Below, piece by piece: positions 1 through 64,000 of a stretch of DNA of 64,000 bases. A program made the translations under genes and the position numbers. The stretch covers positions 1 through 64,000 of the forward strand of contig NZ_SOFH01000006.1 of NCBI RefSeq assembly GCF_004402495.1, read 5' to 3'. The stretch comes from Cryobacterium sp. HLT2-28. GTDB lineage: Bacteria; Actinomycetota; Actinomycetes; Actinomycetales; Microbacteriaceae. Under the pieces are notes generated by a model. It was not told the DNA's origin, did not search any database, and saw only the letters and a program-made list of their open reading frames with translations. The number at the start of each line of letters is the position of its first letter. Position 1 is the stretch's first letter.

Positions 1-624
1 ACACTAAATCCGACAACCGACGGTCAGAGACCGGTTTCACCCACCCTGTACGCGCCATATCCACAACGTAACACGAGAATGCTTAACTGAACGGTATTGC
101 CCCTAAGTGGGGGAACGGCTCAGCATCCTTGCCCCGTTCGTTCTCGATCTTTCCGAGACCTGGCGGTCTGCAGTGGCCGTTGAGCGTTCCACGTCTGGAG
201 CGTCATGCTCGACCTCGACACCTAGCGCGAATGGGAGGGCCCGCTGCCCGACGAGTGGGCCGACGACAAGCGCGGCATCTGGTCGGAGCCGATCGTCACG
301 ATCAAACGGTTGGCAGAGCGGGCCTGGGGCGACGAAATCCTGACCCGGTCAGGTATGGCGACACCTCGGCAGCGTTGTGACGGCTACTTTCCAATGGGCT
401 GCTCATTTCTTGCACCCTGCCAGGCGATTTGTCCGGCGATCCTGCCCCGCGATTTCCATGCTGTGCCTCGCGGGTGCACGATGAGGTGAGGGGATGTCCC
501 CAGGATGAGCCATGAATTCGCCCCGTGCCTTCACCGCGGTCGACCGCCGACGAGCGAACACCGGCGCCAGATCGTGGTTGGTTGTGTCGATCCCCGCCGC
601 CTCGACAATCCAGAAAGTCCGACC
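1..624. other. gene-poor stretch with a decayed reading-frame fragment
   Basis: No intact gene is visible before the nitroreductase-like gene. On the plus strand, about 206-487, one frame reads like a protein fragment (acidic start, then WEGPLPDEWADDKRG, then IKRLAERAWGDEI). It is interrupted by a TAG near 223 and closed off by stops on both sides. I do not recognise the family. It may be a relic of a lost gene or chance coding in GC-rich DNA. Confidence 0.3.
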
Positions 625-1854
625 GTGAATCCCCTTGTTTCTCATCGCACTATTCGGCGCGCACCCCGCGCCCGACGAATCGTCTTCATCACGATCGGGT
701 CGGTGGCCGCCGTGCTCGGGGTGGGGCTCGGCGCGATCCTCACCGTGGGTGGAATCTTCGTTCCCGCGACCTACCTCCAGCCGTGGGGCGCGACCTACTA
801 CCAGCAGTTCACCGACATTCGGATGCAGGTCGTCGCCCATGCCGTGTTGGCGCCGAGCGGACACAATATGCAACCGTGGAACGTTCGCCTCGACACGGCC
901 GATGCCCGCGTGCTCTACCTCTACGCAGATCCGAGCCGTCTCACTCCGGCAGTAGATCCGCTCGCACGGCAAACTCTGGTCTCGCAGGGCACCTTCCTGG
1001 CCTACCTGCGGATCGCCGCTAAGAAGCTCGGGTACTCGGCGGCGTTCGAGTTGTTCCCGGACGGCACTTATGACGAGGCGGACCTGACGAAGTCGATGAG
1101 CCAGCGTCCGGTGGCGCGGATCACCCTGGCGAGTGATCCCTCCGCGACGACGGACGACTATGCCTCCCTGTTCTTGTCCGATACGAACCGGTCACCGTAC
1201 ACCGCGGCGCCCGTGACCCAGGCGCAGACGGATGGGCTGACCAGGGTCGCCGAGAACTCCTCGGCGAGTCTCGCGATACTCAGCGACCGGAAGGACAGGG
1301 CAACGCTCGGCAATTTGGGAGTCGAGGGAACCCGCATCGAGACTCGCAACGTCGCGGCGACCAAGGAGAGCGACGCGGTGTTCCACGGTTCGGAGCAAGC
1401 CAAGAACGAGGCACGTTCGGGATTCGCCGTTGAGGGACAGGGTACCAGCGGATTCATGAAGTATGTCCTCCAGGGCCTGATCGCCGTCGTACCCGCCCTG
1501 AACGACGATGCGGCCGGGGCGAAGAATGCGATCGCGCTCACTAAGGCTGGTATCGAACACACGGCCGCCTACGCACTGATCAGTACGCCCGGGAACACTC
1601 GCACGGAACAGGTCGAGGCCGGGATTCTCTACGCGCAGTTCTCCCTCCACGCCCGCACGCTCGGTTTGGTGATGCAACCGTTGAGCCAGGTCCTGCAGGA
1701 ATACCCGACGATGGCTGCTCCGTACGCGGCGATCCACGCGGAGTTCGCGCCTCACGGCCAAACGATCCAGATGCTCGTTCGCATCGGAACGCCCACCACC
1801 GAGTACCCGGTGTCCATGAGACGGGACCCGACGTCCCTCCTGCGCACATCCTGA
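625..1854 (+). CDS. Acg-like FMN-binding nitroreductase family protein, membrane anchored
   Basis: About 409 residues from the chosen GTG at 625, which has a weak AGAAAG element upstream. An in-frame ATG at 505 would add 40 residues of unconvincing composition. A basic start is followed by one membrane segment (about residues 17-40) and then a nitroreductase-like domain. Visible motifs are APSGHNMQPW, which matches the APSxHNxQPW motif of the Acg (Rv2032-like) family, and a late helix ILYAQFSLHARTLGL typical of the second half of that fold. The family is flavin-binding; for Acg-type members enzymatic activity is not established, and sequestering FMN has been proposed. The gene stands alone, convergent with the c-di-GMP gene to its right. 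Confidence 0.72.
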   Translation: MNPLVSHRTIRRAPRARRIVFITIGSVAAVLGVGLGAILTVGGIFVPATYLQPWGATYYQQFTDIRMQVVAHAVLAPSGHNMQPWNVRLDTADARVLYLYADPSRLTPAVDPLARQTLVSQGTFLAYLRIAAKKLGYSAAFELFPDGTYDEADLTKSMSQRPVARITLASDPSATTDDYASLFLSDTNRSPYTAAPVTQAQTDGLTRVAENSSASLAILSDRKDRATLGNLGVEGTRIETRNVAATKESDAVFHGSEQAKNEARSGFAVEGQGTSGFMKYVLQGLIAVVPALNDDAAGAKNAIALTKAGIEHTAAYALISTPGNTRTEQVEAGILYAQFSLHARTLGLVMQPLSQVLQEYPTMAAPYAAIHAEFAPHGQTIQMLVRIGTPTTEYPVSMRRDPTSLLRTS

Positions 1855-1875
1855 TTCGACGGTTGACTCAGGCGA

Positions 1876-3651
1876 TCAGGCCGGTCTCGGTCCGCCGAAG
1901 TCATTCGGCGCGGCTGCGTCGGAGATCGGGGTGGGAGGCAGATCGTCCGGTGCAACAGGCCGCGAAATGAGATAGCCCTGCACCGCGTCACAGCCCAGAT
2001 CGCGCAGTAACTGGAGTTGGCAGGGGCGTTCGACGCCTTCGGCCGTGACCGTGAGCCCGAGGGCGTGTGCGGTGTCGATGATCCCGCCCACGAGCAGGGC
2101 GTCGGCGGGCGAGGAATCGATGTGGTCGATGAAGGTCTTGTCGATCTTCACCGTCGTCAGCGGCAGGCTGCGCAGCAGGGCGAGGGAGGAGAAGCCGGTG
2201 CCGTAGTCGTCCAGGGCGATGCTGATCCCGGCCTGGCGGAGGTGTTCAAGTTGCCCGATCGCCCGGGGCAGGTCGGTGATCGCGGCGCCCTCGGTGATCT
2301 CCACCTGGATCAGTGCGGGGGGAACGCCATGCCGGGTCAGGGCGTCCAGGAGCTCGGGAACAATGGTGCGCGCCGCGAGTTGAAGGGGAGACACGTTGAC
2401 CGCGACCCGGCGCGGGGTTCCCGCATCCAGCCAGGTCCGGGCCTGGGCGCAGACCTCGTTGATGACTCGCTGTCCGATGCGGTGGATGTCGCCCGACAGT
2501 TCCATGATCGGGATGAACTCCGCAGGCGACACCGCGCCCAGCACCGGGTCGGTCCAGCGCAGCAGCGCCTCCACGGCTGAGCAGTCGCCGCTGGCCAGGT
2601 CCAACTGCGGCTGATAGTGCAAGCTGAACGCGCGAGTCTCGAACGCCTCGGGCAGCCGACGTCGGATCAGCGCATTCCGCACGATCGGCGCGGCCTCGCC
2701 ATGCCCGTCCAGACGCGCGACCTGGCGCTTGCCGGCCTGCTTGGCCTTGAGCATCGCCCCGTCAGCGTGGCGCAGCAGCGCATCAAGCGGGCTCAGCTCC
2801 TGTTCCGCGGCGACATCACCGGCCATCGCGATGCCGACCGACGCCGACACGTGCAGCAGGTGCCCGTCGCAGACGAACGGGACCGATGCGCCGAGCACGA
2901 CCCGGTCGGCGATGGCGCGAAGCTGCCCTTCATCCACGTCAACCAGCAGAACCGCGAACTCGTCGCCGCCCAGGCGGGCGAGCACATCCGTCGGGCGGAT
3001 GACGTGGCGCAGCCGTTCTGCGAAGCCGACCAGGAGCTCGTCCCCGGTCTGATGTCCGAAGGTGTCGTTGATGGCTTTGAAACCGTCGAGGTCGATGTAG
3101 AGCACCCCGAGTCGGGTGATGTCGCCGGCATCCTCGATCGATGCGCTGCCACGCTCCTCCAGCTGCCGTCGATTGGGCAGCCCGGTCAACGAATCGTGCA
3201 ACGCGGCATACCGGAAATCCGCCGACAACCGTTCGAAGATCTGGGACACCGAGACGACCCGTGGGCCATCGTCGGTCAGCACGAGCACGTCACGATAACG
3301 GTTGCCCTCGGGCAGTTCCAGCACGCGCTGCGCGGCGGTGGCCAGGGTCATCGTGCCGGGCAGGAAGAAGGATTTCTCCGGCACCATCTGCCTGGCCGTG
3401 GACCGGGCATGCAGGCCGCGCCCGTAGCCCAGCCGCCCGGTCAAGGTGAACTCCACCTGCTCCCGGGACAATAGGGAATGAACGCCATCGTCGTGCACGA
3501 CGAGCGAACGAAGCTGACGGTCCGCGCGAAACACCCGGTCGATCTCCGTCACCGGCGTCGCCGCGGAAATCACCTGGACGCCCGTCGCCAGGTCCGCCAG
3601 ACAGACGACCCGATTGTCGCGGCCGACATCGGTGCCAAGAATGGTGCTCAT
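1876..3651 (-). CDS. CBS-like/GGDEF/EAL bifunctional cyclic-di-GMP enzyme
   Basis: 591 residues. Residues about 25-140 look like a CBS-type pair of sensory modules. The GGDEF domain follows (LTGLPNRR near 155, GGDEF at 228-232) with an intact inhibitory I-site, RPTD at 219-222, five residues before GGDEF. The EAL domain starts near 335 and keeps the metal and catalytic motifs EALLRW (361), NVSP, EITEG, LDDYGTGFSS, KIDK, AEGVE and QGY. Both cyclase and phosphodiesterase activity are therefore possible. No membrane segment is seen, so the protein is probably cytosolic with the CBS part sensing a nucleotide or ligand (inference). It is monocistronic, with the ATG at 3651. Confidence 0.9.
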   Translation of the reverse strand: MSTILGTDVGRDNRVVCLADLATGVQVISAATPVTEIDRVFRADRQLRSLVVHDDGVHSLLSREQVEFTLTGRLGYGRGLHARSTARQMVPEKSFFLPGTMTLATAAQRVLELPEGNRYRDVLVLTDDGPRVVSVSQIFERLSADFRYAALHDSLTGLPNRRQLEERGSASIEDAGDITRLGVLYIDLDGFKAINDTFGHQTGDELLVGFAERLRHVIRPTDVLARLGGDEFAVLLVDVDEGQLRAIADRVVLGASVPFVCDGHLLHVSASVGIAMAGDVAAEQELSPLDALLRHADGAMLKAKQAGKRQVARLDGHGEAAPIVRNALIRRRLPEAFETRAFSLHYQPQLDLASGDCSAVEALLRWTDPVLGAVSPAEFIPIMELSGDIHRIGQRVINEVCAQARTWLDAGTPRRVAVNVSPLQLAARTIVPELLDALTRHGVPPALIQVEITEGAAITDLPRAIGQLEHLRQAGISIALDDYGTGFSSLALLRSLPLTTVKIDKTFIDHIDSSPADALLVGGIIDTAHALGLTVTAEGVERPCQLQLLRDLGCDAVQGYLISRPVAPDDLPPTPISDAAAPNDFGGPRPA

Positions 3652-3771
3652 GCTTCATCGATACCCGATTCAGGTCCCTGGCCCAATTCCCCGCGCCGGA
3701 GTTCGCCGACTGTTCAGCCGCCCGACCCCCTGGGCAGCGCCGTCGGCAGCCCCCACCGCGCCGTCGACGAA

Positions 3772-3969
3772 TCACGCCACCTCGTACAGGCCCTCGAGTG
3801 CGCTGCTGATCGAGCCGAAACTGCCGATCGCCTGCGTTTGGTCATTCTGTAGCAGGAATCCTCGCGGTGTGCGCTGGATCATGCCCGCCAATTCATTCGT
3901 GACCTCATGACGGACTTCCCACAGGGCAGGGCCCGCCATGACGACTGAGAAGAGCTGACTGTGATCCAT
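3772..3969 (-). CDS. small conserved-type hypothetical protein (65 aa)
   Basis: 65 residues from an ATG at 3969 preceded by a good GAGGGA ribosome site. No membrane segment or known motif. The pattern (a Trp-Val-Arg-containing strand, GMIQ, then a Gly-Phe segment and a final SxxxALEGLYEV helix) resembles the protein encoded just upstream at 4102-4353, so the two may be diverged tandem copies of one small fold. Function unknown. Confidence 0.5.
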   Translation of the reverse strand: MDHSQLFSVVMAGPALWEVRHEVTNELAGMIQRTPRGFLLQNDQTQAIGSFGSISSALEGLYEVA

Positions 3970-4101
3970 CGACGTCCCTCAGCTCCCCTGCGCCTGCGGA
4001 TGTCTTCCGCACCACAAGCCTGATCCCCCTGGCCCGTCGACGAGGGTCCATTCGGAGAACACACGATGAAGAGTGCGTAACCAGGGCTGGCGGCGATGCT
4101 C

Positions 4102-4353
4102 TCAGTACGCGGCGTCCGGAGTTGCAGTGACGAAATATGAGATCGCGGCCTCCAGACTCGTGAACCGGGCGTATTCGACGGGATCCACAAATTCCATGAC
4201 CTCGTAGGCGCCACGGTTCTTGTCGATGAAGCCCACGAGGGACAGCGCATTGTCGGTCGCGATCCTGCGGTCACTGATCCTCCACTCGTGCTCGGACAGG
4301 GCGACCACGTGAAGGTCCTCTCGGGTGCGAGTTCGCGATCGACCAGTGATCAT
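4102..4353 (-). CDS. small hypothetical protein (83 aa), likely paralogue of its neighbour
   Basis: 83 residues starting at the ATG at 4353, chosen because AGAGGA lies 7 bases upstream; a longer frame to 4398 is less likely. The core reads WRISDRRI, then SLVGFIDKNRGAYEVMEF, then FTSLEAAISYF. This strand-strand-helix layout is mirrored by the 65-residue protein 130 bases downstream. No catalytic or membrane motif. Function unknown. Confidence 0.55.
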   Translation of the reverse strand: MITGRSRTRTREDLHVVALSEHEWRISDRRIATDNALSLVGFIDKNRGAYEVMEFVDPVEYARFTSLEAAISYFVTATPDAAY

Positions 4354-4874
4354 GATGATTCCTCTTTTCCAAGTCCCCTCGCAGGATACATTCGGCAACT
4401 CTCAAATTCGCCGGGAAGACCGCAGTGACCGATTGTCCGTGTCGCCCGCCGGCTCCGATTCACGAGACGCCGCCGCGTACACGTCCGCAGCTGCCCTCTC
4501 TCGGCCCCATCCGAACCAGAGCGTGCGCGGTTGCGGAAAGCATCCCGTCACGGCGGGCGGCAAGAGCGTCGAGGTGCTCGTCCGCTTCCGGCACTCTGAG
4601 GCTAAACGTCATGGTCACGCCACGACCTTTCCACTGGTCGGCAAGGTTGAACCAGAAGGCGGCGTGGTCGCGCCTACGCGCGTTGGGCCGGAACCGATCT
4701 GGGATCGCTACTCGCGGACCTCCGGATCCGTGGAATTTGTACAGGTCCTTGCCCGTGCTCGGGCGAGACGGTCAGCATCGGATCCCAGGCCAGACCAGTT
4801 GCTTCAGCCGGGAAATTGTCTGCCAATACCTACGGGCAGGCTCGTCGACGTCTGCTGAACGCGGAGTGTTGGGG
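4354..4874. other. gene-poor stretch with an RHH-like remnant
   Basis: No complete gene is convincing here. The only recognisable signal is a short ribbon-helix-helix-like reading frame on the minus strand (4460-4612), listed separately. The long plus-strand open frame over 4425-5921 is an antisense shadow of the VOC and ArsR genes. Confidence 0.5.
4460..4612 (-). pseudogene. remnant of a ribbon-helix-helix antitoxin-like gene
   Basis: A 50-codon frame from the ATG at 4612 begins MTFSLRVPEADEHLDALAAR. That is the strand-helix pattern of ribbon-helix-helix antitoxins and repressors. After residue about 35 the second helix dissolves into Gly/Arg-rich, non-family sequence. No toxin gene is visible beside it. 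The ribosome-site match (GGAAAGG, 13 bases away) is poor. It may be a decayed antitoxin or a chance match. Confidence 0.3.
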
Positions 4875-5255
4875 TTAATTGCGCTGGAAGATGTTGAGAA
4901 TGTTGCCCTCGCTATCGGTGAACCAAGCAGCCTTCCCGACCGGGGTTGCTGCGATGCCATTCTCAGTCTTGAGGCCAGGAAAGTCGTACTCCTCGAAGAC
5001 GATGCCGCGACCTTGGAGTTCCTTGACCTCTGCAGCGATGTCGTCGGTTCCCCAACCCATCTGAGTGTTCTTTGCGGTGCCGGCGTTGTCGGTCTTGTAG
5101 AGCAGGAAGGCCGTTCCGTTTCCGCATCGGTACATGAGGTTCTCCTCATCCATTGCGACCGCGGGCTCGAGCCCAAGCACGTCCCGATAGAAGGTTCTGG
5201 CTCTGGCCATGTTCTTCGCTGGAAGGACGGCGATGATGTCAAGTTCCTTAAGCAT
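4875..5255 (-). CDS. VOC (glyoxalase/bleomycin-resistance fold) family protein
   Basis: 126 residues from the ATG at 5255, which has AAGGAG eight bases upstream. The longer frame to 5363 has no such site. It is a typical single-polypeptide VOC protein with two beta-alpha-beta-beta-beta modules: the first from IIAVLPAKNMARARTFYRDVLGLEP, the second ending in AAWFTDSEGNILNIFQ, with a metal-type Glu/Gln pattern. VOC proteins include glyoxalases, dioxygenases, thiol transferases and antibiotic-binding proteins; the substrate cannot be read from sequence. It lies about 550 bases from the arsenic locus on the same strand as arsR1, with no sign of cotranscription. Confidence 0.82.
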   Translation of the reverse strand: MLKELDIIAVLPAKNMARARTFYRDVLGLEPAVAMDEENLMYRCGNGTAFLLYKTDNAGTAKNTQMGWGTDDIAAEVKELQGRGIVFEEYDFPGLKTENGIAATPVGKAAWFTDSEGNILNIFQRN

Positions 5256-5805
5256 GCTGATTTCTCCTTCTTGGCATTGATAGAGGGACTCGCCCTGACG
5301 GCAGTGCCCGCACGGCGGATTTACCGATTCTCTTCTGGGACCGACCACTGGCTTTTCGGCCACGGGCCGGGACAGCTACTGGGGAGTTCCTCGGCGCGGT
5401 GTGAGTGGCGACCGGATCGAGAGTCTCCACAGCATTCATGTCGCCATTATGGACACGATTGGCGTCGTCGGATACAGGTAGGCGGAACCCAAATTGAGGG
5501 CGCGTCCGTGTCTCGCAACCGTGCTGGGAGCACCATACGCCCACCGGTTGAAACACGCGGTGACGAGATCCCGACAGTTGGTGATTCCTCTGCCGCTAAT
5601 CCACCCGGGCACGCGGGTGAGCCCGTATCATCGCCCGGTCCGCTGAAGGTTCCCGATCGCCACTCCCTCACGACTTCGGTATTTCGACGAATTGGCGCCG
5701 AATCTGCGTCCGTAGACGTCCGTCCAACGAGCTGGTCCGGTTCGGCCCGCCCGCGGACCGCTCATGAAGACGAGAATCCGGTCGGGAGTTGCTCCCGGAG
5801 TGACT
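5256..5805. other. intergenic stretch with a dispersed repeat
   Basis: No supported gene. The right part carries one copy of a repeat also found at about 17.5-17.6 kb (see repeat entries). A basic 63-codon minus-strand frame from 5439 overlaps the VOC gene start and has no ribosome site, so it was not called. Confidence 0.5.
5651..5760 (+). repeat. dispersed direct repeat, copy 1
   Basis: The core at 5688-5722 (CGAATTGG, then GCC, then AATCTGCGTCCGTAGACGTCCG) matches 17544-17578 with two mismatches. Weaker similarity extends left (TTCCCGATCGCCACTCCC) and, with a gap, right (TCCGGTTCG). Both copies run in the same direction, about 11.9 kb apart, and bracket the arsenic locus through the oleate hydratase gene. 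This could be the end of an unrecognised mobile element or a recombination scar. Confidence 0.6.
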
Positions 5806-6153
5806 TCAGATTTTTGAGAGCAGGGCGGCGATGGAATCCAGGGATCCCGGAACCAGGATGTAGTAGGCCCAGGTCCCGCGTTTTGCGCGGTGCAGGATGC
5901 CGGCTTCCACCAGAACCTTGAGATGGTGGGACACGGTTGGTTGGCTGAGTCCGAGTGGCTCAGTGAGATCACACATGCAGGCCCCGCCTTCCGCGTGAGC
6001 GGTCACCATGGACACGAGACGCAGCCGTGTCGGGTCGGCCAGAGCCTTGAACGAAATGGCCATTGTGTTGGCGGTGTCGGTGCCGATCGACTCGCGCGTT
6101 GGGGCCTGTGAACAGCTGGTAGTCGGGGCGGGAACGAGGTCGGTGAACGACAT
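5806..6153 (-). CDS. arsR: ArsR-family arsenic-responsive repressor (ArsR1)
   Basis: 115 residues from the ATG at 6153; a longer open frame to 6243 runs back through the operator and is not used. Winged-helix ArsR fold: KALADPTRLRLV, then the metalloid-binding ACMCDL motif (Cys59, Cys61) at the start of the recognition region, then the DNA-reading helix LSQPTVSHHLKVL. An N-terminal Cys14 could supply a third ligand. The family represses ars genes and is released by arsenite or antimonite. It is divergent from the ACR3 pump gene, and the shared 113-base gap holds the probable operator. Confidence 0.9.
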   Translation of the reverse strand: MSFTDLVPAPTTSCSQAPTRESIGTDTANTMAISFKALADPTRLRLVSMVTAHAEGGACMCDLTEPLGLSQPTVSHHLKVLVEAGILHRAKRGTWAYYILVPGSLDSIAALLSKI

Positions 6154-6171
6154 GTGAACAGTATCCCCCAT

Positions 6172-6205
6172 AAATTGACATTCATCGATGTATTGGAAAG
6201 ACTTC
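6172..6205 (+). promoter_or_regulatory. ars promoter/operator in the arsR1-acr3 gap
   Basis: TTGACA at 6175-6180 sits 17 bases before AAGACT and overlaps the interrupted palindrome ACAT-TCATCG-ATGT. The same block, beginning CCATARATTGACATTCATCGAT, recurs at 12168-12204. This supports a functional promoter/operator bound by the ArsR protein (inference). Confidence 0.6.
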
Positions 6206-6266
6206 ACATCGACGCACGTCCATTTTTCGTCATTGATCCACACGTCACGGACATTTACGGAGCCTC

Positions 6267-7379
6267 ATGTCTTCCCCTGCACCACAGACCACGTCACCTG
6301 CGCGACTGGGATTCACCGATCGGTTCCTGCCGGTGTGGATCCTCGCGGCGATGGGCGGCGGGCTGCTGGTGGCGGTCTTCACTCCCGCCGTCGGTGACGC
6401 CCTCGGCGCCTTCACGATCGGGTCGGTCAGCGTGCCGATCGCGATCGGGCTGCTGGTCATGATGTATCCGGTGCTCGCGAAGGTGCGCTATTCGGATGCG
6501 CGAGCGGTCGCCGGGGACAAGCGGCTGCTGATCTCCTCGCTGGTGATGAACTGGCTCATCGGCCCCGCCCTGATGTTCGCCCTCGCCTGGATCTTCCTGC
6601 CCGACCTGCCTGAATACCGCACCGGCCTGATCATCGTGGGCCTCGCCCGCTGCATCGCCATGGTCCTGATCTGGAACGAGCTCGCCTGCGGTGACCGAGA
6701 GGCGGCCGCGTTCCTCGTCGCCGTCAACTCGGTCTTCCAGGTGTTCGCATTCGGTGCCCTGGGCTGGTTCTACCTCCAGGTGCTGCCGGCCTGGCTCGGG
6801 CTGTCGACCACGAGCGCGGAGTTCTCGATCTGGGCGATCACCGCCAGCGTCCTCGTCTTCCTCGGCATTCCGCTGTTGGCCGGCTATCTGTCCCGCCGGA
6901 TCGGCGAGGCCACCCGCGGCCGCGCCTGGTACGAGAGCCGGTTCCTGCCGAAGGTTGGCCCGTTCGCCCTGTACGGCCTGCTGTTCACGATTGTTCTGCT
7001 GTTCGCTCTGCAGGGCCGGCAGATCATCGACCGCCCGCTGGACGTCGCACGCATCGCTCTGCCTTTGCTCGTGTACTTCGCGGTGACGTTCCTCACCGGT
7101 TTCCTTCTCGGCAAGCTGATCGGTCTGTCCTACGAGCGCACCACGACGCTGGCGTTCACCGCCGCGGGAAACAACTTCGAGCTGGCCATCGCGGTGGCCA
7201 TCGGCACCTTCGGCGCCACCAGCGGCCAGGCCCTGGCCGGCATCGTCGGCCCGCTGATCGAGGTCCCCGCGCTGGTCGCCCTCGTCTACGTGGCCCTCTG
7301 GTTGCGGCCCCGACTGTTCCCGGGGACCACGCCGCAGGCAACCGTCGCTGCCTCACAACCGGTCTCGGACCGGGTTTAG
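6267..7379 (+). CDS. acr3: ACR3-family arsenite efflux permease
   Basis: 370 residues with about ten hydrophobic segments from residue 20 to 355. The essential residues described for bacterial ACR3 pumps are both at the expected places: Cys129 in VGLARCIAMVLIWN and Glu305 in AAGNNFELAIAVAIG. ACR3 exports arsenite, driven by the proton-motive force. It is first in the plus-strand run acr3-arsC-arsC2-trxB and divergent from arsR1, so it is expected to be induced by arsenite. The N-terminal 15 residues are hydrophilic and cytosolic. Confidence 0.95.
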   Translation: MSSPAPQTTSPARLGFTDRFLPVWILAAMGGGLLVAVFTPAVGDALGAFTIGSVSVPIAIGLLVMMYPVLAKVRYSDARAVAGDKRLLISSLVMNWLIGPALMFALAWIFLPDLPEYRTGLIIVGLARCIAMVLIWNELACGDREAAAFLVAVNSVFQVFAFGALGWFYLQVLPAWLGLSTTSAEFSIWAITASVLVFLGIPLLAGYLSRRIGEATRGRAWYESRFLPKVGPFALYGLLFTIVLLFALQGRQIIDRPLDVARIALPLLVYFAVTFLTGFLLGKLIGLSYERTTTLAFTAAGNNFELAIAVAIGTFGATSGQALAGIVGPLIEVPALVALVYVALWLRPRLFPGTTPQATVAASQPVSDRV

Positions 7380-7435
7380 TCTCTTCTCACGAATCCGATG
7401 CACGCCCCCAGAAAATCAAGAAGGAATGACCACGC

Positions 7436-7846
7436 ATGAGTGACAAGCCCACCGTTCTCTTCGTCTGTGTCCACAACGCGGGCCGCTCCCAGATGGCCGC
7501 CGGCTACATGACGGCCCTCTCCCAGGGCCGCGTCGAGGTGCTCTCCGCGGGCTCCGCCCCGAAAGACCAGATCAACCCGGTCGCGATCGAGGCCATGGCC
7601 GAGGAGGGCATCGACATCGCCAACAACGTGCCGAAGATCCTCACCACCGAGGCCGTCAAGGAATCGGATGTCGTGATCACCATGGGCTGCGGCGACACCT
7701 GCCCGATCTTCCCGGGCAAGCGCTACGAGGACTGGGAACTCGCCGACCCGGCCGGCCAGGGCATCGAGTCCGTGCGCCCGATCCGCGATGAGATCAAGGG
7801 CCGCATCCAGGCCCTGCTCGCCGAGATCCTCCCCGCCGCGGTCTAG
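7436..7846 (+). CDS. arsC: arsenate reductase, low-molecular-weight phosphatase type
   Basis: 136 residues. The phosphatase P-loop FVCVHNAGRSQ puts the nucleophile at Cys11. MGCGDTCP (Cys85, Cys89) supplies the resolving cysteines and DPAGQG carries the general-acid Asp. The enzyme reduces arsenate to arsenite for export by ACR3. Actinobacterial members use either a thioredoxin relay or mycothiol; the downstream thioredoxin reductase and the extra cysteines favour the thioredoxin route (inference). The gene lies 56 bases after acr3 with AAGAAGGA before the ATG. Confidence 0.93.
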   Translation: MSDKPTVLFVCVHNAGRSQMAAGYMTALSQGRVEVLSAGSAPKDQINPVAIEAMAEEGIDIANNVPKILTTEAVKESDVVITMGCGDTCPIFPGKRYEDWELADPAGQGIESVRPIRDEIKGRIQALLAEILPAAV

Positions 7847-7858
7847 GGCCGGCGCACA

Positions 7859-8518
7859 ATGAGCGACACCAGCGCCCGCCGGTCGCTACCGGGCCTGACG
7901 TATCCCGAGGAATACCTGAAGCGTCTCGCCCGCGACCTGACCGTGAAGTTCGCGGGCGTCTTCGGCGCCGAAACGGTCGAACGCTATGTGCTCGAGTCCT
8001 ATACGGCGTTGCTGCGCACGTCGACGGTGAAGGCGCATCTGGCCACTAACACGATCCGGTTCGCCACGGACCGGTTGACTGCCCTGGCGCAGGCCAAGGG
8101 CGCGATCGCGCACCCGGTGCCCGAGGTGTTGTTCGTCTGCGAGCAGAACGCGGGTCGGTCGCAGATGGCGGCCGTGTTCACCAACGCTCTCTCCGGCGGT
8201 TCCGTGCACGTACGCTCGGCCGGTTCATCCCCGTCACGTGAGGTGAATCCCACGGTCGCTGCAGCGATGGCCGAGATCGGGCTCGACTTCACCGAAGCGT
8301 TCCCGAAGCCCCTCACCGACGATGTCGTGCAGGCCGCCGACGTCGTCATCACCATGGGCTGCGGGGACGCCTGCCCGGTCTACCCGGGGAAGACGTACCA
8401 AGACTGGGCGTTGACGGACCCGGCCGGCCTGACTCTTGAGGAGGTCCGTGTGATTCGCGACAAGATCAAGGCCCGGGTCGAGCGGCTGCTCGGCACCCTC
8501 GCACCCCAGGACCAGTGA
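7859..8518 (+). CDS. ArsC with N-terminal three-helix-bundle domain
   Basis: 219 residues, against about 135 for a plain ArsC. Residues 1-80 form a helical domain ([17 protein letters not shown], then [11 protein letters not shown]), the three-helix-bundle dimerisation domain found in some actinobacterial ArsC proteins. Residues 87-215 are a complete ArsC domain with P-loop [19 protein letters not shown] and DPAGLT. It starts 12 bases after the first arsC, and both reductases keep all catalytic residues, so neither looks redundant through decay. Such proteins are often annotated as mycothiol-dependent arsenate transferases, but the cofactor cannot be read here. Confidence 0.88.
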
Positions 8519-8520
8519 CC

Positions 8521-9498
8521 ATGAGCATCGAGAACGTCATTGTCATCGGCTCCGGCCCGGCCGGGTATACGGCCGCGACCTATCTGGCACGGGCGGGGCT
8601 CTCCCCGATCGTGCTGACCAGCTCCGTCGAAATGGGTGGCGCTCTGATGACCACCACCGAGGTGGAGAACTTTCCCGGATTCCGCAACGGCATCCTGGGT
8701 CCAGACCTGATGGAAGAGATGCGGGCACAGGCGGAACGCTTCGGCGCGCGCCTGGTCTACGACGACGCCGTCACCGTGGACCTGACCGGCCTGGTCAAGA
8801 CGGTCACGACCGGCGAGGGCGCCACGTACCAGGCGCATGCCGTGGTCCTGGCGATGGGGTCCGCGTATCGGAAGCTGGGCGTGGAGGGTGAAGATCGCCT
8901 CACCGGGCACGGCGTGTCCTGGTGCGCGACCTGTGACGGGTTCTTCTTCCGCGGGCAGGACATCGCGGTTGTCGGCGGCGGGGACTCCGCACTCGAGGAA
9001 GCCATGTTCCTGACCCGCTTCGCCAACTCGGTGACTCTCGTGCACCGCCGGGACGCCTTCCGCGGTTCGAAGATCATGCAGGAGCGCGCCCTGGCCAATC
9101 CGAAAATCAAACCGCGTTGGAACAGCGAAGTCGTTTCGGCCACCGGGGACGAAGCTCTCACGGGCCTCACACTGCGGGACACCGTGACCGCTGAGATTTC
9201 CACGTTGGATGCGACGGGACTGTTCATCGCTATTGGGCACGACCCCCGCAGCGACCTCGTCGCCGGCCAGGTGAACCTTGACCCGGACGGGTATGTGCAG
9301 GTCAGTCACCCGGGCACCGACACGAATCTGCCGGGCGTGTTCGCCTGCGGGGATCTTGTTGACCGGCGGTATCGTCAGGCGGTCACGGCCGCCGGTACGG
9401 GTTGTGCGGCTGCTCTGGATGCCGAACACTATCTCTCAGCTGCAGGGCTCGCCGAATACCCCCGCCACGACACCGCACCTGCCGCTGAAAAGGTGTAA
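8521..9498 (+). CDS. trxB: thioredoxin reductase of the ars operon
   Basis: 325 residues from the ATG at 8521, with AGGA nine bases upstream; a GTG at 8515 overlaps the previous stop and is the alternative. FAD-binding [10 protein letters not shown] at the start, redox-active CATC in the [12 protein letters not shown] segment, NADPH-binding [10 protein letters not shown], and the C-terminal FAD motif [10 protein letters not shown]. Tetratype residues of thioredoxin reductases are all present. It likely recharges the thioredoxin that serves ArsC. Thioredoxin reductase genes are common in actinobacterial ars operons (sometimes called arsT). It is the last gene of the plus-strand ars run. Confidence 0.9.
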
Positions 9499-9505
9499 GT
9501 CGCCG

Positions 9506-9940
9506 CTAGTGGGGGCTCGGTGGAACGGCGACCACGGTGCCATGCACGTTGCAGGCCGCGGCGAGGGTGTTGAAGACGGTGCCGAATTGACTCAGATTTC
9601 GGTGCAGCAGTTCCACTCGTCGCTGCTCTTCGGCGGTGACGATGCGGACTTCGTACTCGATCTCCACAAATTTCGGCGGGGCATCCTGGCGCCGTGATTT
9701 CACGTCGACTTCGGCGCTCTCGTAGTCGAACGGCATCATGGCCTTGGCCCGTTCGAGGTTTTTGAGCAAGCAGGCGGCGAACGCTGAGGCCAGTAGTTCG
9801 GCGGGCCCCGGAAGCCCGGACGGCTCCTCGGCTGCCCAGGTGGCGTCGATGGGGATGCGGTGATTGCCCGCGTCGATCGAGGCGGCAACGCCGGAAACGC
9901 TTTGGCCGTGCACACGATAGCTCTTCGGTGGGGTGGTCAT
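9506..9940 (-). CDS. OsmC-family protein
   Basis: 144 residues. OsmC/Ohr fold with both expected redox cysteines: one in the long helix SAFAACLLKNLERA and one in AAACNVHG near the C-terminus. The family comprises thiol peroxidases acting on organic hydroperoxides. It is the last gene of the minus-strand run Cys-rich peptide, permease, mini-thioredoxin, OsmC, and it meets trxB tail to tail only 7 bases apart. The context suggests protection against oxidative or thiol stress caused by metalloids (inference). Confidence 0.85.
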   Translation of the reverse strand: MTTPPKSYRVHGQSVSGVAASIDAGNHRIPIDATWAAEEPSGLPGPAELLASAFAACLLKNLERAKAMMPFDYESAEVDVKSRRQDAPPKFVEIEYEVRIVTAEEQRRVELLHRNLSQFGTVFNTLAAACNVHGTVVAVPPSPH

Positions 9941-10039
9941 AGTCTTTCCCTTCTCGTGCTCAATCTCTCACCAGTTGGCCGTCACCGCACGGGCACCTGG
10001 ATCGGGCTCACCCGGCCAGCGCAGCGGCATGAATCTCGG

Positions 10040-10282
10040 CTATTTCGCGGCGGCGGTCAGGAACCTGCGCACTTCGGGCGGCGTCGGGACGCGGCCGGAG
10101 ACGACGACCTTCTCGTTGATGACGAGGGCGGGTGTGCTCATCACGCCGTAGCCGACGATCGCGGCGTAGTCTTCGACCTTTTCGATGGTGGCGTCCAGGC
10201 CGAGCTCTGCGACGGCGGCGGTGGTGACCTTGGTCAGGGTCTTGCAGTTGGTGCAGCCGGGTCCGAGGATCTTGATGATCAT
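10040..10282 (-). CDS. small thioredoxin-fold protein (redox-active disulfide protein)
   Basis: 80 residues. It begins MIIKILGPGCTNCK, giving a CxxC site at Cys10/Cys13, and keeps the cis-Pro region MSTPALVINEKVV. This is the mini-thioredoxin type usually encoded beside YraQ/ArsP-like permeases, as here. It may reduce the cysteines of the permease or deliver its substrate (inference). It starts 26 bases after the permease gene. Confidence 0.88.
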   Translation of the reverse strand: MIIKILGPGCTNCKTLTKVTTAAVAELGLDATIEKVEDYAAIVGYGVMSTPALVINEKVVVSGRVPTPPEVRRFLTAAAK

Positions 10283-10308
10283 GGGGGTGGTTTCTTTCAG
10301 GAGTGGGG

Positions 10309-11358
10309 TTAGGCCAGGATGGCGTTGAAGAGGTAGCCGACGGCGACGATGCCGAGGCCGGTGGTCGTGATGAAGATGGCGAGCAACTGCGGTTTCAGCA
10401 CCCGGCGGAGCAGGATCATCTCGGGAAGCGACAGGGCGACGACGGCCATCATGAAGGCGAGCAGGGTGCCCATCGGGAGGCCCTTGTCGTAGAGGGCGGC
10501 GACCAGGGGCATGATGCCGGCGGCGTTGGAGTAGAGCGGGATGCCGATGAAGACCGCGATCAGCACGCCGAAGGGGTTGTCGGGTCCGGCGTAGGTGGTG
10601 AAGAAATCAGCCGGAGCCCAGCCGTGGATGAGGGCGCCGAGGCCGATGCCGACCAGCAGGTAGATCCAGATCTTCTGGATGATGGACTTGACCTCTTCGA
10701 CGCCCATCTGCATCCGCTGCCCGAAGGTCAGACCGAGGGAGGGATCGATGAGCTCGCCGCCGAGTTTCACGTCGAACACGAACGGTTCCACCCACTTTTC
10801 GACATGCAGGCGTCCGAGGATCCAGCCGGACACGATCGCGATCAGCAGGCCCGACACCACATAGAGGGCGGTGATCTGCCAGCCGAACAGGGTCAACAGC
10901 AGGCCGATGGCGATTTCGTTGACCAGGGGGCTGGCGATCAGGAAGCTCATCGTGACGCCGATCGGAACGCCGGCCGCGACGAAACCGATGAATGCGGGCA
11001 CGGCGCTGCAGGAGCAGAACGGGGTGATCACGCCGAGGCCGGCGGCGAGGACGTTGCCGACGCCTTCGCGTTTGCCGCCCAGGAAGGCCCGGGTGCGCTC
11101 GACGCTCATAAAGGAGCGGAGCACAGTGGAAGCGAAGATGATGATGGCGAGCAGCAGCAGGATCTTCAACGAGTCGTAGATGAAGAAATGGATGGTCTCG
11201 GTGACCCGGCTCTCGGGGTCGAGGCCGAACGCGTCGTAGAGCACCACGTCCCAGAGCCACTCGTTGACCCAGTAGGCCAAGGCCCAGAGGCCCACCCCCG
11301 CGGCCAGGATTCCGACCCGGCCACGCGTGGTGGTCGGTATCCGTTCGGCGATGCTCAC
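10309..11358 (-). CDS. YraQ/ArsP-type permease
   Basis: 349 residues with about eight to ten hydrophobic segments. The signature TPFCSCSAVP (Cys115, Cys117) and the repeated loop IGIPLYSNAAGIMPL place it in the DUF318 permease family (SO_0444/YraQ/ArsP). Characterised ArsP proteins export trivalent organoarsenicals; other family members are only predicted heavy-metal exporters. Its neighbours are a Cys-rich peptide, a mini-thioredoxin and a divergent ArsR, so a metalloid substrate is likely, but arsenite, methylarsenite or another metal cannot be told apart. An alternative name is permease of unknown substrate. Confidence 0.85.
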   Translation of the reverse strand: MSIAERIPTTTRGRVGILAAGVGLWALAYWVNEWLWDVVLYDAFGLDPESRVTETIHFFIYDSLKILLLLAIIIFASTVLRSFMSVERTRAFLGGKREGVGNVLAAGLGVITPFCSCSAVPAFIGFVAAGVPIGVTMSFLIASPLVNEIAIGLLLTLFGWQITALYVVSGLLIAIVSGWILGRLHVEKWVEPFVFDVKLGGELIDPSLGLTFGQRMQMGVEEVKSIIQKIWIYLLVGIGLGALIHGWAPADFFTTYAGPDNPFGVLIAVFIGIPLYSNAAGIMPLVAALYDKGLPMGTLLAFMMAVVALSLPEMILLRRVLKPQLLAIFITTTGLGIVAVGYLFNAILA

Positions 11359-11454
11359 AACTACTCCTCGACTAGGAAACCTGAATTGAAACGCTGGGTC
11401 CAGGCGTGGGACCCCTCCACATCGAGCCGAGGTGCCCCATGCCGGTTCTACCTG

Positions 11455-11631
11455 TTAGCAGCAAGCCACTTTCTCGCCGACGGGCGAACTGGTCGCTTCA
11501 CCGCTGGACGAGCAGCAGCCGGCAGCGTTGTCAGCTTTTCCTTCGGAACCGCAGCACCCACCCGCAGCGGCGAGTTCCTTCTCTGGCGCGGCAGTGCTTG
11601 TCGCACCCGATCCACCACAACAACTGTTCAT
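11455..11631 (-). CDS. small Cys-rich protein with four CC pairs
   Basis: 58 residues from the ATG at 11631, which has AAGGAGG six bases upstream; the frame open to 11646 is less likely. Eight cysteines occur strictly as four pairs at residues 4/5, 26/27, 39/40 and 57/58, separated by Gly/Ser/Ala/Glu-rich linkers. There is no signal peptide or membrane segment. It is the first gene behind a good promoter and faces arsR2. Such pairing suggests soft-metal or arsenite binding, as a buffer or as a carrier to the permease, but I know of no assigned function. Confidence 0.75.
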   Translation of the reverse strand: MNSCCGGSGATSTAAPEKELAAAGGCCGSEGKADNAAGCCSSSGEATSSPVGEKVACC

Positions 11632-11681
11632 GAGTTCCTCCTTCACGAAACACCGAACTATTCGACGTTTATCTAATTCAA

Positions 11682-11710
11682 AGTATGACCACCTCTTTGA
11701 TATGTGTCAA
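11682..11710 (-). promoter_or_regulatory. promoter of the Cys-rich peptide/permease operon with ArsR2 site
   Basis: On the minus strand TTGACA (11710-11705) and CATACT (11687-11682) are separated by exactly 17 bases, a good sigma-70-type promoter. The -35 box lies in the short palindrome TTGA-TATGTG-TCAA (11697-11710), a candidate binding site for the divergently encoded ArsR2. Confidence 0.6.
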
Positions 11711-11730
11711 GAAGGTGGCAGACTGATCGC

Positions 11731-12141
11731 ATGCCCAAAACGCTGCCGCTCCTCGATGACGTATCGCCGATCTGCTGCGGTCCGCTGGGGAACAGCCCCA
11801 CGCTCGACCTGGACGATGCGATCGCCCTCGCGGTTCGCCTCAAGGCCTTGGCCGACCCGGTGCGCCTCCAGCTGCTCGCCTACCTCCTGGCCCAGCCGAA
11901 CCAGGAAGCCTGCACCTGCGACCTGGCCCCGATTGTGAACTTGTCCGAGCCCACTGTCAGCCACCACCTCAAGAAGCTGCAGACCAGCGGGATTCTGACC
12001 AAGGAACGTCACGGGATGAGCGTGCACTACCGCGTCGTCCCGGAGGCCATCCACGCCATCGCCCGAACCCTCGACACCGGCACCTGGGCACAGCCGTCCC
12101 CCGATCAGGAAGCTCGCTCCTGCATGGTTGGCGTTAGCTGA
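11731..12141 (+). CDS. arsR: ArsR-family repressor with Corynebacterium-type cysteine layout (ArsR2)
   Basis: 136 residues from the ATG at 11731; a GTG at 11704 inside the promoter is the alternative. An N-terminal SPICCGPL puts adjacent cysteines at 15 and 16, the same positions as the arsenite ligands of Corynebacterium glutamicum ArsR. The third ligand is probably Cys61 or Cys63 in EACTCDL. The winged-helix core is LKALADPVRLQLL and LSEPTVSHHLKKL. An extra C-terminal Cys131 is present. It is divergent from the Cys-rich peptide/permease operon, which it probably represses. Confidence 0.9.
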   Translation: MPKTLPLLDDVSPICCGPLGNSPTLDLDDAIALAVRLKALADPVRLQLLAYLLAQPNQEACTCDLAPIVNLSEPTVSHHLKKLQTSGILTKERHGMSVHYRVVPEAIHAIARTLDTGTWAQPSPDQEARSCMVGVS

Positions 12142-12857
12142 ACCACCCCGCCGCGCTGGGGACCAACGCCATAGATTGACATTCATCGATATAACGACCA
12201 GACTCGATATATCGACTCCGATCGATTTAGTGGCCTGATTGCCGCACCGGCCACACCTTGGACCAGCGCATCAACCCAACATGACGTTCACGCCAGAGTC
12301 GCGCGACGCCCCATCAATGCCCCGCCAATTGCGCTGGGACTGACAGGGGCAATCCCTGGACCTCTTGCGTCCCGACTGACCCCCGAACTCTCGCGCCCTG
12401 GACGCCGGCGAAGAATCTGAGGAACACCATGAACGCGTACATCACGACTCCCAACAGCCAGGCACGTCTCGTCGGTTCGTGTGTAACCACCGCAAACCCC
12501 CACGCCCTCATCCCGGATGGTTACGTTAGCGACGTCCAGTCGAGCAGGGCCGAGGGGCAGTACGTCTCCACGGCCGGAAAGAGCCAATCACCCAAGTTGT
12601 CGAGAGGACGCATCACAACCTGAGAGTCCTCTCTTGAATCTCGTCCCAGCCGCACTAGACGACTGAAACGGATGACGGGAAAAGACGGAAGGTCTACCAG
12701 CGATTCCCCAATGCCCCTCGGTGCGCGATCACTAGCGGCCATGACCTGTGTGCGATCCCGTCCGCACAGGGTCCGACCAACGGGCACTTCGACCCACACG
12801 TTATGCTCCGTCTCGAGCTGAGGGCGAGACGGGACGCTCAAGCCTGGAACCGAAACT
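12142..12857. other. gene-poor stretch after arsR2
   Basis: Apart from the orphan ars promoter/operator copy at its left edge, nothing here is convincingly coding. A 65-codon minus-strand frame (12314-12511) has one hydrophobic helix but no ribosome site or recognisable family. The orphan promoter suggests that an ars gene once stood here and was lost (inference). Confidence 0.5.
12168..12215 (+). promoter_or_regulatory. orphan copy of the ars promoter/operator
   Basis: The block CCATAGATTGACATTCATCG is a near-identical copy of the arsR1-acr3 control region. TTGACA is at 12176-12181, with CAGACT 17 bases further on. A 12-base palindrome TCGATATATCGA follows at 12204-12215. No gene starts downstream on the plus strand, so it appears to be a relic, or a landing site that titrates ArsR. 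Confidence 0.6.
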
Positions 12858-14174
12858 TCATCTTTCGATGAGCTCTCGGGCGGCTGCGCGTCCGGTGCGC
12901 ACGGCGCCTTCCATGTAACCGCACACCCATTGGTCGGAGCCCACCACCCAGAAGGGAGGTTCGTGCGTGCCATGAAGGGGACCGACGGCGGTGACTTCTC
13001 CGGGACGCCAGGCTGTGATGTAACCCTGCGTCCACGGATCCGCACCCCAGTTGCGCATGAAGACGGCCGTCGGGGTTGTCGCCCTCGGCCCGTAGGCTAG
13101 TCCCAGTTCCGCGGTTAGGGCCTTCTCACGGAGCGTTGGCGGCGTGGCATAGTAGGGGCCCAGCTTGCCGACCGGTACGAGTGCAGAGAGAATACCCCTG
13201 TTCTGTACCCACGTCCCGCCGAGGATGGTGTGTTCAAAGTAGCCGGTGCCGTTCTGGTTGCTCTCCTCCCAGAAGGAGGAATCGTATACGGACACGAACT
13301 TCGCGGCGGGGGCGTGTTGTTGGCGGTGTAGCGATGCGAGGCGTTGGGCGCTGAGACCGGTTATGCGAACGTCCCGAAGCGGCCCTGCCGGCAGGGAGCA
13401 GACGACATCGGTCCCGGTGAAGCGCTCACCGGTGTGAAGGGTCACGGAGACACTGTTCGTGGTGATGTCGATGGCGGCTACGGGACTGGAGTAGTGAATG
13501 CGGTGCGCCAGTTGCGCGGCCATGAGAAGTGCGACGGTGGCGGAGCCCTCGACGACTTTCAAGCTCTCCCACGCGTCGTAGTTGTAGAACCCGAGGGCGC
13601 CCGCCGTTGCCTCCTTGCGAAGGTCGCCGAGCAGTGACCGCCGTTCGACGGAGTCGTCCGCCAAGGCCATCGCGCGAACTTCCATGGCGCGGACGATGTT
13701 GGGGGTGGCACCTTCAGAGCGCAACCAATCGCCAACTGACAGGCGGTCCAGGGCCACAGCGTCGGGATGCTCCCAGGGATTGTCTGGATCCACGGTTGCC
13801 GCTAACTCTGTGAACTGCTGCTCGATCCGGTCGTGCTTGCCCCGCTCGGCGGCCGATAGCCATGGCACCGTGTTGCCCACTGACAGGCCGTCGTTCATCA
13901 GCCAGGTCGACTCGCCCGGGATATCGGTGAAGCTCGGACCGAGGTGCAACCCCAGCTCATCGACCAGACCTCGATACGCCGTGTGCGAGTCGCCCACGAC
14001 CTCTCCGCCGAGTTGAACGAGGCGACCATCGGCAGTCCTGGTTTGCTCGACCCGCCCGCCGGGCCGCGCACGAGCCTCCAACACAACAACATCGGACCCG
14101 GCGTTCATCAGGTCCCGGGCAGTGCTCAACCCAGCAAGACCGGCTCCAACGACAACCACATCGTGCGCTCTCAT
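12858..14174 (-). CDS. flavin monoamine oxidase family protein
   Basis: 438 residues. The N-terminal FAD motif VVVVGAGLAGLSTARDL and EARARPGGRVEQTR are the dinucleotide-binding and second FAD signatures of the amine oxidase family. The C-terminal block WVCGYMEGAVRTGRAAA carries the usual flavin-contacting GYMEGA motif. The family oxidises amines such as putrescine or monoamines to aldehydes with release of H2O2. No membrane anchor is visible, so it is probably soluble. It stands alone between two gene-poor stretches; the substrate is undefined. Confidence 0.88.
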   Translation of the reverse strand: MRAHDVVVVGAGLAGLSTARDLMNAGSDVVVLEARARPGGRVEQTRTADGRLVQLGGEVVGDSHTAYRGLVDELGLHLGPSFTDIPGESTWLMNDGLSVGNTVPWLSAAERGKHDRIEQQFTELAATVDPDNPWEHPDAVALDRLSVGDWLRSEGATPNIVRAMEVRAMALADDSVERRSLLGDLRKEATAGALGFYNYDAWESLKVVEGSATVALLMAAQLAHRIHYSSPVAAIDITTNSVSVTLHTGERFTGTDVVCSLPAGPLRDVRITGLSAQRLASLHRQQHAPAAKFVSVYDSSFWEESNQNGTGYFEHTILGGTWVQNRGILSALVPVGKLGPYYATPPTLREKALTAELGLAYGPRATTPTAVFMRNWGADPWTQGYITAWRPGEVTAVGPLHGTHEPPFWVVGSDQWVCGYMEGAVRTGRAAARELIER

Positions 14175-14476
14175 TCTGCCTCCTCAGTCAGCCGCAAACG
14201 CCAGCACGAACTCGAGTCGTGGTCGGTCCGATAAGGACACCGTCCGTTCATGAGCTCACGGCGGACCTCGCGGCTCGGTCCCTCGATCGCCTCCGACTAT
14301 CTCCCGATTTGGACGAAAGGGCGCCGGGGCGTCGAACCGAAGTCGTTCCCTCCCCACCCGCCCGCCCGGCAACGCAATGTCATACGCAGACACCTGGAAG
14401 TCAGCCCGGACACACTCGCAGACCCTCATCCGCGAGAACGCGTGGACCGCTTATGAAACCCTAGACCCGGATGGCA

Positions 14477-14511
14477 GTAGCACCCCGATTTGCCTCGAAC
14501 TGGGGTGCTAC
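14477..14511. repeat. inverted repeat (10-bp stem)
   Basis: GTAGCACCCC at 14477-14486 and its exact complement GGGGTGCTAC at 14502-14511 enclose a 15-base spacer. There is no T-tract and no flanking gene that it could terminate. It could be a protein-binding site, an RNA hairpin or a scar of an element end. Confidence 0.45.
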
Positions 14512-14873
14512 GGCGAATCCGAGGCGGGCGCCCGTCGGGGTCGATGTCGAGGTGGCAGAGGGGAACCGCCCAGAGCCAGGGGTTGGGCGAGACGGGTTCA
14601 GGGGTGTCCTGGCGTACGAGTCCGGAAGTCTGGGCCCGCGGCGGGCAGGTTCGTGCCAGTCATCCGGAGCGTCGGCGATGGTCTTCCGCCGGCCCACCAG
14701 GCGAGTTCACCCCGGGCGAGGCCCGCTCTGTGCAAGCTGGTGTTCTCGTCGACATCATTGTTGGTGGCGATCATCGTCGGGCGGGTCAGCGGTGGCTCCT
14801 GGGCCCCTGTCCTGACGCGATCAGGTTCGGCGCGGCCGCCGCATCGAGTTGAACCGTTTGCACTCCCAAAAAA

Positions 14874-14904
14874 ATGAGCGTATACATTAATGAGTCCACT
14901 CATT
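14874..14904. promoter_or_regulatory. probable TetR operator: two overlapping palindromes
   Basis: AATGAGTCCACTCATT at 14889-14904 is a perfect palindrome (AATGAGT-CC-ACTCATT). The adjoining AATGAGCGTATACATT at 14874-14889 repeats the half-site. They lie just before the tetR start at 14914, as expected for autoregulation. Confidence 0.6.
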
Positions 14905-14913
14905 GGAGGCGGC

Positions 14914-15582
14914 ATGCCAGATCAAATCGATCGCTTGCGCGGAACGACCCGCACCGCAGGGGGTCGGCGCGAGCGCAACATGGACGACAAGCGTCGCCGG
15001 ATCTTTGCGGCGGCAGCAAACCTGTTCGCTGAACACGGCTTCGACGGCGTGAGTACGCAGGAGATCGCCGACCGTGCCGACGTCGCCGCCGGCACCGTGT
15101 TCCGGTACGCGTCGTCCAAGAACGAGCTCCTGCTCATGGTCTACAACCAAGACATGAATGCGGCCATCGATGACGGTGATCGGGCATCGGCAGGCGTCCT
15201 CGACGCGGTCGAGGCACTCGTCGCGCTGGTCCGGCCCATCCTGATGATTTCCCTTCAAAACCCGTTCACGATGGTCGCCTACCAGCGGGAGCTGCTTTTC
15301 GGCGCCGCAGCCGAGGTGTATCGGGCCGAGGGCCTGGAACTGGTCGCCCGTCTCGAGCGAGCGATTGCTGCGCGGCTGGTTGAGAGCACTCCTGCCTGCG
15401 GCATCGAAGAGGACGTCCTTGCGCAAGAGGCGCGGTGGGCCGCCCGCACCATCTTCGCGGCGCTCTCACTCATACTCGCCGCGCCGTCCACGGGCGCGCA
15501 GCCCACAGCAGATCCCAGCGACGAACTTCGGGGACAGGTCGCGCAGATCGTGCGCGGCTTCCTCGCGACCGTACAGCAGTAA
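14914..15582 (+). CDS. TetR/AcrR-family regulator next to oleate hydratase
   Basis: 222 residues from the ATG at 14914, chosen for its GGAGG five bases upstream; the ATG at 14890 lies inside the operator. The N-terminal HTH (IFAAAANLFAEHGFDGVSTQEIADRADVAAGTVFRY split over two helices) is a classical TetR DNA-binding domain. The C-terminal half is helical and ligand-binding, without recognisable specificity. It lies 30 bases before the oleate hydratase gene on the same strand, so it probably senses a fatty acid or acyl-CoA and controls both genes (inference). Confidence 0.85.
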   Translation: MPDQIDRLRGTTRTAGGRRERNMDDKRRRIFAAAANLFAEHGFDGVSTQEIADRADVAAGTVFRYASSKNELLLMVYNQDMNAAIDDGDRASAGVLDAVEALVALVRPILMISLQNPFTMVAYQRELLFGAAAEVYRAEGLELVARLERAIAARLVESTPACGIEEDVLAQEARWAARTIFAALSLILAAPSTGAQPTADPSDELRGQVAQIVRGFLATVQQ

Positions 15583-15612
15583 TCCAGAAATCACAGAGAG
15601 AGAAGCCGGACC

Positions 15613-17370
15613 GTGTACTACTCCAGCAGCAATTACGAAGCGTTCGTCCACCCGCGCAAACCCGACGGCGTCGAACGCAAGACCGCATGGTTCATCGGAG
15701 CCGGCGTGGCGTCAATGGCCTCAGCGGCCTTCATGATTCGCGACGGCCAGATGGACGGGTCAAAGATCACCATCCTCGAGCGGCTCCCGCTCCCCGGCGG
15801 GGCCCTGGACGGAATCCGAGAGCCGAAGAAGGGCTTCGTCATCCGCGGCGGGCGGGAGATGGAAGAACACTTCGAGTGCCTGTGGGATCTGTATCGTTCG
15901 ATCCCCTCGATCGAGACCGAGGGCCTGTCCGTGCTCGATGAGTTCTACCGGTTGAACAAAGACGACCCGAACTACTCCCTCCAGCGGGCCACGATCGAGC
16001 GGGGCCAGGACGCCGGGACCGGCGGCCGCTTCGATCTCTCCGAAAGCTCCCAAAAGGAACTCACCGAGGTCTTCTTGGCCACCCGTGAGTCGATGGAGGG
16101 TAAGCGGATCAACGAAGTCTTCAGCGAGGAGTTCCTCACCACGACCTTCTGGATGTATTGGCGAACCATGTTCGCCTTCGAGGAGTGGCACTCCGCCCTC
16201 GAGATGAAGCTGTACCTGCACCGATTCATCCACCTCATCGGCGGACTGCCCGACTTCACGGCCCTGAAGTTCACGAAATACAACCAGTACGAGTCACTGG
16301 TGCTGCCCTTGTACCGTTGGTTGCTCGACCAGGGCGTGACGTTCAGGTTCGGCACGGAGGTCACCGACGTCGACTTCGCGATCACGGCCGACCGCAAGAC
16401 GGCCACGGCCATCCACTGGATCGCTGAGGGCGTCAGCGGCGGCATCGATCTCGGCGACGATGACCTCGTACTCACCACTATCGGCTCACTGACCGAGAAC
16501 TCCGACAACGGGGACCAGCACACACCGGCAAAGCTTGACCAGGGCCCGGCCCCGGCCTGGGACCTGTGGCGGCGCATAGCCGCACAGGACCCGTCGTTCG
16601 GGCACCCGGACGTCTTCGGCTCGAACATCCCGCAGACCAAATGGGAGTCGGCAACGGTCACCACGTTGGACCGGCGCATCCCTGCGTACATCGAGAAGAT
16701 CGCCAAACGCGATCCATTCAGCGGAAGGGTGGTCACCGGCGGCATCGTCACCGCCACGGACTCCTCCTGGCTGCTGAGCTGGACCGTCAACCGCCAGCCG
16801 CACTTCAAGCAGCAGCCCCCGGACCAGATCGTCGTCTGGGTGTACTCGCTGTTCGTCGACAAGCCTGGCGACTACGTGAAGAAGACCATGCAGGAGTGCA
16901 CCGGTGAGGAGATCACCCAGGAGTGGCTCTACCACATGGGCGTTCCCGTGGCCGAGATCGACGAGCTCGCGGCGCAGGCCGCCACATGCGTGCCCGTGAT
17001 GATGCCCTACATCACGGCGTTCTTTATGCCCCGACAAGCAGGCGACCGACCCGCTGTGGTCCCGGCCGACGCGGTCAATTTCGCGTTTCTCGGCCAGTTC
17101 GCCGAAGCCGGAACCCGCGACACAATCTTCACTGTCGAGTATTCGGTGCGCACCGGAATGGAGGCGGCCTACCAGCTCCTCGGCATCGACCGCGGCGTGC
17201 CAGAAGTCGTCAATTCCACCTACGACGTGCGCAAGCTACTGGCCGCCACCAGCCGTCTTCGCGACGGCAAGGAGCTCGAGATCCCGGGCCCGGTCCAGCA
17301 GCAAGTGATGAAGCGGATTGCCGACACCCAGATCAGCGAGATGCTCACAGAGTACGGCCTCATCTCCTGA
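15613..17370 (+). CDS. ohyA: oleate hydratase (MCRA family)
   Basis: 585 residues from a GTG at 15613. FAD-binding FIGAGVASMASAAFMI near the start, ILERLPLPGGALDG, and the very conserved RGGREMEEHFECLWDL segment containing the catalytic Glu. LHRFIHLIGGL and FLGQFAE are further family motifs. The family adds water to the cis-9 double bond of oleate and related fatty acids, giving 10-hydroxystearate, with FAD in a structural role. It often acts in detoxifying host or plant unsaturated fatty acids. It is preceded by its likely TetR regulator and followed by a strong hairpin. Confidence 0.93.
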   Translation: MYYSSSNYEAFVHPRKPDGVERKTAWFIGAGVASMASAAFMIRDGQMDGSKITILERLPLPGGALDGIREPKKGFVIRGGREMEEHFECLWDLYRSIPSIETEGLSVLDEFYRLNKDDPNYSLQRATIERGQDAGTGGRFDLSESSQKELTEVFLATRESMEGKRINEVFSEEFLTTTFWMYWRTMFAFEEWHSALEMKLYLHRFIHLIGGLPDFTALKFTKYNQYESLVLPLYRWLLDQGVTFRFGTEVTDVDFAITADRKTATAIHWIAEGVSGGIDLGDDDLVLTTIGSLTENSDNGDQHTPAKLDQGPAPAWDLWRRIAAQDPSFGHPDVFGSNIPQTKWESATVTTLDRRIPAYIEKIAKRDPFSGRVVTGGIVTATDSSWLLSWTVNRQPHFKQQPPDQIVVWVYSLFVDKPGDYVKKTMQECTGEEITQEWLYHMGVPVAEIDELAAQAATCVPVMMPYITAFFMPRQAGDRPAVVPADAVNFAFLGQFAEAGTRDTIFTVEYSVRTGMEAAYQLLGIDRGVPEVVNSTYDVRKLLAATSRLRDGKELEIPGPVQQQVMKRIADTQISEMLTEYGLIS

Positions 17371-17400
17371 ATCGGAGTGATGTCCGTCGCGTGTCAAGGT

Positions 17401-17436
17401 GAAGCGCCCGCCCCCTTGTGGTTGGGCGGGCGCTTC
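17401..17436 (+). terminator. strong hairpin after oleate hydratase
   Basis: GAAGCGCCCGCCC (17401-17413) pairs perfectly with GGGCGGGCGCTTC (17424-17436) across a 10-base loop. A U-tract is lacking, as is common for actinobacterial terminators. It is placed 30 bases after the oleate hydratase stop. Confidence 0.7.
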
Positions 17437-17500
17437 GGGTTGATGCACTCAGTCAGCTGTCGCTCTCGGTGCACCAGGGGAAGTACGAGTGCCCGACGAG

Positions 17501-17635
17501 CCTTCCCAACCGCCACTCCCCCGAGGCGTCGGAGTCCCCTCTGCGAATTGGGGCCAAATCTGCGTCCGTAGACGTCCGCCATGGTGACGTACATCAGAGC
17601 GCCATAGTGGTTCCGGTTCGCTCGGGGCTTGCGGT
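17501..17635 (+). repeat. dispersed direct repeat, copy 2
   Basis: The core 17544-17578 matches 5688-5722 with two mismatches. Flanking similarity (TTCCCAACCGCCACTCCC on the left, TTCCGGTTCG on the right) shows a longer decayed unit. No gene is found inside it. See copy 1. Confidence 0.6.
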
Positions 17636-17654
17636 GAACGGGGCGGCAATGTGG

Positions 17655-17969
17655 CTAGATATCGCCGCCGATGGCCTCGCCGAGTTTGGCAATGGTCCGC
17701 TCGTTACGACGGTAGTGCGAGAACTGGCCGATACGAGTACAGATCACAAGATCTGCGCGTTGCAGCGTCGCCATGAACTGTGAAGCGGTGGACTGTGACA
17801 CGTTTGCACGCGCTTGAATGTGCTTGAGGCACACTCCGACCTCGTCCGCTGGCCGATCCTGCGGCGGAAATGAGTTGCCGTCCTTGAGCCAGCCCAAGAT
17901 TGCCAAGCGAGTTGGGTGGCCGAGCGCTTTGAAGGCGCTCACCAGTTGATCGTCGCTGAGGTCTTCCAT
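17655..17969 (-). CDS. ArsR/winged-helix family regulator
   Basis: 104 residues. The helix-turn-helix core is FKALGHPTRLAILGWL and then ANVSQSTASQFMATL. No paired metal-binding cysteines are seen in the usual place, so it is probably not a metal sensor. It is divergent from the PRISE-type reductase gene across a 96-base gap that holds a long palindrome. The arrangement suggests it represses that gene and itself, with a small organic effector (inference). Confidence 0.8.
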   Translation of the reverse strand: MEDLSDDQLVSAFKALGHPTRLAILGWLKDGNSFPPQDRPADEVGVCLKHIQARANVSQSTASQFMATLQRADLVICTRIGQFSHYRRNERTIAKLGEAIGGDI

Positions 17970-17988
17970 GACTCCAGCATAGTGTCAA

Positions 17989-18012
17989 ATCGTGATATCG
18001 CGATGTCACGAT
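17989..18012. promoter_or_regulatory. palindromic operator between the ArsR-like regulator and the reductase
   Basis: ATCGTGA (17989-17995) and TCACGAT (18006-18012) are exact complements around a 10-base spacer, in the divergent gap. The spacing fits a dimeric winged-helix repressor such as the adjacent 104-residue protein. Confidence 0.6.
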
Positions 18013-18065
18013 GCTGTGGTAGACCTGATATCGGTAAATTGCGTTATTGCGATGAAAGAGGAACC

Positions 18066-19118
18066 ATGGCACTGAGAACTGCATTGGTCGTCGGAGCACG
18101 TGGTGTGATCGGCGGGAACTTGATCGAGCACCTCGATCGCGTGGGAGGCTGGACGATCATCGGACTCTCTCGGCGGGGAGGGGTTTGTCAGGGATCGATT
18201 CGGCATATCGCCGTTGACCTTTTGGACAAGGACGACACCGCTGGGAAGCTCGCCAGCCTGACTGAGGTCACCCATGTCTTCTATGCCGCCTATCAGGATC
18301 GCGCGAGTTGGGCGGAACTGGTGCCGCCGAACTTGGCGATGCTCACAAATGTTGTCGATGCGATCGAACCCGTGGCGCCGAAGCTGGAGCACATCAGTTT
18401 GATGCAGGGGTACAAGGTCTATGGCGCTCACCTGGGGCCCTTCTCGACGCCGGCCCGTGAGGACGATCCGCCGCACATGCCGCCGGAATTCAACGTTGAC
18501 CAGCAGCAGTTCCTTGAGCGCCGTCAGGCCGACGCCGCTTGGTCGTGGTCGGCATTGCGCCCCTCGGTTGTGGCCGGCATTGGGCTCGGTAACCCCATGA
18601 ACCTCGCCATGGTGCTTGCGGTGTACGCCTCGATCAGCAAAGAGCTCGGCGTCCCGTTTCGGTTCCCGGGCAAGCCCGGGGCCTACTCAAGCTTGATCGA
18701 GATGACGGACTCGGGGCTGCTGGCGGAAGCCACGGTCTGGGCGGCAACGAGCCCCGGTAGCAGGAACCAAGCTTTCAACATCACTAACGGGGACATGTTC
18801 CGCTGGTCGTCGATGTGGCCGAAAATTGCAGCGTTCTTCGACCTCGAGGTAGCGCCACCGCTGCCGATGAGCCTGAGCGACGTGATGGCAGGCAAGTCTG
18901 ACCTCTGGGACGCAATGGTTGCGAAGCACGATCTGGCAAAGACTCCCTACTCTGATGTGTCCTCCTGGCAGTTTGGCGACTTCGTCTTTGCGTGGGATTA
19001 CGACGTCATTGCCGACACCTCAAAATCGAGACGTGCTGGCTTCCACACCTATGTTGATAGCGAAGCAATGTTCCTGAGAATCTTCCAGAGCCTCCGAGAC
19101 CAGCGACTGATTCCCTAA
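18066..19118 (+). CDS. PRISE-like short-chain dehydrogenase/reductase (NAD-dependent epimerase superfamily)
   Basis: 350 residues from the ATG at 18066, which has AGAGG before it; the open frame extends back to 17916 through the operator. The N-terminal NADP-binding motif is VVGARGVIGGNL. LMQGYKVYGAHLGPFSTPARED carries the Tyr/Lys region of the PRISE group (progesterone 5-beta-reductase/iridoid synthase-like), and WSALRPSVVAGIGLGNPMN is another block of that group. Those enzymes reduce enones; the bacterial substrate is unknown. Controlled, most likely, by the divergent ArsR-like repressor. Confidence 0.82.
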   Translation: MALRTALVVGARGVIGGNLIEHLDRVGGWTIIGLSRRGGVCQGSIRHIAVDLLDKDDTAGKLASLTEVTHVFYAAYQDRASWAELVPPNLAMLTNVVDAIEPVAPKLEHISLMQGYKVYGAHLGPFSTPAREDDPPHMPPEFNVDQQQFLERRQADAAWSWSALRPSVVAGIGLGNPMNLAMVLAVYASISKELGVPFRFPGKPGAYSSLIEMTDSGLLAEATVWAATSPGSRNQAFNITNGDMFRWSSMWPKIAAFFDLEVAPPLPMSLSDVMAGKSDLWDAMVAKHDLAKTPYSDVSSWQFGDFVFAWDYDVIADTSKSRRAGFHTYVDSEAMFLRIFQSLRDQRLIP

Positions 19119-19263
19119 GCGGAAGGCGGGAACGCCGCAGCCAAAGCGCCTGCCCGGACGATGCCCCGAACTGACGCGGACGGTGGTCGGAATGCGGCTG
19201 CGGCTGCCCAGCTTCGGAGTGTGGCGCCGGCTCGAATTCCCCGGCACCATGGTCGACGACGAA

Positions 19264-19806
19264 CTATCCACGGAGGAAGGCCTGCGCGCGCTGGATCGTA
19301 ATGTTGCGTCGGGTATCGGTGACGGGGAACTCGCTGCATATTCGAACGAGGGAGACGGGATCGATGAGCCCGGCTTCGACTAGCGCGTCCACAAACTCCA
19401 GGTCCTTTTCATCACCACGAACCAACTTTGCGGCACACAGATCGTGTGGATCGAGGCATCGGGCCAGTGCGCCGTTGGGACTGTCTGGTGCCAGCTGAAC
19501 GGTGCGGGTCTCCCAGCCATTCGGGAGCACCGCGGTCGTAGCGTTGACACCCTGCACGTAGAAGCCGTGGTCCATGTGAAACTGGGACCACTCCCCCAGG
19601 TTGACGTCGATGAGCGTAGCCAGGGTGTAGTCCGCATCGTCCGTGATCGGTGCAATGTCGACCTCTTCAGAGAGCGTGGCCCGTTCGGGCAGCTGCGTCT
19701 CATCATAGGAACCGAGGATGGCCTGGCTGCCAATGACGAGTACCTCGCGTTGCTCAGTGACCCTGGTGGCGTGCCGGATCGCCTCCTCGAGCTCCCTGCG
19801 TTTCAT
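19264..19806 (-). CDS. nucleotidyltransferase-fold protein, probable toxin of an XRE/NTase pair
   Basis: 180 residues. VLVIGSQAILGSY followed by SEEVDIAP gives the GS...DxD-like pattern of minimal nucleotidyltransferases (DUF6036/AbiEii-related type). The rest is helical with DPHDLCAAKLVRGDEKDLEFV, a family-typical block. Its ATG overlaps the stop of the XRE gene (ATGA), so the two are translationally coupled. The order regulator then NTase matches toxin-antitoxin modules whose toxins modify tRNA or proteins; activity is not shown here. Confidence 0.75.
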   Translation of the reverse strand: MKRRELEEAIRHATRVTEQREVLVIGSQAILGSYDETQLPERATLSEEVDIAPITDDADYTLATLIDVNLGEWSQFHMDHGFYVQGVNATTAVLPNGWETRTVQLAPDSPNGALARCLDPHDLCAAKLVRGDEKDLEFVDALVEAGLIDPVSLVRICSEFPVTDTRRNITIQRAQAFLRG

Positions 19807-20306
19807 TCTTGGTTAGCCCGCTCGATTGCTGCGACCCGCTCGCCTTGAGTGAGGGCACCAGCGAACGGCGAGTTCTGTCGGAGTTCCCGACCCTCCGGAG
19901 TGTCCGCGAGCATGCCCAGGATGAGTAGGTCCACGGGACTATCCACAAGCTCGGCCCAACGATCAACCCACTTCTGCCCGATCGGGGAACGGAGCCGAGC
20001 CCGAAGGCGAACGAGGTTGTCCGGCACCACATCAAGCACAGCCTGCGGATCGGTCCTGAGCCTGTTCGCGAGAGTGCGATGCAGTTCCATCGTCACCCTC
20101 TCTTCACGACGAGTGTTGACGACCTCCACGCGGGGACGTCGCCCCATCACAGCCAGGGCACGCTTGAGCGTTCCGAGCTGAATCCGGTCGTCCCGCTCGG
20201 ACTGTTCCATCCGCGTGACCGTACTGGGAGCAACACCCAGATTCTCAGCGAGATCACGAACCGTCCACCCGACTGACCGGCGCGTGTCTGCAATCGTTGT
20301 CGACAT
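19803..20306 (-). CDS. XRE-type helix-turn-helix protein, probable antitoxin
   Basis: 167 residues from the ATG at 20306, which has AGGAGG six bases upstream. The HTH spans residues about 12-45: WTVRDLAENLGVAPSTVTRMEQ. The long C-terminal part contains RPRVEVVNTRREERVT, likely a dimer or toxin contact, and ends ALTQGERVAAIERANQE. It overlaps the nucleotidyltransferase gene by four bases. A palindrome covering the -10 region lies just upstream, as expected for an autoregulated antitoxin. Confidence 0.8.
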   Translation of the reverse strand: MSTTIADTRRSVGWTVRDLAENLGVAPSTVTRMEQSERDDRIQLGTLKRALAVMGRRPRVEVVNTRREERVTMELHRTLANRLRTDPQAVLDVVPDNLVRLRARLRSPIGQKWVDRWAELVDSPVDLLILGMLADTPEGRELRQNSPFAGALTQGERVAAIERANQE

Positions 20307-20320
20307 CTCATTCCTCCTGT

Positions 20321-20338
20321 GTTGCATTGTACTGCAAC
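20321..20338 (-). promoter_or_regulatory. operator/-10 region of the XRE-NTase module
   Basis: GTTGCA-TTGTAC-TGCAAC is a perfect 6-base inverted repeat. On the minus strand it contains TACAAT, a near-consensus -10 box. Binding of the XRE protein here would block its own promoter. Confidence 0.6.
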
Positions 20339-20802
20339 AAGGTCGAGGGCGCTGGAGGTCTTCCCAGACCATCCCAACCGGGACGTGCACCTCGTCGACT
20401 AGAGACATGACCAGGCGGGTGCCGGCAAGGCTCGCCAGCGGTACCGCGTGACCGCGGCAACTGGACCAGGCTCCTCCTCCTGAACGATCTCGTCCGCGTC
20501 CATGGTGTGCACCTTCCTCCTGTCAGCCCGCAGCGTCCAACTGGGTGATCCATCCAGGTGACTGCACAACTTTCCGCCTGAACAACCACCCGCCCAACGC
20601 GGCGGATGGCCGGCCGGCCGCGGAACGGCGCCGTTCAGCCCTGCCGCCGAGTGTACGCCCGCCCTGCAGAAGCACAGGGGGTTCCCCCTGCGACGCATCG
20701 GCAGCAGGCCCTGTGCCCGCTCTGGGATAGCAAGAACTTGGCTTGATAGCCGTGTGGCGCGATGACGACAGCAACCTGGAACACCTATCGCCGTTTTGGT
20801 AG

Positions 20803-20819
20803 TACCGCGGTAGTATTAT
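20803..20819 (+). promoter_or_regulatory. mazEF promoter and palindrome
   Basis: The 10-base palindrome TACCGCGGTA (20803-20812) is directly followed by the AT-rich TATTAT at 20814-20819. The antitoxin ATG follows at 20823, so the transcript is nearly leaderless. It is a likely autoregulatory site for the MazEF complex. Confidence 0.5.
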
Positions 20820-20822
20820 GGT

Positions 20823-21053
20823 ATGAAAATCAGTGTTAGTCTGCCAGACGAGGATGTTGCTGTCCTCGATGAATATGCTCGCGCTGCCGGCCTCTCGTCT
20901 AGGTCGGCCGCAGTGCACCACGCCGTGCGCATGCTGCGGCTTCCCGCTCTGGAGCAGAATTACGAGGCGGCCTGGAGCGAGTGGGAAGCCTCGGGTGACC
21001 TCGCGGTGTGGAGCGTGACCGCGGCTGACGGGATTGCCGATGCTGCGCGGTGA
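20823..21053 (+). CDS. mazE: ribbon-helix-helix antitoxin (MazE-like)
   Basis: 76 residues. MKISVSLPDEDVAVLDEYAR and then SRSAAVHHAVRML is the strand-helix-helix of ribbon-helix-helix DNA-binding antitoxins, close to the mycobacterial MazE type. The acidic C-terminal part (EQNYEAAWSEWEASGD) is the usual toxin-neutralising tail. Its 3' end overlaps the MazF gene by 14 bases. The palindrome before it suggests autoregulation. Confidence 0.85.
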   Translation: MKISVSLPDEDVAVLDEYARAAGLSSRSAAVHHAVRMLRLPALEQNYEAAWSEWEASGDLAVWSVTAADGIADAAR

Positions 21054-21387
21054 GATCCGGCTCGTGGATCTCGATCCGGTGCGAGGGAGCGAGGCCGACA
21101 AACGACGTCCGGCCGTAATCGTCAGCAACGATCGCGCGAATTCGATCGCGGCGCGGCTGGGCCGCGGAGTGGTCACCGTCGTGCCCGTCACCAGCAACAC
21201 TGACCGGATCTTCCCTTTTCAGGCGCTGTTGCCCGCCGGCGCGACCGGGCTACCTCAGGACTCCAAGGCCCAGGCCGAGCAGGTGCGCTCGATCGCCGTC
21301 GAGCGGCTGGGCGCGATCCTCGGGCGTGCCCCTGCGGATGTCATGGAACAACTTGACGACGCATTACGTCTTCACCTGCAGCTGTAG
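21040..21387 (+). CDS. mazF: MazF/PemK-family mRNA interferase toxin
   Basis: 115 residues from the ATG at 21040; a TTG at 21034 is the alternative. The family start MLRGEIRLVDLDPVRGSEADKRRPAVIVSND has the conserved Arg and the RRPAVIVS strand, and the later DSKAQAEQVRSIAVERLG is the second signature with the active-site Ser/Gln region. MazF cleaves single-stranded RNA at short sites and is held inactive by MazE. No frameshift or missing motif is seen, so the module looks intact. Confidence 0.9.
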   Translation: MLRGEIRLVDLDPVRGSEADKRRPAVIVSNDRANSIAARLGRGVVTVVPVTSNTDRIFPFQALLPAGATGLPQDSKAQAEQVRSIAVERLGAILGRAPADVMEQLDDALRLHLQL

Positions 21388-21513
21388 CGACCCCACCGCT
21401 CCGCGGCGGGATCCGCTACCGGACTTTGGCGTGCCCGCTGAGGGTTCCACCTACGGGCATCCATCTCGGCGCCGCCCTGCGGTGACGCCAACCAGCGATA
21501 GCGAAGACAAGGC

Positions 21514-21984
21514 TCATTCGAGCTTCTTGAGCATCTTCACCGAGGTTGTCTCGTAGCCGAGGGAATCGTAAAGTCCCCTGGCACCGGTGTTGAATCCGAA
21601 GACGCTGAGGCCGAGAGAGCGCGCACCGTGTGAGCGTGCATATTCCTCGCCGAGCAGCATCGTTGTTCTCCCATGACCCTGGCCACGCTGGTCAGCGTTG
21701 ATGAAAACGTCCCAGACCCACCACGCCCCCGGATCGGTGGTGACATCCTGCCCGATCCACAGATATCCCACTGCCGTGCCAACCTCGTTCATAACGTGAA
21801 AGACCTCATTGCCGGGGCTCTGAGTACTCTTCGGGAATGAACGAGCCATGCTCTCGACCGCTATGCGCCGAGCTTCCTCGTGTGATCGACCCTGGGCAAG
21901 TAAATCGCCGACATACTCCGCGCAGCTTTGCTCAATCCATGTCGGGAACTCGCTGGCCAAGATTCGCTGAAGGGTTACGGTCAC
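21514..21984 (-). CDS. GNAT-family N-acetyltransferase
   Basis: 156 residues. The GNAT acetyl-CoA motif is DVFINADQRGQGHGRTTMLL (R/Q-x-x-G-x-G/A), followed by the motif-B block GARGLYDSLGYETTSVKM. An N-terminal helical part may shape the acceptor site. The acceptor is unknown; small-molecule, antibiotic or protein N-terminal acetylation are all possible. It is alone on the minus strand beside a second GNAT gene. Confidence 0.85.
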   Translation of the reverse strand: MTVTLQRILASEFPTWIEQSCAEYVGDLLAQGRSHEEARRIAVESMARSFPKSTQSPGNEVFHVMNEVGTAVGYLWIGQDVTTDPGAWWVWDVFINADQRGQGHGRTTMLLGEEYARSHGARSLGLSVFGFNTGARGLYDSLGYETTSVKMLKKLE

Positions 21985-22228
21985 CTCTCAATTCTTCCAG
22001 GCCGAGCCGTCGAGTTGCACCGACGGATTCCGAGAGCAGAGCGGGGACGGGCCGGAGGGCATGAACTATTGGATGAGGCCCTGGCCTAGATCTGTCACTC
22101 TTAGCGTTCCCTTGCGAACCCTGGACGCCATCAGCAGCCGCTCCCCCCTTCTCGCAGAATGAGTGCCGGGGATCGTCCGGGGATGGAGACGAATCTGAGC
22201 CCATGAGGCTGTCTCTGCCATCGCGCAA

Positions 22229-22834
22229 CTATTCTGCGGAGAATCCGCCCGTTGCCAGGGAGTGTCGGAGACCAACCCGAACGGCCGGCCACTCACTCTG
22301 AATATTTGAGAATACGACGGTGTCCCGAAGCGCGCCGTCTGGTCCGACGGAGTGGCTGCGTAGCACTCCGTCCTGTTTCGCGCCCAATGCTGCTATCGCC
22401 TTTCTCGATATGCGGTTGTGCCAGTGAGTGCGAAATTCCACCGCGATGCAGTGCAAGTCGTCGAAGGCGTAGCCCAGCTGCAAAAGCTTGGCCTCGCGAT
22501 TCGCCCCGGTGCCCTGAGCGCTTCTGGCCAGCCAGGTCGATCCAATCTCCACTCGCGGGGCATCGACGTTCGGATTCATGAAGGTCGTCATGCCGACTAT
22601 CCGTCCTGTTGATGTAAGCCGGGTGGCCCAGGGCAGGACAAGTCCCTGTGCGTGAAGACGGAGCCGGCGGGCAATCTCTCCCGCCATCGACTCGGGGTGC
22701 GGTACCGCGGTGTACCAAGCGCGCCAGAGTTCACCCTCGTCCGCGGCCACACACAAATCACCCACATGATCCAGCGAGAGCGGTTCAAGGGTCACGAGCG
22801 GACCTGTGAGCGTGCACGATACTGAGAGATCCAT
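22229..22834 (-). CDS. GNAT-family N-acetyltransferase, RimJ/RimL type
   Basis: 201 residues. LVTLEPLSLDHVGDLCVAA is the typical RimJ/RimL start, followed by GRIVGMTTFMNPN, EIGSTWLARSAQGTGANREAKLLQLGYAF (acetyl-CoA site) and FRTHWHNRISRKAIAALGAKQDGVLR. Members acetylate ribosomal protein N-termini or small molecules. It is divergent from the VOC gene at 22946. Confidence 0.85.
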   Translation of the reverse strand: MDLSVSCTLTGPLVTLEPLSLDHVGDLCVAADEGELWRAWYTAVPHPESMAGEIARRLRLHAQGLVLPWATRLTSTGRIVGMTTFMNPNVDAPRVEIGSTWLARSAQGTGANREAKLLQLGYAFDDLHCIAVEFRTHWHNRISRKAIAALGAKQDGVLRSHSVGPDGALRDTVVFSNIQSEWPAVRVGLRHSLATGGFSAE

Positions 22835-22945
22835 GTTTTGACGCTATGGCACCTCGGAAACTCTTTGAGCTTGAATGAGGCGCTGATCACGGGCGGTTTT
22901 GAGGATCAAGCCGCGACACATCCGCTCAGTGGGTCGGAGCGTAAG

Positions 22946-23012
22946 GTGGACCGAATGATGCCAACGCCGATCCTTGTCCCTGCGGCATCGACCACGTCCG
23001 CTGAGGTAGAGG
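22946..23012 (+). repeat. duplicated 5'-gene segment, copy 1
   Basis: About 67 bases around the start of the VOC gene are similar to 23548-23614 at the start of the GNAT gene. The shared blocks are GTGGA-CG-ATGA, CCAACG, CCGATCCTTGTC, and the segment encoding TSAE. The similarity is confined to the coding start. Confidence 0.65.
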
Positions 23013-23482
23013 TCTCGCTTCAAACCGAAGTCGTGCCAGACGCGGACAGCACGCCGGGTCCCGGCCTGGTCCCGGAGCTACTGATCACCTCTCTCGAGGC
23101 GAGCCTGGATTTCTGGTGCCGTCTGTGCGGATTCGAGGTGCTCTACGACCGCCCCGACGAGGGGTTTGCCTACATCACCAGCGGCACGGCGCACATCATG
23201 CTCGAACAAAGAGGATCGGGACGGAACTGGATACCTGCCCCTCTGGAACCGCCTCTCGGCCGCGGGATCAACTTCCAGATCACTGTGGCGTCGATACAAC
23301 CGCTGCTGAGTGCTCTCGACGCCGCGAGCTGGACCCTCTTCATGGAACCGGAGACGAAGTGGTACCGGACTGGCACGACCGAGGCCGGCGTAGCCCAGTT
23401 CCTGGTTCAGGACCCGGATGGATACTTGATCCGATTCCAAGCATCTCTGGGCCGCAGGCCTACCGGGGCCGGCACCCTTTAA
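22946..23482 (+). CDS. VOC-family (bleomycin-resistance-like) protein with an unusual leader
   Basis: 178 residues from the GTG at 22946, preceded by GGAG; a longer frame to 22838 exists. Residues 1-25 (MDRMMPTPILVPAASTTSAE) are not part of the VOC fold and closely match the start of the next gene. The VOC part has LITSLEASLDFWCRLCGFEVLYDR, then ITSGTAHIMLEQ and FLVQDPDGYLIRFQ. Bleomycin-resistance-like VOC proteins sequester drugs; the ligand here is unknown. The ORF ends 65 bases before the paralogous leader of the GNAT gene. Confidence 0.75.
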   Translation: MDRMMPTPILVPAASTTSAEVEVSLQTEVVPDADSTPGPGLVPELLITSLEASLDFWCRLCGFEVLYDRPDEGFAYITSGTAHIMLEQRGSGRNWIPAPLEPPLGRGINFQITVASIQPLLSALDAASWTLFMEPETKWYRTGTTEAGVAQFLVQDPDGYLIRFQASLGRRPTGAGTL

Positions 23483-23547
23483 CCCTGCAGCCTGACGCCG
23501 CTCTGTAGGAGCAAGCTCACGCTTGGTCGGGTGTCTCGAGAACTACT

Positions 23548-23614
23548 GTGGATCGCATGACTCCAACGATGCCGATCCTTGTCTCCGCGACATCACCGAC
23601 GTCTGCTGAAGCCC
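23548..23614 (+). repeat. duplicated 5'-gene segment, copy 2
   Basis: Counterpart of 22946-23012; see there. It has an extra ATG-encoded residue relative to copy 1, and the two encode MDRM-PT-PILV-A-TSAE. Confidence 0.65.
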
Positions 23615-24048
23615 AGGACGTGTCACGTCGGTACTACGAGGAGCTTGTGAGTCGCTACTACGGGCGACCCGCCTCTCGACAGGAGACCCTGGACGCCCAG
23701 GCCGGATACCCCAGTGATGACCTGGTCGCACCACTGGGCATCCTTCTGCTGGCCCGCCAAGGAGCCACCGTTCTCGGCTGTGCAGGAATGCGGGTACGGC
23801 CCGGCGACATCGGCGAGGTGACCAGAGTCTTCGTGGAACCTGCGGCACGGGGTAGGGGCGTGGGACGCCTTCTCATGAAGGAACTAGAACGCAAATCCTT
23901 CGAATTCGGACTCCATGCGTTGCGGTTGGACACACGAACGGACCTCGTCGAAGCGCGAAGCCTGTACGCGTCCCTTGGCTACATCGAAGGGGAAGCGCAC
24001 AATACCGACCCATACGCTAACCACTGGTTCCGGAAGGAACTGGCCTGA
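23548..24048 (+). CDS. GNAT-family N-acetyltransferase with duplicated leader
   Basis: 166 residues from the GTG at 23548; an ATG at 23557 is the alternative. After the 20-residue leader shared with the preceding VOC gene comes a plain GNAT domain: YYEELVSRYYGRP, GCAGMRVRPGDIGEVTRVFV, the acetyl-CoA site ARGRGVGRLLMKELE, and the motif-B segment ARSLYASLGYIEGEAHN. The acceptor is unknown. Confidence 0.82.
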   Translation: MDRMTPTMPILVSATSPTSAEAQDVSRRYYEELVSRYYGRPASRQETLDAQAGYPSDDLVAPLGILLLARQGATVLGCAGMRVRPGDIGEVTRVFVEPAARGRGVGRLLMKELERKSFEFGLHALRLDTRTDLVEARSLYASLGYIEGEAHNTDPYANHWFRKELA

Positions 24049-24153
24049 CGTCCGATTCCTGACGCCCAGCGAAGGACTTGGCTGGTTGATGGTGCCCGGT
24101 TAACGTTCGGCTGCGCGACGGCACGCTGTGGGGCCCCAGAAGCTCAATGTCCT

Positions 24154-24798
24154 CTAATCCGCTAGCGGGATCTCCTCCAAGGTTCGCCACTCGTATTGCC
24201 GGTTGTCACGGTGGAGCTCAATGAGTGCGAGAACCGGCGAGACCCGGGCCGCGACCCGCTCCGGCTTGTGCTCCAGAGCACGTATGACTCCCCGTCCGTC
24301 CGCGTCAGCGTTGACGTAGGCCATCGTCACGTGTGGGACAAATGGAAAGCGGGCATCCTCAGGTGGAGCCGCTGCTCCCAAGGAGCCAGTCACTGCGTGG
24401 CGGAGCGTTGCCCTCAGCCTCGAAAGGGATTCGGTCGGTTCGACGATGAGCGAGACCGCCTCCCGCAGAACAACTGGTTCCTGGAAGGTGAGTGAGATCG
24501 GTGGCCCCCCAGCGATCTCGCCTCGAACCTGATCAATGACCGTGCGCACGTGCAGATCATTGACAGTCGTTGCATTCCCTACCCCGACGAGGGTTAGATG
24601 CAGCCATTCGATCGGTACAGGGTCCAGAAACGAGAAGCCGCTCAGGACTTCTTGATAGTCGAGGACGAGCCGCTGCAGCGCGGGCTCATGTTCAAAGGTG
24701 AGATGCCAGGTGTAGTAGCGAGTCCCTCTCTCCCAGCCGGAGCGCCACCACCAATGGTCTCGTAGATCGATTGCGCCTTCCCTGGCCTCGGCCGGCAT
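24154..24798 (-). CDS. 2'-5' RNA ligase family protein (2H phosphoesterase)
   Basis: 214 residues from the ATG at 24798, which has GGAAGG upstream. The two H-x-T-x motifs that define 2H phosphoesterases are present: HLTLVG and HVTMAYV. In the central part is LTFQEPVVLREAVSLIVEP. The family acts on 2'-5' RNA bonds and cyclic phosphates in RNA or small molecules; the substrate cannot be assigned. It lies 74 bases downstream of the WYL regulator stop on the same strand. Confidence 0.85.
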   Translation of the reverse strand: MPAEAREGAIDLRDHWWWRSGWERGTRYYTWHLTFEHEPALQRLVLDYQEVLSGFSFLDPVPIEWLHLTLVGVGNATTVNDLHVRTVIDQVRGEIAGGPPISLTFQEPVVLREAVSLIVEPTESLSRLRATLRHAVTGSLGAAAPPEDARFPFVPHVTMAYVNADADGRGVIRALEHKPERVAARVSPVLALIELHRDNRQYEWRTLEEIPLAD

Positions 24799-24872
24799 GA
24801 CGGTCCTTCCCCAAACATCAGTCCCGAGTGACAGCGTATGCAAAGGATCGGCCTGAATGCGCTGACGGTTCG

Positions 24873-25868
24873 TCAGATGGCACGTTCCTCGTCGGGGTTG
24901 TCGTCGGCGATGCGGGCGATTTCGGCTGCCAGGTCCGTGAATGCGGTGCGGAGCTCGGCTGGCTCCAGGATGGTGAGACGGGCGCCGATGAGTAGCAGCC
25001 ATCTGGCCATTGCCTGGTAGCTGTCGGCACCCGCGTTCACAATGCACGTATTAGCGGTCTCCTCGGTGACCGTTCCCCAGGCCGGTCTGATCCAGGCGTC
25101 AACCTGTGCGCACGGAGCGTGCACGCGCACGGTTCCTGTGACCTGCCGCCATCCGGCCGCTAGTTGCGCTGTCACATACTCGTGCAGGTCCTCGGCTGGC
25201 GGTTGCCGCGGGTAGCTGGGCTTGTTCGTGATCTGCGTTTCGCTGAGCCGGTCGACGCGGAATGTGCGCCATCCAGAGGACTCGAGACTGTAGGCGAGGA
25301 GGTACCAGTGGCCCATCGTATGCACGAGGTGTAGCGGTTCGAGTTGCCGGTTTCCGATCTCGCCCGAGTAGCGGCGGTATTGGCACAGGAGTTGTCGGCG
25401 GTCGCGGCAGGCGCGCGCGAGGAGCACGAGCGTGGTGATGTTGACCGGTCCAGCCGATGGACCGATTGCTGTCCCCAGGTCGAGGCTGCTGGTGTGAGCC
25501 AGGAACGCCTCGACGACGGGCTGCAACCGGGGTGGCATGACCCGGTGCAGTTTGTCGAACGCGCTCAAGGCGCCCTCGGCGGTACCGGCGGTGTTGGCGA
25601 CCATGTCCCGGAGGGAGACCATCACGGCGATGGCTTCGTCGGTGTCGAACATGAGGGGCGGCAGTGTTGCCCCGGCCTCGAGCTGATAGCCGCCGCCGGC
25701 ACCCAGCACGGTCGTGACAGGGTAGCCGAGCTCCCGCAGCCTGCCGATGTCCCGCCGCACGGTGCGTGGCGTCACGTCAAGCTCTTCGGCGAGTTGCTCC
25801 GCGTTCCAGTCGCGCCGCCGCTGCAGGAGCGCCAGTAGTCGCAGCAGCCGCCCGGGCGTATCCCACAT
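24873..25868 (-). CDS. YafY-type HTH/WYL-domain transcriptional regulator
   Basis: 331 residues from the ATG at 25868; ATGs at 25877 and 25880 are alternatives. The N-terminal winged helix is GRLLRLLALLQRRRDWNAEQLAEEL split over two helices, with VTPRTVRRDIGRLRELGYPV. The WYL domain follows (HLVHTMGHWYLLAYSLESSGWRTFRVDRL) and then the C-terminal WCX extension. WYL domains bind nucleic-acid or nucleotide ligands. The gene is divergent from the epoxide hydrolase across 63 bases containing a palindrome. Confidence 0.85.
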   Translation of the reverse strand: MWDTPGRLLRLLALLQRRRDWNAEQLAEELDVTPRTVRRDIGRLRELGYPVTTVLGAGGGYQLEAGATLPPLMFDTDEAIAVMVSLRDMVANTAGTAEGALSAFDKLHRVMPPRLQPVVEAFLAHTSSLDLGTAIGPSAGPVNITTLVLLARACRDRRQLLCQYRRYSGEIGNRQLEPLHLVHTMGHWYLLAYSLESSGWRTFRVDRLSETQITNKPSYPRQPPAEDLHEYVTAQLAAGWRQVTGTVRVHAPCAQVDAWIRPAWGTVTEETANTCIVNAGADSYQAMARWLLLIGARLTILEPAELRTAFTDLAAEIARIADDNPDEERAI

Positions 25869-25893
25869 AGAAACCATCATCCCGTAAATAGCA

Positions 25894-25908
25894 GGACAAG
25901 ACCTGTCC
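25894..25908. promoter_or_regulatory. palindrome between the WYL regulator and epoxide hydrolase genes
   Basis: GGACA-AGACC-TGTCC is a perfect 5-base inverted repeat 24 bases before the epoxide hydrolase ATG. It is a candidate operator of the divergent WYL regulator. Confidence 0.45.
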
Positions 25909-25931
25909 GCCTTGCCTGCGAGAGTGCGCTC

Positions 25932-27101
25932 ATGGACACCACACACGACAGCACGATCACTTCCTTCCGCGTCGACATCCCGCAGGCAGACATCGACGAC
26001 CTCACCTCCCGCCTTCGTACGACTCGGATACCTGCCCCGCTGCCTGGAAACGATTGGGACACGGGAATCCCCAGCGGCTACCTCCAGGATCTGGTCACCG
26101 ACTGGGCCGAGGATTTCGATTGGCGGGCCTTCGAGGCGCGTCTGAACGAGGTCCCGCAGTTCATGACGGTCATCGACGGTCAGCGGATCCACTTCGCCCA
26201 TGTTCGCTCTGCCGTGCCGGATGCGACGCCGGTGCTCCTCACCCATGGCTGGCCCGGATCGTTCCTTGAGTTCCTGCACCTCATCGGACCGCTCACTGAC
26301 CCGGAGGCCTACGGCGGAGACAGGGCAGATGCCGTGCATCTGATCATCCCCTCGCTGCCCGGCTTCGGCTTCTCCACTCCGCTCAACAGCGCAGGCTGGA
26401 CCACCGCGCACATCGCTGCGGCATGGGTCGAGCTGATGGACCGCCTCGGCTACGGGCGCTTCTTGGTGCAGGGCGGCGACCTCGGCGCCGTCATCTCCCC
26501 GGAAATCGCCCGCGTCGCCCCTAAACGCGTGATCGGCGTGCACATCAACGGAGCGCTGGGCTTCTCCGGCGATATCAGTGAGGACGACCGTGCCGCGATG
26601 AGCCCCCTCGATCAGGACCGAATGGCGCGCGTTCGCAGGTTCATGAACGAGGAGTATGGCTACATTTCCATCCAGTCCACCCGGCCGGGCCTCGTCGGCG
26701 TCGCCCTTGCCGACTCGCCTGTTGCCCAGTTGGCCTGGATGCTCGACAAGTTCCGTTCCTGGACCTGGCCACTCGAGACCCTGCCTGATGAGATCCTCGG
26801 GCGCGAGTGGATCCTGGCGAACGCCTCGCTGTACTGGTTCACCGCCAGCGGCGGCTCGTCCGCTTACGTCGGCTACGCCCAAAATTCCTGGGGCGCCACG
26901 CCAGCAAACTCTGGAGTGCCGACCGCAGCTATCCAGTTCGCGCACGACGTCGGCATCCGCTCACAATCCATCCAAGCGAATACGATCGTTCGATGGAACG
27001 ACTTCGAAGATCACGGCGGCCACTTCGCCGCCCTCGAAGAGCCCGAACTTCTCATCAATGACCTCCGCGGCTTCCTGCACCAACTGAAGGAGAAGGACTA
27101 G
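25932..27101 (+). CDS. epoxide hydrolase (alpha/beta hydrolase with EHN domain)
   Basis: 389 residues. The N-terminal EHN domain (FRVDIPQADIDDLTSRL, then WDTGIPSGYLQDLV) is typical of microsomal/juvenile-hormone type epoxide hydrolases. The alpha/beta core has HGWPGS at 105-110, nucleophile Asp183 in VQGGDLGAV, and the catalytic His near 364 in EDHGGHFAALEEPE. The enzyme adds water to epoxides. It is divergent from the WYL regulator, which likely controls it (inference). Confidence 0.92.
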   Translation: MDTTHDSTITSFRVDIPQADIDDLTSRLRTTRIPAPLPGNDWDTGIPSGYLQDLVTDWAEDFDWRAFEARLNEVPQFMTVIDGQRIHFAHVRSAVPDATPVLLTHGWPGSFLEFLHLIGPLTDPEAYGGDRADAVHLIIPSLPGFGFSTPLNSAGWTTAHIAAAWVELMDRLGYGRFLVQGGDLGAVISPEIARVAPKRVIGVHINGALGFSGDISEDDRAAMSPLDQDRMARVRRFMNEEYGYISIQSTRPGLVGVALADSPVAQLAWMLDKFRSWTWPLETLPDEILGREWILANASLYWFTASGGSSAYVGYAQNSWGATPANSGVPTAAIQFAHDVGIRSQSIQANTIVRWNDFEDHGGHFAALEEPELLINDLRGFLHQLKEKD

Positions 27102-27301
27102 CCTAAGGCTCTCTACTTCTGCAGCCCAACTAACCGATAGGGCGTCGTGTAGAGGGTTCCTGTACTCGGCCTCCCGAACGATATCCCCAAACGAGGGAGT
27201 GCCCGGAGGTGCGGGAGCACCGATAGCTTTGCACCCGACACGTTGAACACTCTTCGACGATTCAACTTGCGAGGCAACTTCACGCAGAGACGGAGAAGAA
27301 C

Positions 27302-27814
27302 ATGGGCTTCCCCGTGGATAGCTCCCAGCCGAGCAAGAGGAGTCGGCTTCGGAAATGGCTGACGGGCGCCCTCATTGCGTTGGTCGTGCTGGCATCCCCA
27401 TTCGTCGTAATGGAAGTCGCGTTCAACATCGCCACGGCACCGATGGTGGCCATCGCGGACAAAATGCGTCCCGATCCGAGCTGGAGCGAGGATGGCCACA
27501 ACGTGGCTGGCGGACCCTTCTGCATTCGCTACACGGTGCCTTGCGACAGCATGTGGCGCGCCTACCGGACTGAACAGCACGTGACTCCCGCCGATGTACA
27601 ACGGATCAGCGATGAAGCGCTTGGCGGTGCGAAAGTTGAAGGTGACTGCGAGACTTCGCCGCTTCCGGCCGGGCTCACCGGGGCGTACACGGCCTGCTCG
27701 GCAACAGGGATCATTGACGGGTATGACGTGGAGATCAAAGTCTTGAAACTCGCGGATTATGACGACGTCGAGCGGATCATTCAATTCAAATTGAGCAGCA
27801 TCAAGAACCGCTAA
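27302..27814 (+). CDS. hypothetical single-pass membrane/secreted protein
   Basis: 170 residues from the ATG at 27302, with AGAGACGGAGAAGAAC upstream. A basic start (KRSRLRKW) and one hydrophobic segment (ALIALVVLASPFVVMEVAFNI) suggest a membrane anchor with the rest outside. Four cysteines in the outer part (GPFCIRYTVPCD, GDCET, TACSATG) may form disulfides. No known domain is recognised. Confidence 0.65.
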   Translation: MGFPVDSSQPSKRSRLRKWLTGALIALVVLASPFVVMEVAFNIATAPMVAIADKMRPDPSWSEDGHNVAGGPFCIRYTVPCDSMWRAYRTEQHVTPADVQRISDEALGGAKVEGDCETSPLPAGLTGAYTACSATGIIDGYDVEIKVLKLADYDDVERIIQFKLSSIKNR

Positions 27815-27937
27815 CCGTTCCCGCCACCGCGTCGAGCCATCACTCCTATCGCTCCGCATTTTCGACGCGTCGTCGAAGTCCGTTCACGGTTCGCCGATCG
27901 GGGACGAATTCCCCCGCGCTTACTTGCACTGTTTCGA

Positions 27938-27970
27938 TAGCACAATCTTGTGCTACTTTTACAGCACAAT
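27938..27970 (+). promoter_or_regulatory. GntR operator before the membrane-protein/GntR pair
   Basis: TAGCACAA-TC-TTGTGCTA (27938-27955) is a perfect 18-base palindrome, and a third half-site AGCACAAT follows at 27963-27970. It lies about 60 bases before the membrane-protein ATG. It is almost certainly the binding site for the cotranscribed GntR regulator. Confidence 0.75.
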
Positions 27971-28012
27971 GCTCGCGATGCTCGCGAGGGATTCGATCTT
28001 CTGGGGGCCTAG

Positions 28013-29050
28013 ATGAACTTCCTCTTTCTCTTCGTGCACGCCGTTCAAGATCTACTACCTCTGGAAGTGGCCATCACCTTCGGCCTGGTCCTCTTCGCTC
28101 TGTCGTGGGTTCGACCCCGGCGCATGGTTTCACTCCCCCAGACCGGGCGGCGCACGGCCACTCTCACCTGGGCGGGAGTGGCGGGTTCCTTGCTCGTGGT
28201 TGTCGTCGCGACGGCAGTCAGCGCGATCGCCGTGTCGACCTATGACGCATCCGGGTATGACGGTTGGTGGCGTAGGCCGGCTCCGCTATTCGCGGCGACA
28301 CTCGTGGTGGCTGCGGCGGCCGTAGCGCTTCGACGGATGCCACTTCCCGCGCCGGGAGAGCGTTCAATTGTTCCCCGCCGCCCGTGGCATGCGTTTGCGT
28401 CTCGTACCTTGCTCTGGATCTCCGGAATCACCGCGACGTTGCTCGCACTGACGGCAGCGTGGCAGATTGCGATCGCCAGGACGGCGCCTGCAGACGGACC
28501 GTTTTTCGGAAACGTTCCCGACTACACCGACCTGCCGATCTACATGAGCTTCAACAGCGGGTACGGCTACCTATCCGGGGCAGGATGGCCGAACCATCTC
28601 GCCACTCTCGTGGCGCTCGCACTGGCCTGCGCCGTCTTTTTCGCCGTGCTGCACACGGACGCCAACCGGCCCGTGTTTGCCCGATCGACCGCCTCCAGCG
28701 CGCGCTCGGAACGAGAACTAACCGCTCGACTGTTCACGTACATCCTGCTCGGTGGACTCATCACCACGCTCGGAGCCGTGTGGATGCACACCGGTTCCTC
28801 CGGGCAAGCTCTGGTCGGATTAGACGAGCAATGGGTCTCCGACAATCAGTCCTACCCGCGCATTCTCGTAGCCGGTGGCTACGACGCGATCGCCCGCCCC
28901 ATGAACCTCCTGGGCTATGCATTCCAGGCTGGCGGAGTCGCGTTCCTCCTCCGACTTGCAGTCGACACCGCCCGAGCCGCACTCGCGACACGACGCTCAC
29001 GCCTCGCAACACCGGAGCATGAAGTCTCGACCAACGGACCACGGCGATGA
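28013..29050 (+). CDS. multi-pass membrane protein, operon partner of GntR regulator
   Basis: 345 residues with about seven hydrophobic segments (from ITFGLVLFALSWV near residue 23 to NLLGYAFQAGGVAFLL near 310) and no catalytic motif. GGGGG precedes the ATG. The stop overlaps the GntR gene start (ATGA), so both are coexpressed behind the palindromic operator. YtrA-type GntR regulators commonly control membrane transporters of this sort; the cargo is unknown and no ATPase is adjacent. Confidence 0.7.
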   Translation: MNFLFLFVHAVQDLLPLEVAITFGLVLFALSWVRPRRMVSLPQTGRRTATLTWAGVAGSLLVVVVATAVSAIAVSTYDASGYDGWWRRPAPLFAATLVVAAAAVALRRMPLPAPGERSIVPRRPWHAFASRTLLWISGITATLLALTAAWQIAIARTAPADGPFFGNVPDYTDLPIYMSFNSGYGYLSGAGWPNHLATLVALALACAVFFAVLHTDANRPVFARSTASSARSERELTARLFTYILLGGLITTLGAVWMHTGSSGQALVGLDEQWVSDNQSYPRILVAGGYDAIARPMNLLGYAFQAGGVAFLLRLAVDTARAALATRRSRLATPEHEVSTNGPRR

Positions 29051-29397
29051 CCGGGACCACGCCAAGCTCTGCGGATGAAATCGATGCGCTCTTCCGCGGA
29101 GCGATCCGCTCCGGACAACTCGGTGACGGCGAACGCCTGCCAACCGTCCGACAAACCGCACGAGATTTCAGCGTCGCACAGGCCACAGCCGCAAAGGCCT
29201 ACAAATCTTTGGAACGCGACGGACTCATCGTCACCCGCACCGCCGCCGGCACCCGCGTGGCCCCTGGCGCATCCCGGGCGCCACAGGCGGTCATCGAGCA
29301 CGCCCGCGCACTCGCGGAAGCAAGCGAAGGCGCACTCGTCACCCTCGAAGACACCATCGCAATCCTCCGCGCAGTCTGGCGAACAGAAGCGACGTGA
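29047..29397 (+). CDS. short GntR-family regulator (YtrA-like)
   Basis: 116 residues. N-terminal GntR winged helix: FRGAIRSGQLGDGERLPTVRQTARDF and ATAAKAYKSLERDGLI. A C-terminal two-helix extension (about residues 75-116) is too small for a ligand domain, the mark of the YtrA subfamily. It overlaps the membrane-protein gene by four bases and probably represses the operon through TAGCACAATCTTGTGCTA. Confidence 0.85.
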   Translation: MTGTTPSSADEIDALFRGAIRSGQLGDGERLPTVRQTARDFSVAQATAAKAYKSLERDGLIVTRTAAGTRVAPGASRAPQAVIEHARALAEASEGALVTLEDTIAILRAVWRTEAT

Positions 29398-29491
29398 CGT
29401 TCCCCCTTCGGGGACATCGCTCATCGTTTGGAGAGCACTTTCCCGCGGTCGGGTAGAAGTTCTCCCGATGGGGACGTGGCTGGCGGCTTAC

Positions 29492-29815
29492 CTAGTTGGG
29501 AGGAGCGAGGCGCTCAATGCACTCTTCCGCTGCCATACCGTCTTGAACGGAATCATCACCGGTCAAGTCAGCTCGTGGACTCACCGAACCATGTTGGCCA
29601 TCTCCGGCAGCTTCCCAGCCCTGATCGGCGAGGCAAGCGATCATCTCCACCTGCCACGCCGACAAATCTTCTTCAGGCTCGGTCGAAGCGAGTGGAGTAC
29701 TGATAGCTGACGTCGTCGAAGGGACTGGTGCGGCTGAGTTCGAACAGCCGGCCAGAAGCAGGATGGCTATCGCCGAAAGTCCCATAAGTGCCCGAGAGTG
29801 GTGACGTTGCGTCAT
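29492..29815 (-). CDS. small lipoprotein of unknown function
   Basis: 107 residues from the ATG at 29815 with AGGGGGA upstream; the longer frame to 29992 is unlikely. A signal peptide (RALMGLSAIAILLLAGC) ends in a lipobox with Cys22, so it is likely anchored outside the membrane. A Ser/Thr/Pro linker is followed by SAWQVEMIACLADQGWEAA and EECIERL, a Cys-x-Cys pattern seen in several short actinobacterial lipoproteins. Function unknown. Confidence 0.72.
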   Translation of the reverse strand: MTQRHHSRALMGLSAIAILLLAGCSNSAAPVPSTTSAISTPLASTEPEEDLSAWQVEMIACLADQGWEAAGDGQHGSVSPRADLTGDDSVQDGMAAEECIERLAPPN

Positions 29816-29995
29816 AAGTTGTTCCCCCTGCGCCAATGCTAGTGCGCACCCCGAGCAATATGATGGGTTCCAAGTTTCGTGGGCGCCGCCATCTGAAACC
29901 TCACTTGGTCGTGACAAATACGCGCCGTGCGGTGCCCGCGCGATCGTGCAGGCCTCGACGCCGAGATGCATACGACCTAGAGATCGGGGCACCGC

Positions 29996-30169
29996 ATGAC
30001 TCAGTCACGTGGCTATGCCGGGCTATGGCAAATACTGGGGGCATTCCTGTCCTTCCTCGCCAAGGGCATCGGTGCCGGGCTGTCCTCGATCGCCACCATG
30101 ACTTTCGGAGGCCGAGCGGCCCCCGGCGACCTGCCAACATCGCCGCCGGCGAAAGAGTATCGACCGTAG
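29996..30169 (+). CDS. possible small hydrophobic protein (57 aa)
   Basis: 57 codons from the ATG at 29996. Residues about 10-34 form a hydrophobic or amphipathic helix (WQILGAFLSFLAKGIGAGL). It has only a weak GGGG ribosome site. No known family; it may be a small membrane or toxin-like peptide, or chance. Confidence 0.3.
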   Translation: MTQSRGYAGLWQILGAFLSFLAKGIGAGLSSIATMTFGGRAAPGDLPTSPPAKEYRP

Positions 30170-30269
30170 ACGACCCGCGCAGCTGACGCACTCAGCAGGC
30201 CCAAACTTGGCACTGTCCAAGATCAGCGGATGTGCCCTACGTTCATGGTCATGGGAAGTCAGGAGAGAA

Positions 30270-30512
30270 ATGCACCCGAACCGAAAACGGATCGTGAAGG
30301 CAGCGGTAGTAACGCTTGGTTCCTTCGCCTGCATCTTTCTGGGCCTTCTAGGTTGGGTCACGGCCTACGTTGAATGGTCGTCCCAGAATGTACTTGATGC
30401 CAGCCATCTACTTCCTAGCGTGCTGATTCCGACCTTCTTACTCATCGTTGGCATCCTGTCGGTCGTGAACTTCATTCGAGGCGTCCGCGGGGCAAACAAG
30501 CGGCAGTCCTAG
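30270..30512 (+). CDS. small two-segment membrane protein
   Basis: 80 residues from the ATG at 30270, with GGAG just upstream; an ATG at 30207 is less likely. Two hydrophobic stretches (AAVVTLGSFACIFLGLLGWV near 10 and VLIPTFLLIVGILSVVNF near 50) with basic ends suggest an integral membrane protein. No family is recognised. Confidence 0.55.
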   Translation: MHPNRKRIVKAAVVTLGSFACIFLGLLGWVTAYVEWSSQNVLDASHLLPSVLIPTFLLIVGILSVVNFIRGVRGANKRQS

Positions 30513-30698
30513 AGGTGCTGCAGCAGTCCCGCCAGGGGTTCCCTTACTGAGACAGACCAAGGTCGACGGTGCAGATGGAGACACAGGCGTGTAGCCGAAT
30601 CCGAGCCAAAGTTTGGCACCCGACCGGCCCTGGCCGACACCGGGCCGACCAATTGGTCACCGGCCTCCGAGTTGGGCGTCTTGAGAGTCTGGGGTCTC

Positions 30699-31892
30699 CT
30701 AGGAGGGCGGCGCCAGCCGCTGCAGCACCGTCGCCGGCTCCGACTTCACCGTGCGGTCCGGCTCGGCGTAGTGAGCCTTCGTCGTCGACGTCGAGGTGTG
30801 TCCAAGCATGTGTCGGCCGCAGCCTGGATGCCCAACTCGTTGGCGAGCAACGTCGCCCCGGCACGACGAAAGGAGTGCGGGGTGATTTCCATGCCCTCGA
30901 GGCCGGCGTTCCGGAGGATGCCCCGAAACGTGCGTCTGACGTTGTACGGCGTGAGTGGAGTGCCTTTCCGTGAAAAGAACAGCAAGTGCTCAGCGTCCGC
31001 CGGATCAATGAGCGCCAAGCGCTGGCGAATCACGTCGGCCGCGAATTGCGGTGCGGCAATGACGCGGTTCGACTCGTGAGTCTTCGGGTGCGCCTGACGG
31101 AGAGTACCGGCGCCGTTGTGCACGACGAGGGTGCCGCTGATGTTCACTCGCGGCGGGTCGGCATCCATGTCTACATCGCATTGCCGATGTGCCAGTGCCT
31201 CCCCGATCCGCGTCGCCGTGCCGAGCATCACCTCGATGATGTCTCGCACCTGCCCGTCGGAGCGTGGTCCCATCGTGCCCGCCGCCGTGCGCCAGTCGTG
31301 GGTAACGAGGCGGATGGCGGCTATCTGCTCCGTCGTGAGCGCCTTCGGGGTATGAGGGGGCTTCTTCATCCGCGAGGTCTCCTTCACGGGATTGCGCGCG
31401 ATGATCTCCCGTCGCACCGCGAACGCCAAGATCATGCTGAGGATCGTGCGGGAGTGCTTCGCTCGCGTGTAGGACTTTTCACGCTGCTTCTTCAGGAACA
31501 GCTCGATCCGGCCGACGGTCACTTCGCGAATGGTGAAGTGCTCGAAGAAGGGCAGCACGAGCACGCGCAACTCCCGCTTGTAGGTGTCCTTTGTTCCTTG
31601 GGCACGGTCGACGTCGAGCATCACGTCCTCCAGCCAGGCGTCGGCGAGCATCGGGAATGGCGAGCCCGCATTCAGCGTCACCTATGCCGCCGGTGCGCAT
31701 GCGCCCGGCCAGTTCGACTTTGAGCGCTGCCTGTGCCGCATTACGACTCGAACGAGTCGCTGTGACCTTCCGCGACTGACCATCCCAGTCGCGGAAGCGT
31801 GTGGTCGCTCGGAAGATCCCGGGACTCACCTGTCGCGTAGTGATTTCGCCGAATGTGCTGATCGGTAGTCGGGGTCGTCCGGCCACTAGCAC
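30699..31892 (-). pseudogene. tyrosine recombinase (phage-type integrase), frameshifted
   Basis: The coding path needs at least two frame changes. Residues from the ATG at 31892 (MLVAGRPRLPISTFGEIT, then FRDWDGQSRKVTATRSS) shift frame near 31675-31690 into the SAM-like and catalytic domain. There the catalytic Arg (GTATRIGEALA) and HSFRR are intact. A 2-base insertion at about 30809-30815 then breaks the frame before MLGHTSTSTTKAHYAEPDR, which carries the catalytic Tyr and ends at the stop at 30699. It lies downstream of the excisionase next to tRNA-Met, so it is the island integrase, now inactive unless recoded. Confidence 0.85.
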
Positions 31893-32239
31893 TCAGTCCC
31901 GCTGCCGCTGAGGGATCGTTCGGGTTCATGGAGTCCGTCCAGCCATTGGCGAACGTCAGAGACGCGGTAGTGGATCTCCCGGCCGACTCGAATGCCGGAC
32001 GGGCCGCGGCCGTCGGTGCGCAGGTCGTAGATGGCCTGCACGTGCACGCCGAGATATTCGGCGAGCTCGCTTGTAGTCAGTACAGGCTCGAGGCCGAGCC
32101 CGAAGAGTCGTTCGCTGTCCATATCCTGTAGGTGTTCGAGGTCACCCCAACCCAATCGAACTGGATCGTGCAGCTTCCCTACAAGCACCCCGAAACGGCG
32201 GGAACTTTGGAATAGACGGTGAATAAACGGATAGTGCAT
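31886..32239 (-). CDS. excisionase-like helix-turn-helix protein
   Basis: 117 residues from the ATG at 32239, with AAAGGG upstream; a TTG at 32266 and an ATG at 32122 are alternatives. The C-terminal half is a MerR-like excisionase/AlpA domain: VLTTSELAEYLGVHVQAIYDLR, then HYRVSDVRQWLDGL. Such proteins bend DNA at att sites to direct recombination. Its end overlaps the integrase start by 7 bases, the classical xis-int order, and its promoter side faces tRNA-Met. Confidence 0.75.
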   Translation of the reverse strand: MHYPFIHRLFQSSRRFGVLVGKLHDPVRLGWGDLEHLQDMDSERLFGLGLEPVLTTSELAEYLGVHVQAIYDLRTDGRGPSGIRVGREIHYRVSDVRQWLDGLHEPERSLSGSGTEC

Positions 32240-32293
32240 CAAGTCTTGCCCTTTCAGTGAGGACAAGAAACCCTGATCAGATATTAATTAAAG

Positions 32294-32367
32294 TAGGGCG
32301 GCCGGGACTTGAACCCGGGACCGACGGATTATGAGTCCGCTGCTCTAACCAGCTGAGCTACCGCCCC
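32294..32367 (-). tRNA. tRNA-Met (CAT anticodon)
   Basis: A 74-base cloverleaf read on the minus strand: acceptor GGGGCGG pairs with CCGCCCT, D-arm GCTCAGCTGGTTAGAGC, anticodon loop CTCATAA, T-arm TCCCGGGTTCAAGTCCCGG, discriminator A, CCA not encoded. The CAT anticodon could also be the lysidine-modified tRNA-Ile. Its 3' end abuts the xis/int genes, so it is the likely attachment site of the left-hand island. Confidence 0.92.
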
Positions 32368-32378
32368 AAAAACCGCGG

Positions 32379-33674
32379 TTACTCCGGGGAGTGTGCGGCA
32401 GCCTCGGAGGTGATCGTGTCAACCACGGGTTCCCCACGATACAGGCACTCGAAAGTGTTCAGGGTGCGGTTGATGTCGTGCACACCGATCAGTTTCAGCG
32501 ACTCGCGCTTGAGCGCGGCGAGTTCGTCGGGAGCCGCGGTGAGCACCTGGGTGAGCTTGGCGGCCATGTCCTTGGCGCTGCCCGGCTCGAAGAGGTACCC
32601 GTTCTGACCGTCGTGCACGAGGTGCGGCAGGGCCATCGCGTTCGCGGCGACCACAGGAAGCCCGGAGGCCATGGCCTCCATCGTGGCGATGCTCTGCAAC
32701 TCCGCAATGGACGGCATCGCGAAGACCGTCGATCGCGTATACGCGGCGCGCAGCTCCTCGTCGGTCACATACCCGGTGAAGGTGACCCGGTTGCGGATGC
32801 CGAGCGTCTGGGCCAGGTGCTCGAGATTGCGTTTCTGGTCGCCGCCGCCGACGATCTCGACCTTGACGTCCAGGTCGGGTGACAGCAGGGTCACGGCGTG
32901 CAGGAGCACATCGATCTGCTTCTCCCCGGTGACGCGTCCGACGAAGAGGATTCGGTTCTCGGTGCGCGGTTCGAAGCTTGGCGCGTAGTTGTGCGCGTCG
33001 ATGCCGCACGAAATCGCGTGGACGCCCTCAAGCCCGGTGTAGCGCTCGAGGAACTCGGCGGCACGCACGGTCGGCGTGGTCACGGCTTCGGCGCGGCCGA
33101 AGGTGCGGCGTGCGGCCTTCCAGGCGCCCCTGACCATGCCCTCGTGCAGCCACTTGGGCAGCAGGGTGAATTCGAGCATGTTCTCCGGCATGAAGTGATT
33201 CGTGCCGATGATGCGGATCCCGCGCTTGGCGGCTTCGATGGTGACGCCGCGGCCCACGTTGATGTGGGACTGGAAGTGCACGACATCCGGTTTGAACGTG
33301 TCGAGGATGCGGCGGCTTTCCGCGTGGATCAGCCACGGCAGGGCGAAGCGCAGCCAGTCGTGCGGGTACCAGCGCCAGCTCTTCAGGCGGTGCACGACCA
33401 TCGGCTGGCCTTCGTGGAATTCGGTCCAGGTGCCGTGCTTGCGGGACGGCGCGGGTGCCATGATCTGCACCTCGTGGCCGCGCGCGACCAGGCCGGCGGC
33501 GAGCCGCTCGGCGAAGCGTGCCGCACCGTTGACGTCAGGGGCAAAAGTGTCCGCGGCGATGAGAACCCGAATCGGCTTCTTCGTTGCCGGCTCGACACGG
33601 GAGGCGTCGCTCGGCAAATCGGTCGAATCTGACAAGTGGAATTGTCCCAACGTAAGTGAGCCGGAGGTCGTCAT
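32379..33674 (-). CDS. GT4-family glycosyltransferase
   Basis: 431 residues from the ATG at 33674 (MTTSGSLTLGQF); a longer frame to 33728 is possible. GT-B fold: N-terminal IRVLIAADTFAPDVNGAARFAERLA, then the C-terminal donor domain with LFVGRVTGEKQIDVLLHA and the nucleotide-sugar motif PSIAELQSIATMEAMASGLPVVA (E-x7-E). The acceptor is a lipid or envelope glycan by analogy to phosphatidylinositol mannosyltransferase-like enzymes (inference). No membrane segment. Confidence 0.88.
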   Translation of the reverse strand: MTTSGSLTLGQFHLSDSTDLPSDASRVEPATKKPIRVLIAADTFAPDVNGAARFAERLAAGLVARGHEVQIMAPAPSRKHGTWTEFHEGQPMVVHRLKSWRWYPHDWLRFALPWLIHAESRRILDTFKPDVVHFQSHINVGRGVTIEAAKRGIRIIGTNHFMPENMLEFTLLPKWLHEGMVRGAWKAARRTFGRAEAVTTPTVRAAEFLERYTGLEGVHAISCGIDAHNYAPSFEPRTENRILFVGRVTGEKQIDVLLHAVTLLSPDLDVKVEIVGGGDQKRNLEHLAQTLGIRNRVTFTGYVTDEELRAAYTRSTVFAMPSIAELQSIATMEAMASGLPVVAANAMALPHLVHDGQNGYLFEPGSAKDMAAKLTQVLTAAPDELAALKRESLKLIGVHDINRTLNTFECLYRGEPVVDTITSEAAAHSPE

Positions 33675-33832
33675 CCGGCAAGAAATCAAGGATTCATCGG
33701 CGCGCACACCGACGAGGTCTTCTAGCACCCTATTCTAAACCGTCGTGACTACAGCCATTCCCGGCACCGGCGCGTCACTGCGCGGAGCCGCGGAGGGGCA
33801 TCGCACAAGCGGAACGAGGGTGCCGGCGGATG

Positions 33833-34747
33833 CTATCCCGCGGCCTGCGGGTGGTAGCGGGCGAGCAGGAAGACGCCGTAGATCGCGATGGCACCGGCGA
33901 CGATGAAGGCCACGGCCGCCCAGGCCGGCGCCTGCGCCACCTCGCCGAGCACGACGATTCCGATGCCGACCGCGATCAGCGGGTCGATCACGGTCAGGCC
34001 GGCGATCACCAGGTCGGGCGGACCGGACGCGTATGCGTTCTGCACGAAGTAGGCCCCGAGGGTCGCGCCGAGCAGCAGCCCGGCCACGCAGGTCAGCGTC
34101 AGCCACTCGAAGTTGCCGTTCTGGGTGCGGTTGATGATCACCTTCGCGAGGGTCGCGACGAATCCATAGAGAACTCCGGCGCCGATGATGTACAGGATCG
34201 CCGGGAAGCGGGTGCGCAGAAAGCCGAAGAGGCCCCCGAACACGAGCAGGACACCGCCCAGCATGATCAGGATCGTGACGAGGTTCGCATCCGTGACCGG
34301 CTTGTCGACGGCGGTGAACGCGGCGACAGTGACGAAAAGTCCGACCCCGCCCACGCACATGCCGATGGCGATCTTGGACGCCCGGTTGACCTTCACGCCG
34401 GAGACGCGCGCGTTGAGGATCGAGGTGATCACGAGGGCCACCGCGCCGAGAGGCTGGACCACGATGATCGGCGCGAAGTTGAGGCTGGACAACTGGAAGA
34501 GGATGGCCAGGCCGAGCATCAGCGTGCCGAACACCCAGGAGGGCCGGCCCAGCAGGAGGGCGAGCTGGCGCGGGTTGAGCCCGCCGGTGACCTCCACGGT
34601 CCTGGCCTCGACCTTGGTCACCCCGCGGTGCTGAAACTGCGCCCCGAGGGAGAGGAAGACCGCGCCGACCAGGGCGAGCGGGATTCCGATGGCCTGGCGG
34701 GGATCGATCGTGAGGTCCACAGCCAAGTCAGTCAGGTCGAGGGTCAC
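33833..34747 (-). CDS. DMT-superfamily membrane transporter
   Basis: 304 residues, about nine to ten hydrophobic segments: IPLALVGAVFLSLGAQFQHRG, IIVVQPLGAVALVITSILNAR, AILYIIGAGVLYGFVATLAKV and VIDPLIAVGIGIVVLGE. The duplicated five-segment pattern and the closing motif with LGE are typical of EamA/NIPA-like drug/metabolite carriers. The substrate is not readable. Divergent from def, which starts 40 bases away. Confidence 0.82.
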   Translation of the reverse strand: MTLDLTDLAVDLTIDPRQAIGIPLALVGAVFLSLGAQFQHRGVTKVEARTVEVTGGLNPRQLALLLGRPSWVFGTLMLGLAILFQLSSLNFAPIIVVQPLGAVALVITSILNARVSGVKVNRASKIAIGMCVGGVGLFVTVAAFTAVDKPVTDANLVTILIMLGGVLLVFGGLFGFLRTRFPAILYIIGAGVLYGFVATLAKVIINRTQNGNFEWLTLTCVAGLLLGATLGAYFVQNAYASGPPDLVIAGLTVIDPLIAVGIGIVVLGEVAQAPAWAAVAFIVAGAIAIYGVFLLARYHPQAAG

Positions 34748-34787
34748 TCAATGACCCTATCGAGAACCAGCCCGTTATCCTTGCTGA

Positions 34788-35354
34788 ATGGCCGTGCGAG
34801 CAATTGTTATTTCCGGAGATCCCGTTCTCCACTCCCCCGCAGCATCCGTCGAGGAATTCGACGATGACCTGCGCGTCCTGGTACAGGACATGTACGAGAC
34901 AATGGATGCCGCCCCCGGCGTCGGCCTCGCCGCGCCCCAGGTCGGCGTGCCGCTGCGCCTCTTCACCTACAGCTACCTCGACGATGACGACCGGTCATGG
35001 CGTGGTGTGGCTATCAACCCTGAACTGTGGATCACCCCGGTCCCGGCCGGTGAAGCGGACGAGGACGAGGACGTCGAAGGCTGCCTGTCCTACCCGGGCG
35101 AACGTTTCCCCCTCCTGCGCTCCCCGTCGGCGATCCTGCGCGCGGTCGACCTGGACCAGGAGCCGTTCGAGATCCATGCCGAGGGCTGGCTGGCCCGGAT
35201 CTTCCAGCACGAATACGACCACCTCGACGGCACGCTCTACGTGGACCGTCTCGAGCATTTCTACGCGAAGATCGCCAACAAGGTCACCCGCAAACGCGGC
35301 TGGGGCATCCCCGACCTCAGCTGGGTCCCCGGGGTCGACAACCTCGAGGACTGA
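34788..35354 (+). CDS. def: peptide deformylase
   Basis: 188 residues. All three deformylase motifs are present: GVGLAAPQVG, EGCLSYPGE (metal-binding Cys) and HEYDHLDGTLY (two metal His and catalytic Glu). The enzyme removes the formyl group from nascent N-terminal Met. The C-terminal extension (FYAKIANKVTRKRGWGIPDLSW) is usual for actinobacterial members. It is convergent with the kinase-like gene, with a short GC hairpin between. Confidence 0.95.
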   Translation: MAVRAIVISGDPVLHSPAASVEEFDDDLRVLVQDMYETMDAAPGVGLAAPQVGVPLRLFTYSYLDDDDRSWRGVAINPELWITPVPAGEADEDEDVEGCLSYPGERFPLLRSPSAILRAVDLDQEPFEIHAEGWLARIFQHEYDHLDGTLYVDRLEHFYAKIANKVTRKRGWGIPDLSWVPGVDNLED

Positions 35355-35380
35355 GCCACCGGGACACGGCCACCTCCCGC

Positions 35381-36244
35381 TCAGCGGGAGAGGTCGACGC
35401 CGTGCACACCGTTGTGGAAACGCAGCGACGGGAAGATCGCGGACACGGAGAATCCGACGCCGGGCACGGTGCCGGCTTTGAAGACACCGCCGAACAACTC
35501 GGCCCGTTCCCGCATCTGGGTGATCCCCGCACCGCTGATGCTCTCACTGAGCGCCTTGAGGTCGTCGTCGATCGTGTAACTGGTGCGGGCGGCGAACTCC
35601 CCCGCATCGGCGCTTGAACGCCGGGCGCCGGCACGAATGCCGTCGTCGTCGACCTGCAGCTGCAGGCCGTCCCGGGTCCAGGTGAAGGTGATCTTCGCCT
35701 CCGTACCCGGGCCGCCGTGCTTGAGGGAGTTGGCCAGCGCGCTCTGGAGAATCCGGAAGATGGCCAGCTCAGCGCCTGGCTTGAGCGGGAACCGCTCGCC
35801 CGCCTCGGTGAAACCCACGACGAGGCCGGCATCGCGCATAACCCGGAAGAGGTCCCTGGCCGACTGGAGGCCCGGCTGCGCGGTGGCGACGGATTCGCCC
35901 TCGCGCACGATGGTGAGCACCCGGCGCATGTCCGCGAGGGCGCCGCGCCCGTCCTCGGCGAGGGCAGTGGCGGCCCGCACCGCGCTGGACGGGTCTGTCT
36001 CGGCCGTGTACCTGGCCGCCTCGGCCCCGGTGACCAACCGGGAGACGGCCAGCACCGCGATGTCCTGGAGCTCGCGGATGATGCCGAGTCGGCCCTGCTG
36101 CTCAGCGAGGCTCAGCTCGAGGTCGATCCGCAGCTGCTCGGCCGCGGACTGGTTGACGGCGACTCGCCGCGCTCGCAGCCACAGCACGAGCAACAGCACG
36201 GAGAGGACTGCCAGCACGATGCTCGCGATCAACCAGAAATCCAT
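35381..36244 (-). CDS. histidine-kinase-like protein lacking the phospho-acceptor His
   Basis: 287 residues. One N-terminal membrane segment (IASIVLAVLSVLLLVLWL). The dimerisation helix reads RELQDIAVLAVSRL: the HisKA_3-type ELHD motif has Gln60 in place of the phospho-acceptor His. The HATPase domain keeps an N-box (ALANSLKHGG), a D-box (VDDDG) and a G2 box (GAGITQMRERAELFGG). It probably binds ATP but cannot autophosphorylate in the normal way, and no response-regulator gene is adjacent. It may act as an allosteric partner (inference). Confidence 0.8.
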   Translation of the reverse strand: MDFWLIASIVLAVLSVLLLVLWLRARRVAVNQSAAEQLRIDLELSLAEQQGRLGIIRELQDIAVLAVSRLVTGAEAARYTAETDPSSAVRAATALAEDGRGALADMRRVLTIVREGESVATAQPGLQSARDLFRVMRDAGLVVGFTEAGERFPLKPGAELAIFRILQSALANSLKHGGPGTEAKITFTWTRDGLQLQVDDDGIRAGARRSSADAGEFAARTSYTIDDDLKALSESISGAGITQMRERAELFGGVFKAGTVPGVGFSVSAIFPSLRFHNGVHGVDLSR

Positions 36245-36283
36245 GGACTACGCCTTTCCTGCGGCGGCTAGTGCCCCGGGTGC

Positions 36284-36321
36284 AAAAAAGGCCACCCGGG
36301 GTGGAGCCCTAGGTGGCCTTT
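36284..36321 (-). terminator. rho-independent terminator of tRNA-Asn
   Basis: On the minus strand GGCCACC (36318-36312) pairs with GGTGGCC (36296-36290) and is followed by six Ts (36289-36284). It begins just after the tRNA-Asn 3' end. An overlapping CCCCGGGTG/CACCCGGGG hairpin adds strength. Confidence 0.85.
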
Positions 36322-36323
36322 AG

Positions 36324-36396
36324 CTCCCCGACTTGGACTCGAACCAAGAACCTGCGCATTAACAGTGCGCTGCTCTGCCAATTGAGCTATCGAGGA
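36324..36396 (-). tRNA. tRNA-Asn (GTT anticodon)
   Basis: A 73-base cloverleaf: acceptor TCCTCGA with TCGGGGA, D-arm GCTCAATTGGCAGAGC, anticodon loop CTGTTAA, T-arm CTTGGTTCGAGTCCAAG, discriminator G, CCA not encoded. A terminator follows immediately. Confidence 0.95.
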
Positions 36397-36457
36397 ATGC
36401 TTGAACAACTCTGTTACTTTATCAAAAGTTCGGCATCTGCCAAATCGGGGCCTGGGT

Positions 36458-37492
36458 TCAGTACCCGATCCGGGCGTCGACGACGCCGACGAACCGCCCA
36501 TCGCCAAGGAACGCTCTCACATTCAACCGGATGCGTTCAGCAAGGAGGGGCGCCGTCATCTCGGGCGTGTCTGCCGAGTGCGGTGTGATCAGGCACCGCG
36601 GTTCGCTCCACAGCGGATGCCCGTCGGGCAGCGGCTCCGGGTCGGTCACGTCCAGGGCCGCGCCGGCGATGGAGCCGGCGGCCAGGGCCGCCACCAGCGC
36701 GTCCGTGTCGACCAGCGGCCCCCGTGCGATGTTGACCAGGTTCGCCTCCGGACGCATCAGCGCGAGCTCTACCGCCCCGATCAGGTGCCGGGTGGCCTCT
36801 GTCAGCGCTGCGGCGACGATGACCAGATCGGCCTCGGGCAGAACCTCGGACAGGGCATCCGTCGGCACGGTGCGGTCCGCGCCGGGTACCGGCCGGCTGC
36901 TGCGGCGCACCACGGTGATGCGGGCCCCGAACGGCTCCAGCAGCCGGATGAGTTCCAGGGCGATCCCCCCGGCGCCGATGATGACCACGGAACGGCCGTA
37001 CAGCGAGCGACCCTCCGGCACGGTGGACCAGCTTGAGGCCCTGGCCCGCGTGGGCAGAACGCGGAGCAGGGCCAGTGCGAGGGCGAGCGCATGTTCGGCC
37101 ACCGGCTGGGCGTAGGCGCCCTTGGCGCTGGTCCAGAGCAGGTCCGGACGGGCCTGCGCGGCCAGGACGGCGCTGAACGCGTCGACGCCGGCCCAGGGCA
37201 GCTGCACCCACTGGATTTGCGGGTTGGCGGCCAGGGTGGCCCCGAGCAGGTCGGCCTGGGCGTAGGAGAGCCAGATCAATCCCCGGGTCGCGGGCGACAA
37301 CTCCGCCACCTCCCCCTCGGCGGCGCGGACGGCCGCTGTGAAGACCTCTGCGGGCCGTGGCAGCACGGCGATCGGACCGCGGGCCGGGCGCATCCCCTCG
37401 GGAATGGGCGTCACCTCGTCGGCGAGCACGGCCCGGTGCTGCGCGGCAGGCCCGGTGTCGTCCGCGACGCGGCGGTCAGGATTCGTCGGCAC
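36458..37492 (-). CDS. D-isomer-specific 2-hydroxyacid dehydrogenase family protein
   Basis: 344 residues from the GTG at 37492; a longer frame to 37573 runs antiparallel over the repeat tail of the ABC gene. The Rossmann motif is VVIIGAGGIALELI (in place of GxGxxG with the third Gly changed). Catalytic residues are all present: Arg in NIARGPLVDTD, Glu in DPEPLPDGHPLW, and His in TPHSADTPEM. Substrates in the family range from phosphoglycerate to glyoxylate; none can be assigned. Overlaps the ABC gene by 17 bases. Confidence 0.88.
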   Translation of the reverse strand: MPTNPDRRVADDTGPAAQHRAVLADEVTPIPEGMRPARGPIAVLPRPAEVFTAAVRAAEGEVAELSPATRGLIWLSYAQADLLGATLAANPQIQWVQLPWAGVDAFSAVLAAQARPDLLWTSAKGAYAQPVAEHALALALALLRVLPTRARASSWSTVPEGRSLYGRSVVIIGAGGIALELIRLLEPFGARITVVRRSSRPVPGADRTVPTDALSEVLPEADLVIVAAALTEATRHLIGAVELALMRPEANLVNIARGPLVDTDALVAALAAGSIAGAALDVTDPEPLPDGHPLWSEPRCLITPHSADTPEMTAPLLAERIRLNVRAFLGDGRFVGVVDARIGY

Positions 37493-38414
37493 GGTCGTCG
37501 CCCCGGTCGTGGTCGTCCGGATCGGCGTCCGGATCGGCGTCCGCGTCCTCGCCCGGACCGTCGCTCGCCTCATTGTCCAGTTCGTCGTCTGCCTCCGGCC
37601 CGGTCAGCGCCGCGGCCAGCCCCGCCACATACGGATGCCACGGGTCCTTGAACACCTCGTCGATGGTTCCGAGGCCGACGAGCACCCCCTGGTACAGCAC
37701 GCCGATCCGGTTCGCCACCCGGCGCAGCACGGTGAGGTCCGAGCTGATCACGAGCGCAGAAAATGACCGTTCACGCTGGAGTTCGCCGATCAGGTCGACC
37801 ACCGCGTCGCGCACCGTCACGTCGACCCCGGCGGTCGGCTCGTCCGCTATCAGCAGGGCTGGTCCGAAGACGAGGGCACGGGCGAGGGCGACCCGCTGGC
37901 GTTGCCCGTTGCTCAGTTCGTAAGGGTAGCGAGGCAGCACCGCCAGCGGGAGCCGCACGGCGTCCACCATCGTCGCCACGCGCGCGTCGAGCGCCTTGCG
38001 GTTGTAGCGCCGGTCGCGCTCCAGCACGGGCTCCGCCACGATCTCCGCCACCGTCATCGTCGGCGGGAGCGTGTCGGCCGCGTTCTGTTCGAGCAGGCCG
38101 ACCCCGAAGGTGAGGCGGGCGAGCTTGCGGCGGCCGATCCTGCGCATCCGGAAGCCGAGCACCGTTGCCTCTCCCCCCGTGATGATCGGCCGGGCGCTGC
38201 CGAGCCCCGGAGCGAACGCCGCACCGGACAAAACGCTGGCGAGGGTGCTCTTGCCCGAACCGCTCTCCCCGAGCAGCCCGAGCACCTCGCCCGGCTTGAT
38301 CTGCAGGGTGAGCCCGTGCACAGCGACATGGGCCGGGCTCACTCCGTGCGGCGGATACTCGACCGTGAGATCGCTGGTCGAGATCGGGAAAATCGGTTTG
38401 GCGCCGCGAGTCAT
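37476..38414 (-). CDS. extra ABC ATP-binding protein of the peptide importer, degenerate
   Basis: 312 residues. Walker A GESGSGKST (49-57), a Q-loop Gln (LLEQN, 110), signature LSNGQ in place of LSGGQ (167-171), and Walker B LLIADEPT with Glu192. The switch-loop His is Ser225 (ISSDL for ITHDL). Residues about 285-312 are a very acidic tail with DADPDADPDD, coded by a 12-base tandem repeat. It follows the fused DppDF ATPase by 5 bases, so the importer operon carries three NBDs. It may have a regulatory role. Confidence 0.8.
   Translation of the reverse strand: MTRGAKPIFPISTSDLTVEYPPHGVSPAHVAVHGLTLQIKPGEVLGLLGESGSGKSTLASVLSGAAFAPGLGSARPIITGGEATVLGFRMRRIGRRKLARLTFGVGLLEQNAADTLPPTMTVAEIVAEPVLERDRRYNRKALDARVATMVDAVRLPLAVLPRYPYELSNGQRQRVALARALVFGPALLIADEPTAGVDVTVRDAVVDLIGELQRERSFSALVISSDLTVLRRVANRIGVLYQGVLVGLGTIDEVFKDPWHPYVAGLAAALTGPEADDELDNEASDGPGEDADADPDADPDDHDRGDDRADES
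37515..37550. repeat. 12-base tandem repeat encoding the acidic ABC tail
   Basis: Two perfect copies of GTCCGGATCGGC (37515-37538) are followed by the diverged copy GTCCGCGTCCTC. On the minus strand this codes for repeated Asp/Ala/Pro. Slippage here could change the tail length. Confidence 0.7.
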
Positions 38415-38419
38415 GCGTT

Positions 38420-40108
38420 CTATCCTGCCGCACGCAGCCGGCGAAGCTTCTCCCGTCGGTCGGCCTGTTCTGCCGGGTCGGGAACCGGAAGCGAGGCAAG
38501 CAGTCGCTGCGTGTACGGGTCCTTCGGCGCCCCCAGGACCTCGGCACCGGTACCCTCTTCGACCAGCTTGCCCTTGTACAGCACTGCGATCCGGTCCGCG
38601 AGGATGTCGACGACGGCAAGGTCGTGGCTGATGAACAGGGCGGCGAAACCGAATTCCTCCTGCAGCTCGGCGAACAGTTCGAGCACCCTCGCCTGGACCG
38701 ACACGTCGAGGGCCGAGGTGGGCTCATCGGCGATGAGCAGGCTCGGTTCGAGCGCCAGCGCCCTGGCCAGGCTGGCCCGCTGGCGTTGCCCACCGCTGAG
38801 CTCGTGCGGGTAGCGGTCGCCGTAGGCCCGGGGCAGCTGAACGGCCTCGAGCAGCTCGTTCACGCGAGTGCGCGCGCCGGCCGGGTTCTGGGCCCGCCCG
38901 TGCACCACCAGCGGCTCCGCCACGCATTCGGCGATCGTGAGCAACGGGTTGAAGCTCGACGCCGGGTCCTGGAACACGAAGCCGATGTCGCTGCGGAGCT
39001 TCTTGAACTCGCGTTCCTTGAACCCGTGCATTTCGTGCCCGAGCACCGTGAGCGAGCCGCCGGTCACCCGGGTCAGGCCGGCGATGGCCCGGCCCGTCGT
39101 CGTCTTGCCCGATCCGCTCTCGCCGACGAGGCCGAGAACCTCTCCCGGGCGGATGACGAAGCTCACGCCGTCCACGGCGGTGAAGCCGGCCCGGCCGAAC
39201 CGGCCGGGGTATTCGATGGTGAGGTTGTCGGCCACGACGACCGGCGGGAGTTCCAGCCAGGCCGGCTCCCTGGCCTCCGCGCGCACAGCGGCGTGCGCGA
39301 TTCCCTGGCCGACGTGCGGCACTGCGGCGAGGAGGCGCTTGGTGTAGTCGTTCTGCGGCGAGGAGAAGAGCGTTTGCGCGTCGGCCTCCTCGACCACCTT
39401 GCCCTGGTACATCACGGCCACCCGGTCGGCGAGGTCGGCAACGACGCCCATGTTGTGGGTGATCAGCACGATGGCGGTGCCGAACTCGTCGCGGCAGCGC
39501 CGGAGCAGGTCGAGGATCTCGGCTTGCACGGTCACGTCCAGGGCGGTGGTCGGCTCGTCGGCGACGATCAGGCCGGGGTCGAGCACGAGGGCCATGGCGA
39601 TCACGACGCGCTGCTTCTGGCCGCCGGAGAACTGGTGCGGGAAGTAGTTGACCCGGGTCTCCGGGTCGGGGATCCCGACCCGGCCGAGGATCTCGATCGC
39701 CTTGGCCTTGGCCTCCTTGCGGCTGAACTGCCCGTGCGCCCGGATACCCTCGGCGATCTGCCAGCCGACCGTGTAGACCGGGTTGAGCGCGGTCGACGGT
39801 TCCTGGAAGACCATCGACACGTCGGTGCCGCGCACCTGGCGCAGTTTGCGCTTGCCGATGGAGAGGATGTCGTGCTCGCTCGAGCCGTCCTTGCTGCTGA
39901 GCAGCACCACGCCGGAGGCGGTCGCAGTCTCCGGGAGCAGGCCGAGGATGGTTTTGGCGGTCACGGTCTTGCCACTGCCGCTCTCGCCGACGATGGCGAG
40001 GACCTCACCGGGGGCCACCCGCAGGCTTACGCCGTCGACGGCCCGCACGGCACCCGCATCCGTGGAGAAGGAGATGCCCAGGTCGGTGATGGTCAGGACG
40101 TCGCTCAC
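38420..40108 (-). CDS. fused peptide ABC importer ATPase (DppD-DppF)
   Basis: 562 residues with two complete ABC cassettes. The first (about residues 1-270) has GESGSGKT, FSGGQKQR, LIVADEPT and ITHN. The second (about 290-555) has GESGSGKTT, LSGGQRQR, LLIADEPT and ISHD. Such tandem ATPases replace the separate DppD and DppF of oligopeptide importers. It overlaps the permease gene by four bases (40105-40108), and so is coupled to it. Confidence 0.95.
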   Translation of the reverse strand: MSDVLTITDLGISFSTDAGAVRAVDGVSLRVAPGEVLAIVGESGSGKTVTAKTILGLLPETATASGVVLLSSKDGSSEHDILSIGKRKLRQVRGTDVSMVFQEPSTALNPVYTVGWQIAEGIRAHGQFSRKEAKAKAIEILGRVGIPDPETRVNYFPHQFSGGQKQRVVIAMALVLDPGLIVADEPTTALDVTVQAEILDLLRRCRDEFGTAIVLITHNMGVVADLADRVAVMYQGKVVEEADAQTLFSSPQNDYTKRLLAAVPHVGQGIAHAAVRAEAREPAWLELPPVVVADNLTIEYPGRFGRAGFTAVDGVSFVIRPGEVLGLVGESGSGKTTTGRAIAGLTRVTGGSLTVLGHEMHGFKEREFKKLRSDIGFVFQDPASSFNPLLTIAECVAEPLVVHGRAQNPAGARTRVNELLEAVQLPRAYGDRYPHELSGGQRQRASLARALALEPSLLIADEPTSALDVSVQARVLELFAELQEEFGFAALFISHDLAVVDILADRIAVLYKGKLVEEGTGAEVLGAPKDPYTQRLLASLPVPDPAEQADRREKLRRLRAAG

Positions 40109-41160
40109 TGGGGAACCTCGAATTCGTCTTTCAGGATGCCGCCGGGCACGACCGATGTCTCGGCCACCAGCCCGGACGCCTTCGCCACCGATCGACGGCC
40201 GCGCAATCGGGGATCGGCCAGGTCGTTGAGGCTCTCACCGACGAGGGTCATGCCGAGGACGGCCAGCACGATGGCGAGGCCGGGGAAGAGTGCCGTCCAC
40301 CAGATGCCGCTCGAGACATCCGACACCGCCTTGTTGAGGTCGTAGCCCCACTCGGCGGCGGCGGACGGTTCGATGCCGAAGCCGAGGAAGCCCAGGCCGG
40401 CGAGGGTCAGGATCGCCTCGGAGGCGTTGAGCGTGAAGATGAGCGGGAGCGTGCGGGTGGCGTTGCGGAGCACGTGGCGGAACATGATCCGGGCGTTGCT
40501 GGCCCCGAGCACGCGAGCCGACTCGACGTAGGCCTCCGCCTTGATCCGCACCGTCTCCGCCCGGATCACCCGGAAGTACTGCGGGATGAACACGGTGGTG
40601 ATGGAGATGGCCGCGGCGAGGACACCGCCGATCAGGTTCGACCGGCCCCCGGAGATCACGATCGACATCACGATGGCCAGCAGCAGCGACGGGAACGCGT
40701 AGACGGCGTCGAAGACGACGACGAACACGCGGTCGAGCCAGCCGCCGAAGTACCCGGAGACCAAGCCGAGCATGACCCCGGCGAAGATGGAGAGGATCAC
40801 GGCGATGACGATGACGATCAGCGCCGTCTGGGCACCCCAGATGACCCGGGACAGCACGTCGTAGCCGCCGACAGTGGTTCCGAGCAGGTGCGAACCGCCC
40901 GGGGGCTTCTGGGCGCCGAAGGCGCCGCTCGCGTCGCGGAGCTGGCTGTAGCCGAACGGCGAGACCAGGGGCGCGAGGATGGCGGTGAGGATGAAGATCC
41001 CGGTGATGACGAGGCCGACGACGAGCATCCCGCGTTGCAGCCCGACGCTTTGGCGGAGCTGGTGCACGACGGGCAGCCGACTCCACAGGCCGTGTTTGTT
41101 CGAGCCCGTCGCGGTGGACGTGGCGATCATTTCGGTATCGGTCATGCCACTACCAGTCAT
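40105..41160 (-). CDS. peptide ABC importer permease (DppC type)
   Basis: 351 residues. Hydrophilic N-terminus, a first membrane segment (MLVVGLVITGIFILTAILAPL) with an N-terminal OppC-like extension, then the binding-protein-dependent permease domain with five segments. The EAA-like loop reads ESARVLGASNARIMFRHVLRNAT and contacts the ATPase. It pairs with the DppB-type permease, whose stop lies 1 base upstream. Confidence 0.92.
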   Translation of the reverse strand: MTGSGMTDTEMIATSTATGSNKHGLWSRLPVVHQLRQSVGLQRGMLVVGLVITGIFILTAILAPLVSPFGYSQLRDASGAFGAQKPPGGSHLLGTTVGGYDVLSRVIWGAQTALIVIVIAVILSIFAGVMLGLVSGYFGGWLDRVFVVVFDAVYAFPSLLLAIVMSIVISGGRSNLIGGVLAAAISITTVFIPQYFRVIRAETVRIKAEAYVESARVLGASNARIMFRHVLRNATRTLPLIFTLNASEAILTLAGLGFLGFGIEPSAAAEWGYDLNKAVSDVSSGIWWTALFPGLAIVLAVLGMTLVGESLNDLADPRLRGRRSVAKASGLVAETSVVPGGILKDEFEVPQ

Positions 41161-41161
41161 G

Positions 41162-42247
41162 TCAGTACCTCACTCTCGGGTCGATGAGCGCGGCGATGAT
41201 GTCGACGACGAAGTTGGACAGGGCCACGATCACGGCGAGCAGGGCGACGATGCCCTGCACGGCGACGAAGTCGCGGGCGGTGAGGAATTGGGCGAGCTCG
41301 AAGCCCAAGCCCTTCCACTCGAAGACGGTCTCGGTCAGGACCGCGCCGCTGAGCAGCAGCGCGATCTGGAGTCCGATCACGGTGATGATCGGGATCAGGG
41401 CCGGCCGGTACGCGTGCTTGGTGACCAGCCGGTATTCGCTGACGCCGCGCGAGCGTCCGGAGTCGACGTAGTCGGCGCCGAGGGTGCCGATGACGTTCGT
41501 GCGGACGAGGCGGAGGAAGACGCCGGCGGTGAGCAGTCCGAGCGCGAGCGCGGGGAGGACCGCATGCGACACCACGTCCAGGAGGATCTGGGGGTCGCCG
41601 GTCTGGAGGGCGTCGATGGTGTAGATGCCCGTCTTGCCGGGCAGGAACTGCATCTGCAGCTCAGAGCCGGTCGACGCGCGCCCGGCGACCGGGAGGACCT
41701 TGAGCCAGACCGAGAAGACGAGCTTGAAGAGCAACGCCGAAAAGAACACCGGGGTGGCATAGCAGAGGATCGCAAAGATCCGCAGGAACGCGTCGGGCGC
41801 CTTGTCCCGCCAGTACGCGGCGACGAGGCCGAGCGGGATGCCGACGATGAACGCGACGATGAGCGAGTAGAAGACCAGTTCGGCGGTGGCGACGCCGTAG
41901 GTGAGGAGCACCTCGGTGACGGGCTTGTTGGTGCTGATCGTGGTGCCGAAGTTGCCGGTGAAGATGTTCCCGAGGTACTCGAAATACTGCACCAGGATGG
42001 GCCGGTCGTAGCCGGCCGCCTGGATGCGCTCGGCGAGCTGCTCCGGACCGAGGCGACCGCCGAGGGCGGCCGTGATCGGGTCGCCGGTGGCTCGCATCAG
42101 CCAGAACACCATCGACACGAGGATGAAGATGGTGGGGAAGATGAGGGTGAAGCGGATGAGGATGTACCGCCCGATCCCCCCACCCGAGGAAGTCCGTTTG
42201 CGCCGAGCGGCTTTTTGGGCCGGTGGGCGCGCTGCCACAGTTGTCAT
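41162..42247 (-). CDS. peptide ABC importer permease (DppB type)
   Basis: 361 residues. About six membrane segments (YILIRFTLIFPTIFILVSMVF near the start) and the EAA loop DYVDSGRSRGVSEYRLVTKHAYRPALIPIITV. Gene order SBP-DppB-DppC-DppDF-ABC is a standard oligopeptide importer. It is separated from the binding-protein gene by a strong hairpin. Confidence 0.92.
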   Translation of the reverse strand: MTTVAARPPAQKAARRKRTSSGGGIGRYILIRFTLIFPTIFILVSMVFWLMRATGDPITAALGGRLGPEQLAERIQAAGYDRPILVQYFEYLGNIFTGNFGTTISTNKPVTEVLLTYGVATAELVFYSLIVAFIVGIPLGLVAAYWRDKAPDAFLRIFAILCYATPVFFSALLFKLVFSVWLKVLPVAGRASTGSELQMQFLPGKTGIYTIDALQTGDPQILLDVVSHAVLPALALGLLTAGVFLRLVRTNVIGTLGADYVDSGRSRGVSEYRLVTKHAYRPALIPIITVIGLQIALLLSGAVLTETVFEWKGLGFELAQFLTARDFVAVQGIVALLAVIVALSNFVVDIIAALIDPRVRY

Positions 42248-42272
42248 GCCTGCCTAACGCTTGGAAAGGGTC

Positions 42273-42307
42273 GGGGGCACCCAGCGATCGAGCTGCTGGA
42301 TGCCCCC
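42273..42307 (-). terminator. strong hairpin between the binding-protein and permease genes
   Basis: GGGGGCACCCAGC (42273-42285) and GCTGGATGCCCCC (42295-42307) pair over 13 bases with one mismatch. Placed after the binding-protein stop in an operon, it may act as a partial terminator or mRNA stabiliser, so that more binding protein than permease is made (inference). Confidence 0.7.
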
Positions 42308-42344
42308 GGATTTCAAATTAGAGAAACTCTAGCCGTTTGACGGA

Positions 42345-43976
42345 CTAACCTTTCGCCAGTGCTGCGTAACGGAACTTGAACGACGCGTCCAGCGTCGTCT
42401 GGGTTCCGGTCACGTTCGTTCCGGTGACAGCCACCTGGGCACCCTGGAGGAGCGGCACGGTCGGCAGCTGCGCCGCGACCTTGTCCTGGATCTCCTTGAT
42501 CACGGCGGTTCGGGCAGTCGGGTCGACGGTGACGGCCTGCTTGAGGATCAGGTCGTTGACCTCAGGGTCGCTGTAGTGGTTCTTGATGAAGTTCTCCGTG
42601 AGGAAGAACGGCGTCAGGTAGTTGTCCGCGTCGGAGTAGTCCGGGAACCAGCCGAGCTGGTAGACGGGGTAGACGTCGGCGGTGCGGTCCTTGACGTACT
42701 GCACGTACTCGGTCGACTGCAGGTTGACCGTGAACAGGCCGGATGCGTCCAGCTGGTCCTTGATCAGCGCATACTCGTCGCTCGAACCGGGGCCGTAGTG
42801 GTCGGTGTTGTACTGCAGGTTGAGGGTGATCGGGGTCGTGACGCCGGCGGCGGCGAGCGACGCCTTCGCCTTGGCGACATCCGGTTTGCCCGACCCGTCT
42901 CCGTAGAGCCCCTTGAGGGACTCGGTGGCGCCGGTGAGTCCGTCCGGAACGTAGGAGTACAGGGGCGTGTAGGTGCCCTTGTAGACCTGGTCGGCGATCT
43001 CGGCGCGGTCGACGACGTCGGCCACTGCGGCGCGAACCGCGAGGGCCTTCGCCGGGTCGGCCTCCGGGGTCTTCGCCCCGTACGGCTGGGTGTCGAAGTT
43101 GAAGACGATGTAGCGGATCTCGCCGCCGGGACCGTCGACGACCTTGACCTTCTTATTGCCGCGGAGGTCGTCGATGTCGGTTGCCGAGAGGCTGCGGAAC
43201 GCGACGTCGATGTTGCCTTCCTGCACATCGAGCTTCAGGTTCGAGGAGTCGGAGTAGTACTTGACGTTGACGACGTCGGTCTTGGCCGCGCCCAGGAGAC
43301 CCTGGTAGTCCTTGTTCGCCTTGTAGGAGAGCAGGTTGTTGAAGTCGTAGCTGGTCAGCACGTACTGGCCCGCGAACGCCTTGGCCTTGACGATGTCGTT
43401 GTCCGGCGTGATCGCGGTGGCCGAGAAGGATTCCTCGTCGACGATCGGGCCGGCGGGGCTGGTCAGGATCTGCGGGAAGATCTGGTCGTCAGCGGCCTTG
43501 AGGCGGAAGACGACGGTGGTCGGGTCCTTGGCCTCGGTGCTGTCGAGGTTGTACAACAGCGACGAGGGGCCGTTGTCGTCGGCGATCTTGAGCTGGCGGT
43601 CGAAGCTGAACTTCACGTCCGAGCTCGTCAGGTCGTTGCCGTTGGCGAACTTGAGGCCCTTCTTGAGGGTGACCGTATACTCGGTCGGCGCGGTGAACTC
43701 GGCCTTGGTCGCGATGTCCGGCTGGACATCCGGGCTGCCGTACGGGGTGTTCATCAGGAACGGGAAGACCTGGTTCTGCACGGCGAACGAGCCGTTGTCG
43801 TACGAACCGGCCGGGTCAAGCGTGGTGATCTTGTCGGTCGTGCCGATCGTGATCGCGCCGCCGGTCGTCCCACCGGTGGTTCCACCTGCGGAGCAACCCG
43901 TCATGGCCAGCGCGGCGACAGCGACTACTGCTGCGGCACTGAGCCCTCGAGCGCGGGGAGTGGATGAGAATGCCAT
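42345..43976 (-). CDS. oligopeptide ABC importer substrate-binding lipoprotein
   Basis: 543 residues from the ATG at 43976 (MAFSSTPRARG). A lipoprotein signal peptide ends in the lipobox LAMTGC with Cys28. The SBP_bac_5 family (DppA/OppA-like) is shown by GAITIGTTDKITTLDPAGSYDNG and by YTVTLKKGLKFANGNDLTSSDVKFSFDR. The protein captures peptides outside the membrane and hands them to the permease pair. First gene of the importer operon. Confidence 0.93.
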   Translation of the reverse strand: MAFSSTPRARGLSAAAVVAVAALAMTGCSAGGTTGGTTGGAITIGTTDKITTLDPAGSYDNGSFAVQNQVFPFLMNTPYGSPDVQPDIATKAEFTAPTEYTVTLKKGLKFANGNDLTSSDVKFSFDRQLKIADDNGPSSLLYNLDSTEAKDPTTVVFRLKAADDQIFPQILTSPAGPIVDEESFSATAITPDNDIVKAKAFAGQYVLTSYDFNNLLSYKANKDYQGLLGAAKTDVVNVKYYSDSSNLKLDVQEGNIDVAFRSLSATDIDDLRGNKKVKVVDGPGGEIRYIVFNFDTQPYGAKTPEADPAKALAVRAAVADVVDRAEIADQVYKGTYTPLYSYVPDGLTGATESLKGLYGDGSGKPDVAKAKASLAAAGVTTPITLNLQYNTDHYGPGSSDEYALIKDQLDASGLFTVNLQSTEYVQYVKDRTADVYPVYQLGWFPDYSDADNYLTPFFLTENFIKNHYSDPEVNDLILKQAVTVDPTARTAVIKEIQDKVAAQLPTVPLLQGAQVAVTGTNVTGTQTTLDASFKFRYAALAKG

Positions 43977-44155
43977 ATCCGTGAGCCTCTTCCTCTGAAA
44001 AATCCAGGCACGGGCGCCGACAATCGCGTCACCCGGCATAGCTGTAAGGAAAGAAATAGCACAGAATGCGCGGTTCGTCCGGCAAGGACGGGGCATCTTT
44101 ACCGAGCTGCAATGTAGCGCTGAGGCCCTCGGGAGGCCCCGGCGAACCCCGGTGC

Positions 44156-46039
44156 CTAGTCCTCGCGGAGGTTGCGCCGTTCGGCCTCGACCCGTACCAG
44201 TTCACGCTGGAGCGCCACGTAGACCTCGCGGTTGGCGGCATCCGCTCGCTGCAGCCGACCGAGAAGTTCAGCCTTCTGGCGGAGCAAGTCCTTGTCGACG
44301 AGGGCGACCGTGATGTCTCGGACGTAGCGGCTGATCTCCCGTTCGCTGCGCTCGGGCAGCGGGGCCATGGCCAGCTCCTTGACCAGGTTCTCCAGCGGTG
44401 GCGGCACGTCCGCCACGATCCGGTCCAGCCAGTCGGGGGCGTCGTGGTGTTCGAGGTTGGCCGCGATCGCATCCCGCACGACCGCGAGTGAGGGCTGGGC
44501 GAAACTGGTCAGCACCGCGCGCTGGATCAGGTCCGCGCCGACCAGGACGGGGCGCTGGAGCATGGCCATCAGCCCGTCCCGTTCCAGCCGGGTGACCGGG
44601 TCCGTGGACAGGTTGGTCATCGAGAACGGTTGCTCGCGCGGCGCCTCGTCCGTGCCGTCGCGGCGTGCACCGTCGTGGCTCTGCCCCGCCGAGTTCCCGG
44701 CGCCGGCGGAGCGGGTGCGCGACAGCGACGTCGAGACGGCCCTGGCAACCTCGCCCAGCTCCATGCCGAGCATGCGAGCCAGTTCGTGCGTGTAGCCGGG
44801 GCGGAGGGCCGGGTCGCGGATGTCGGCGACGAGCGGAGCGGCCTGGCGCAACGCCCCGACCCTCCCTTCGACGGTGTCGAGGTTGTACTGGCCGAGCAAC
44901 TGCCGGATCATGAACTCGAACATCGGCTTCTTCGAGTCGACGAGTCGGCGCACCGCGTCGTCGCCGCGGTGCAGGCGCAGGTCGCACGGGTCCAGGCCCT
45001 CGGGGGCGACGGCGACGAACGTCTGGGCGGAGAAGCGCTGCTCCTCGCTGAAGGCGCGCATCGCAGCCTTCTGGCCCGCGGCATCCGGGTCGAAGGTGAA
45101 GACGACCTCGCCGACGCCGCTGTCATCACCGAGGACGCGGCGCAGCACCTTGATGTGATCGACCCCGAAGGAGGTGCCGCAGGTGGCGACCGCGGTGGTC
45201 ACGCCGGCGAGATGGCAGGCCATCACGTCGGTGTAGCCCTCGACCACGACGACCTGGTGGTTGCGCGAGATGTCGCGCTTGGCGAGGTCGAGGCCGTAGA
45301 GCACCTGGGCCTTGTGGTAGATCGGTGTCTCCGGCGTGTTGAGGTACTTCGGGCCTTTGTCGTCCTCGAGCAGCTTGCGCGCGCCGAAGCCGATGGTCTG
45401 CCCGGTGATGTCGCGGATCGGCCAGACGAGCCGACCGCGGAAACGGTCGTACACCCCGGTGGACCCCTCACGGCTGGAGACCAGTCCGGCCAGGGTCAGT
45501 TCCTCGGTCGTGTAGCCCTTGCCGCGGAGATGGTTGGTCAGTTCGTCCCAGCTCTTGGGCGCGAATCCGACGCCGAAGAGGGCCGCGGCCTGGGAGTCGA
45601 AGCCGCGTTCGCCGAGGAAGTTGCGGCCGACGAGGGCGCCGGCGCTGCCGAGGCGTTCGACGAAGAATTCGGCGGCCGCCTGGTTGGCCGCGTAGAGGCG
45701 AGACCGGTTGGTGTGGTCGGGGGCGTCGCCGCCGCCCTCGTAGTGCAGTTCGATCCCGACCCGGGCGGCGAGTCGCTCGACGGCCTCGCTGAAGGAGACG
45801 TGGTCCATCTTCTGCAGGAACGAGTACACGTCGCCGCTCTCGCCGCAGCCGAAGCAGTGGTAGAAACCGACCTGGGGGCGCACGTGGAAGCTCGGGCTGC
45901 GCTCGTCGTGGAAGGGGCACAGGCCCTTCATCGAGCCGACTCCGGCCGACTTCAGGGTGACGTAGTCGCCGACGATGTCCGCGATGTTCGTGCGGGCCTT
46001 GACCTCTTCGATGTCGTTTTGTCGAATCAGGCCAGCCAT
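44156..46039 (-). CDS. dnaG: DNA primase
   Basis: 627 residues. N-terminal zinc-binding CHC2 domain (CPFHDERSPSFHVRPQVGFYHCFGCGE read in two parts), followed by the primase catalytic core with FRGRLVWPIRD and the Toprim segment VVVEGYTDVMACH with the acidic FDPDAAG motif. C-terminal helicase-binding helices follow. Synthesises RNA primers for replication. Downstream of dgt with a 25-base gap on the minus strand. Confidence 0.97.
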   Translation of the reverse strand: MAGLIRQNDIEEVKARTNIADIVGDYVTLKSAGVGSMKGLCPFHDERSPSFHVRPQVGFYHCFGCGESGDVYSFLQKMDHVSFSEAVERLAARVGIELHYEGGGDAPDHTNRSRLYAANQAAAEFFVERLGSAGALVGRNFLGERGFDSQAAALFGVGFAPKSWDELTNHLRGKGYTTEELTLAGLVSSREGSTGVYDRFRGRLVWPIRDITGQTIGFGARKLLEDDKGPKYLNTPETPIYHKAQVLYGLDLAKRDISRNHQVVVVEGYTDVMACHLAGVTTAVATCGTSFGVDHIKVLRRVLGDDSGVGEVVFTFDPDAAGQKAAMRAFSEEQRFSAQTFVAVAPEGLDPCDLRLHRGDDAVRRLVDSKKPMFEFMIRQLLGQYNLDTVEGRVGALRQAAPLVADIRDPALRPGYTHELARMLGMELGEVARAVSTSLSRTRSAGAGNSAGQSHDGARRDGTDEAPREQPFSMTNLSTDPVTRLERDGLMAMLQRPVLVGADLIQRAVLTSFAQPSLAVVRDAIAANLEHHDAPDWLDRIVADVPPPLENLVKELAMAPLPERSEREISRYVRDITVALVDKDLLRQKAELLGRLQRADAANREVYVALQRELVRVEAERRNLRED

Positions 46040-46064
46040 AGCTGAATGCTAGTCCTGCCCATTG

Positions 46065-47312
46065 TCAGTTCTGCACGAGACGTTCATACCAGGCCAGCGC
46101 GGACTGGTCGGTGAGGCTGGCAACCTGGTCGACGACGACGCGCTTGCGGGCCGCGTCGTCTACGGCCGCGTGCCAGTCCTCGCGGAAGCCGGCGTCGAGG
46201 TGCTCGTCGCCGGTGGCGTGCAGGCGCTCGGCCAGCAGGGTGAGCACCTGCCGCTGCTGCTGGTAGATGGGCTGGCGGGTGTTCTTCGACATCACGAAGG
46301 CGGCGACGATGCCCTTGAGCACGGCGATCTCCGCCTGGACCTCGCGGGGAACGACGACGTGGGCGCCGAAGCGGATGAGTTGCTCCCCCGAGTACGCCTG
46401 ACGGGTGGCCCGCACCGCTGCGCCGGAGAACCGGCCGATCAGCTGGCTGGTGAGGTTCTTCAGCCGCCCCTGGTCGCGCCGCCCGGCGGTCCAGCCGTGC
46501 AACCAGTAGTCGAGGGCGCCCAGCCGGTCATAGGCCTGCGCCAGTTCGGCGTGCGAGACGGCGCCGCCGATCCAGGAGTGCATCGAGGAGACGAGTTCGG
46601 TGCTGGCCCGCCCACCGAGTTCGGCGATGTCCAGGTACCCGTTGACGACGGCGTCTTCGAAGTCGTGCACGGAGTAGGCGATGTCGTCGGACAGGTCCAT
46701 CACCTGGGCCTCGATGCAGAGGCGGCGCTCCGGCGCGCCCGCGCGCATCCATTCGAAGGCGGCGATGTCGTCGTGGTAGAAACCGAACTTGGCCCGGCCG
46801 CTGGGATCGGCGACGGAGGAGTCCTCCGGCCAGGGGTACTTGCAGCTGGCGTCGACGCTGGCCCGGGTCAGGTTCAGCCCGTAGCTGCGGCCGTCGTCGC
46901 CGAAGACCTTCGGTTCGAGCCGGGTGAGCAGCCGCAGGGTCTGCGCGTTGCCCTCGAAGCCGCCGATGTCCAGGGACCACGCGTTGAGCGCCTTCTCCCC
47001 GTTGTGACCGAACGGCGGATGCCCGATGTCGTGCGCGAGGCAGGCCGTATCGACGATGTCGGGGTCGAGGCCGAGCCGGAGCGCGAGCTCCCGGCCGATC
47101 TGGGCGACCTCGAGCGAGTGGGTGAGCCGGTTGCGGGCGAAGTCGAGGCCGGCGGTGGGACTGAGCACCTGGGTCTTGGCTGCGAGGCGGCGCAGGGCGC
47201 TGGAGTGCAGGAGCCGGGCCCGGTCGCGCGCGAAGTCGCTGCGGCGCGAGCCGTGCACCTCCGGCAGCCAGCGTTCCTCGTCTGTGCTGCTGTACCCGGT
47301 TTCGTTAGCCAC
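46065..47312 (-). CDS. dgt: deoxyguanosinetriphosphate triphosphohydrolase
   Basis: 415 residues. HD-domain phosphohydrolase: RNRLTHSLEVAQIGRELA, HDIGHPPFGHNGE (metal-binding HD) and DLSDDIAYSVHDFEDA. It removes triphosphate from dGTP and other dNTPs. It overlaps the end of dusB by eight bases and precedes dnaG, the usual actinobacterial dusB-dgt-dnaG arrangement. Confidence 0.95.
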   Translation of the reverse strand: MANETGYSSTDEERWLPEVHGSRRSDFARDRARLLHSSALRRLAAKTQVLSPTAGLDFARNRLTHSLEVAQIGRELALRLGLDPDIVDTACLAHDIGHPPFGHNGEKALNAWSLDIGGFEGNAQTLRLLTRLEPKVFGDDGRSYGLNLTRASVDASCKYPWPEDSSVADPSGRAKFGFYHDDIAAFEWMRAGAPERRLCIEAQVMDLSDDIAYSVHDFEDAVVNGYLDIAELGGRASTELVSSMHSWIGGAVSHAELAQAYDRLGALDYWLHGWTAGRRDQGRLKNLTSQLIGRFSGAAVRATRQAYSGEQLIRFGAHVVVPREVQAEIAVLKGIVAAFVMSKNTRQPIYQQQRQVLTLLAERLHATGDEHLDAGFREDWHAAVDDAARKRVVVDQVASLTDQSALAWYERLVQN

Positions 47313-48480
47313 CGCTGGTATCCCCTTCGCCCTCGGTCAGGTTGGCCCGTTCCGCGCCGGCGATCTCCCGGGAGTCGAGCCAGTGTTCGGGCAGCGACGT
47401 CTTCTTCGGGCTCCCGGCTCGGCCGCGCGGACCCTCGGCGCCGACGCCGGGGTATTCCTGCTGCCAGTCCAGGGTGCCGAGCAGGTCGTCGAGCTGCGCG
47501 AGCGACACGACCGAGGCGAGGCTCGCGCGCAGGTCGCCGCCGACCGGGTAGCCCTTGAAATACCAGGCGACGTGCTTGCGGATGTCGCGGCAGGCCCGCT
47601 CTTCGCTGTCGAAGAATTCGGTGAGCAGTTCGGCGTGCCGGCGGAAGGTCTCGGCGACGCGGCCGAGGTTCGGCTGGATCAGCGCGGTCTGCTCCCCGGT
47701 CGACTGGCCGCGGAAGGCCCCCGCGAGGTCACCGAACAGCCACGGCCGGCCCAGGCAGCCGCGGCCGACGACGACGCCGTCGCAGCCGGTCTCAGCGACC
47801 ATGCGCAGGGCGTCGTCGGCGGACCAGATGTCACCGTTGCCGAGCACGGGCACGCTGGTGATGGTGTTCTTGAGGGTCGTGATCGCCGACCAGTCGGCCA
47901 CGCCGGAGTAGTGCTCTGACGCGGTGCGCGCGTGGAGCGCGATCGCTGAGACGCCGGCCCCTTCAGCGGCCTTGCCTGCCTCCAGGTAGGTGAGGTGGTC
48001 GGAATCGATGCCCTTGCGCATCTTCACCGTGACCGGGACGGCGCCGGCCGCGGTGACGGCGGCTTCGACGATCTGCCGGAACAGGCCGAGCTTCCACGGG
48101 AGGGCAGCTCCGCCGCCCTTGCGGGTGACCTTGGGCACCGGGCAGCCGAAGTTGAGGTCGATGTGGTCGGCCCGGTCTTCCGCGACGAGCATGGTGACCG
48201 CATCGGACACGGTCTTGGGGTCGACCCCGTACAGCTGGATCGACCGGGTGGTTTCACTCTCATGATGGTTGATCAGACGCATCGATTCGGGCGTGCGCTC
48301 GACGAGCGCCCGGGAGGTGATCATCTCGCTGACGTAGAGCCCAGCGCCGAATTCACGGCAGAGCCTGCGAAAGGCGGTGTTGGTGATGCCGGCCATCGGC
48401 GCGAGCACGACGGGGACATCCAGCGTGAGGGGGCCGATCGAGAGCGGCGCGGCGCGGCTGGTCGCAGTTTCAGGAATCAT
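47305..48480 (-). CDS. dusB: tRNA-dihydrouridine synthase (DusB)
   Basis: 391 residues from the ATG at 48480, with GGGAGAAT upstream. TIM-barrel FMN enzyme: VVLAPMAGITNTAFRRLC, HIDLNFGCPVPKVTRKGGGAAL (catalytic Cys), VTVKMRKGI, GVSAIALHARTA and VVGRGCLGRPWLF. It reduces uridine in tRNA D-loops. Translationally linked to dgt. Confidence 0.95.
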   Translation of the reverse strand: MIPETATSRAAPLSIGPLTLDVPVVLAPMAGITNTAFRRLCREFGAGLYVSEMITSRALVERTPESMRLINHHESETTRSIQLYGVDPKTVSDAVTMLVAEDRADHIDLNFGCPVPKVTRKGGGAALPWKLGLFRQIVEAAVTAAGAVPVTVKMRKGIDSDHLTYLEAGKAAEGAGVSAIALHARTASEHYSGVADWSAITTLKNTITSVPVLGNGDIWSADDALRMVAETGCDGVVVGRGCLGRPWLFGDLAGAFRGQSTGEQTALIQPNLGRVAETFRRHAELLTEFFDSEERACRDIRKHVAWYFKGYPVGGDLRASLASVVSLAQLDDLLGTLDWQQEYPGVGAEGPRGRAGSPKKTSLPEHWLDSREIAGAERANLTEGEGDTSGG

Positions 48481-48562
48481 TTCGTTCAATTCTCCCAGAC
48501 CCGGGCGACACCGCTCGACGCCCGCGGTGAACGGCGTGAAGCGGTGTCGTCGAGCGGGGTGT

Positions 48563-48694
48563 TCAGATTCCGCAGGAGCCGCCGCCGCAGCATCCGCCGC
48601 CGGCATTGCCGAGCAGTTCGATGGTGGGGACGGGAGCCGCTGCCGGGGTGCCGACCGGGGTGGTCGCCTCGGCGGTGCTGGTCTGTTCGGTCAT
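48563..48694 (-). CDS. 43-residue Cys-rich peptide coupled to frnE
   Basis: From the ATG at 48694, overlapping the frnE stop (ATGA), to the stop at 48563. The N-terminal 25 residues are Thr/Ala/Pro-rich. Residues 26-43 read ELLGNAGGGCCGGGSCGI, with Cys36, Cys37 and Cys41. No signal peptide or membrane segment. The coupling to a FrnE-type oxidoreductase suggests a redox partner or a metal-binding helper. It is too short for many gene callers. Confidence 0.75.
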   Translation of the reverse strand: MTEQTSTAEATTPVGTPAAAPVPTIELLGNAGGGCCGGGSCGI

Positions 48695-49350
48695 TTGTTC
48701 TTCTCCTCGGATTTCTCGGTGGCGGCCTGGCGGAGAGCCTGCGCAAAGGTATCAGGGTCCTGGGCTCCGGAGATCCCGTACTTCCCGTCGATGACGAAGA
48801 AGGGAACGCCCTGGATGCCGTAGGCGTTGGCCTGGGCGACGTCGGCCTTGACGTCGGCCAGGTAGTCGTGGGCGGTGAGCGCCCTGACCACGTCGGCCCG
48901 GTCGAGGCCGATTTCGGCGGCCAGGTCGGCGAGGTCTTCGATCCGGCCCACGTGCAGGCCGTCGACGAAGTAGGCCTTGAGCAGTCGCTCCTTCATCTCG
49001 AGCTGGCGCCCGTGTGCCTTCGCGTAGTGGAGCAACTCGTGCGAGATGACGGTGTTCGTCTGGTGCACGGAGTCGTAGTCGTAGTGCAGGCCGACGCTTT
49101 CGGCGATCCCGGTGACCCGCTCGAGCATCTCCTCGACCTGCGCCACGGGCAGGCCCTTGCGCTGGCTGAGGTAGTCGACCGGGCTGCCGTCGAAGTCGAC
49201 GGGGGTATCGGGCGCCAGTTCGAAGCTGTGGTATTCGACCTCGACGTCACCGTCGAAGAGGGCCGCGCCGGCCTCGAATTTGCGCTTTCCGATGTAGCAC
49301 CAGGGGCACTGCACGTCGGACCAGATGTCTACTTTGATGGTTTCGCTCAC
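48691..49350 (-). CDS. frnE: DsbA-family oxidoreductase, FrnE type
   Basis: 219 residues. Begins MSETIKVDIWSDVQCPWCYIG; CPWC (residues about 15-18) is the FrnE-type redox site. The cis-Pro segment is GIQGVPFFVIDGKYGISGAQ. No signal peptide, so it is cytosolic; FrnE-like proteins take part in thiol/disulfide reactions and stress tolerance. The gene overlaps the 43-residue Cys peptide gene by four bases and follows the heliorhodopsin gene by 75 bases. Confidence 0.92.
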   Translation of the reverse strand: MSETIKVDIWSDVQCPWCYIGKRKFEAGAALFDGDVEVEYHSFELAPDTPVDFDGSPVDYLSQRKGLPVAQVEEMLERVTGIAESVGLHYDYDSVHQTNTVISHELLHYAKAHGRQLEMKERLLKAYFVDGLHVGRIEDLADLAAEIGLDRADVVRALTAHDYLADVKADVAQANAYGIQGVPFFVIDGKYGISGAQDPDTFAQALRQAATEKSEEKNK

Positions 49351-49425
49351 TCTGAGGCCAACCGGCGGCGCGCCCCAGTATTCCCGTCCCGGCGGTCGAT
49401 CCTGTCGAGACCAGGCCCCGCGCGG

Positions 49426-50229
49426 TCAGCCCGTTATCGCGGGAATGATCGCCCCCGAGAAGACCTGCCAGGCCAGGGCTGTCTTGGCGACCAGGCTCAG
49501 CGTGATGTACGTGCGCTCCCCCTGAAGATAGCTCTTCCACTTTCCGACCTGCTTGTACTGCAACCACTGGTTGATGGCAAAGGTGTTGAAGAAGACGAAG
49601 AGCGAGATGACGATGCCGACGACGAAACCGGGCGCCGCAACCTCGTTCGCGCTGCCCGGCCGGAGAAAGTAGATCAGAATCAGGATCCAGGGCACGATGC
49701 CCACCATCGACCCGAAGATGAACGGCAGCATTCCGCCGGATCCCGGCTGCTCGTACTTCTCTTGCAGGGCACCGAACAGGATCATCGCGGCGTTCACCGC
49801 GAAGACGGCGAACAGCGCCGCGATGTCGGTCACGCCGTTGATGGCCAGAATCAGCCAGATCATGATTGAGGAGCTCAGCGAGTATTCGGTCCAGCGGAAG
49901 TAGTTGCGGCTCTGCAGCAGCCCGCCCTTGTACCGGCCGAAGAACCAGGGGCTCGAGACGAGGAAATGGAAGAACGCGCTCAACGCCAGGAACGCCACCA
50001 CGCCGATTCCGATGTTCACTTCGAACACCGTGACACGCTCGGGCGGTATGGGGACTCCGGGAGGACCGGCCAGGTAGTCGGCCGTGACGGCGAAGAGAAC
50101 CTGCGAACTGAGCATTAGGAGCACGATCGCGAAGCCGATGGCCTGGAGAAGGTGCAGGCTCCCCGCGACGAGGTTGTAAACCCTCAGCCGGTCGATCTGC
50201 TGGTCAGAGGTGTATGTCTTCTTCGCCAT
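49426..50229 (-). CDS. heliorhodopsin
   Basis: 267 residues with seven hydrophobic segments and the N-terminal sequence of the heliorhodopsin family (DRLRVYNLVAGSLHLLQA). Retinal-binding Lys249 lies in SLVAKTALAWQVF (TM7). TM3 reads FRWTEYSLSSSIMIWL with the counterion Glu115. His26 and His88 correspond to conserved histidines of the family. Heliorhodopsins have an inverted topology (N-terminus inside) and a long photocycle; no ion transport was found for most. RBS GGGAGG six bases before the ATG. No retinal-synthesis gene lies in this window. Confidence 0.95.
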   Translation of the reverse strand: MAKKTYTSDQQIDRLRVYNLVAGSLHLLQAIGFAIVLLMLSSQVLFAVTADYLAGPPGVPIPPERVTVFEVNIGIGVVAFLALSAFFHFLVSSPWFFGRYKGGLLQSRNYFRWTEYSLSSSIMIWLILAINGVTDIAALFAVFAVNAAMILFGALQEKYEQPGSGGMLPFIFGSMVGIVPWILILIYFLRPGSANEVAAPGFVVGIVISLFVFFNTFAINQWLQYKQVGKWKSYLQGERTYITLSLVAKTALAWQVFSGAIIPAITG

Positions 50230-50395
50230 GATTGGCCTCCCTCGCCTGATATTGGGGCCAACCTAGCATTGATCCGATCTCGGCCCCTCCGCTGTTCGAG
50301 CCGGTCGAGACCCGGCAGCCACGGCGGGCGCGGGCTGCGGAAAGGGGCTCGGGCTGGGGCTGGACGGGTCGCGACGGGCGGGGCCGGCCCGGGAC

Positions 50396-51214
50396 TCAGG
50401 CGGAGGGAGCGTCGACGGCGCCGCCGTAGCGGCGGTTCCGGGTCGCGTAGAGCTCGATCGCCCGCCACAGGTCGACCCGGCTGAAGTCCGGCCACAGGGT
50501 GTCGAGGAAGACCATCTCCGCGTAGGCGCTCTGCCAGAGCAGGAAGTTGCTGGTGCGCTGCTCCCCCGAACTGCGCACGAACAGGTCGACGTCGGGAAGG
50601 TCGGCGGTGTACAGGTTCCGCTGGATCGACTTCTCGGTGATGCCGGACGGCTTCAACCGGCCGGCCGCGACGTCCTCGGCCAGCGCGCGCACGGCATCCG
50701 CGATTTCGGTGCGCCCGCCGTAGTTCACGCACATGGTCAGGGTGAGCACGTCGTTGCCGGCGGTCAGGCGTTCGGCGAACTGCAGCTCGTTGATGACGGA
50801 TGCCCAGAGCCGGGGCTTCCGCCCGGCCCACCGCACGCGCACCCCCCATTCGTTGAGCTGGTCACGCCTGCGGTGCAGCACGTCCCGGTTGAACCCCATC
50901 AGGAAGCGCACCTCGTCGGGCGAGCGCTTCCAGTTCTCGGTGGAGAACGCGTAGACGCTGAGGTGCTTGACGCCGATCTGGATGGCGCCGGCGACGACGT
51001 CGAGCAGCGCCGCCTCCCCCGCCTTGTGGCCTTCCACCCGTGGCAGGCCCCGGGCATTCGCCCACCGGCCGTTGCCGTCCATCACCACGGCGACATGCTC
51101 GGGGACGACCTTCAGCGGAAGGGCCGGCGGGTAGAGCCCGGTCCAGTCCAGGGGCTTGAACGGCATCGCGTCCCTATGGGTGAACGGTTTGGGCGCGAAC
51201 GGATTCGGGGTCAT
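50396..51214 (-). CDS. uppS: isoprenyl transferase (undecaprenyl/decaprenyl-diphosphate synthase family)
   Basis: 272 residues from the ATG at 51214, overlapping the recO stop by four bases. Catalytic [12 protein letters not shown] with the Asp, [12 protein letters not shown], then [19 protein letters not shown] and the C-terminal [24 protein letters not shown]. It makes the cis-polyprenyl diphosphate carrier for cell-wall synthesis. Cytosolic; part of the recO-uppS operon. Confidence 0.95.
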
Positions 51215-51933
51215 CGACTGACATGCTCCAACGATCGGAGGCCTCGGCCGAGGTGCCACTGCGTGTACGCGGCGACCACCCCGGTGGCCTGGGCTCTGGT
51301 CTTCTCAGGGGTTGATTCGGCGTGGTCCCAGTCACCGGTGAGCAGGGAGCTGAGCAGGGCGATCGTCTGGGCGTCGAGCCTCGGCGAGCCGGGGGCGGCG
51401 CAGTCGTCGCAGACGATCCCGCCGACCTGCACGACGATCGCGGAGTGGCTGCCCTGGGCGCCGCACCGGGCGCAGTCCTGGAAGCTGGGCGCCCAGCCGG
51501 CCATCGACAGGGCGCGCAACAGGTAGGAGTCGAGGGTGAGGCCGGCGCCGTGCTCCTGGCGGGACAGCGACCTCAGCGCGCCGACCAGCAGCAGGTACTG
51601 CTGCAGCGAGCCTTCGGCCTCGGTCAGCTTGTCGGCGGTTTCGACCATGGCGCTGGCCGCGGTGTAGCTGGGGTAGTCGGCGGTGATCTGCGCACCGTAC
51701 GACCCGATCGACTCGGCCTGGGTGATGATGTCGAGGCTGCGGCCCTCGTAGAGCTGCACATCCGCGACCATGAACGGCTCAAGCCGCGCCCCGAACTTCG
51801 ACGCGGTGCGCCGCACTCCCTTGGCCACCGCGCGCACCTTGCCGTGCTTGCGGGTGAGCATGGTGACGATGCGGTCGGCTTCACCCAGCTTCTGGGTGCG
51901 CAGCACGACGGCTTCATCACGGTAGACAGGCAC
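51211..51933 (-). CDS. recO: DNA repair protein RecO
   Basis: 240 residues from the GTG at 51933 (V-P-V-Y-R-D-E-A), in place of an ATG at 51975. N-terminal OB fold ([41 protein letters not shown]) and a zinc site of two Cys pairs (CARCG, CDDC). RecO helps load RecA in recombinational repair. Coupled to uppS. Confidence 0.95.
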
Positions 51934-52008
51934 ATCACGATTGTCCCACTTGCGGCGACGGATGCCTGCGTGCACGCCGCAGCGCGCGTTTCGGTGGTTT
52001 CATTGAGT

Positions 52009-52707
52009 GTGCCCACAACCTCCTTCACGATCCCGCTGTGGCTCGACCTCACGGCCGTCGCGATCGGCGCGATCCAGGGCGCCATGTTCGCGGGGCGCTT
52101 CACCGACCGCCGCTTCGACCTGCTCGGGATCGCGTTCATCGGCATCACCGTCGGGCTCGGCGGCGGCCTGCTCCGCGACATCATGCTCGACGGCGTGCCG
52201 GCCGCCCTGCAGAGCAACTGGTACCTGCCGGTGTCGGCCGGGGCAGCCCTGCTCGGCATGCTCCTGCAGAGCCTGTTCAACCGGCTCGGCCCGCTCATCA
52301 TCACCCTCGATGCCGTCACGATCGGCCTGTTCGGCGCCCTGGGCACCAGCAAGGCGCTCGCCCAGGGGCTGCCGGAGATCCCCGCCCTGTTCGTGGGAGT
52401 GATCACGGCCGTCGGCGGGTCGGCGCTCCGGGACATGATGCTGAACGTGCCGATCGCGGTGATGCACGTCGGTTCGTTCTACGCCGTCGCCGCCGGGGTG
52501 GGCAGCGGGCTGCTCGTGGTGCTGTTCGTGCTCCAGGTGCCGATCACGATCGCCGGGATCAGCTGCGTCGTGGTGACGACCGTCATCCGCGTGCTCGCGG
52601 CCCGTTACGGCTGGAGCCTCCCCCAGCAGCGGGCGATCGGCAGCTGGCCGCGCTGGCGACGCAACGAGAACATCGTCGCCTTCCGCCGCCGCAACCGCGG
52701 GACCTGA
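52009..52707 (+). CDS. TRIC-type (UPF0126) cation channel family protein
   Basis: 232 residues from the GTG at 52009. Seven hydrophobic segments; two copies of a glycine-rich motif, GLGGGLLRDIMLDGVP and AVGGSALRDMMLNVPI, mark the internal repeat of TRIC channels. The family forms trimeric potassium-permeable channels. Divergent from recO with about 75 bases between. Basic C-terminal tail (WRRNENIVAFRRRNR). Confidence 0.88.
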   Translation: MPTTSFTIPLWLDLTAVAIGAIQGAMFAGRFTDRRFDLLGIAFIGITVGLGGGLLRDIMLDGVPAALQSNWYLPVSAGAALLGMLLQSLFNRLGPLIITLDAVTIGLFGALGTSKALAQGLPEIPALFVGVITAVGGSALRDMMLNVPIAVMHVGSFYAVAAGVGSGLLVVLFVLQVPITIAGISCVVVTTVIRVLAARYGWSLPQQRAIGSWPRWRRNENIVAFRRRNRGT

Positions 52708-52815
52708 CGACCAGAATCCTGTGAAATCCCCTACAGCAGGGCGAATTCACTCTCGCCTTTCCTGCCGCACGGGGTGACACTAGTGAGAAGAATTCACCCT
52801 GCTTGGAGGATGCTC

Positions 52816-53574
52816 ATGAATCTACTGAAAGGAAACACACCCGGCCCGATGCCGGTGCCAGACCTCATGCCCGTGCTTTCCAGGGGAAAGCATAGAAACC
52901 CACGGTCGGGCGCATGTTTCATGGAGTTCGCCTCCTACCTCGCCGGCGAAGCCTGGACCGACCACCCCACCTGCACCCACCCGCTGCTGGCCTCACTGGC
53001 CAGGATGGTGAACGACTGCACCTCAGACACGGCCAGGTCTCGACTGGTTCCGCTCATCCCGTCGGTGATCGGCCTCCGTGGCGACGATCCCCGGGTGCGC
53101 CTGCTGATCGCCGTCCGCGCCGCGACGTCGGCGCTGTCGGTGACCAGCGCCGAACACCAGCACGCGCTCGCGGTCGGGATCCTGAACTGCGAACGGCACC
53201 TGGCCGGTGACACCGGGGAACTGCCTGAGGGCCTTGCCCTGCGGATCCGGGAAGCATTCGACGAAGCGCCCGAAGCCGAACGCTGGGCACGGGATTTCAT
53301 TGCCTCGATGGGGTCCTGGTCCCGCTCGAAGTTCACCGACCGCACGGCCGAGACCATCATCCGGGTGGCCGTTCAGGGCATCGCCGAGGCGTGCACGCCC
53401 AACCCCGACGACCGGTTGTACGACCTGCTCGCCGGGTCGATCGACGACTGCGTCGGCGTGCTCGGCCGGACAGCGACGTCCAGGAAAGCGCCGGAACAGC
53501 CGGCCGCGGCGGGAGCGGCTCCGACGAAAGCGGCGCAGCCCCGGGTCCGCGAGTCGGTCGACGCCCGCGGCTGA
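52816..53574 (+). CDS. hypothetical protein
   Basis: 252 residues from the ATG at 52816, chosen for its GGAGG six bases upstream. Mostly helical; visible segments are ACFMEFASYLAGEAWTDHPTCTHPLLASLA and a following helix-rich part. The C-terminal 30 residues (about 222-252) are Ala/Pro/Arg-rich and probably disordered. No signal peptide or membrane segment. No family is recognised. A strong hairpin follows. Confidence 0.75.
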   Translation: MNLLKGNTPGPMPVPDLMPVLSRGKHRNPRSGACFMEFASYLAGEAWTDHPTCTHPLLASLARMVNDCTSDTARSRLVPLIPSVIGLRGDDPRVRLLIAVRAATSALSVTSAEHQHALAVGILNCERHLAGDTGELPEGLALRIREAFDEAPEAERWARDFIASMGSWSRSKFTDRTAETIIRVAVQGIAEACTPNPDDRLYDLLAGSIDDCVGVLGRTATSRKAPEQPAAAGAAPTKAAQPRVRESVDARG

Positions 53575-53607
53575 GCGGCCGCGAACAGTCCGTCCGGACA
53601 GCCAACA

Positions 53608-53652
53608 GCATCCGCCGGGAGTCGCCCACGAGGGGCGGCTCCCGGCGGATGC
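53608..53652. terminator. bidirectional terminator between the hypothetical gene and leuA
   Basis: GCATCCGCCGGGAG (53608-53621) and CTCCCGGCGGATGC (53639-53652) pair perfectly, and the inner CGCCC/GGGCG extends the stem. It lies between two convergent genes. Confidence 0.85.
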
Positions 53653-53704
53653 GTTGTGCATCAGTTGTGCAGTCAGTCAGTCATGCGGTCACGCAGTTAT
53701 GCAG

Positions 53705-55483
<1,779 letters not shown>

Positions 55484-55505
55484 TCATCTCCTCGCGAATT
55501 GGTGG

Positions 55506-55589
55506 TCAGCCAACGACAAACTCCGCGACGAGGGAGGCCTCAGTAGGACTCGTCGCGGCAGCTAAGGAGGAGCGCACCGGCAAACACAT
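55506..55589 (-). CDS. leader peptide upstream of leuA
   Basis: A 27-codon ORF from the ATG at 55589 to TGA at 55506, just upstream of leuA on the same strand. It reads MCLPVRSSLAAATSPTEASL and ends VAEFVVG. It holds three Leu codons (TTG, TTA, CTC), four Val and four Ala. TTA is very rare in such GC-rich genomes. The overlapping hairpin (55523-55558) would let slow leucyl-tRNA supply alter leuA expression (inference). Confidence 0.6.
   Translation of the reverse strand: MCLPVRSSLAAATSPTEASLVAEFVVG
55523..55558 (-). promoter_or_regulatory. attenuator-like hairpin in the leuA leader
   Basis: CCGCGACGAG (55523-55532) pairs perfectly with CTCGTCGCGG (55549-55558) across a 16-base loop. It lies inside the leader-peptide ORF, about 46 bases before leuA. 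No U-tract is seen, so it may act on translation or pair with alternative segments. Confidence 0.6.
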
Positions 55590-55657
55590 TTTTAACTTAG
55601 CATCGTTTCGTCCCAGTTTCGATTGCGTTTCGACACCGGATGCCGGGGCGCCGGCAC

Positions 55658-58228
55658 CTAGCCGAGGCCGCGGGCGAAGACCAGCGCCTCCCGCATCGAC
55701 AGCGTCGGCAGGTAGGCGCGGGCGAGCGCGATCCCGATGGCCGGCAGCGCCACCGGGTCGGGGTAGGCCATGAACAGGGGCTGGAATTCGGGCTGGAATT
55801 TGCGTTTGAAGGCCAGCAGGGATCGGAAGCCGTAGACGGGTTCGAGGCTGCGGCCGAGGAAGTCCAGCATCCGCGCCGCCAGGCTGCCGGCCCGCTCCTG
55901 GCCTGCCTCCGCGCCCGGCTGCACCCCGGTCTGGGCGAGCGGGGCGGCGGACAGGCTGAGGAATTCGATCTCCGGCTGTTCGCTCATCATCGCCATGGTG
56001 CGGGCGATCAGGAACTCCATCACACCGTTCATGCTGTCCGGCCGGCGGCGCATGAAGTCGAGGGTCCAGCCGACGACGATTCCGTCCCGGTAGCTGGGCA
56101 TCCAGCTGGTCACGGCGTGCACCCGCTCGTCCGCGTCGACGGCGAGCATGAGGCGCACGGCCGGGTCCCGCAGTTCGTCGAGACCGCCGAGGGTGAAGCC
56201 GAGTTCGGGGAGTTCCTTCTCCTGCACCCACAGCTCGGAGATCTCGGTGATCTGCAGGGACTGGAGCACGCCGAGGGCCTTGTGATCCGTCCAGACCGCT
56301 CGCACTCCGGCCCGGTCGGCCCGGTTGATCGACGAACGGATGTCCTGCCACTTCTTGCCCGTCGGGTCCCAACTGCGGGGGCGCAGCACGGTCTCCTCGC
56401 CGATGCCCATCGACTGCCAGCCCATCCGGCTGAACGTCGCCTGCCAGCTGCCGTGCAGGCTGTAGAAGACCGGGATCCAGCCGTGGTCGTCACACATGGT
56501 GGCGAAGTCGGAGATCGCCTGCGCGCCCCGCTCCGCCCGGCCGATCGGCTCCGTCGTGGTGATCGCGACACCGTTGACCACCCGGTAGGCGATGGCGACG
56601 TCGCCGGCTGGGGTGAACCAGATCGAATTGCCCTCCCAGGTCGCCATGAACGCGAGGGAGCCGCCACCGCCGCGGGTGAGGATCTCCCGCAACCGCGTCT
56701 GGTCGTCCCGGCCCACGCCCGCGGTGCCGCTGCGCAGGCCGAGGATGGCGCCGACGATGACGATGATCCAGAATACGGGGCCGACCCACTGGTATAAGGT
56801 GGCCGAGATCCAGTCGGTCGGAAGAAAGGACAGCCGCTCCAGCCGGAGGAAGCCGACCGGGATGAAGCGCTCGGGGACATCCGTGACCAGGTCGATCAGG
56901 GTGACCCTGGGTCGGAAGCTGTCGCGGAGCAGCCAGCCGGCGCCGACGTAGAGCGAGGCCAGCCCGACGAAGCTGAGCACCACCGTGAGGGCGAACCGGC
57001 GGCGGCGCCCAGGTCTGCCCCGTACCGGGAACCGGCGGAGATTGGCGGCGAGCACGATCGCCGTGACCAGAGGGACGAGCACCGACACCACCAGCACCAG
57101 GGCGATCTCCCAATAGTGGGCGGAATGCCAGCGCCAGACGTACGGCTGGCCGGAGACCGGCAGCAGACCGTAGTACCAGGCCCCGAGCACCGCCATCCCG
57201 GCGTTGACGAGGATCGCGAGCCACGCCGCGAAGCGTCGGCCGCGCGCCAGGCCGAATGCGGCGACGAGGAGGGTGAGCAGCGGCAGCAGGCTGACCAGCA
57301 CCGGGCCGGCGCCGCCGACGCGTTCGAGGGTGAGCTCGTGCACGCACTGCCGGGTGATGTTGCCGAGCAGGCACCGGTCGACGACGTCGGTGGCTGCGGG
57401 CACGTCCTGGGTGAGCAGGAGGCCGAGCGGGGCGAGCAGGCCGAACCGGGCGCCGGAGAAGATCGTGATGAGCGGGCCGACGGCGAGCACGCCGGCGACC
57501 GCTGCGAGCAAGGTGCGGGTCTCGTGGTGCGAACTGCGCCGCCAGGTGAAATCGATCGGGCTGGGCCGGAACAGTGCCCCGATGCCGAGGCCGACGAGGG
57601 CGGCGATCAACCGGTAGACGTCGGAGGGCTGACCGGAGTAGAGCAGGAGGACCAGGGCTGCGGAGATTGTGAGCACCCGGATGCGCCGTCGCCAGAGGGG
57701 GCCGGCATAACAGCTTGCGGCCATGATGGTGCCGAAGATCGGCGTGAACGGGTCGAGCGCGAAGAGCTCGCTCACCCCGCGGGACCAGAGTTCGCCGCCG
57801 GCGACCCCGGCGTCCTGGAGCAGGATGCCGCCGGCGGCGCCGAGCACGGCCGAGCCGGCGAAGACGATGATCGTGCGGCCGCTTCCCATCAGGCGTTCGG
57901 CATAGCCGAGCAGGATGACCGCGCCGGCCAGGGCGAGCAGCAGCTCGGCGCCGTTGTCGACGAGGAAGACGGACGTGAGCGGCGTCCACCAGTGCCCCTC
58001 CTCGACGACGGATTCGTAGCCGGTTCCCAGCAGCAGCCGCAACTGCCGGGACGGGCCGTGGAGCGGGCCGGTGGCGGTGGCCAGGACCAGGAGGATGAGC
58101 GCGTAGGCGAGGGCGACCGGCTGACGCGCCGCCTGACGCCGGACCACCCGACCCAGTGCAGCCCAGCGCGGTGCCGGCCGGCGCCGTTCCGCCCGGCGCG
58201 GTGCCGTCACGGGCTGCTGCGCGGTCAC
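55658..58228 (-). CDS. MprF-like protein (rhomboid-like membrane part plus DUF2156 aminoacyltransferase domain)
   Basis: 856 residues. The N-terminal half has about ten or more membrane segments, the first block resembling rhomboid-like folds (GHWWTPLTSVFLVDNGAELLL). The C-terminal cytosolic part from about residue 520 matches the DUF2156 GNAT-like domain of lysyl/alanyl-phosphatidylglycerol synthases (FMATWEGNSIWFTPAGDVAIAYR, VVNGVAITTTEP, DFMRRRPDSMNGVMEFLI). It probably aminoacylates membrane lipids from aminoacyl-tRNA to reduce cationic-peptide binding. Its start overlaps the esterase gene by four bases. Confidence 0.82.
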   Translation of the reverse strand: MTAQQPVTAPRRAERRRPAPRWAALGRVVRRQAARQPVALAYALILLVLATATGPLHGPSRQLRLLLGTGYESVVEEGHWWTPLTSVFLVDNGAELLLALAGAVILLGYAERLMGSGRTIIVFAGSAVLGAAGGILLQDAGVAGGELWSRGVSELFALDPFTPIFGTIMAASCYAGPLWRRRIRVLTISAALVLLLYSGQPSDVYRLIAALVGLGIGALFRPSPIDFTWRRSSHHETRTLLAAVAGVLAVGPLITIFSGARFGLLAPLGLLLTQDVPAATDVVDRCLLGNITRQCVHELTLERVGGAGPVLVSLLPLLTLLVAAFGLARGRRFAAWLAILVNAGMAVLGAWYYGLLPVSGQPYVWRWHSAHYWEIALVLVVSVLVPLVTAIVLAANLRRFPVRGRPGRRRRFALTVVLSFVGLASLYVGAGWLLRDSFRPRVTLIDLVTDVPERFIPVGFLRLERLSFLPTDWISATLYQWVGPVFWIIVIVGAILGLRSGTAGVGRDDQTRLREILTRGGGGSLAFMATWEGNSIWFTPAGDVAIAYRVVNGVAITTTEPIGRAERGAQAISDFATMCDDHGWIPVFYSLHGSWQATFSRMGWQSMGIGEETVLRPRSWDPTGKKWQDIRSSINRADRAGVRAVWTDHKALGVLQSLQITEISELWVQEKELPELGFTLGGLDELRDPAVRLMLAVDADERVHAVTSWMPSYRDGIVVGWTLDFMRRRPDSMNGVMEFLIARTMAMMSEQPEIEFLSLSAAPLAQTGVQPGAEAGQERAGSLAARMLDFLGRSLEPVYGFRSLLAFKRKFQPEFQPLFMAYPDPVALPAIGIALARAYLPTLSMREALVFARGLG

Positions 58229-59487
58229 GGGTTCACCGTCAACCCGGTGTGCGCGGCCAGCAGGGGCAGCGCCCGGGTCAGGGCGTAGACCACCGTGTGC
58301 CAGTCGTGGGCCGTGCCCGGGGACACGAGGAGGTCGGTGGTCGCCCCGGCCCGTTCAGCCGCCGCCCTGAGGGTGTTCGTCCAGGCGATGTACCTGGTGT
58401 CGTCGCCGCCGACCGCGAAGATGATGTGGAGGGCCCGGTAGGGCGCGTGCGCGGCCAGGATGGCGCTGGGTGCGGCGGCGGCGTAGGCGGCCGCGCTGCC
58501 CGCGAATCCTGCTTGCACGGTCTGCTGCGGGTTGCCCGCCTTGGGTGCCAGTTCCCCGGAGATGTCGAGAACAGTCCCGTAGAGCTCCGGATGGTCGGCG
58601 CCGAGCTGGATCGAGCAGGTGCCGCCCTGGGAGAACCCGGCGATGGCCCAGCCGCCCGGCGCGGCCGCGACCCGGTAGTGGGCGCGGATCCAGGCCGGCA
58701 CGTCCACGGTGAGGTAGCCGGCCGAGTTGCCCAGCTTCGAATCGACGCACATCGGATTCCGGTCTGGGGCGCCGAGCTGGTCGGGAACGACCACGATCGG
58801 TGCCAGGCCGTGGTGGGTGGCCGCCCACGCGTCGAGGATGCCGGCCAGCCGGCCGGCTGTGAACAGGTCGCTCGGGCTGCCCGGCTGCCCGGAGAGCATC
58901 TCGATGACCGGCAGCACCGGGGGTTTGGCAGTCCGGGCCGCCGCCGGGAGGTAGACCATGGCCTCCCTGGCGGCGAAACCCGACACGGTGGCGGGGATCG
59001 TCACGGTGCCGACGGTGCCCCTGGTATCGGTGATGGGCGGGACCGGGCCGGCGAGGGCATCCGTGAGCGCCCCGTAGAGCGGGATGCCGAGGGCGGCTCG
59101 CACGGTGTTGAACTGGCCGAACTCGGCATTGATCCCGGCGGCGGCTGTGAGCAGGCAGAGCGGAATCGCGACGACGGCGAGAACCCGGCGCCGGGGCCGG
59201 GCACCGAACAGGTTGGTGACGGCAAGCACGAGGGCTCCGACCAGGCCGGCCGTCCAGAGCCGGGTGGGCGTGGACATGGAGACACCGAAGAGGTCCCAGA
59301 CGTCGCTCACCAGCCAGACCAGCACCCAGCCGGCGACGGCGCCGGCCAGCACGAGGGCCAGGGTCAGGGCGGCGGCGCGCACACCCTGCCGCCGGAGCAG
59401 CAGCCCGGCGACGAACAGGCCGGTCAGGAGATACAGTCCGATCAGGAAGGGACCTCCGACGAGGCTGGTGTCCAGCAGCGCATTCAT
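58225..59487 (-). CDS. membrane-anchored alpha/beta-hydrolase esterase
   Basis: 420 residues. Four N-terminal membrane segments (from LIGLYLLTGLFVAGLLL to VLAVVAIPLCLLTAAAG) are followed by an external esterase domain. Nucleophile Ser lies in IAGFSQGGTCSIQL; the catalytic His is in PGTAHDWHTVVYAL. It resembles antigen-85-like/esterase D folds. The four-base overlap with the MprF-like gene suggests a joint role in aminoacyl-lipid turnover (inference); no substrate is known. Confidence 0.82.
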   Translation of the reverse strand: MNALLDTSLVGGPFLIGLYLLTGLFVAGLLLRRQGVRAAALTLALVLAGAVAGWVLVWLVSDVWDLFGVSMSTPTRLWTAGLVGALVLAVTNLFGARPRRRVLAVVAIPLCLLTAAAGINAEFGQFNTVRAALGIPLYGALTDALAGPVPPITDTRGTVGTVTIPATVSGFAAREAMVYLPAAARTAKPPVLPVIEMLSGQPGSPSDLFTAGRLAGILDAWAATHHGLAPIVVVPDQLGAPDRNPMCVDSKLGNSAGYLTVDVPAWIRAHYRVAAAPGGWAIAGFSQGGTCSIQLGADHPELYGTVLDISGELAPKAGNPQQTVQAGFAGSAAAYAAAAPSAILAAHAPYRALHIIFAVGGDDTRYIAWTNTLRAAAERAGATTDLLVSPGTAHDWHTVVYALTRALPLLAAHTGLTVNP

Positions 59488-59643
59488 TCGATTCCTCCGT
59501 GCCCACTCTCACACCGCGACGGTGCCGGCGCACGCGAAATACCCGGTTCTGAGCGAGGCCTCAGACTCGGGTCGGCCAGGCCACAGCAAACTCACTGCAG
59601 GCGCACAGGTCGCAGCTCAGGGCCGGATCGTGGGGCGGTTCGG

Positions 59644-60546
59644 TTAGAAGCCGAGGCGTCCGAGCTGCTTCGGGTCGCGCTGCCATTCCTTGGCGACCTT
59701 CACCCGCAGCGAGAGGAAGACCCGTTTGCCCACGAGCGGTTCGATCTGCTTGCGGGCGCGGATGCCGACATCCTTCAGCCGGCTGCCCGACTTGCCGATG
59801 ATGATGCCCTTCTGGCTGTCGCGTTCGACGAAGAGGTTGGCGTAGACCTCGACCAGTTCCTGGTCGTCACGCTCGATGATGTCGTCGATGGTCACGGCGA
59901 TCGAGTGCGGGAGTTCGTCGGTGACGCCCTCGAGCGCGGCCTCGCGGATGAACTCCGAGATGCGCGATTCGAGGCTCTCGTCGGTGACCGCGTCGGCCGG
60001 GTAGAGCGGGGCGTCCGAATCCGGCAGCAACCGGAGCAGTTCCGCGGTGAGGATGTCCAGCTGGATGCGGCTGGTCGCCGAGATCGGCACGATCGCCTCC
60101 CAGTCACGCAGTTCGGAGACGGCGAGCAACTGGTTGGCGACGCTGGTCTTCGAGGACGCGTCGATCTTGGTCACGATGGCGACCTTGCGTGCCCGCGGGA
60201 AGTTGTCGAGCTGCTCGTTGATGAACCGGTCCCCCGGGCCGATCGGCTCGTTCGCGGGGATGCACAGGCCCACCACGTCGACGCCGGCCAGGGTCGACTG
60301 GACCAGGCTGTTCAGACGCTCGCCGAGCAGGGTGCGCGGCTTGTGGATGCCCGGCGTGTCGACCAGGATCAGCTGGCCGTTCTTCTGGTGCACGATCCCG
60401 CGGATCGCACGGCGGGTCGTCTGCGGCTTCGAAGACGTGATCGCGACCTTCTCGCCCACCAGCGCGTTGGTCAGGGTGGACTTGCCCACGTTCGGGCGCC
60501 CCACGAAGGACACGAATCCCGCCCGGAATTCATTTTCTGTCGTCAT
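59644..60546 (-). CDS. era: GTPase Era
   Basis: 300 residues from the ATG at 60546 ([10 protein letters not shown]); the ATG at 60600 would overlap the previous gene further. G1 is GRPNVGKS, G3 is DTPGIHKP, and G4 is TKID in place of NKxD. The C-terminal KH domain carries GIIIGKSGSRLKDVGI. Essential for 16S rRNA/30S maturation. Overlaps the CNNM gene by 17 bases, in the era-CNNM-ybeY-phoH operon. Confidence 0.96.
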   Translation of the reverse strand: MTTENEFRAGFVSFVGRPNVGKSTLTNALVGEKVAITSSKPQTTRRAIRGIVHQKNGQLILVDTPGIHKPRTLLGERLNSLVQSTLAGVDVVGLCIPANEPIGPGDRFINEQLDNFPRARKVAIVTKIDASSKTSVANQLLAVSELRDWEAIVPISATSRIQLDILTAELLRLLPDSDAPLYPADAVTDESLESRISEFIREAALEGVTDELPHSIAVTIDDIIERDDQELVEVYANLFVERDSQKGIIIGKSGSRLKDVGIRARKQIEPLVGKRVFLSLRVKVAKEWQRDPKQLGRLGF

Positions 60547-61858
60547 GACCGTTCTCTCCCTCGTCGTCCGACACTCCGAGGAATGCGGTCTGCGCGTCAA
60601 TCAGCGCTTCGTCTCGTTCAACCAGCACAGTGCTGATTCGCTTGCGGCGGCCCTCGGTGCGTTCCGCGGTGAGGACCAGCCCGCTGGTGCGGGCGACCGA
60701 ACCGGCCACCGGCAGCCGGCCGAGTGCCTTGGCCACCAGCCCGCCGACCGAATCGACCTCGTCGTCGTCCAGCTCCAGGTCGAACAACTCGCCGAGTTCG
60801 TCGACCGGTAGCCGGGCGCTGACCCGGAAGCGTCCGTGGCCGAGGTCTTCGACCTCCACGACGTCCCGGTCGTATTCGTCCGAGATGTCCCCGACGAGTT
60901 CCTCGATCAGGTCCTCGAGCGTGACCAGCCCGGCGATTCCACCATACTCGTCGACCACCATCGCGAGGTGGTTCGACTCGAGCTGCATCTGGCGGAGCAG
61001 GTCGTCGGCCTTCTTGGACTCCGGCACGAACACGGCCGGGCGTTCGAGCTCGGCGACGGTCAGGGCCTCCACATTCGGCGGCCGTTCATAGACCAGCCGG
61101 GCGACGTCGCGCAGGTAGAGGATGCCGGTGACGTCGTCGACCTCGCCGTCGATCACCGGCACCCGGGAGATGCCCTTGCTGAGGAACAGGCCCATGGCGG
61201 CGCCGATCGACGCGTCGGCCTCGATGGTGACCATGTCGGTGCGCGGGATCATCACCTCGCGCACCACGGTCTGGTTGAACTCGAAGATGGAGTGGATGAG
61301 CTCCCGGTCGTCCTCCTCCAGCACATCCAGCTCGGTTGCCTCGTCGACCATGCTGAGCAGCTGGTCCTCCGAGGTGAACGTGGCGAGCCGGGTTCGGCCC
61401 GGCGTGACCCGATTGCCGAGCGCGACCAGGGCGTTGGCGATCGGGCCGAGGAGCACCCGGAGGAAATGCACCAGCGGCGCCGTGCCGGCCAGGAGCTGTT
61501 TCGGGTGGGCACGGCCGACACTGCGCGGGCTCGCGCCGACCAGCACGAACGAGACGGCCGTCATCAGCGCGGCGGACAGCACGAGTGCCAGCCAGAGCTG
61601 GTCGATCGTGGTCGCGAACACCAGGGTCACGAGCACCGCCGCGGTGGTCTCGGCGATGATCCGCATGAAACTGATCGCGTTCAGGTGCGCCCCGGTGTCG
61701 GCGGCGATCGCGGCCAGGGATCGTTTGGCCCGTGATGTGTCGGCCAGGTCGGCGATGTCGGCCCGGGACTGCGCGGTGATGGCGGAGTCCACGGCGGCCA
61801 TCAGGCCGCCGAAGGCCACCAGGAAGACGGCCGCGGTGAGAAACCACCCGATGATCAT
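60530..61858 (-). CDS. CNNM/CorC-type hemolysin family membrane protein
   Basis: 442 residues. The N-terminal DUF21/CNNM membrane domain has three to four segments ([27 protein letters not shown]), then a CBS pair ([50 protein letters not shown] split) and the C-terminal CorC/HlyC domain ([17 protein letters not shown]). The family is linked to magnesium or cobalt efflux. It overlaps ybeY by four bases and era by 17. Confidence 0.9.
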
Positions 61859-62322
61859 CGGTTGCGGAGGCGTTCCTGCAGGGCGAAACCGATCAGGATG
61901 TCACGCTGGATGCCGAACATCTCCTTCTCCTCCGCCGGTTCGGCGTGGTCGAACCCGAGGAGGTGCAGCACACCGTGGGTGGTGAGGAGCAGGAGTTCCT
62001 CGAGCGTGCTGTGCCCCGCCGTCTCGGCCTGGGCCTGGGCCACCTGCGGGCAGAGCACGATGTCGCCGAGCAGACCGGGCGGGGTCTCCTCGTCTTCGGT
62101 GCCCGGGCGGAGCTCGTCCATCGGGAAGCTGAGCACGTCGGTGGGACCTGGTTCGTCCATCCACTGCACGTGCAGCTGCTCCATGGCGCCCTCGTCGACG
62201 AGAACGATCGCAAGCTCGGCATCCGGGTGCACGTGCATCGAGTCGAGGGCATAGGCGGCCAGTCGGAGGATGACGGCCTCGTCGACCGGGATGGTGGATT
62301 CGTTGTTGATCTCGATGCTCAA
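61855..62322 (-). CDS. ybeY: endoribonuclease/rRNA maturation factor YbeY
   Basis: 155 residues. The metal site [14 protein letters not shown] fits the family H-x3-H-x5-H pattern, with [16 protein letters not shown] before it. It acts in 16S rRNA 3'-end processing and ribosome quality control. It overlaps phoH and the CNNM gene by four bases each, indicating tight coupling. Confidence 0.96.
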
Positions 62323-63416
62323 GAGGTGCTCCGTTTCGGAAGGCGGTCGCGTGGGGTGCCGGAGCGGGGTCCGCGCTTGGCGAATTCGTGGGCCTGCTCG
62401 CTCTCGTAGCGCTGGGCCTGTTTTTGGGCGTCGTACTCGGTCCAGGCGTCGACGATCCGGCCGACAAGGGAGTGGCGCACGACGTCGGCGCTGGTCAGCC
62501 GCACGAAACGGATGTCGTCGACCTGGTCGAGCACGCGGGTGACGAGCCGGAGCCCGCTCGACCCGACGGGCAGGTCGATCTGGGTGATGTCGCCGGTGAC
62601 GACCATCTTGGAGCCGAACCCGAGGCGGGTCAGGAACATCTTCATCTGTTCGGGAGTGGTGTTCTGCGCCTCGTCGAGCACGACGAATGAGGAGTTGAGG
62701 GTGCGCCCGCGCATGTAGGCGAGCGGCGCCACCTCGATGGTGCCGGAGGCGAGGAGTTTCGGCACCAGTTCCGGGTCCATCATCTCGTTCAGGGCGTCGT
62801 AGAGCGGCCGCAGGTACGGGTCGATCTTCTCGGTCAGGCTGCCGGGGAGGAAGCCGAGGCGTTCCCCTGCCTCGACGGCCGGCCTGGTCAGGATGATCCG
62901 GTCGACCTCCTTGCGCTGCAACGCCTGGACCGCCTTGGCCATCGCCAGGTAGGTCTTGCCGGTCCCGGCCGGGCCGATCCCGAACACGATCGTCGCCGTG
63001 TCGATGGCGTCGACGTAGTCCTTCTGGCCGAGCGTCTTGGCACGGATGCTCTTTCCCCGGGAGGAGAGGATGGCCGGGCCGAGGCGTTCGGACGGGCTGG
63101 TCGAACTGTCGGCGCCGAGCATTCGCGACGACGAGGTCACCTCGGCCTCGGCGAGGTCGCGCCCGCCGCGGATCATCAGCAGCAGCTCATCGATCAGCCG
63201 GCGGGCGGCCTCGACCTGGCCGGCCTGCCCGGTGAGGGTGATCTCGTTGCCGCGCACGTGCACCGAGACGCCGGGGTGCTCCCGTTCGATGGTGCTGAGG
63301 AGGCGGTCCTGGGCGCCGAGGAGGCGGACCATGGCGATGCCGTCGACCGACACCCGCTCCTCGACCTGGTTCTCGGCCCGGTTCTCGGCGTTGTCGCCGG
63401 CGTCAGCGGAACGCAA
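62319..63416 (-). CDS. phoH: PhoH-family ATPase
   Basis: 365 residues. The N-terminal KH-like domain ([24 protein letters not shown]) precedes the PhoH NTPase with Walker [14 protein letters not shown], Walker B VVLDEAQN, and GDITQIDLP. PhoH proteins are predicted RNA helicase/ATPases paired with YbeY in RNA processing. It overlaps the HIT gene by 14 bases. Confidence 0.95.
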
Positions 63417-63795
63417 GGGAGCCCTCCCCGAGCGAGTCGTCCCCGACCGGCGAACCGGGTCCGGGCTGCGCGAGCAGGTGGGCGTGCACGTGGAACACGG
63501 TTTGACCGGCGGCCTGGCCGGTGTTGAAGACCAGGCGGAACTGGCCGTTCGAGCGCTCGGCCGCGATCCCGGCCGCGACCGCGACGAGCTCCGCCAGCAG
63601 CCCTGGGTCCTCGGCCGCGAGCTCGACCACGTTGCGGTACTGCTGGGTCCTGGTGGTGATCACGACGTGCACCGGCGCCTGCGGGGCGATGTCCTCGAAG
63701 GCGATGATCCGGTCGGTTTCGGCGACGATGGTCGCCGGGATTTCGCGCGCGGCGATGCGGCTGAAGAGGGACGGTTCCTGGCCGGGGGAAGTCAT
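63403..63795 (-). CDS. HIT-family nucleotide hydrolase
   Basis: 130 residues. The HIT motif is HVHAHLLA (H-x-H-x-H), preceded by FRLVFNTGQAAGQTVF. N-terminal PSLFSRIAAREIPATIVAETDRIIAFEDIAPQAPVH (split) is the HINT-like fold. These enzymes hydrolyse adenosine phosphoramidates. It follows the rsmE gene by 19 bases on the minus strand. Confidence 0.94.
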   Translation of the reverse strand: MTSPGQEPSLFSRIAAREIPATIVAETDRIIAFEDIAPQAPVHVVITTRTQQYRNVVELAAEDPGLLAELVAVAAGIAAERSNGQFRLVFNTGQAAGQTVFHVHAHLLAQPGPGSPVGDDSLGEGSLAFR

Positions 63796-63814
63796 AGCTC
63801 TATCTTAAGCGGCG

Positions 63815-64000
63815 CTACCAGCGGCCGAGGGTTGCGTTGAGGATGGCGAGGGCCGCCGGTCCGGCGGTCGAGGTGCGCAGCACGGTCTCGCCCAGGCGGA
63901 CCCGGGTGGCACCGGCCTGTTCGAGCTGGTCCAGTTCGGCCGTCGAGATGCCGCCCTCGGGCCCGACGACGAGCAGGATGTCCCGGTCGTCGGTGGGGGC
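63815..64000 (-). CDS. rsmE: RsmE (16S rRNA m3U1498 methyltransferase), C-terminal part
   Basis: Only the last 61 codons lie in the window; the gene continues past the right edge. They read from TDDRDILLVVGPEGGISTAEL through RLGETVLRTSTAGPAALAIL to GRW and a TAG stop at 63815-63817. VGPEGG and the LGxxxLRTxTA motif form the knotted SAM-binding site of the SPOUT family. It is upstream of the HIT gene, the common actinobacterial order. Confidence 0.9.
   Translation of the reverse strand, partial: APTDDRDILLVVGPEGGISTAELDQLEQAGATRVRLGETVLRTSTAGPAALAILNATLGRW

Follow-up and report, generated by a model that had tools for sequence, protein, structure and literature searches.

A heliorhodopsin gene between uppS and frnE in Cryobacterium sp. 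HLT2-28 and its probable independence of the redox neighbour

The heliorhodopsin gene and its neighbourhood

It is common to guess the partner of a heliorhodopsin (HeR) from the adjacent gene, and according to passages of one study gene context links HeRs to redox genes in other lineages and has been used to argue for sensory and oxidative-stress roles (PMC8612252). In a stretch of 64,000 nucleotides from Cryobacterium sp. HLT2-28 (NZ_SOFH01000006.1, positions 1 to 64,000, hereafter the window) a HeR gene precedes frnE, which encodes a thiol oxidoreductase and is followed by a gene for a small Cys-rich peptide. A first-pass annotation of this DNA took the arrangement as a hint of a link between light and redox or oxidative stress. 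Is the redox neighbour indeed the partner of this HeR? In our opinion a single neighbourhood can mislead, as it does here: frnE belongs to the core genes and carries a stress-type promoter motif of its own, and the opsin sits at different places in different species. The genes concerned are:

50396 to 51259, minus strand: uppS, undecaprenyl diphosphate synthase (PF01255, E 2.3e-79), core neighbour upstream of the insert
49426 to 50229, minus strand: HeR gene, open reading frame of 267 aa with ATG start, carrying Lys249, Glu115, His26 and His88
48691 to 49350, minus strand: frnE, DsbA-like thiol oxidoreductase with CPWC (PF01323, E 2.9e-40), core neighbour outside the HeR unit
48563 to 48694, minus strand: gene of a Cys-rich peptide of 43 aa, its start overlapping the frnE stop by 4 nt
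47305 to 48483, minus strand: dus, tRNA-dihydrouridine synthase (PF01207, E 5.2e-85), core neighbour

The placing of the HeR gene between uppS and frnE, 75 bp before the latter, agrees with these coordinates, as does the presence of the Cys-rich gene; the spacer on the uppS side measures 166 bp. The claim of an intact heliorhodopsin of 267 residues is borne out by the matches to Pfam PF18761 (E 9.9e-93, 310 bits against a cut-off of 26.7) and to the NCBIfam equivalog NF038020, 'heliorhodopsin HeR' (E 4e-101, 337.8 bits against a cut-off of 100), and no further PF18761 match was found in the 3.72-Mb genome. The protein aligns over nearly its full length to the solved heliorhodopsins 48C12 and TaHeR. 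Lys249, Glu115, His26 and His88 fall on K241, E107, H23 and H80 of 48C12 (6su3), and TaHeR (6is6) has Lys, Glu, His and His there too, which confirms the residues that the first-pass annotation had named, including Lys249, one of the points on which it had let its reading stand or fall. Over the fold, 48C12 (PDB 6su3, 6su4, 6uh3) is 53-56% identical, matches the predicted model with TM-scores of 0.83-0.93 and shares the lysine, the counterion and the histidines, but it has Val106 beside the counterion where the Cryobacterium protein has Thr114; at this position Thr was found in 44 and Val in 51 of 98 relatives. Invariant in all 98 aligned sequences are Lys249, Glu115, His26, His88 and Ser84, and also Arg112, Trp113, Asn146, Glu157 and Ser245. 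The retinal lysine of helix 7 stands in an SxxxK motif (S245 to K249) that aligns to 48C12 and TaHeR, and SxxxK is described in passages of PMC9601134 as a HeR motif. An AlphaFold model (mean pLDDT 79.9, pTM 0.77) found heliorhodopsins as all ten of its best PDB matches (TM-scores 0.81-0.93), followed at ranks 11-15 by type-1 rhodopsins and a channelrhodopsin (0.51-0.60). By model cut-offs, residues and fold this is an ordinary, intact HeR gene, and we assume by homology the inverted HeR topology with the N-terminus in the cytoplasm. Moreover, the comparison with the HeR of Microcella pacifica (L035), in which 93.6% of the residues are kept although substitutions have changed 82 of the 131 fourfold sites compared, indicates strong purifying selection across genera. 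Passages of two papers that concern Cryobacterium and heliorhodopsin (PMC12227055, PMC8591293) contain no description of this gene. The second of them ascribes a putative HeR to Aurantimicrobium photophilum, a species whose genome editing is announced in PMC11577799.

The neighbours form a unit of their own. FrnE is closely related to a solved protein titled 'FrnE protein' (5cp1, E 1.1e-53), which we take to be that of Deinococcus radiodurans, and its gene is present in all 57 Cryobacterium genomes, HeR-bearing or HeR-less. Directly before frnE lies uppS in 25 of 30 frnE loci, with a spacer of 40-291 bp; two of the 30 could not be judged, one contig starting near frnE and one lacking a uppS match. 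In 28 of the 30 loci frnE is followed by a match to a peptide akin to the 43-aa product, which ends in GGGCCGGGSCGI in the window. Thus uppS, frnE, the 43-aa gene and dus are a genus-wide block, usually without HeR, and the 43-aa gene belongs with frnE and not with HeR. The HeR gene stands upstream of frnE in three of the 30 loci, namely the window, G438 and G399, of which the last is seen only up to a contig end before uppS.

The wider counts give the same picture. PF18761 matches were found in 33 of the 57 genus genomes and canonical HeRs (>300 bits) in 31, as read from the match table and including one gene with an internal stop (G423); in the family sample 80 of 398 genomes match, 77 of them over the cut-off. 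Among the 31 canonical-HeR genomes the distance between HeR and frnE is below 5 kb in three and above 500 kb on the same contig in seven, and in 21 the two genes are on different contigs. Within the nearest 80 of 280 HeR loci, where many flanks are short and ended by contig ends, frnE occurs in the flanks of two, both of this clade. The suggested link from frnE and the 43-aa gene to light and redox is hence not supported, with only 3 of 31 genomes having HeR within 5 kb of frnE, and the comparison of neighbourhoods that had been proposed as a check finds the adjacency confined to close kin, not conserved across lineages. Since the HeR gene appears to be lodged as a single gene, likely with its own promoter, between unrelated housekeeping genes, frnE is probably not its partner.

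Promoter motifs and changes of site

Three putative control elements bear on the transcription of the two genes:

50260 to 50268, minus strand: TGCTAGGTT, extended -10-like motif and predicted HeR promoter, 39 nt upstream of the start codon, without consensus -35
50236 to 50241, minus strand: GGGAGG, likely ribosome-binding site of HeR
49360 to 49385, minus strand: GGGAAT-N17-GTT, SigR/SigH-like promoter motif of frnE, between HeR and frnE

Of 91 distinct HeR leaders (98 tree rows minus 7 short or duplicate leaders), 42 have the pattern TGNTANNNT between -70 and -15, where shuffling expects 1.64, and it is present in 23 of 3919 control windows; its median distance from the start codon in the HeR leaders is 39 nt. 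Like the frnE motif it was chosen after viewing the sequences, and the loci are related. An extended -10 is a general promoter type, so the leader motif argues for a promoter of HeR's own and not for a special regulator. A scan of positions 48500-51300 returned no hexamer-pair sigma-70 promoter (0.2 expected), and a promoter with both hexamers was dropped as a candidate; it is therefore the leader motif that carries the prediction. The same scan detected no terminator-like site between HeR and frnE, and its lone terminator match lies inside HeR, at chance level.

Upstream of frnE, GGGAAT is present in 30 of 30 regions (0.735 expected) and GGGAAT-N17-19-GTT in 26 of 30 (0.01 expected), the expectations coming from mononucleotide shuffles and the loci being related. 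The bare pattern would be expected 0.72 times in the window, so that its weight comes from conservation. With N17 the spacer in the window is one shorter than the 18-19 of the Streptomyces SigR consensus, which passages of PMC9205884 give as GGAAT-N18-19-GTT, and passages of PMC8280269 report SigH dependence for a DsbA-like thiol reductase in Corynebacterium glutamicum. From the motifs two separate starts, one for HeR and one for frnE, appear likely, and some read-through from HeR into frnE may occur. A neighbourhood unique to one strain together with separate transcripts had been named beforehand as grounds for abandoning the redox link; the restriction to close kin is seen, and the separate transcripts are suggested by the motifs.

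The position of HeR changes within the genus. Thirty of the 31 canonical loci occupy 10 sites if one shared flank is sufficient and 17 if both must be shared, the strict count possibly splitting diverged sites. In G431, whose FrnE is 99% identical to that of the window, the uppS-frnE site has no HeR. Its HeR, 76% identical to the one in the window, lies elsewhere, at a site that is empty in the window's genome with the flanking genes 42 bp apart. Two sites, the uppS-frnE site and that of the G431 HeR, are thus filled or empty in near kin; in G344 (FrnE 97%) the PF18761 search gave no match. The two nearest genomes without HeR here (L113, L114) have instead in their uppS-frnE spacer another sequence, the imperfect palindrome TGCGTTCCGAATTCAGG...CCTGAATTCGG, which suggests an insertion-prone site.

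Among the best 80 of 280 relatives, the closest HeRs are those of Cryobacterium algoritolerans (99%) and Cryobacterium sp. PH31-AA6 (98%), and those of other Microbacteriaceae reach at most 94%. Both species (L032, L033) have HeR upstream of frnE as in the window, L032 with its uppS side cut by the contig end; their HeRs are more alike to that of the window than the flanks are, and the surrounding repeat content differs. Compared with C. algoritolerans, DNA identity is 98.8% in HeR, 94% in frnE and 92% in dus, and the differing fourfold sites are 4 of 142, 18 of 100 and 59 of 234, respectively. The identity profile peaks at about 50200-49000 with 96-100%; on the side of frnE, dus and beyond it is 86-95%, apart from two 150-bp windows near 46000 at 97-98%. 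We read the peak as a recombination tract between the HeR site of the window and that of C. algoritolerans. The latter species also has another HeR of canonical type, whose coding sequence is divided between two overlapping frames (L207, G399 C75); this could be a resident gene in decay since the exchange, or an error of sequencing.

A HeR tree of 98 rows, made by a quick method with SH-aLRT support only, places the window's gene in a 34-row clade (support 97) with Salinibacterium, Microcella, Frigoribacterium, Homoserinimonas and Arthrobacter. This clade contains 11 further Cryobacterium rows, and the G431 HeR lies outside it; within it, Arthrobacter rows, from another family, group with Homoserinimonas at 99. 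Such a tree fits HeR exchange between lineages, and it singles out no cross-genus donor of the window's gene.

How the gene first arrived at this place may be linked to short repeats that border the insert on both sides:

50289 to 50312, minus strand: copy of a 24-bp repeat with 3 mismatches, upstream side of the insert, same orientation as the other copy
49389 to 49412, minus strand: copy of the 24-bp repeat with 2 mismatches, downstream side of the HeR insert

Allowing 3 mismatches, the window contains these two copies and no more (0 expected), both beside HeR, for a repeat that was selected because it was found in the HeR spacers. Genome-wide there are 76 copies, whereas the reversed control gives 0. 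One uppS-frnE spacer without HeR (L116) has a related copy, and no internal repeats were detected within the two HeR spacers. The repeat may mark an insertion-prone spacer or may have served recombination. As a general carrier of HeR it was rejected, being within 400 bp of HeR only in five loci of this clade out of 137 scanned, a set that includes some genomes twice. A transposon- or integron-borne cassette was likewise discarded: no transposase or integrase was seen in the insert or among the flanking genes, the insert contains no other recognised gene, its flanks are uppS, frnE and dus, and only the short dispersed repeats border it.

The explanation that we favour, at somewhat better than even confidence, is that of a selected, relocating single-gene HeR with its own core promoter, now seated in the spacer between uppS and frnE and acting as a sensor in trans. 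Selection would keep the gene while it changes place in Cryobacterium. Between species it was exchanged at uppS-frnE by homologous recombination over the flanks, as the identity profile shows, whichever the direction, and its presumed first arrival may have made use of the dispersed repeats that border it. Judged from the motifs, transcription of HeR probably starts at an extended -10 promoter of its own and is separate from that of frnE, which retains a putative SigR/SigH-type thiol-stress motif. By homology, Lys249 should bind retinal and Glu115 serve as the counterion, and the protein, facing the cytoplasm, would sense light and modulate a partner whose gene lies elsewhere; such light sensing in trans is, in our analysis, the likeliest reading of its function.

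Retinal supply and other rhodopsins

Such a function raises the question of where the chromophore comes from. The first-pass annotation saw no retinal synthesis gene in its stretch, and this extends to the whole genome (G000), where neither Blh/Brp (PF15461) nor RPE65/carotenoid oxygenase (PF03055) gave a match; the PF15461 search had matches in 0 of 14 controls and 41 of 398 family genomes, the PF03055 search in two controls and one of the 57 genus genomes, not that of the window. A genome search for blh and crtY had been advised. It left blh unfound and turned up a Lycopene_cyc gene in a carotenoid cluster, together with a prenyl synthase, a phytoene-synthase-like protein, a phytoene desaturase and a UbiA prenyltransferase. 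The desaturase exceeds its NCBIfam cut-off, the prenyl synthase and the phytoene-synthase-like protein are below theirs, and PF00494 is over its own; of the two small open reading frames in the cluster, candidates for CrtYe/Yf or CrtYc/Yd, one is the Lycopene_cyc gene and the other has no Pfam match.

Besides HeR the genome encodes two type-1 rhodopsins. For the one of them that was compared with solved structures the best match was 9hfk, titled Rhodoluna lacicola actinorhodopsin, and helix 3 reads DWLLTVPLLL in this protein and in 9hfk, followed by LE or VE, which we take to be the proton-pump type. Throughout the genus blh is present in 17 of 57 genomes; the 33 genomes with a PF18761 match divide into 14 with and 19 without blh, and 16 of these 19 have a type-1 rhodopsin.

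Three rhodopsins without a known retinal-forming gene are an already known retinal puzzle. According to passages of the respective papers, Aurantimicrobium minutum (PMC7734400) and the Luna-1 subcluster (PMC12422013) have rhodopsins and carotenoid genes without blh, as is the case here, and the carotenoid cluster looks similar to the C50 pathway considered in the case of A. minutum; unlike these blh-less groups, Cryobacterium is split by blh. A. minutum, also of the Microbacteriaceae, contains retinal (PMC7734400), so that the absence of blh does not show the HeR of the window to be idle, and the Luna-1 authors favour retinal from outside (PMC12422013). Because no known retinal-forming enzyme was found despite two type-1 rhodopsins, retinal would have to come from outside or from another route than the known enzymes.

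A bolder variant, which we hold only tentatively, takes HeR as a self-sufficient single-gene light module with its own promoter, swapped and relocated among species of Cryobacterium, with a conserved partner in trans and with all three rhodopsins supplied with retinal by an enzyme of a C50 carotenoid pathway. If it is true, blh-bearing and blh-less HeR genomes are a natural experiment for finding the retinal enzyme. In any case, the genomes form a defined set that varies in HeR site, HeR type, type-1 rhodopsins and blh, which is useful for tracing the retinal source of blh-less actinobacteria and the trans partner that HeR needs.

Candidate partners and competing readings

For other HeRs the partners that PMC9529153, PMC9769723 and PMC11109279 report are a glutamine synthetase, a photolyase and a transporter of the ABC type. 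These systems (AbHeR with glutamine synthetase, TfHeR with photolyase, OcHeR with OmrDE) belong to the same family and offer the working mode that we propose here. AbHeR shares an operon with glutamine synthetase, whereas no conserved operon partner was found for the Cryobacterium HeR. Clustering of open reading frames over the best 80 of 280 HeR loci yielded mostly lineage-specific contexts, with two recurring families: a TerC gene in the flanks of 10 loci (confirmed by PF03741 in four of four tested) and a DoxX-like gene in the flanks of 12 (by PF07681 in one of one tested). A TerC-family gene lies less than 500 bp from HeR, in several orientations, in L037, L040, L045, L046, L052, L056, L063, L098, L142 and L017. 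TerC is hence a recurrent partner candidate. It is conceivable, albeit rather unlikely, that the partner which HeR modulates in this clade is a membrane protein of the TerC family (metal transport) or a DoxX-like one, which in the window's genome would be encoded elsewhere. The occurrence of these genes in the flanks of the best 80 loci, at varied orientations and distances, is in line with it, as is the listing of the TerC family, in passages of PMC11109279, as one of ten recurrent HeR operon partners. However, neither gene was detected in the window (tblastn at 1e-3), and many loci are related, so that the counts are plain tallies that are not independent.

Since the cell would make no retinal, the opsin might do its work without it, for instance by scrambling phospholipids; this we place lower still. 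The missing Blh and RPE65 matches would suit such a role, and actinorhodopsin is reported in passages of PMC12805836 to scramble independently of retinal. But the word 'heliorhodopsin' is absent from that text, a retinal-free role has no need of the lysine and counterion that are invariant in 98 sequences, and a blh-less Microbacteriaceae strain does contain retinal (PMC7734400).

We give even less credit to the reading from which we started, a light/redox operon of HeR, frnE and the 43-aa gene in which HeR controls the thiol oxidoreductase. Its attraction is evident: the two genes share a strand and a gap of 75 bp free of terminator-like sites, the arrangement is kept in three species, and glutaredoxin, glutathione peroxidase and catalase genes are near HeR elsewhere, as passages of PMC8612252 describe. 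Nevertheless, the arrangement is confined to 3 of 57 genus genomes (3 of 31 if those with a canonical HeR alone are counted), frnE flanks only two among the nearest 80 of 280 HeR loci, frnE and the 43-aa gene hold their order and promoter motif without HeR, and the window's HeR resembles its counterpart in C. algoritolerans more closely than the flanks do theirs. On synteny and motifs, a shared HeR-frnE operon is not favoured. Finally, that HeR is a neutral hitchhiker without present use is hardly credible, its patchy presence, changing sites and broken genus copies (G399 C75 and C68, G404, and G423 with one internal stop) being outweighed by a conserved leader motif and the signs of strong purifying selection across genera.

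In the Microbacteriaceae we also noticed 23 divergent HeR-like paralogs (L205, L211, L216, L249-L268) that have Lys249 and His88 in 0 of 23 and His26 in 3 of 23; in several of them helix 4 still reads RW.E. The lysine is retained by some other distant copies (L208, L212-L214). In the family sample, blh is present in 19 of 28 genomes with a divergent HeR copy, 22 of which were inspected for the lysine, and in 22 of 370 without one, in Fisher tests that ignore kinship. Two distant HeRs, L208 (G399), 41% identical to that of the window, and L215 (G404), broken into two frames, adjoin a blh-family gene on the opposite strand.
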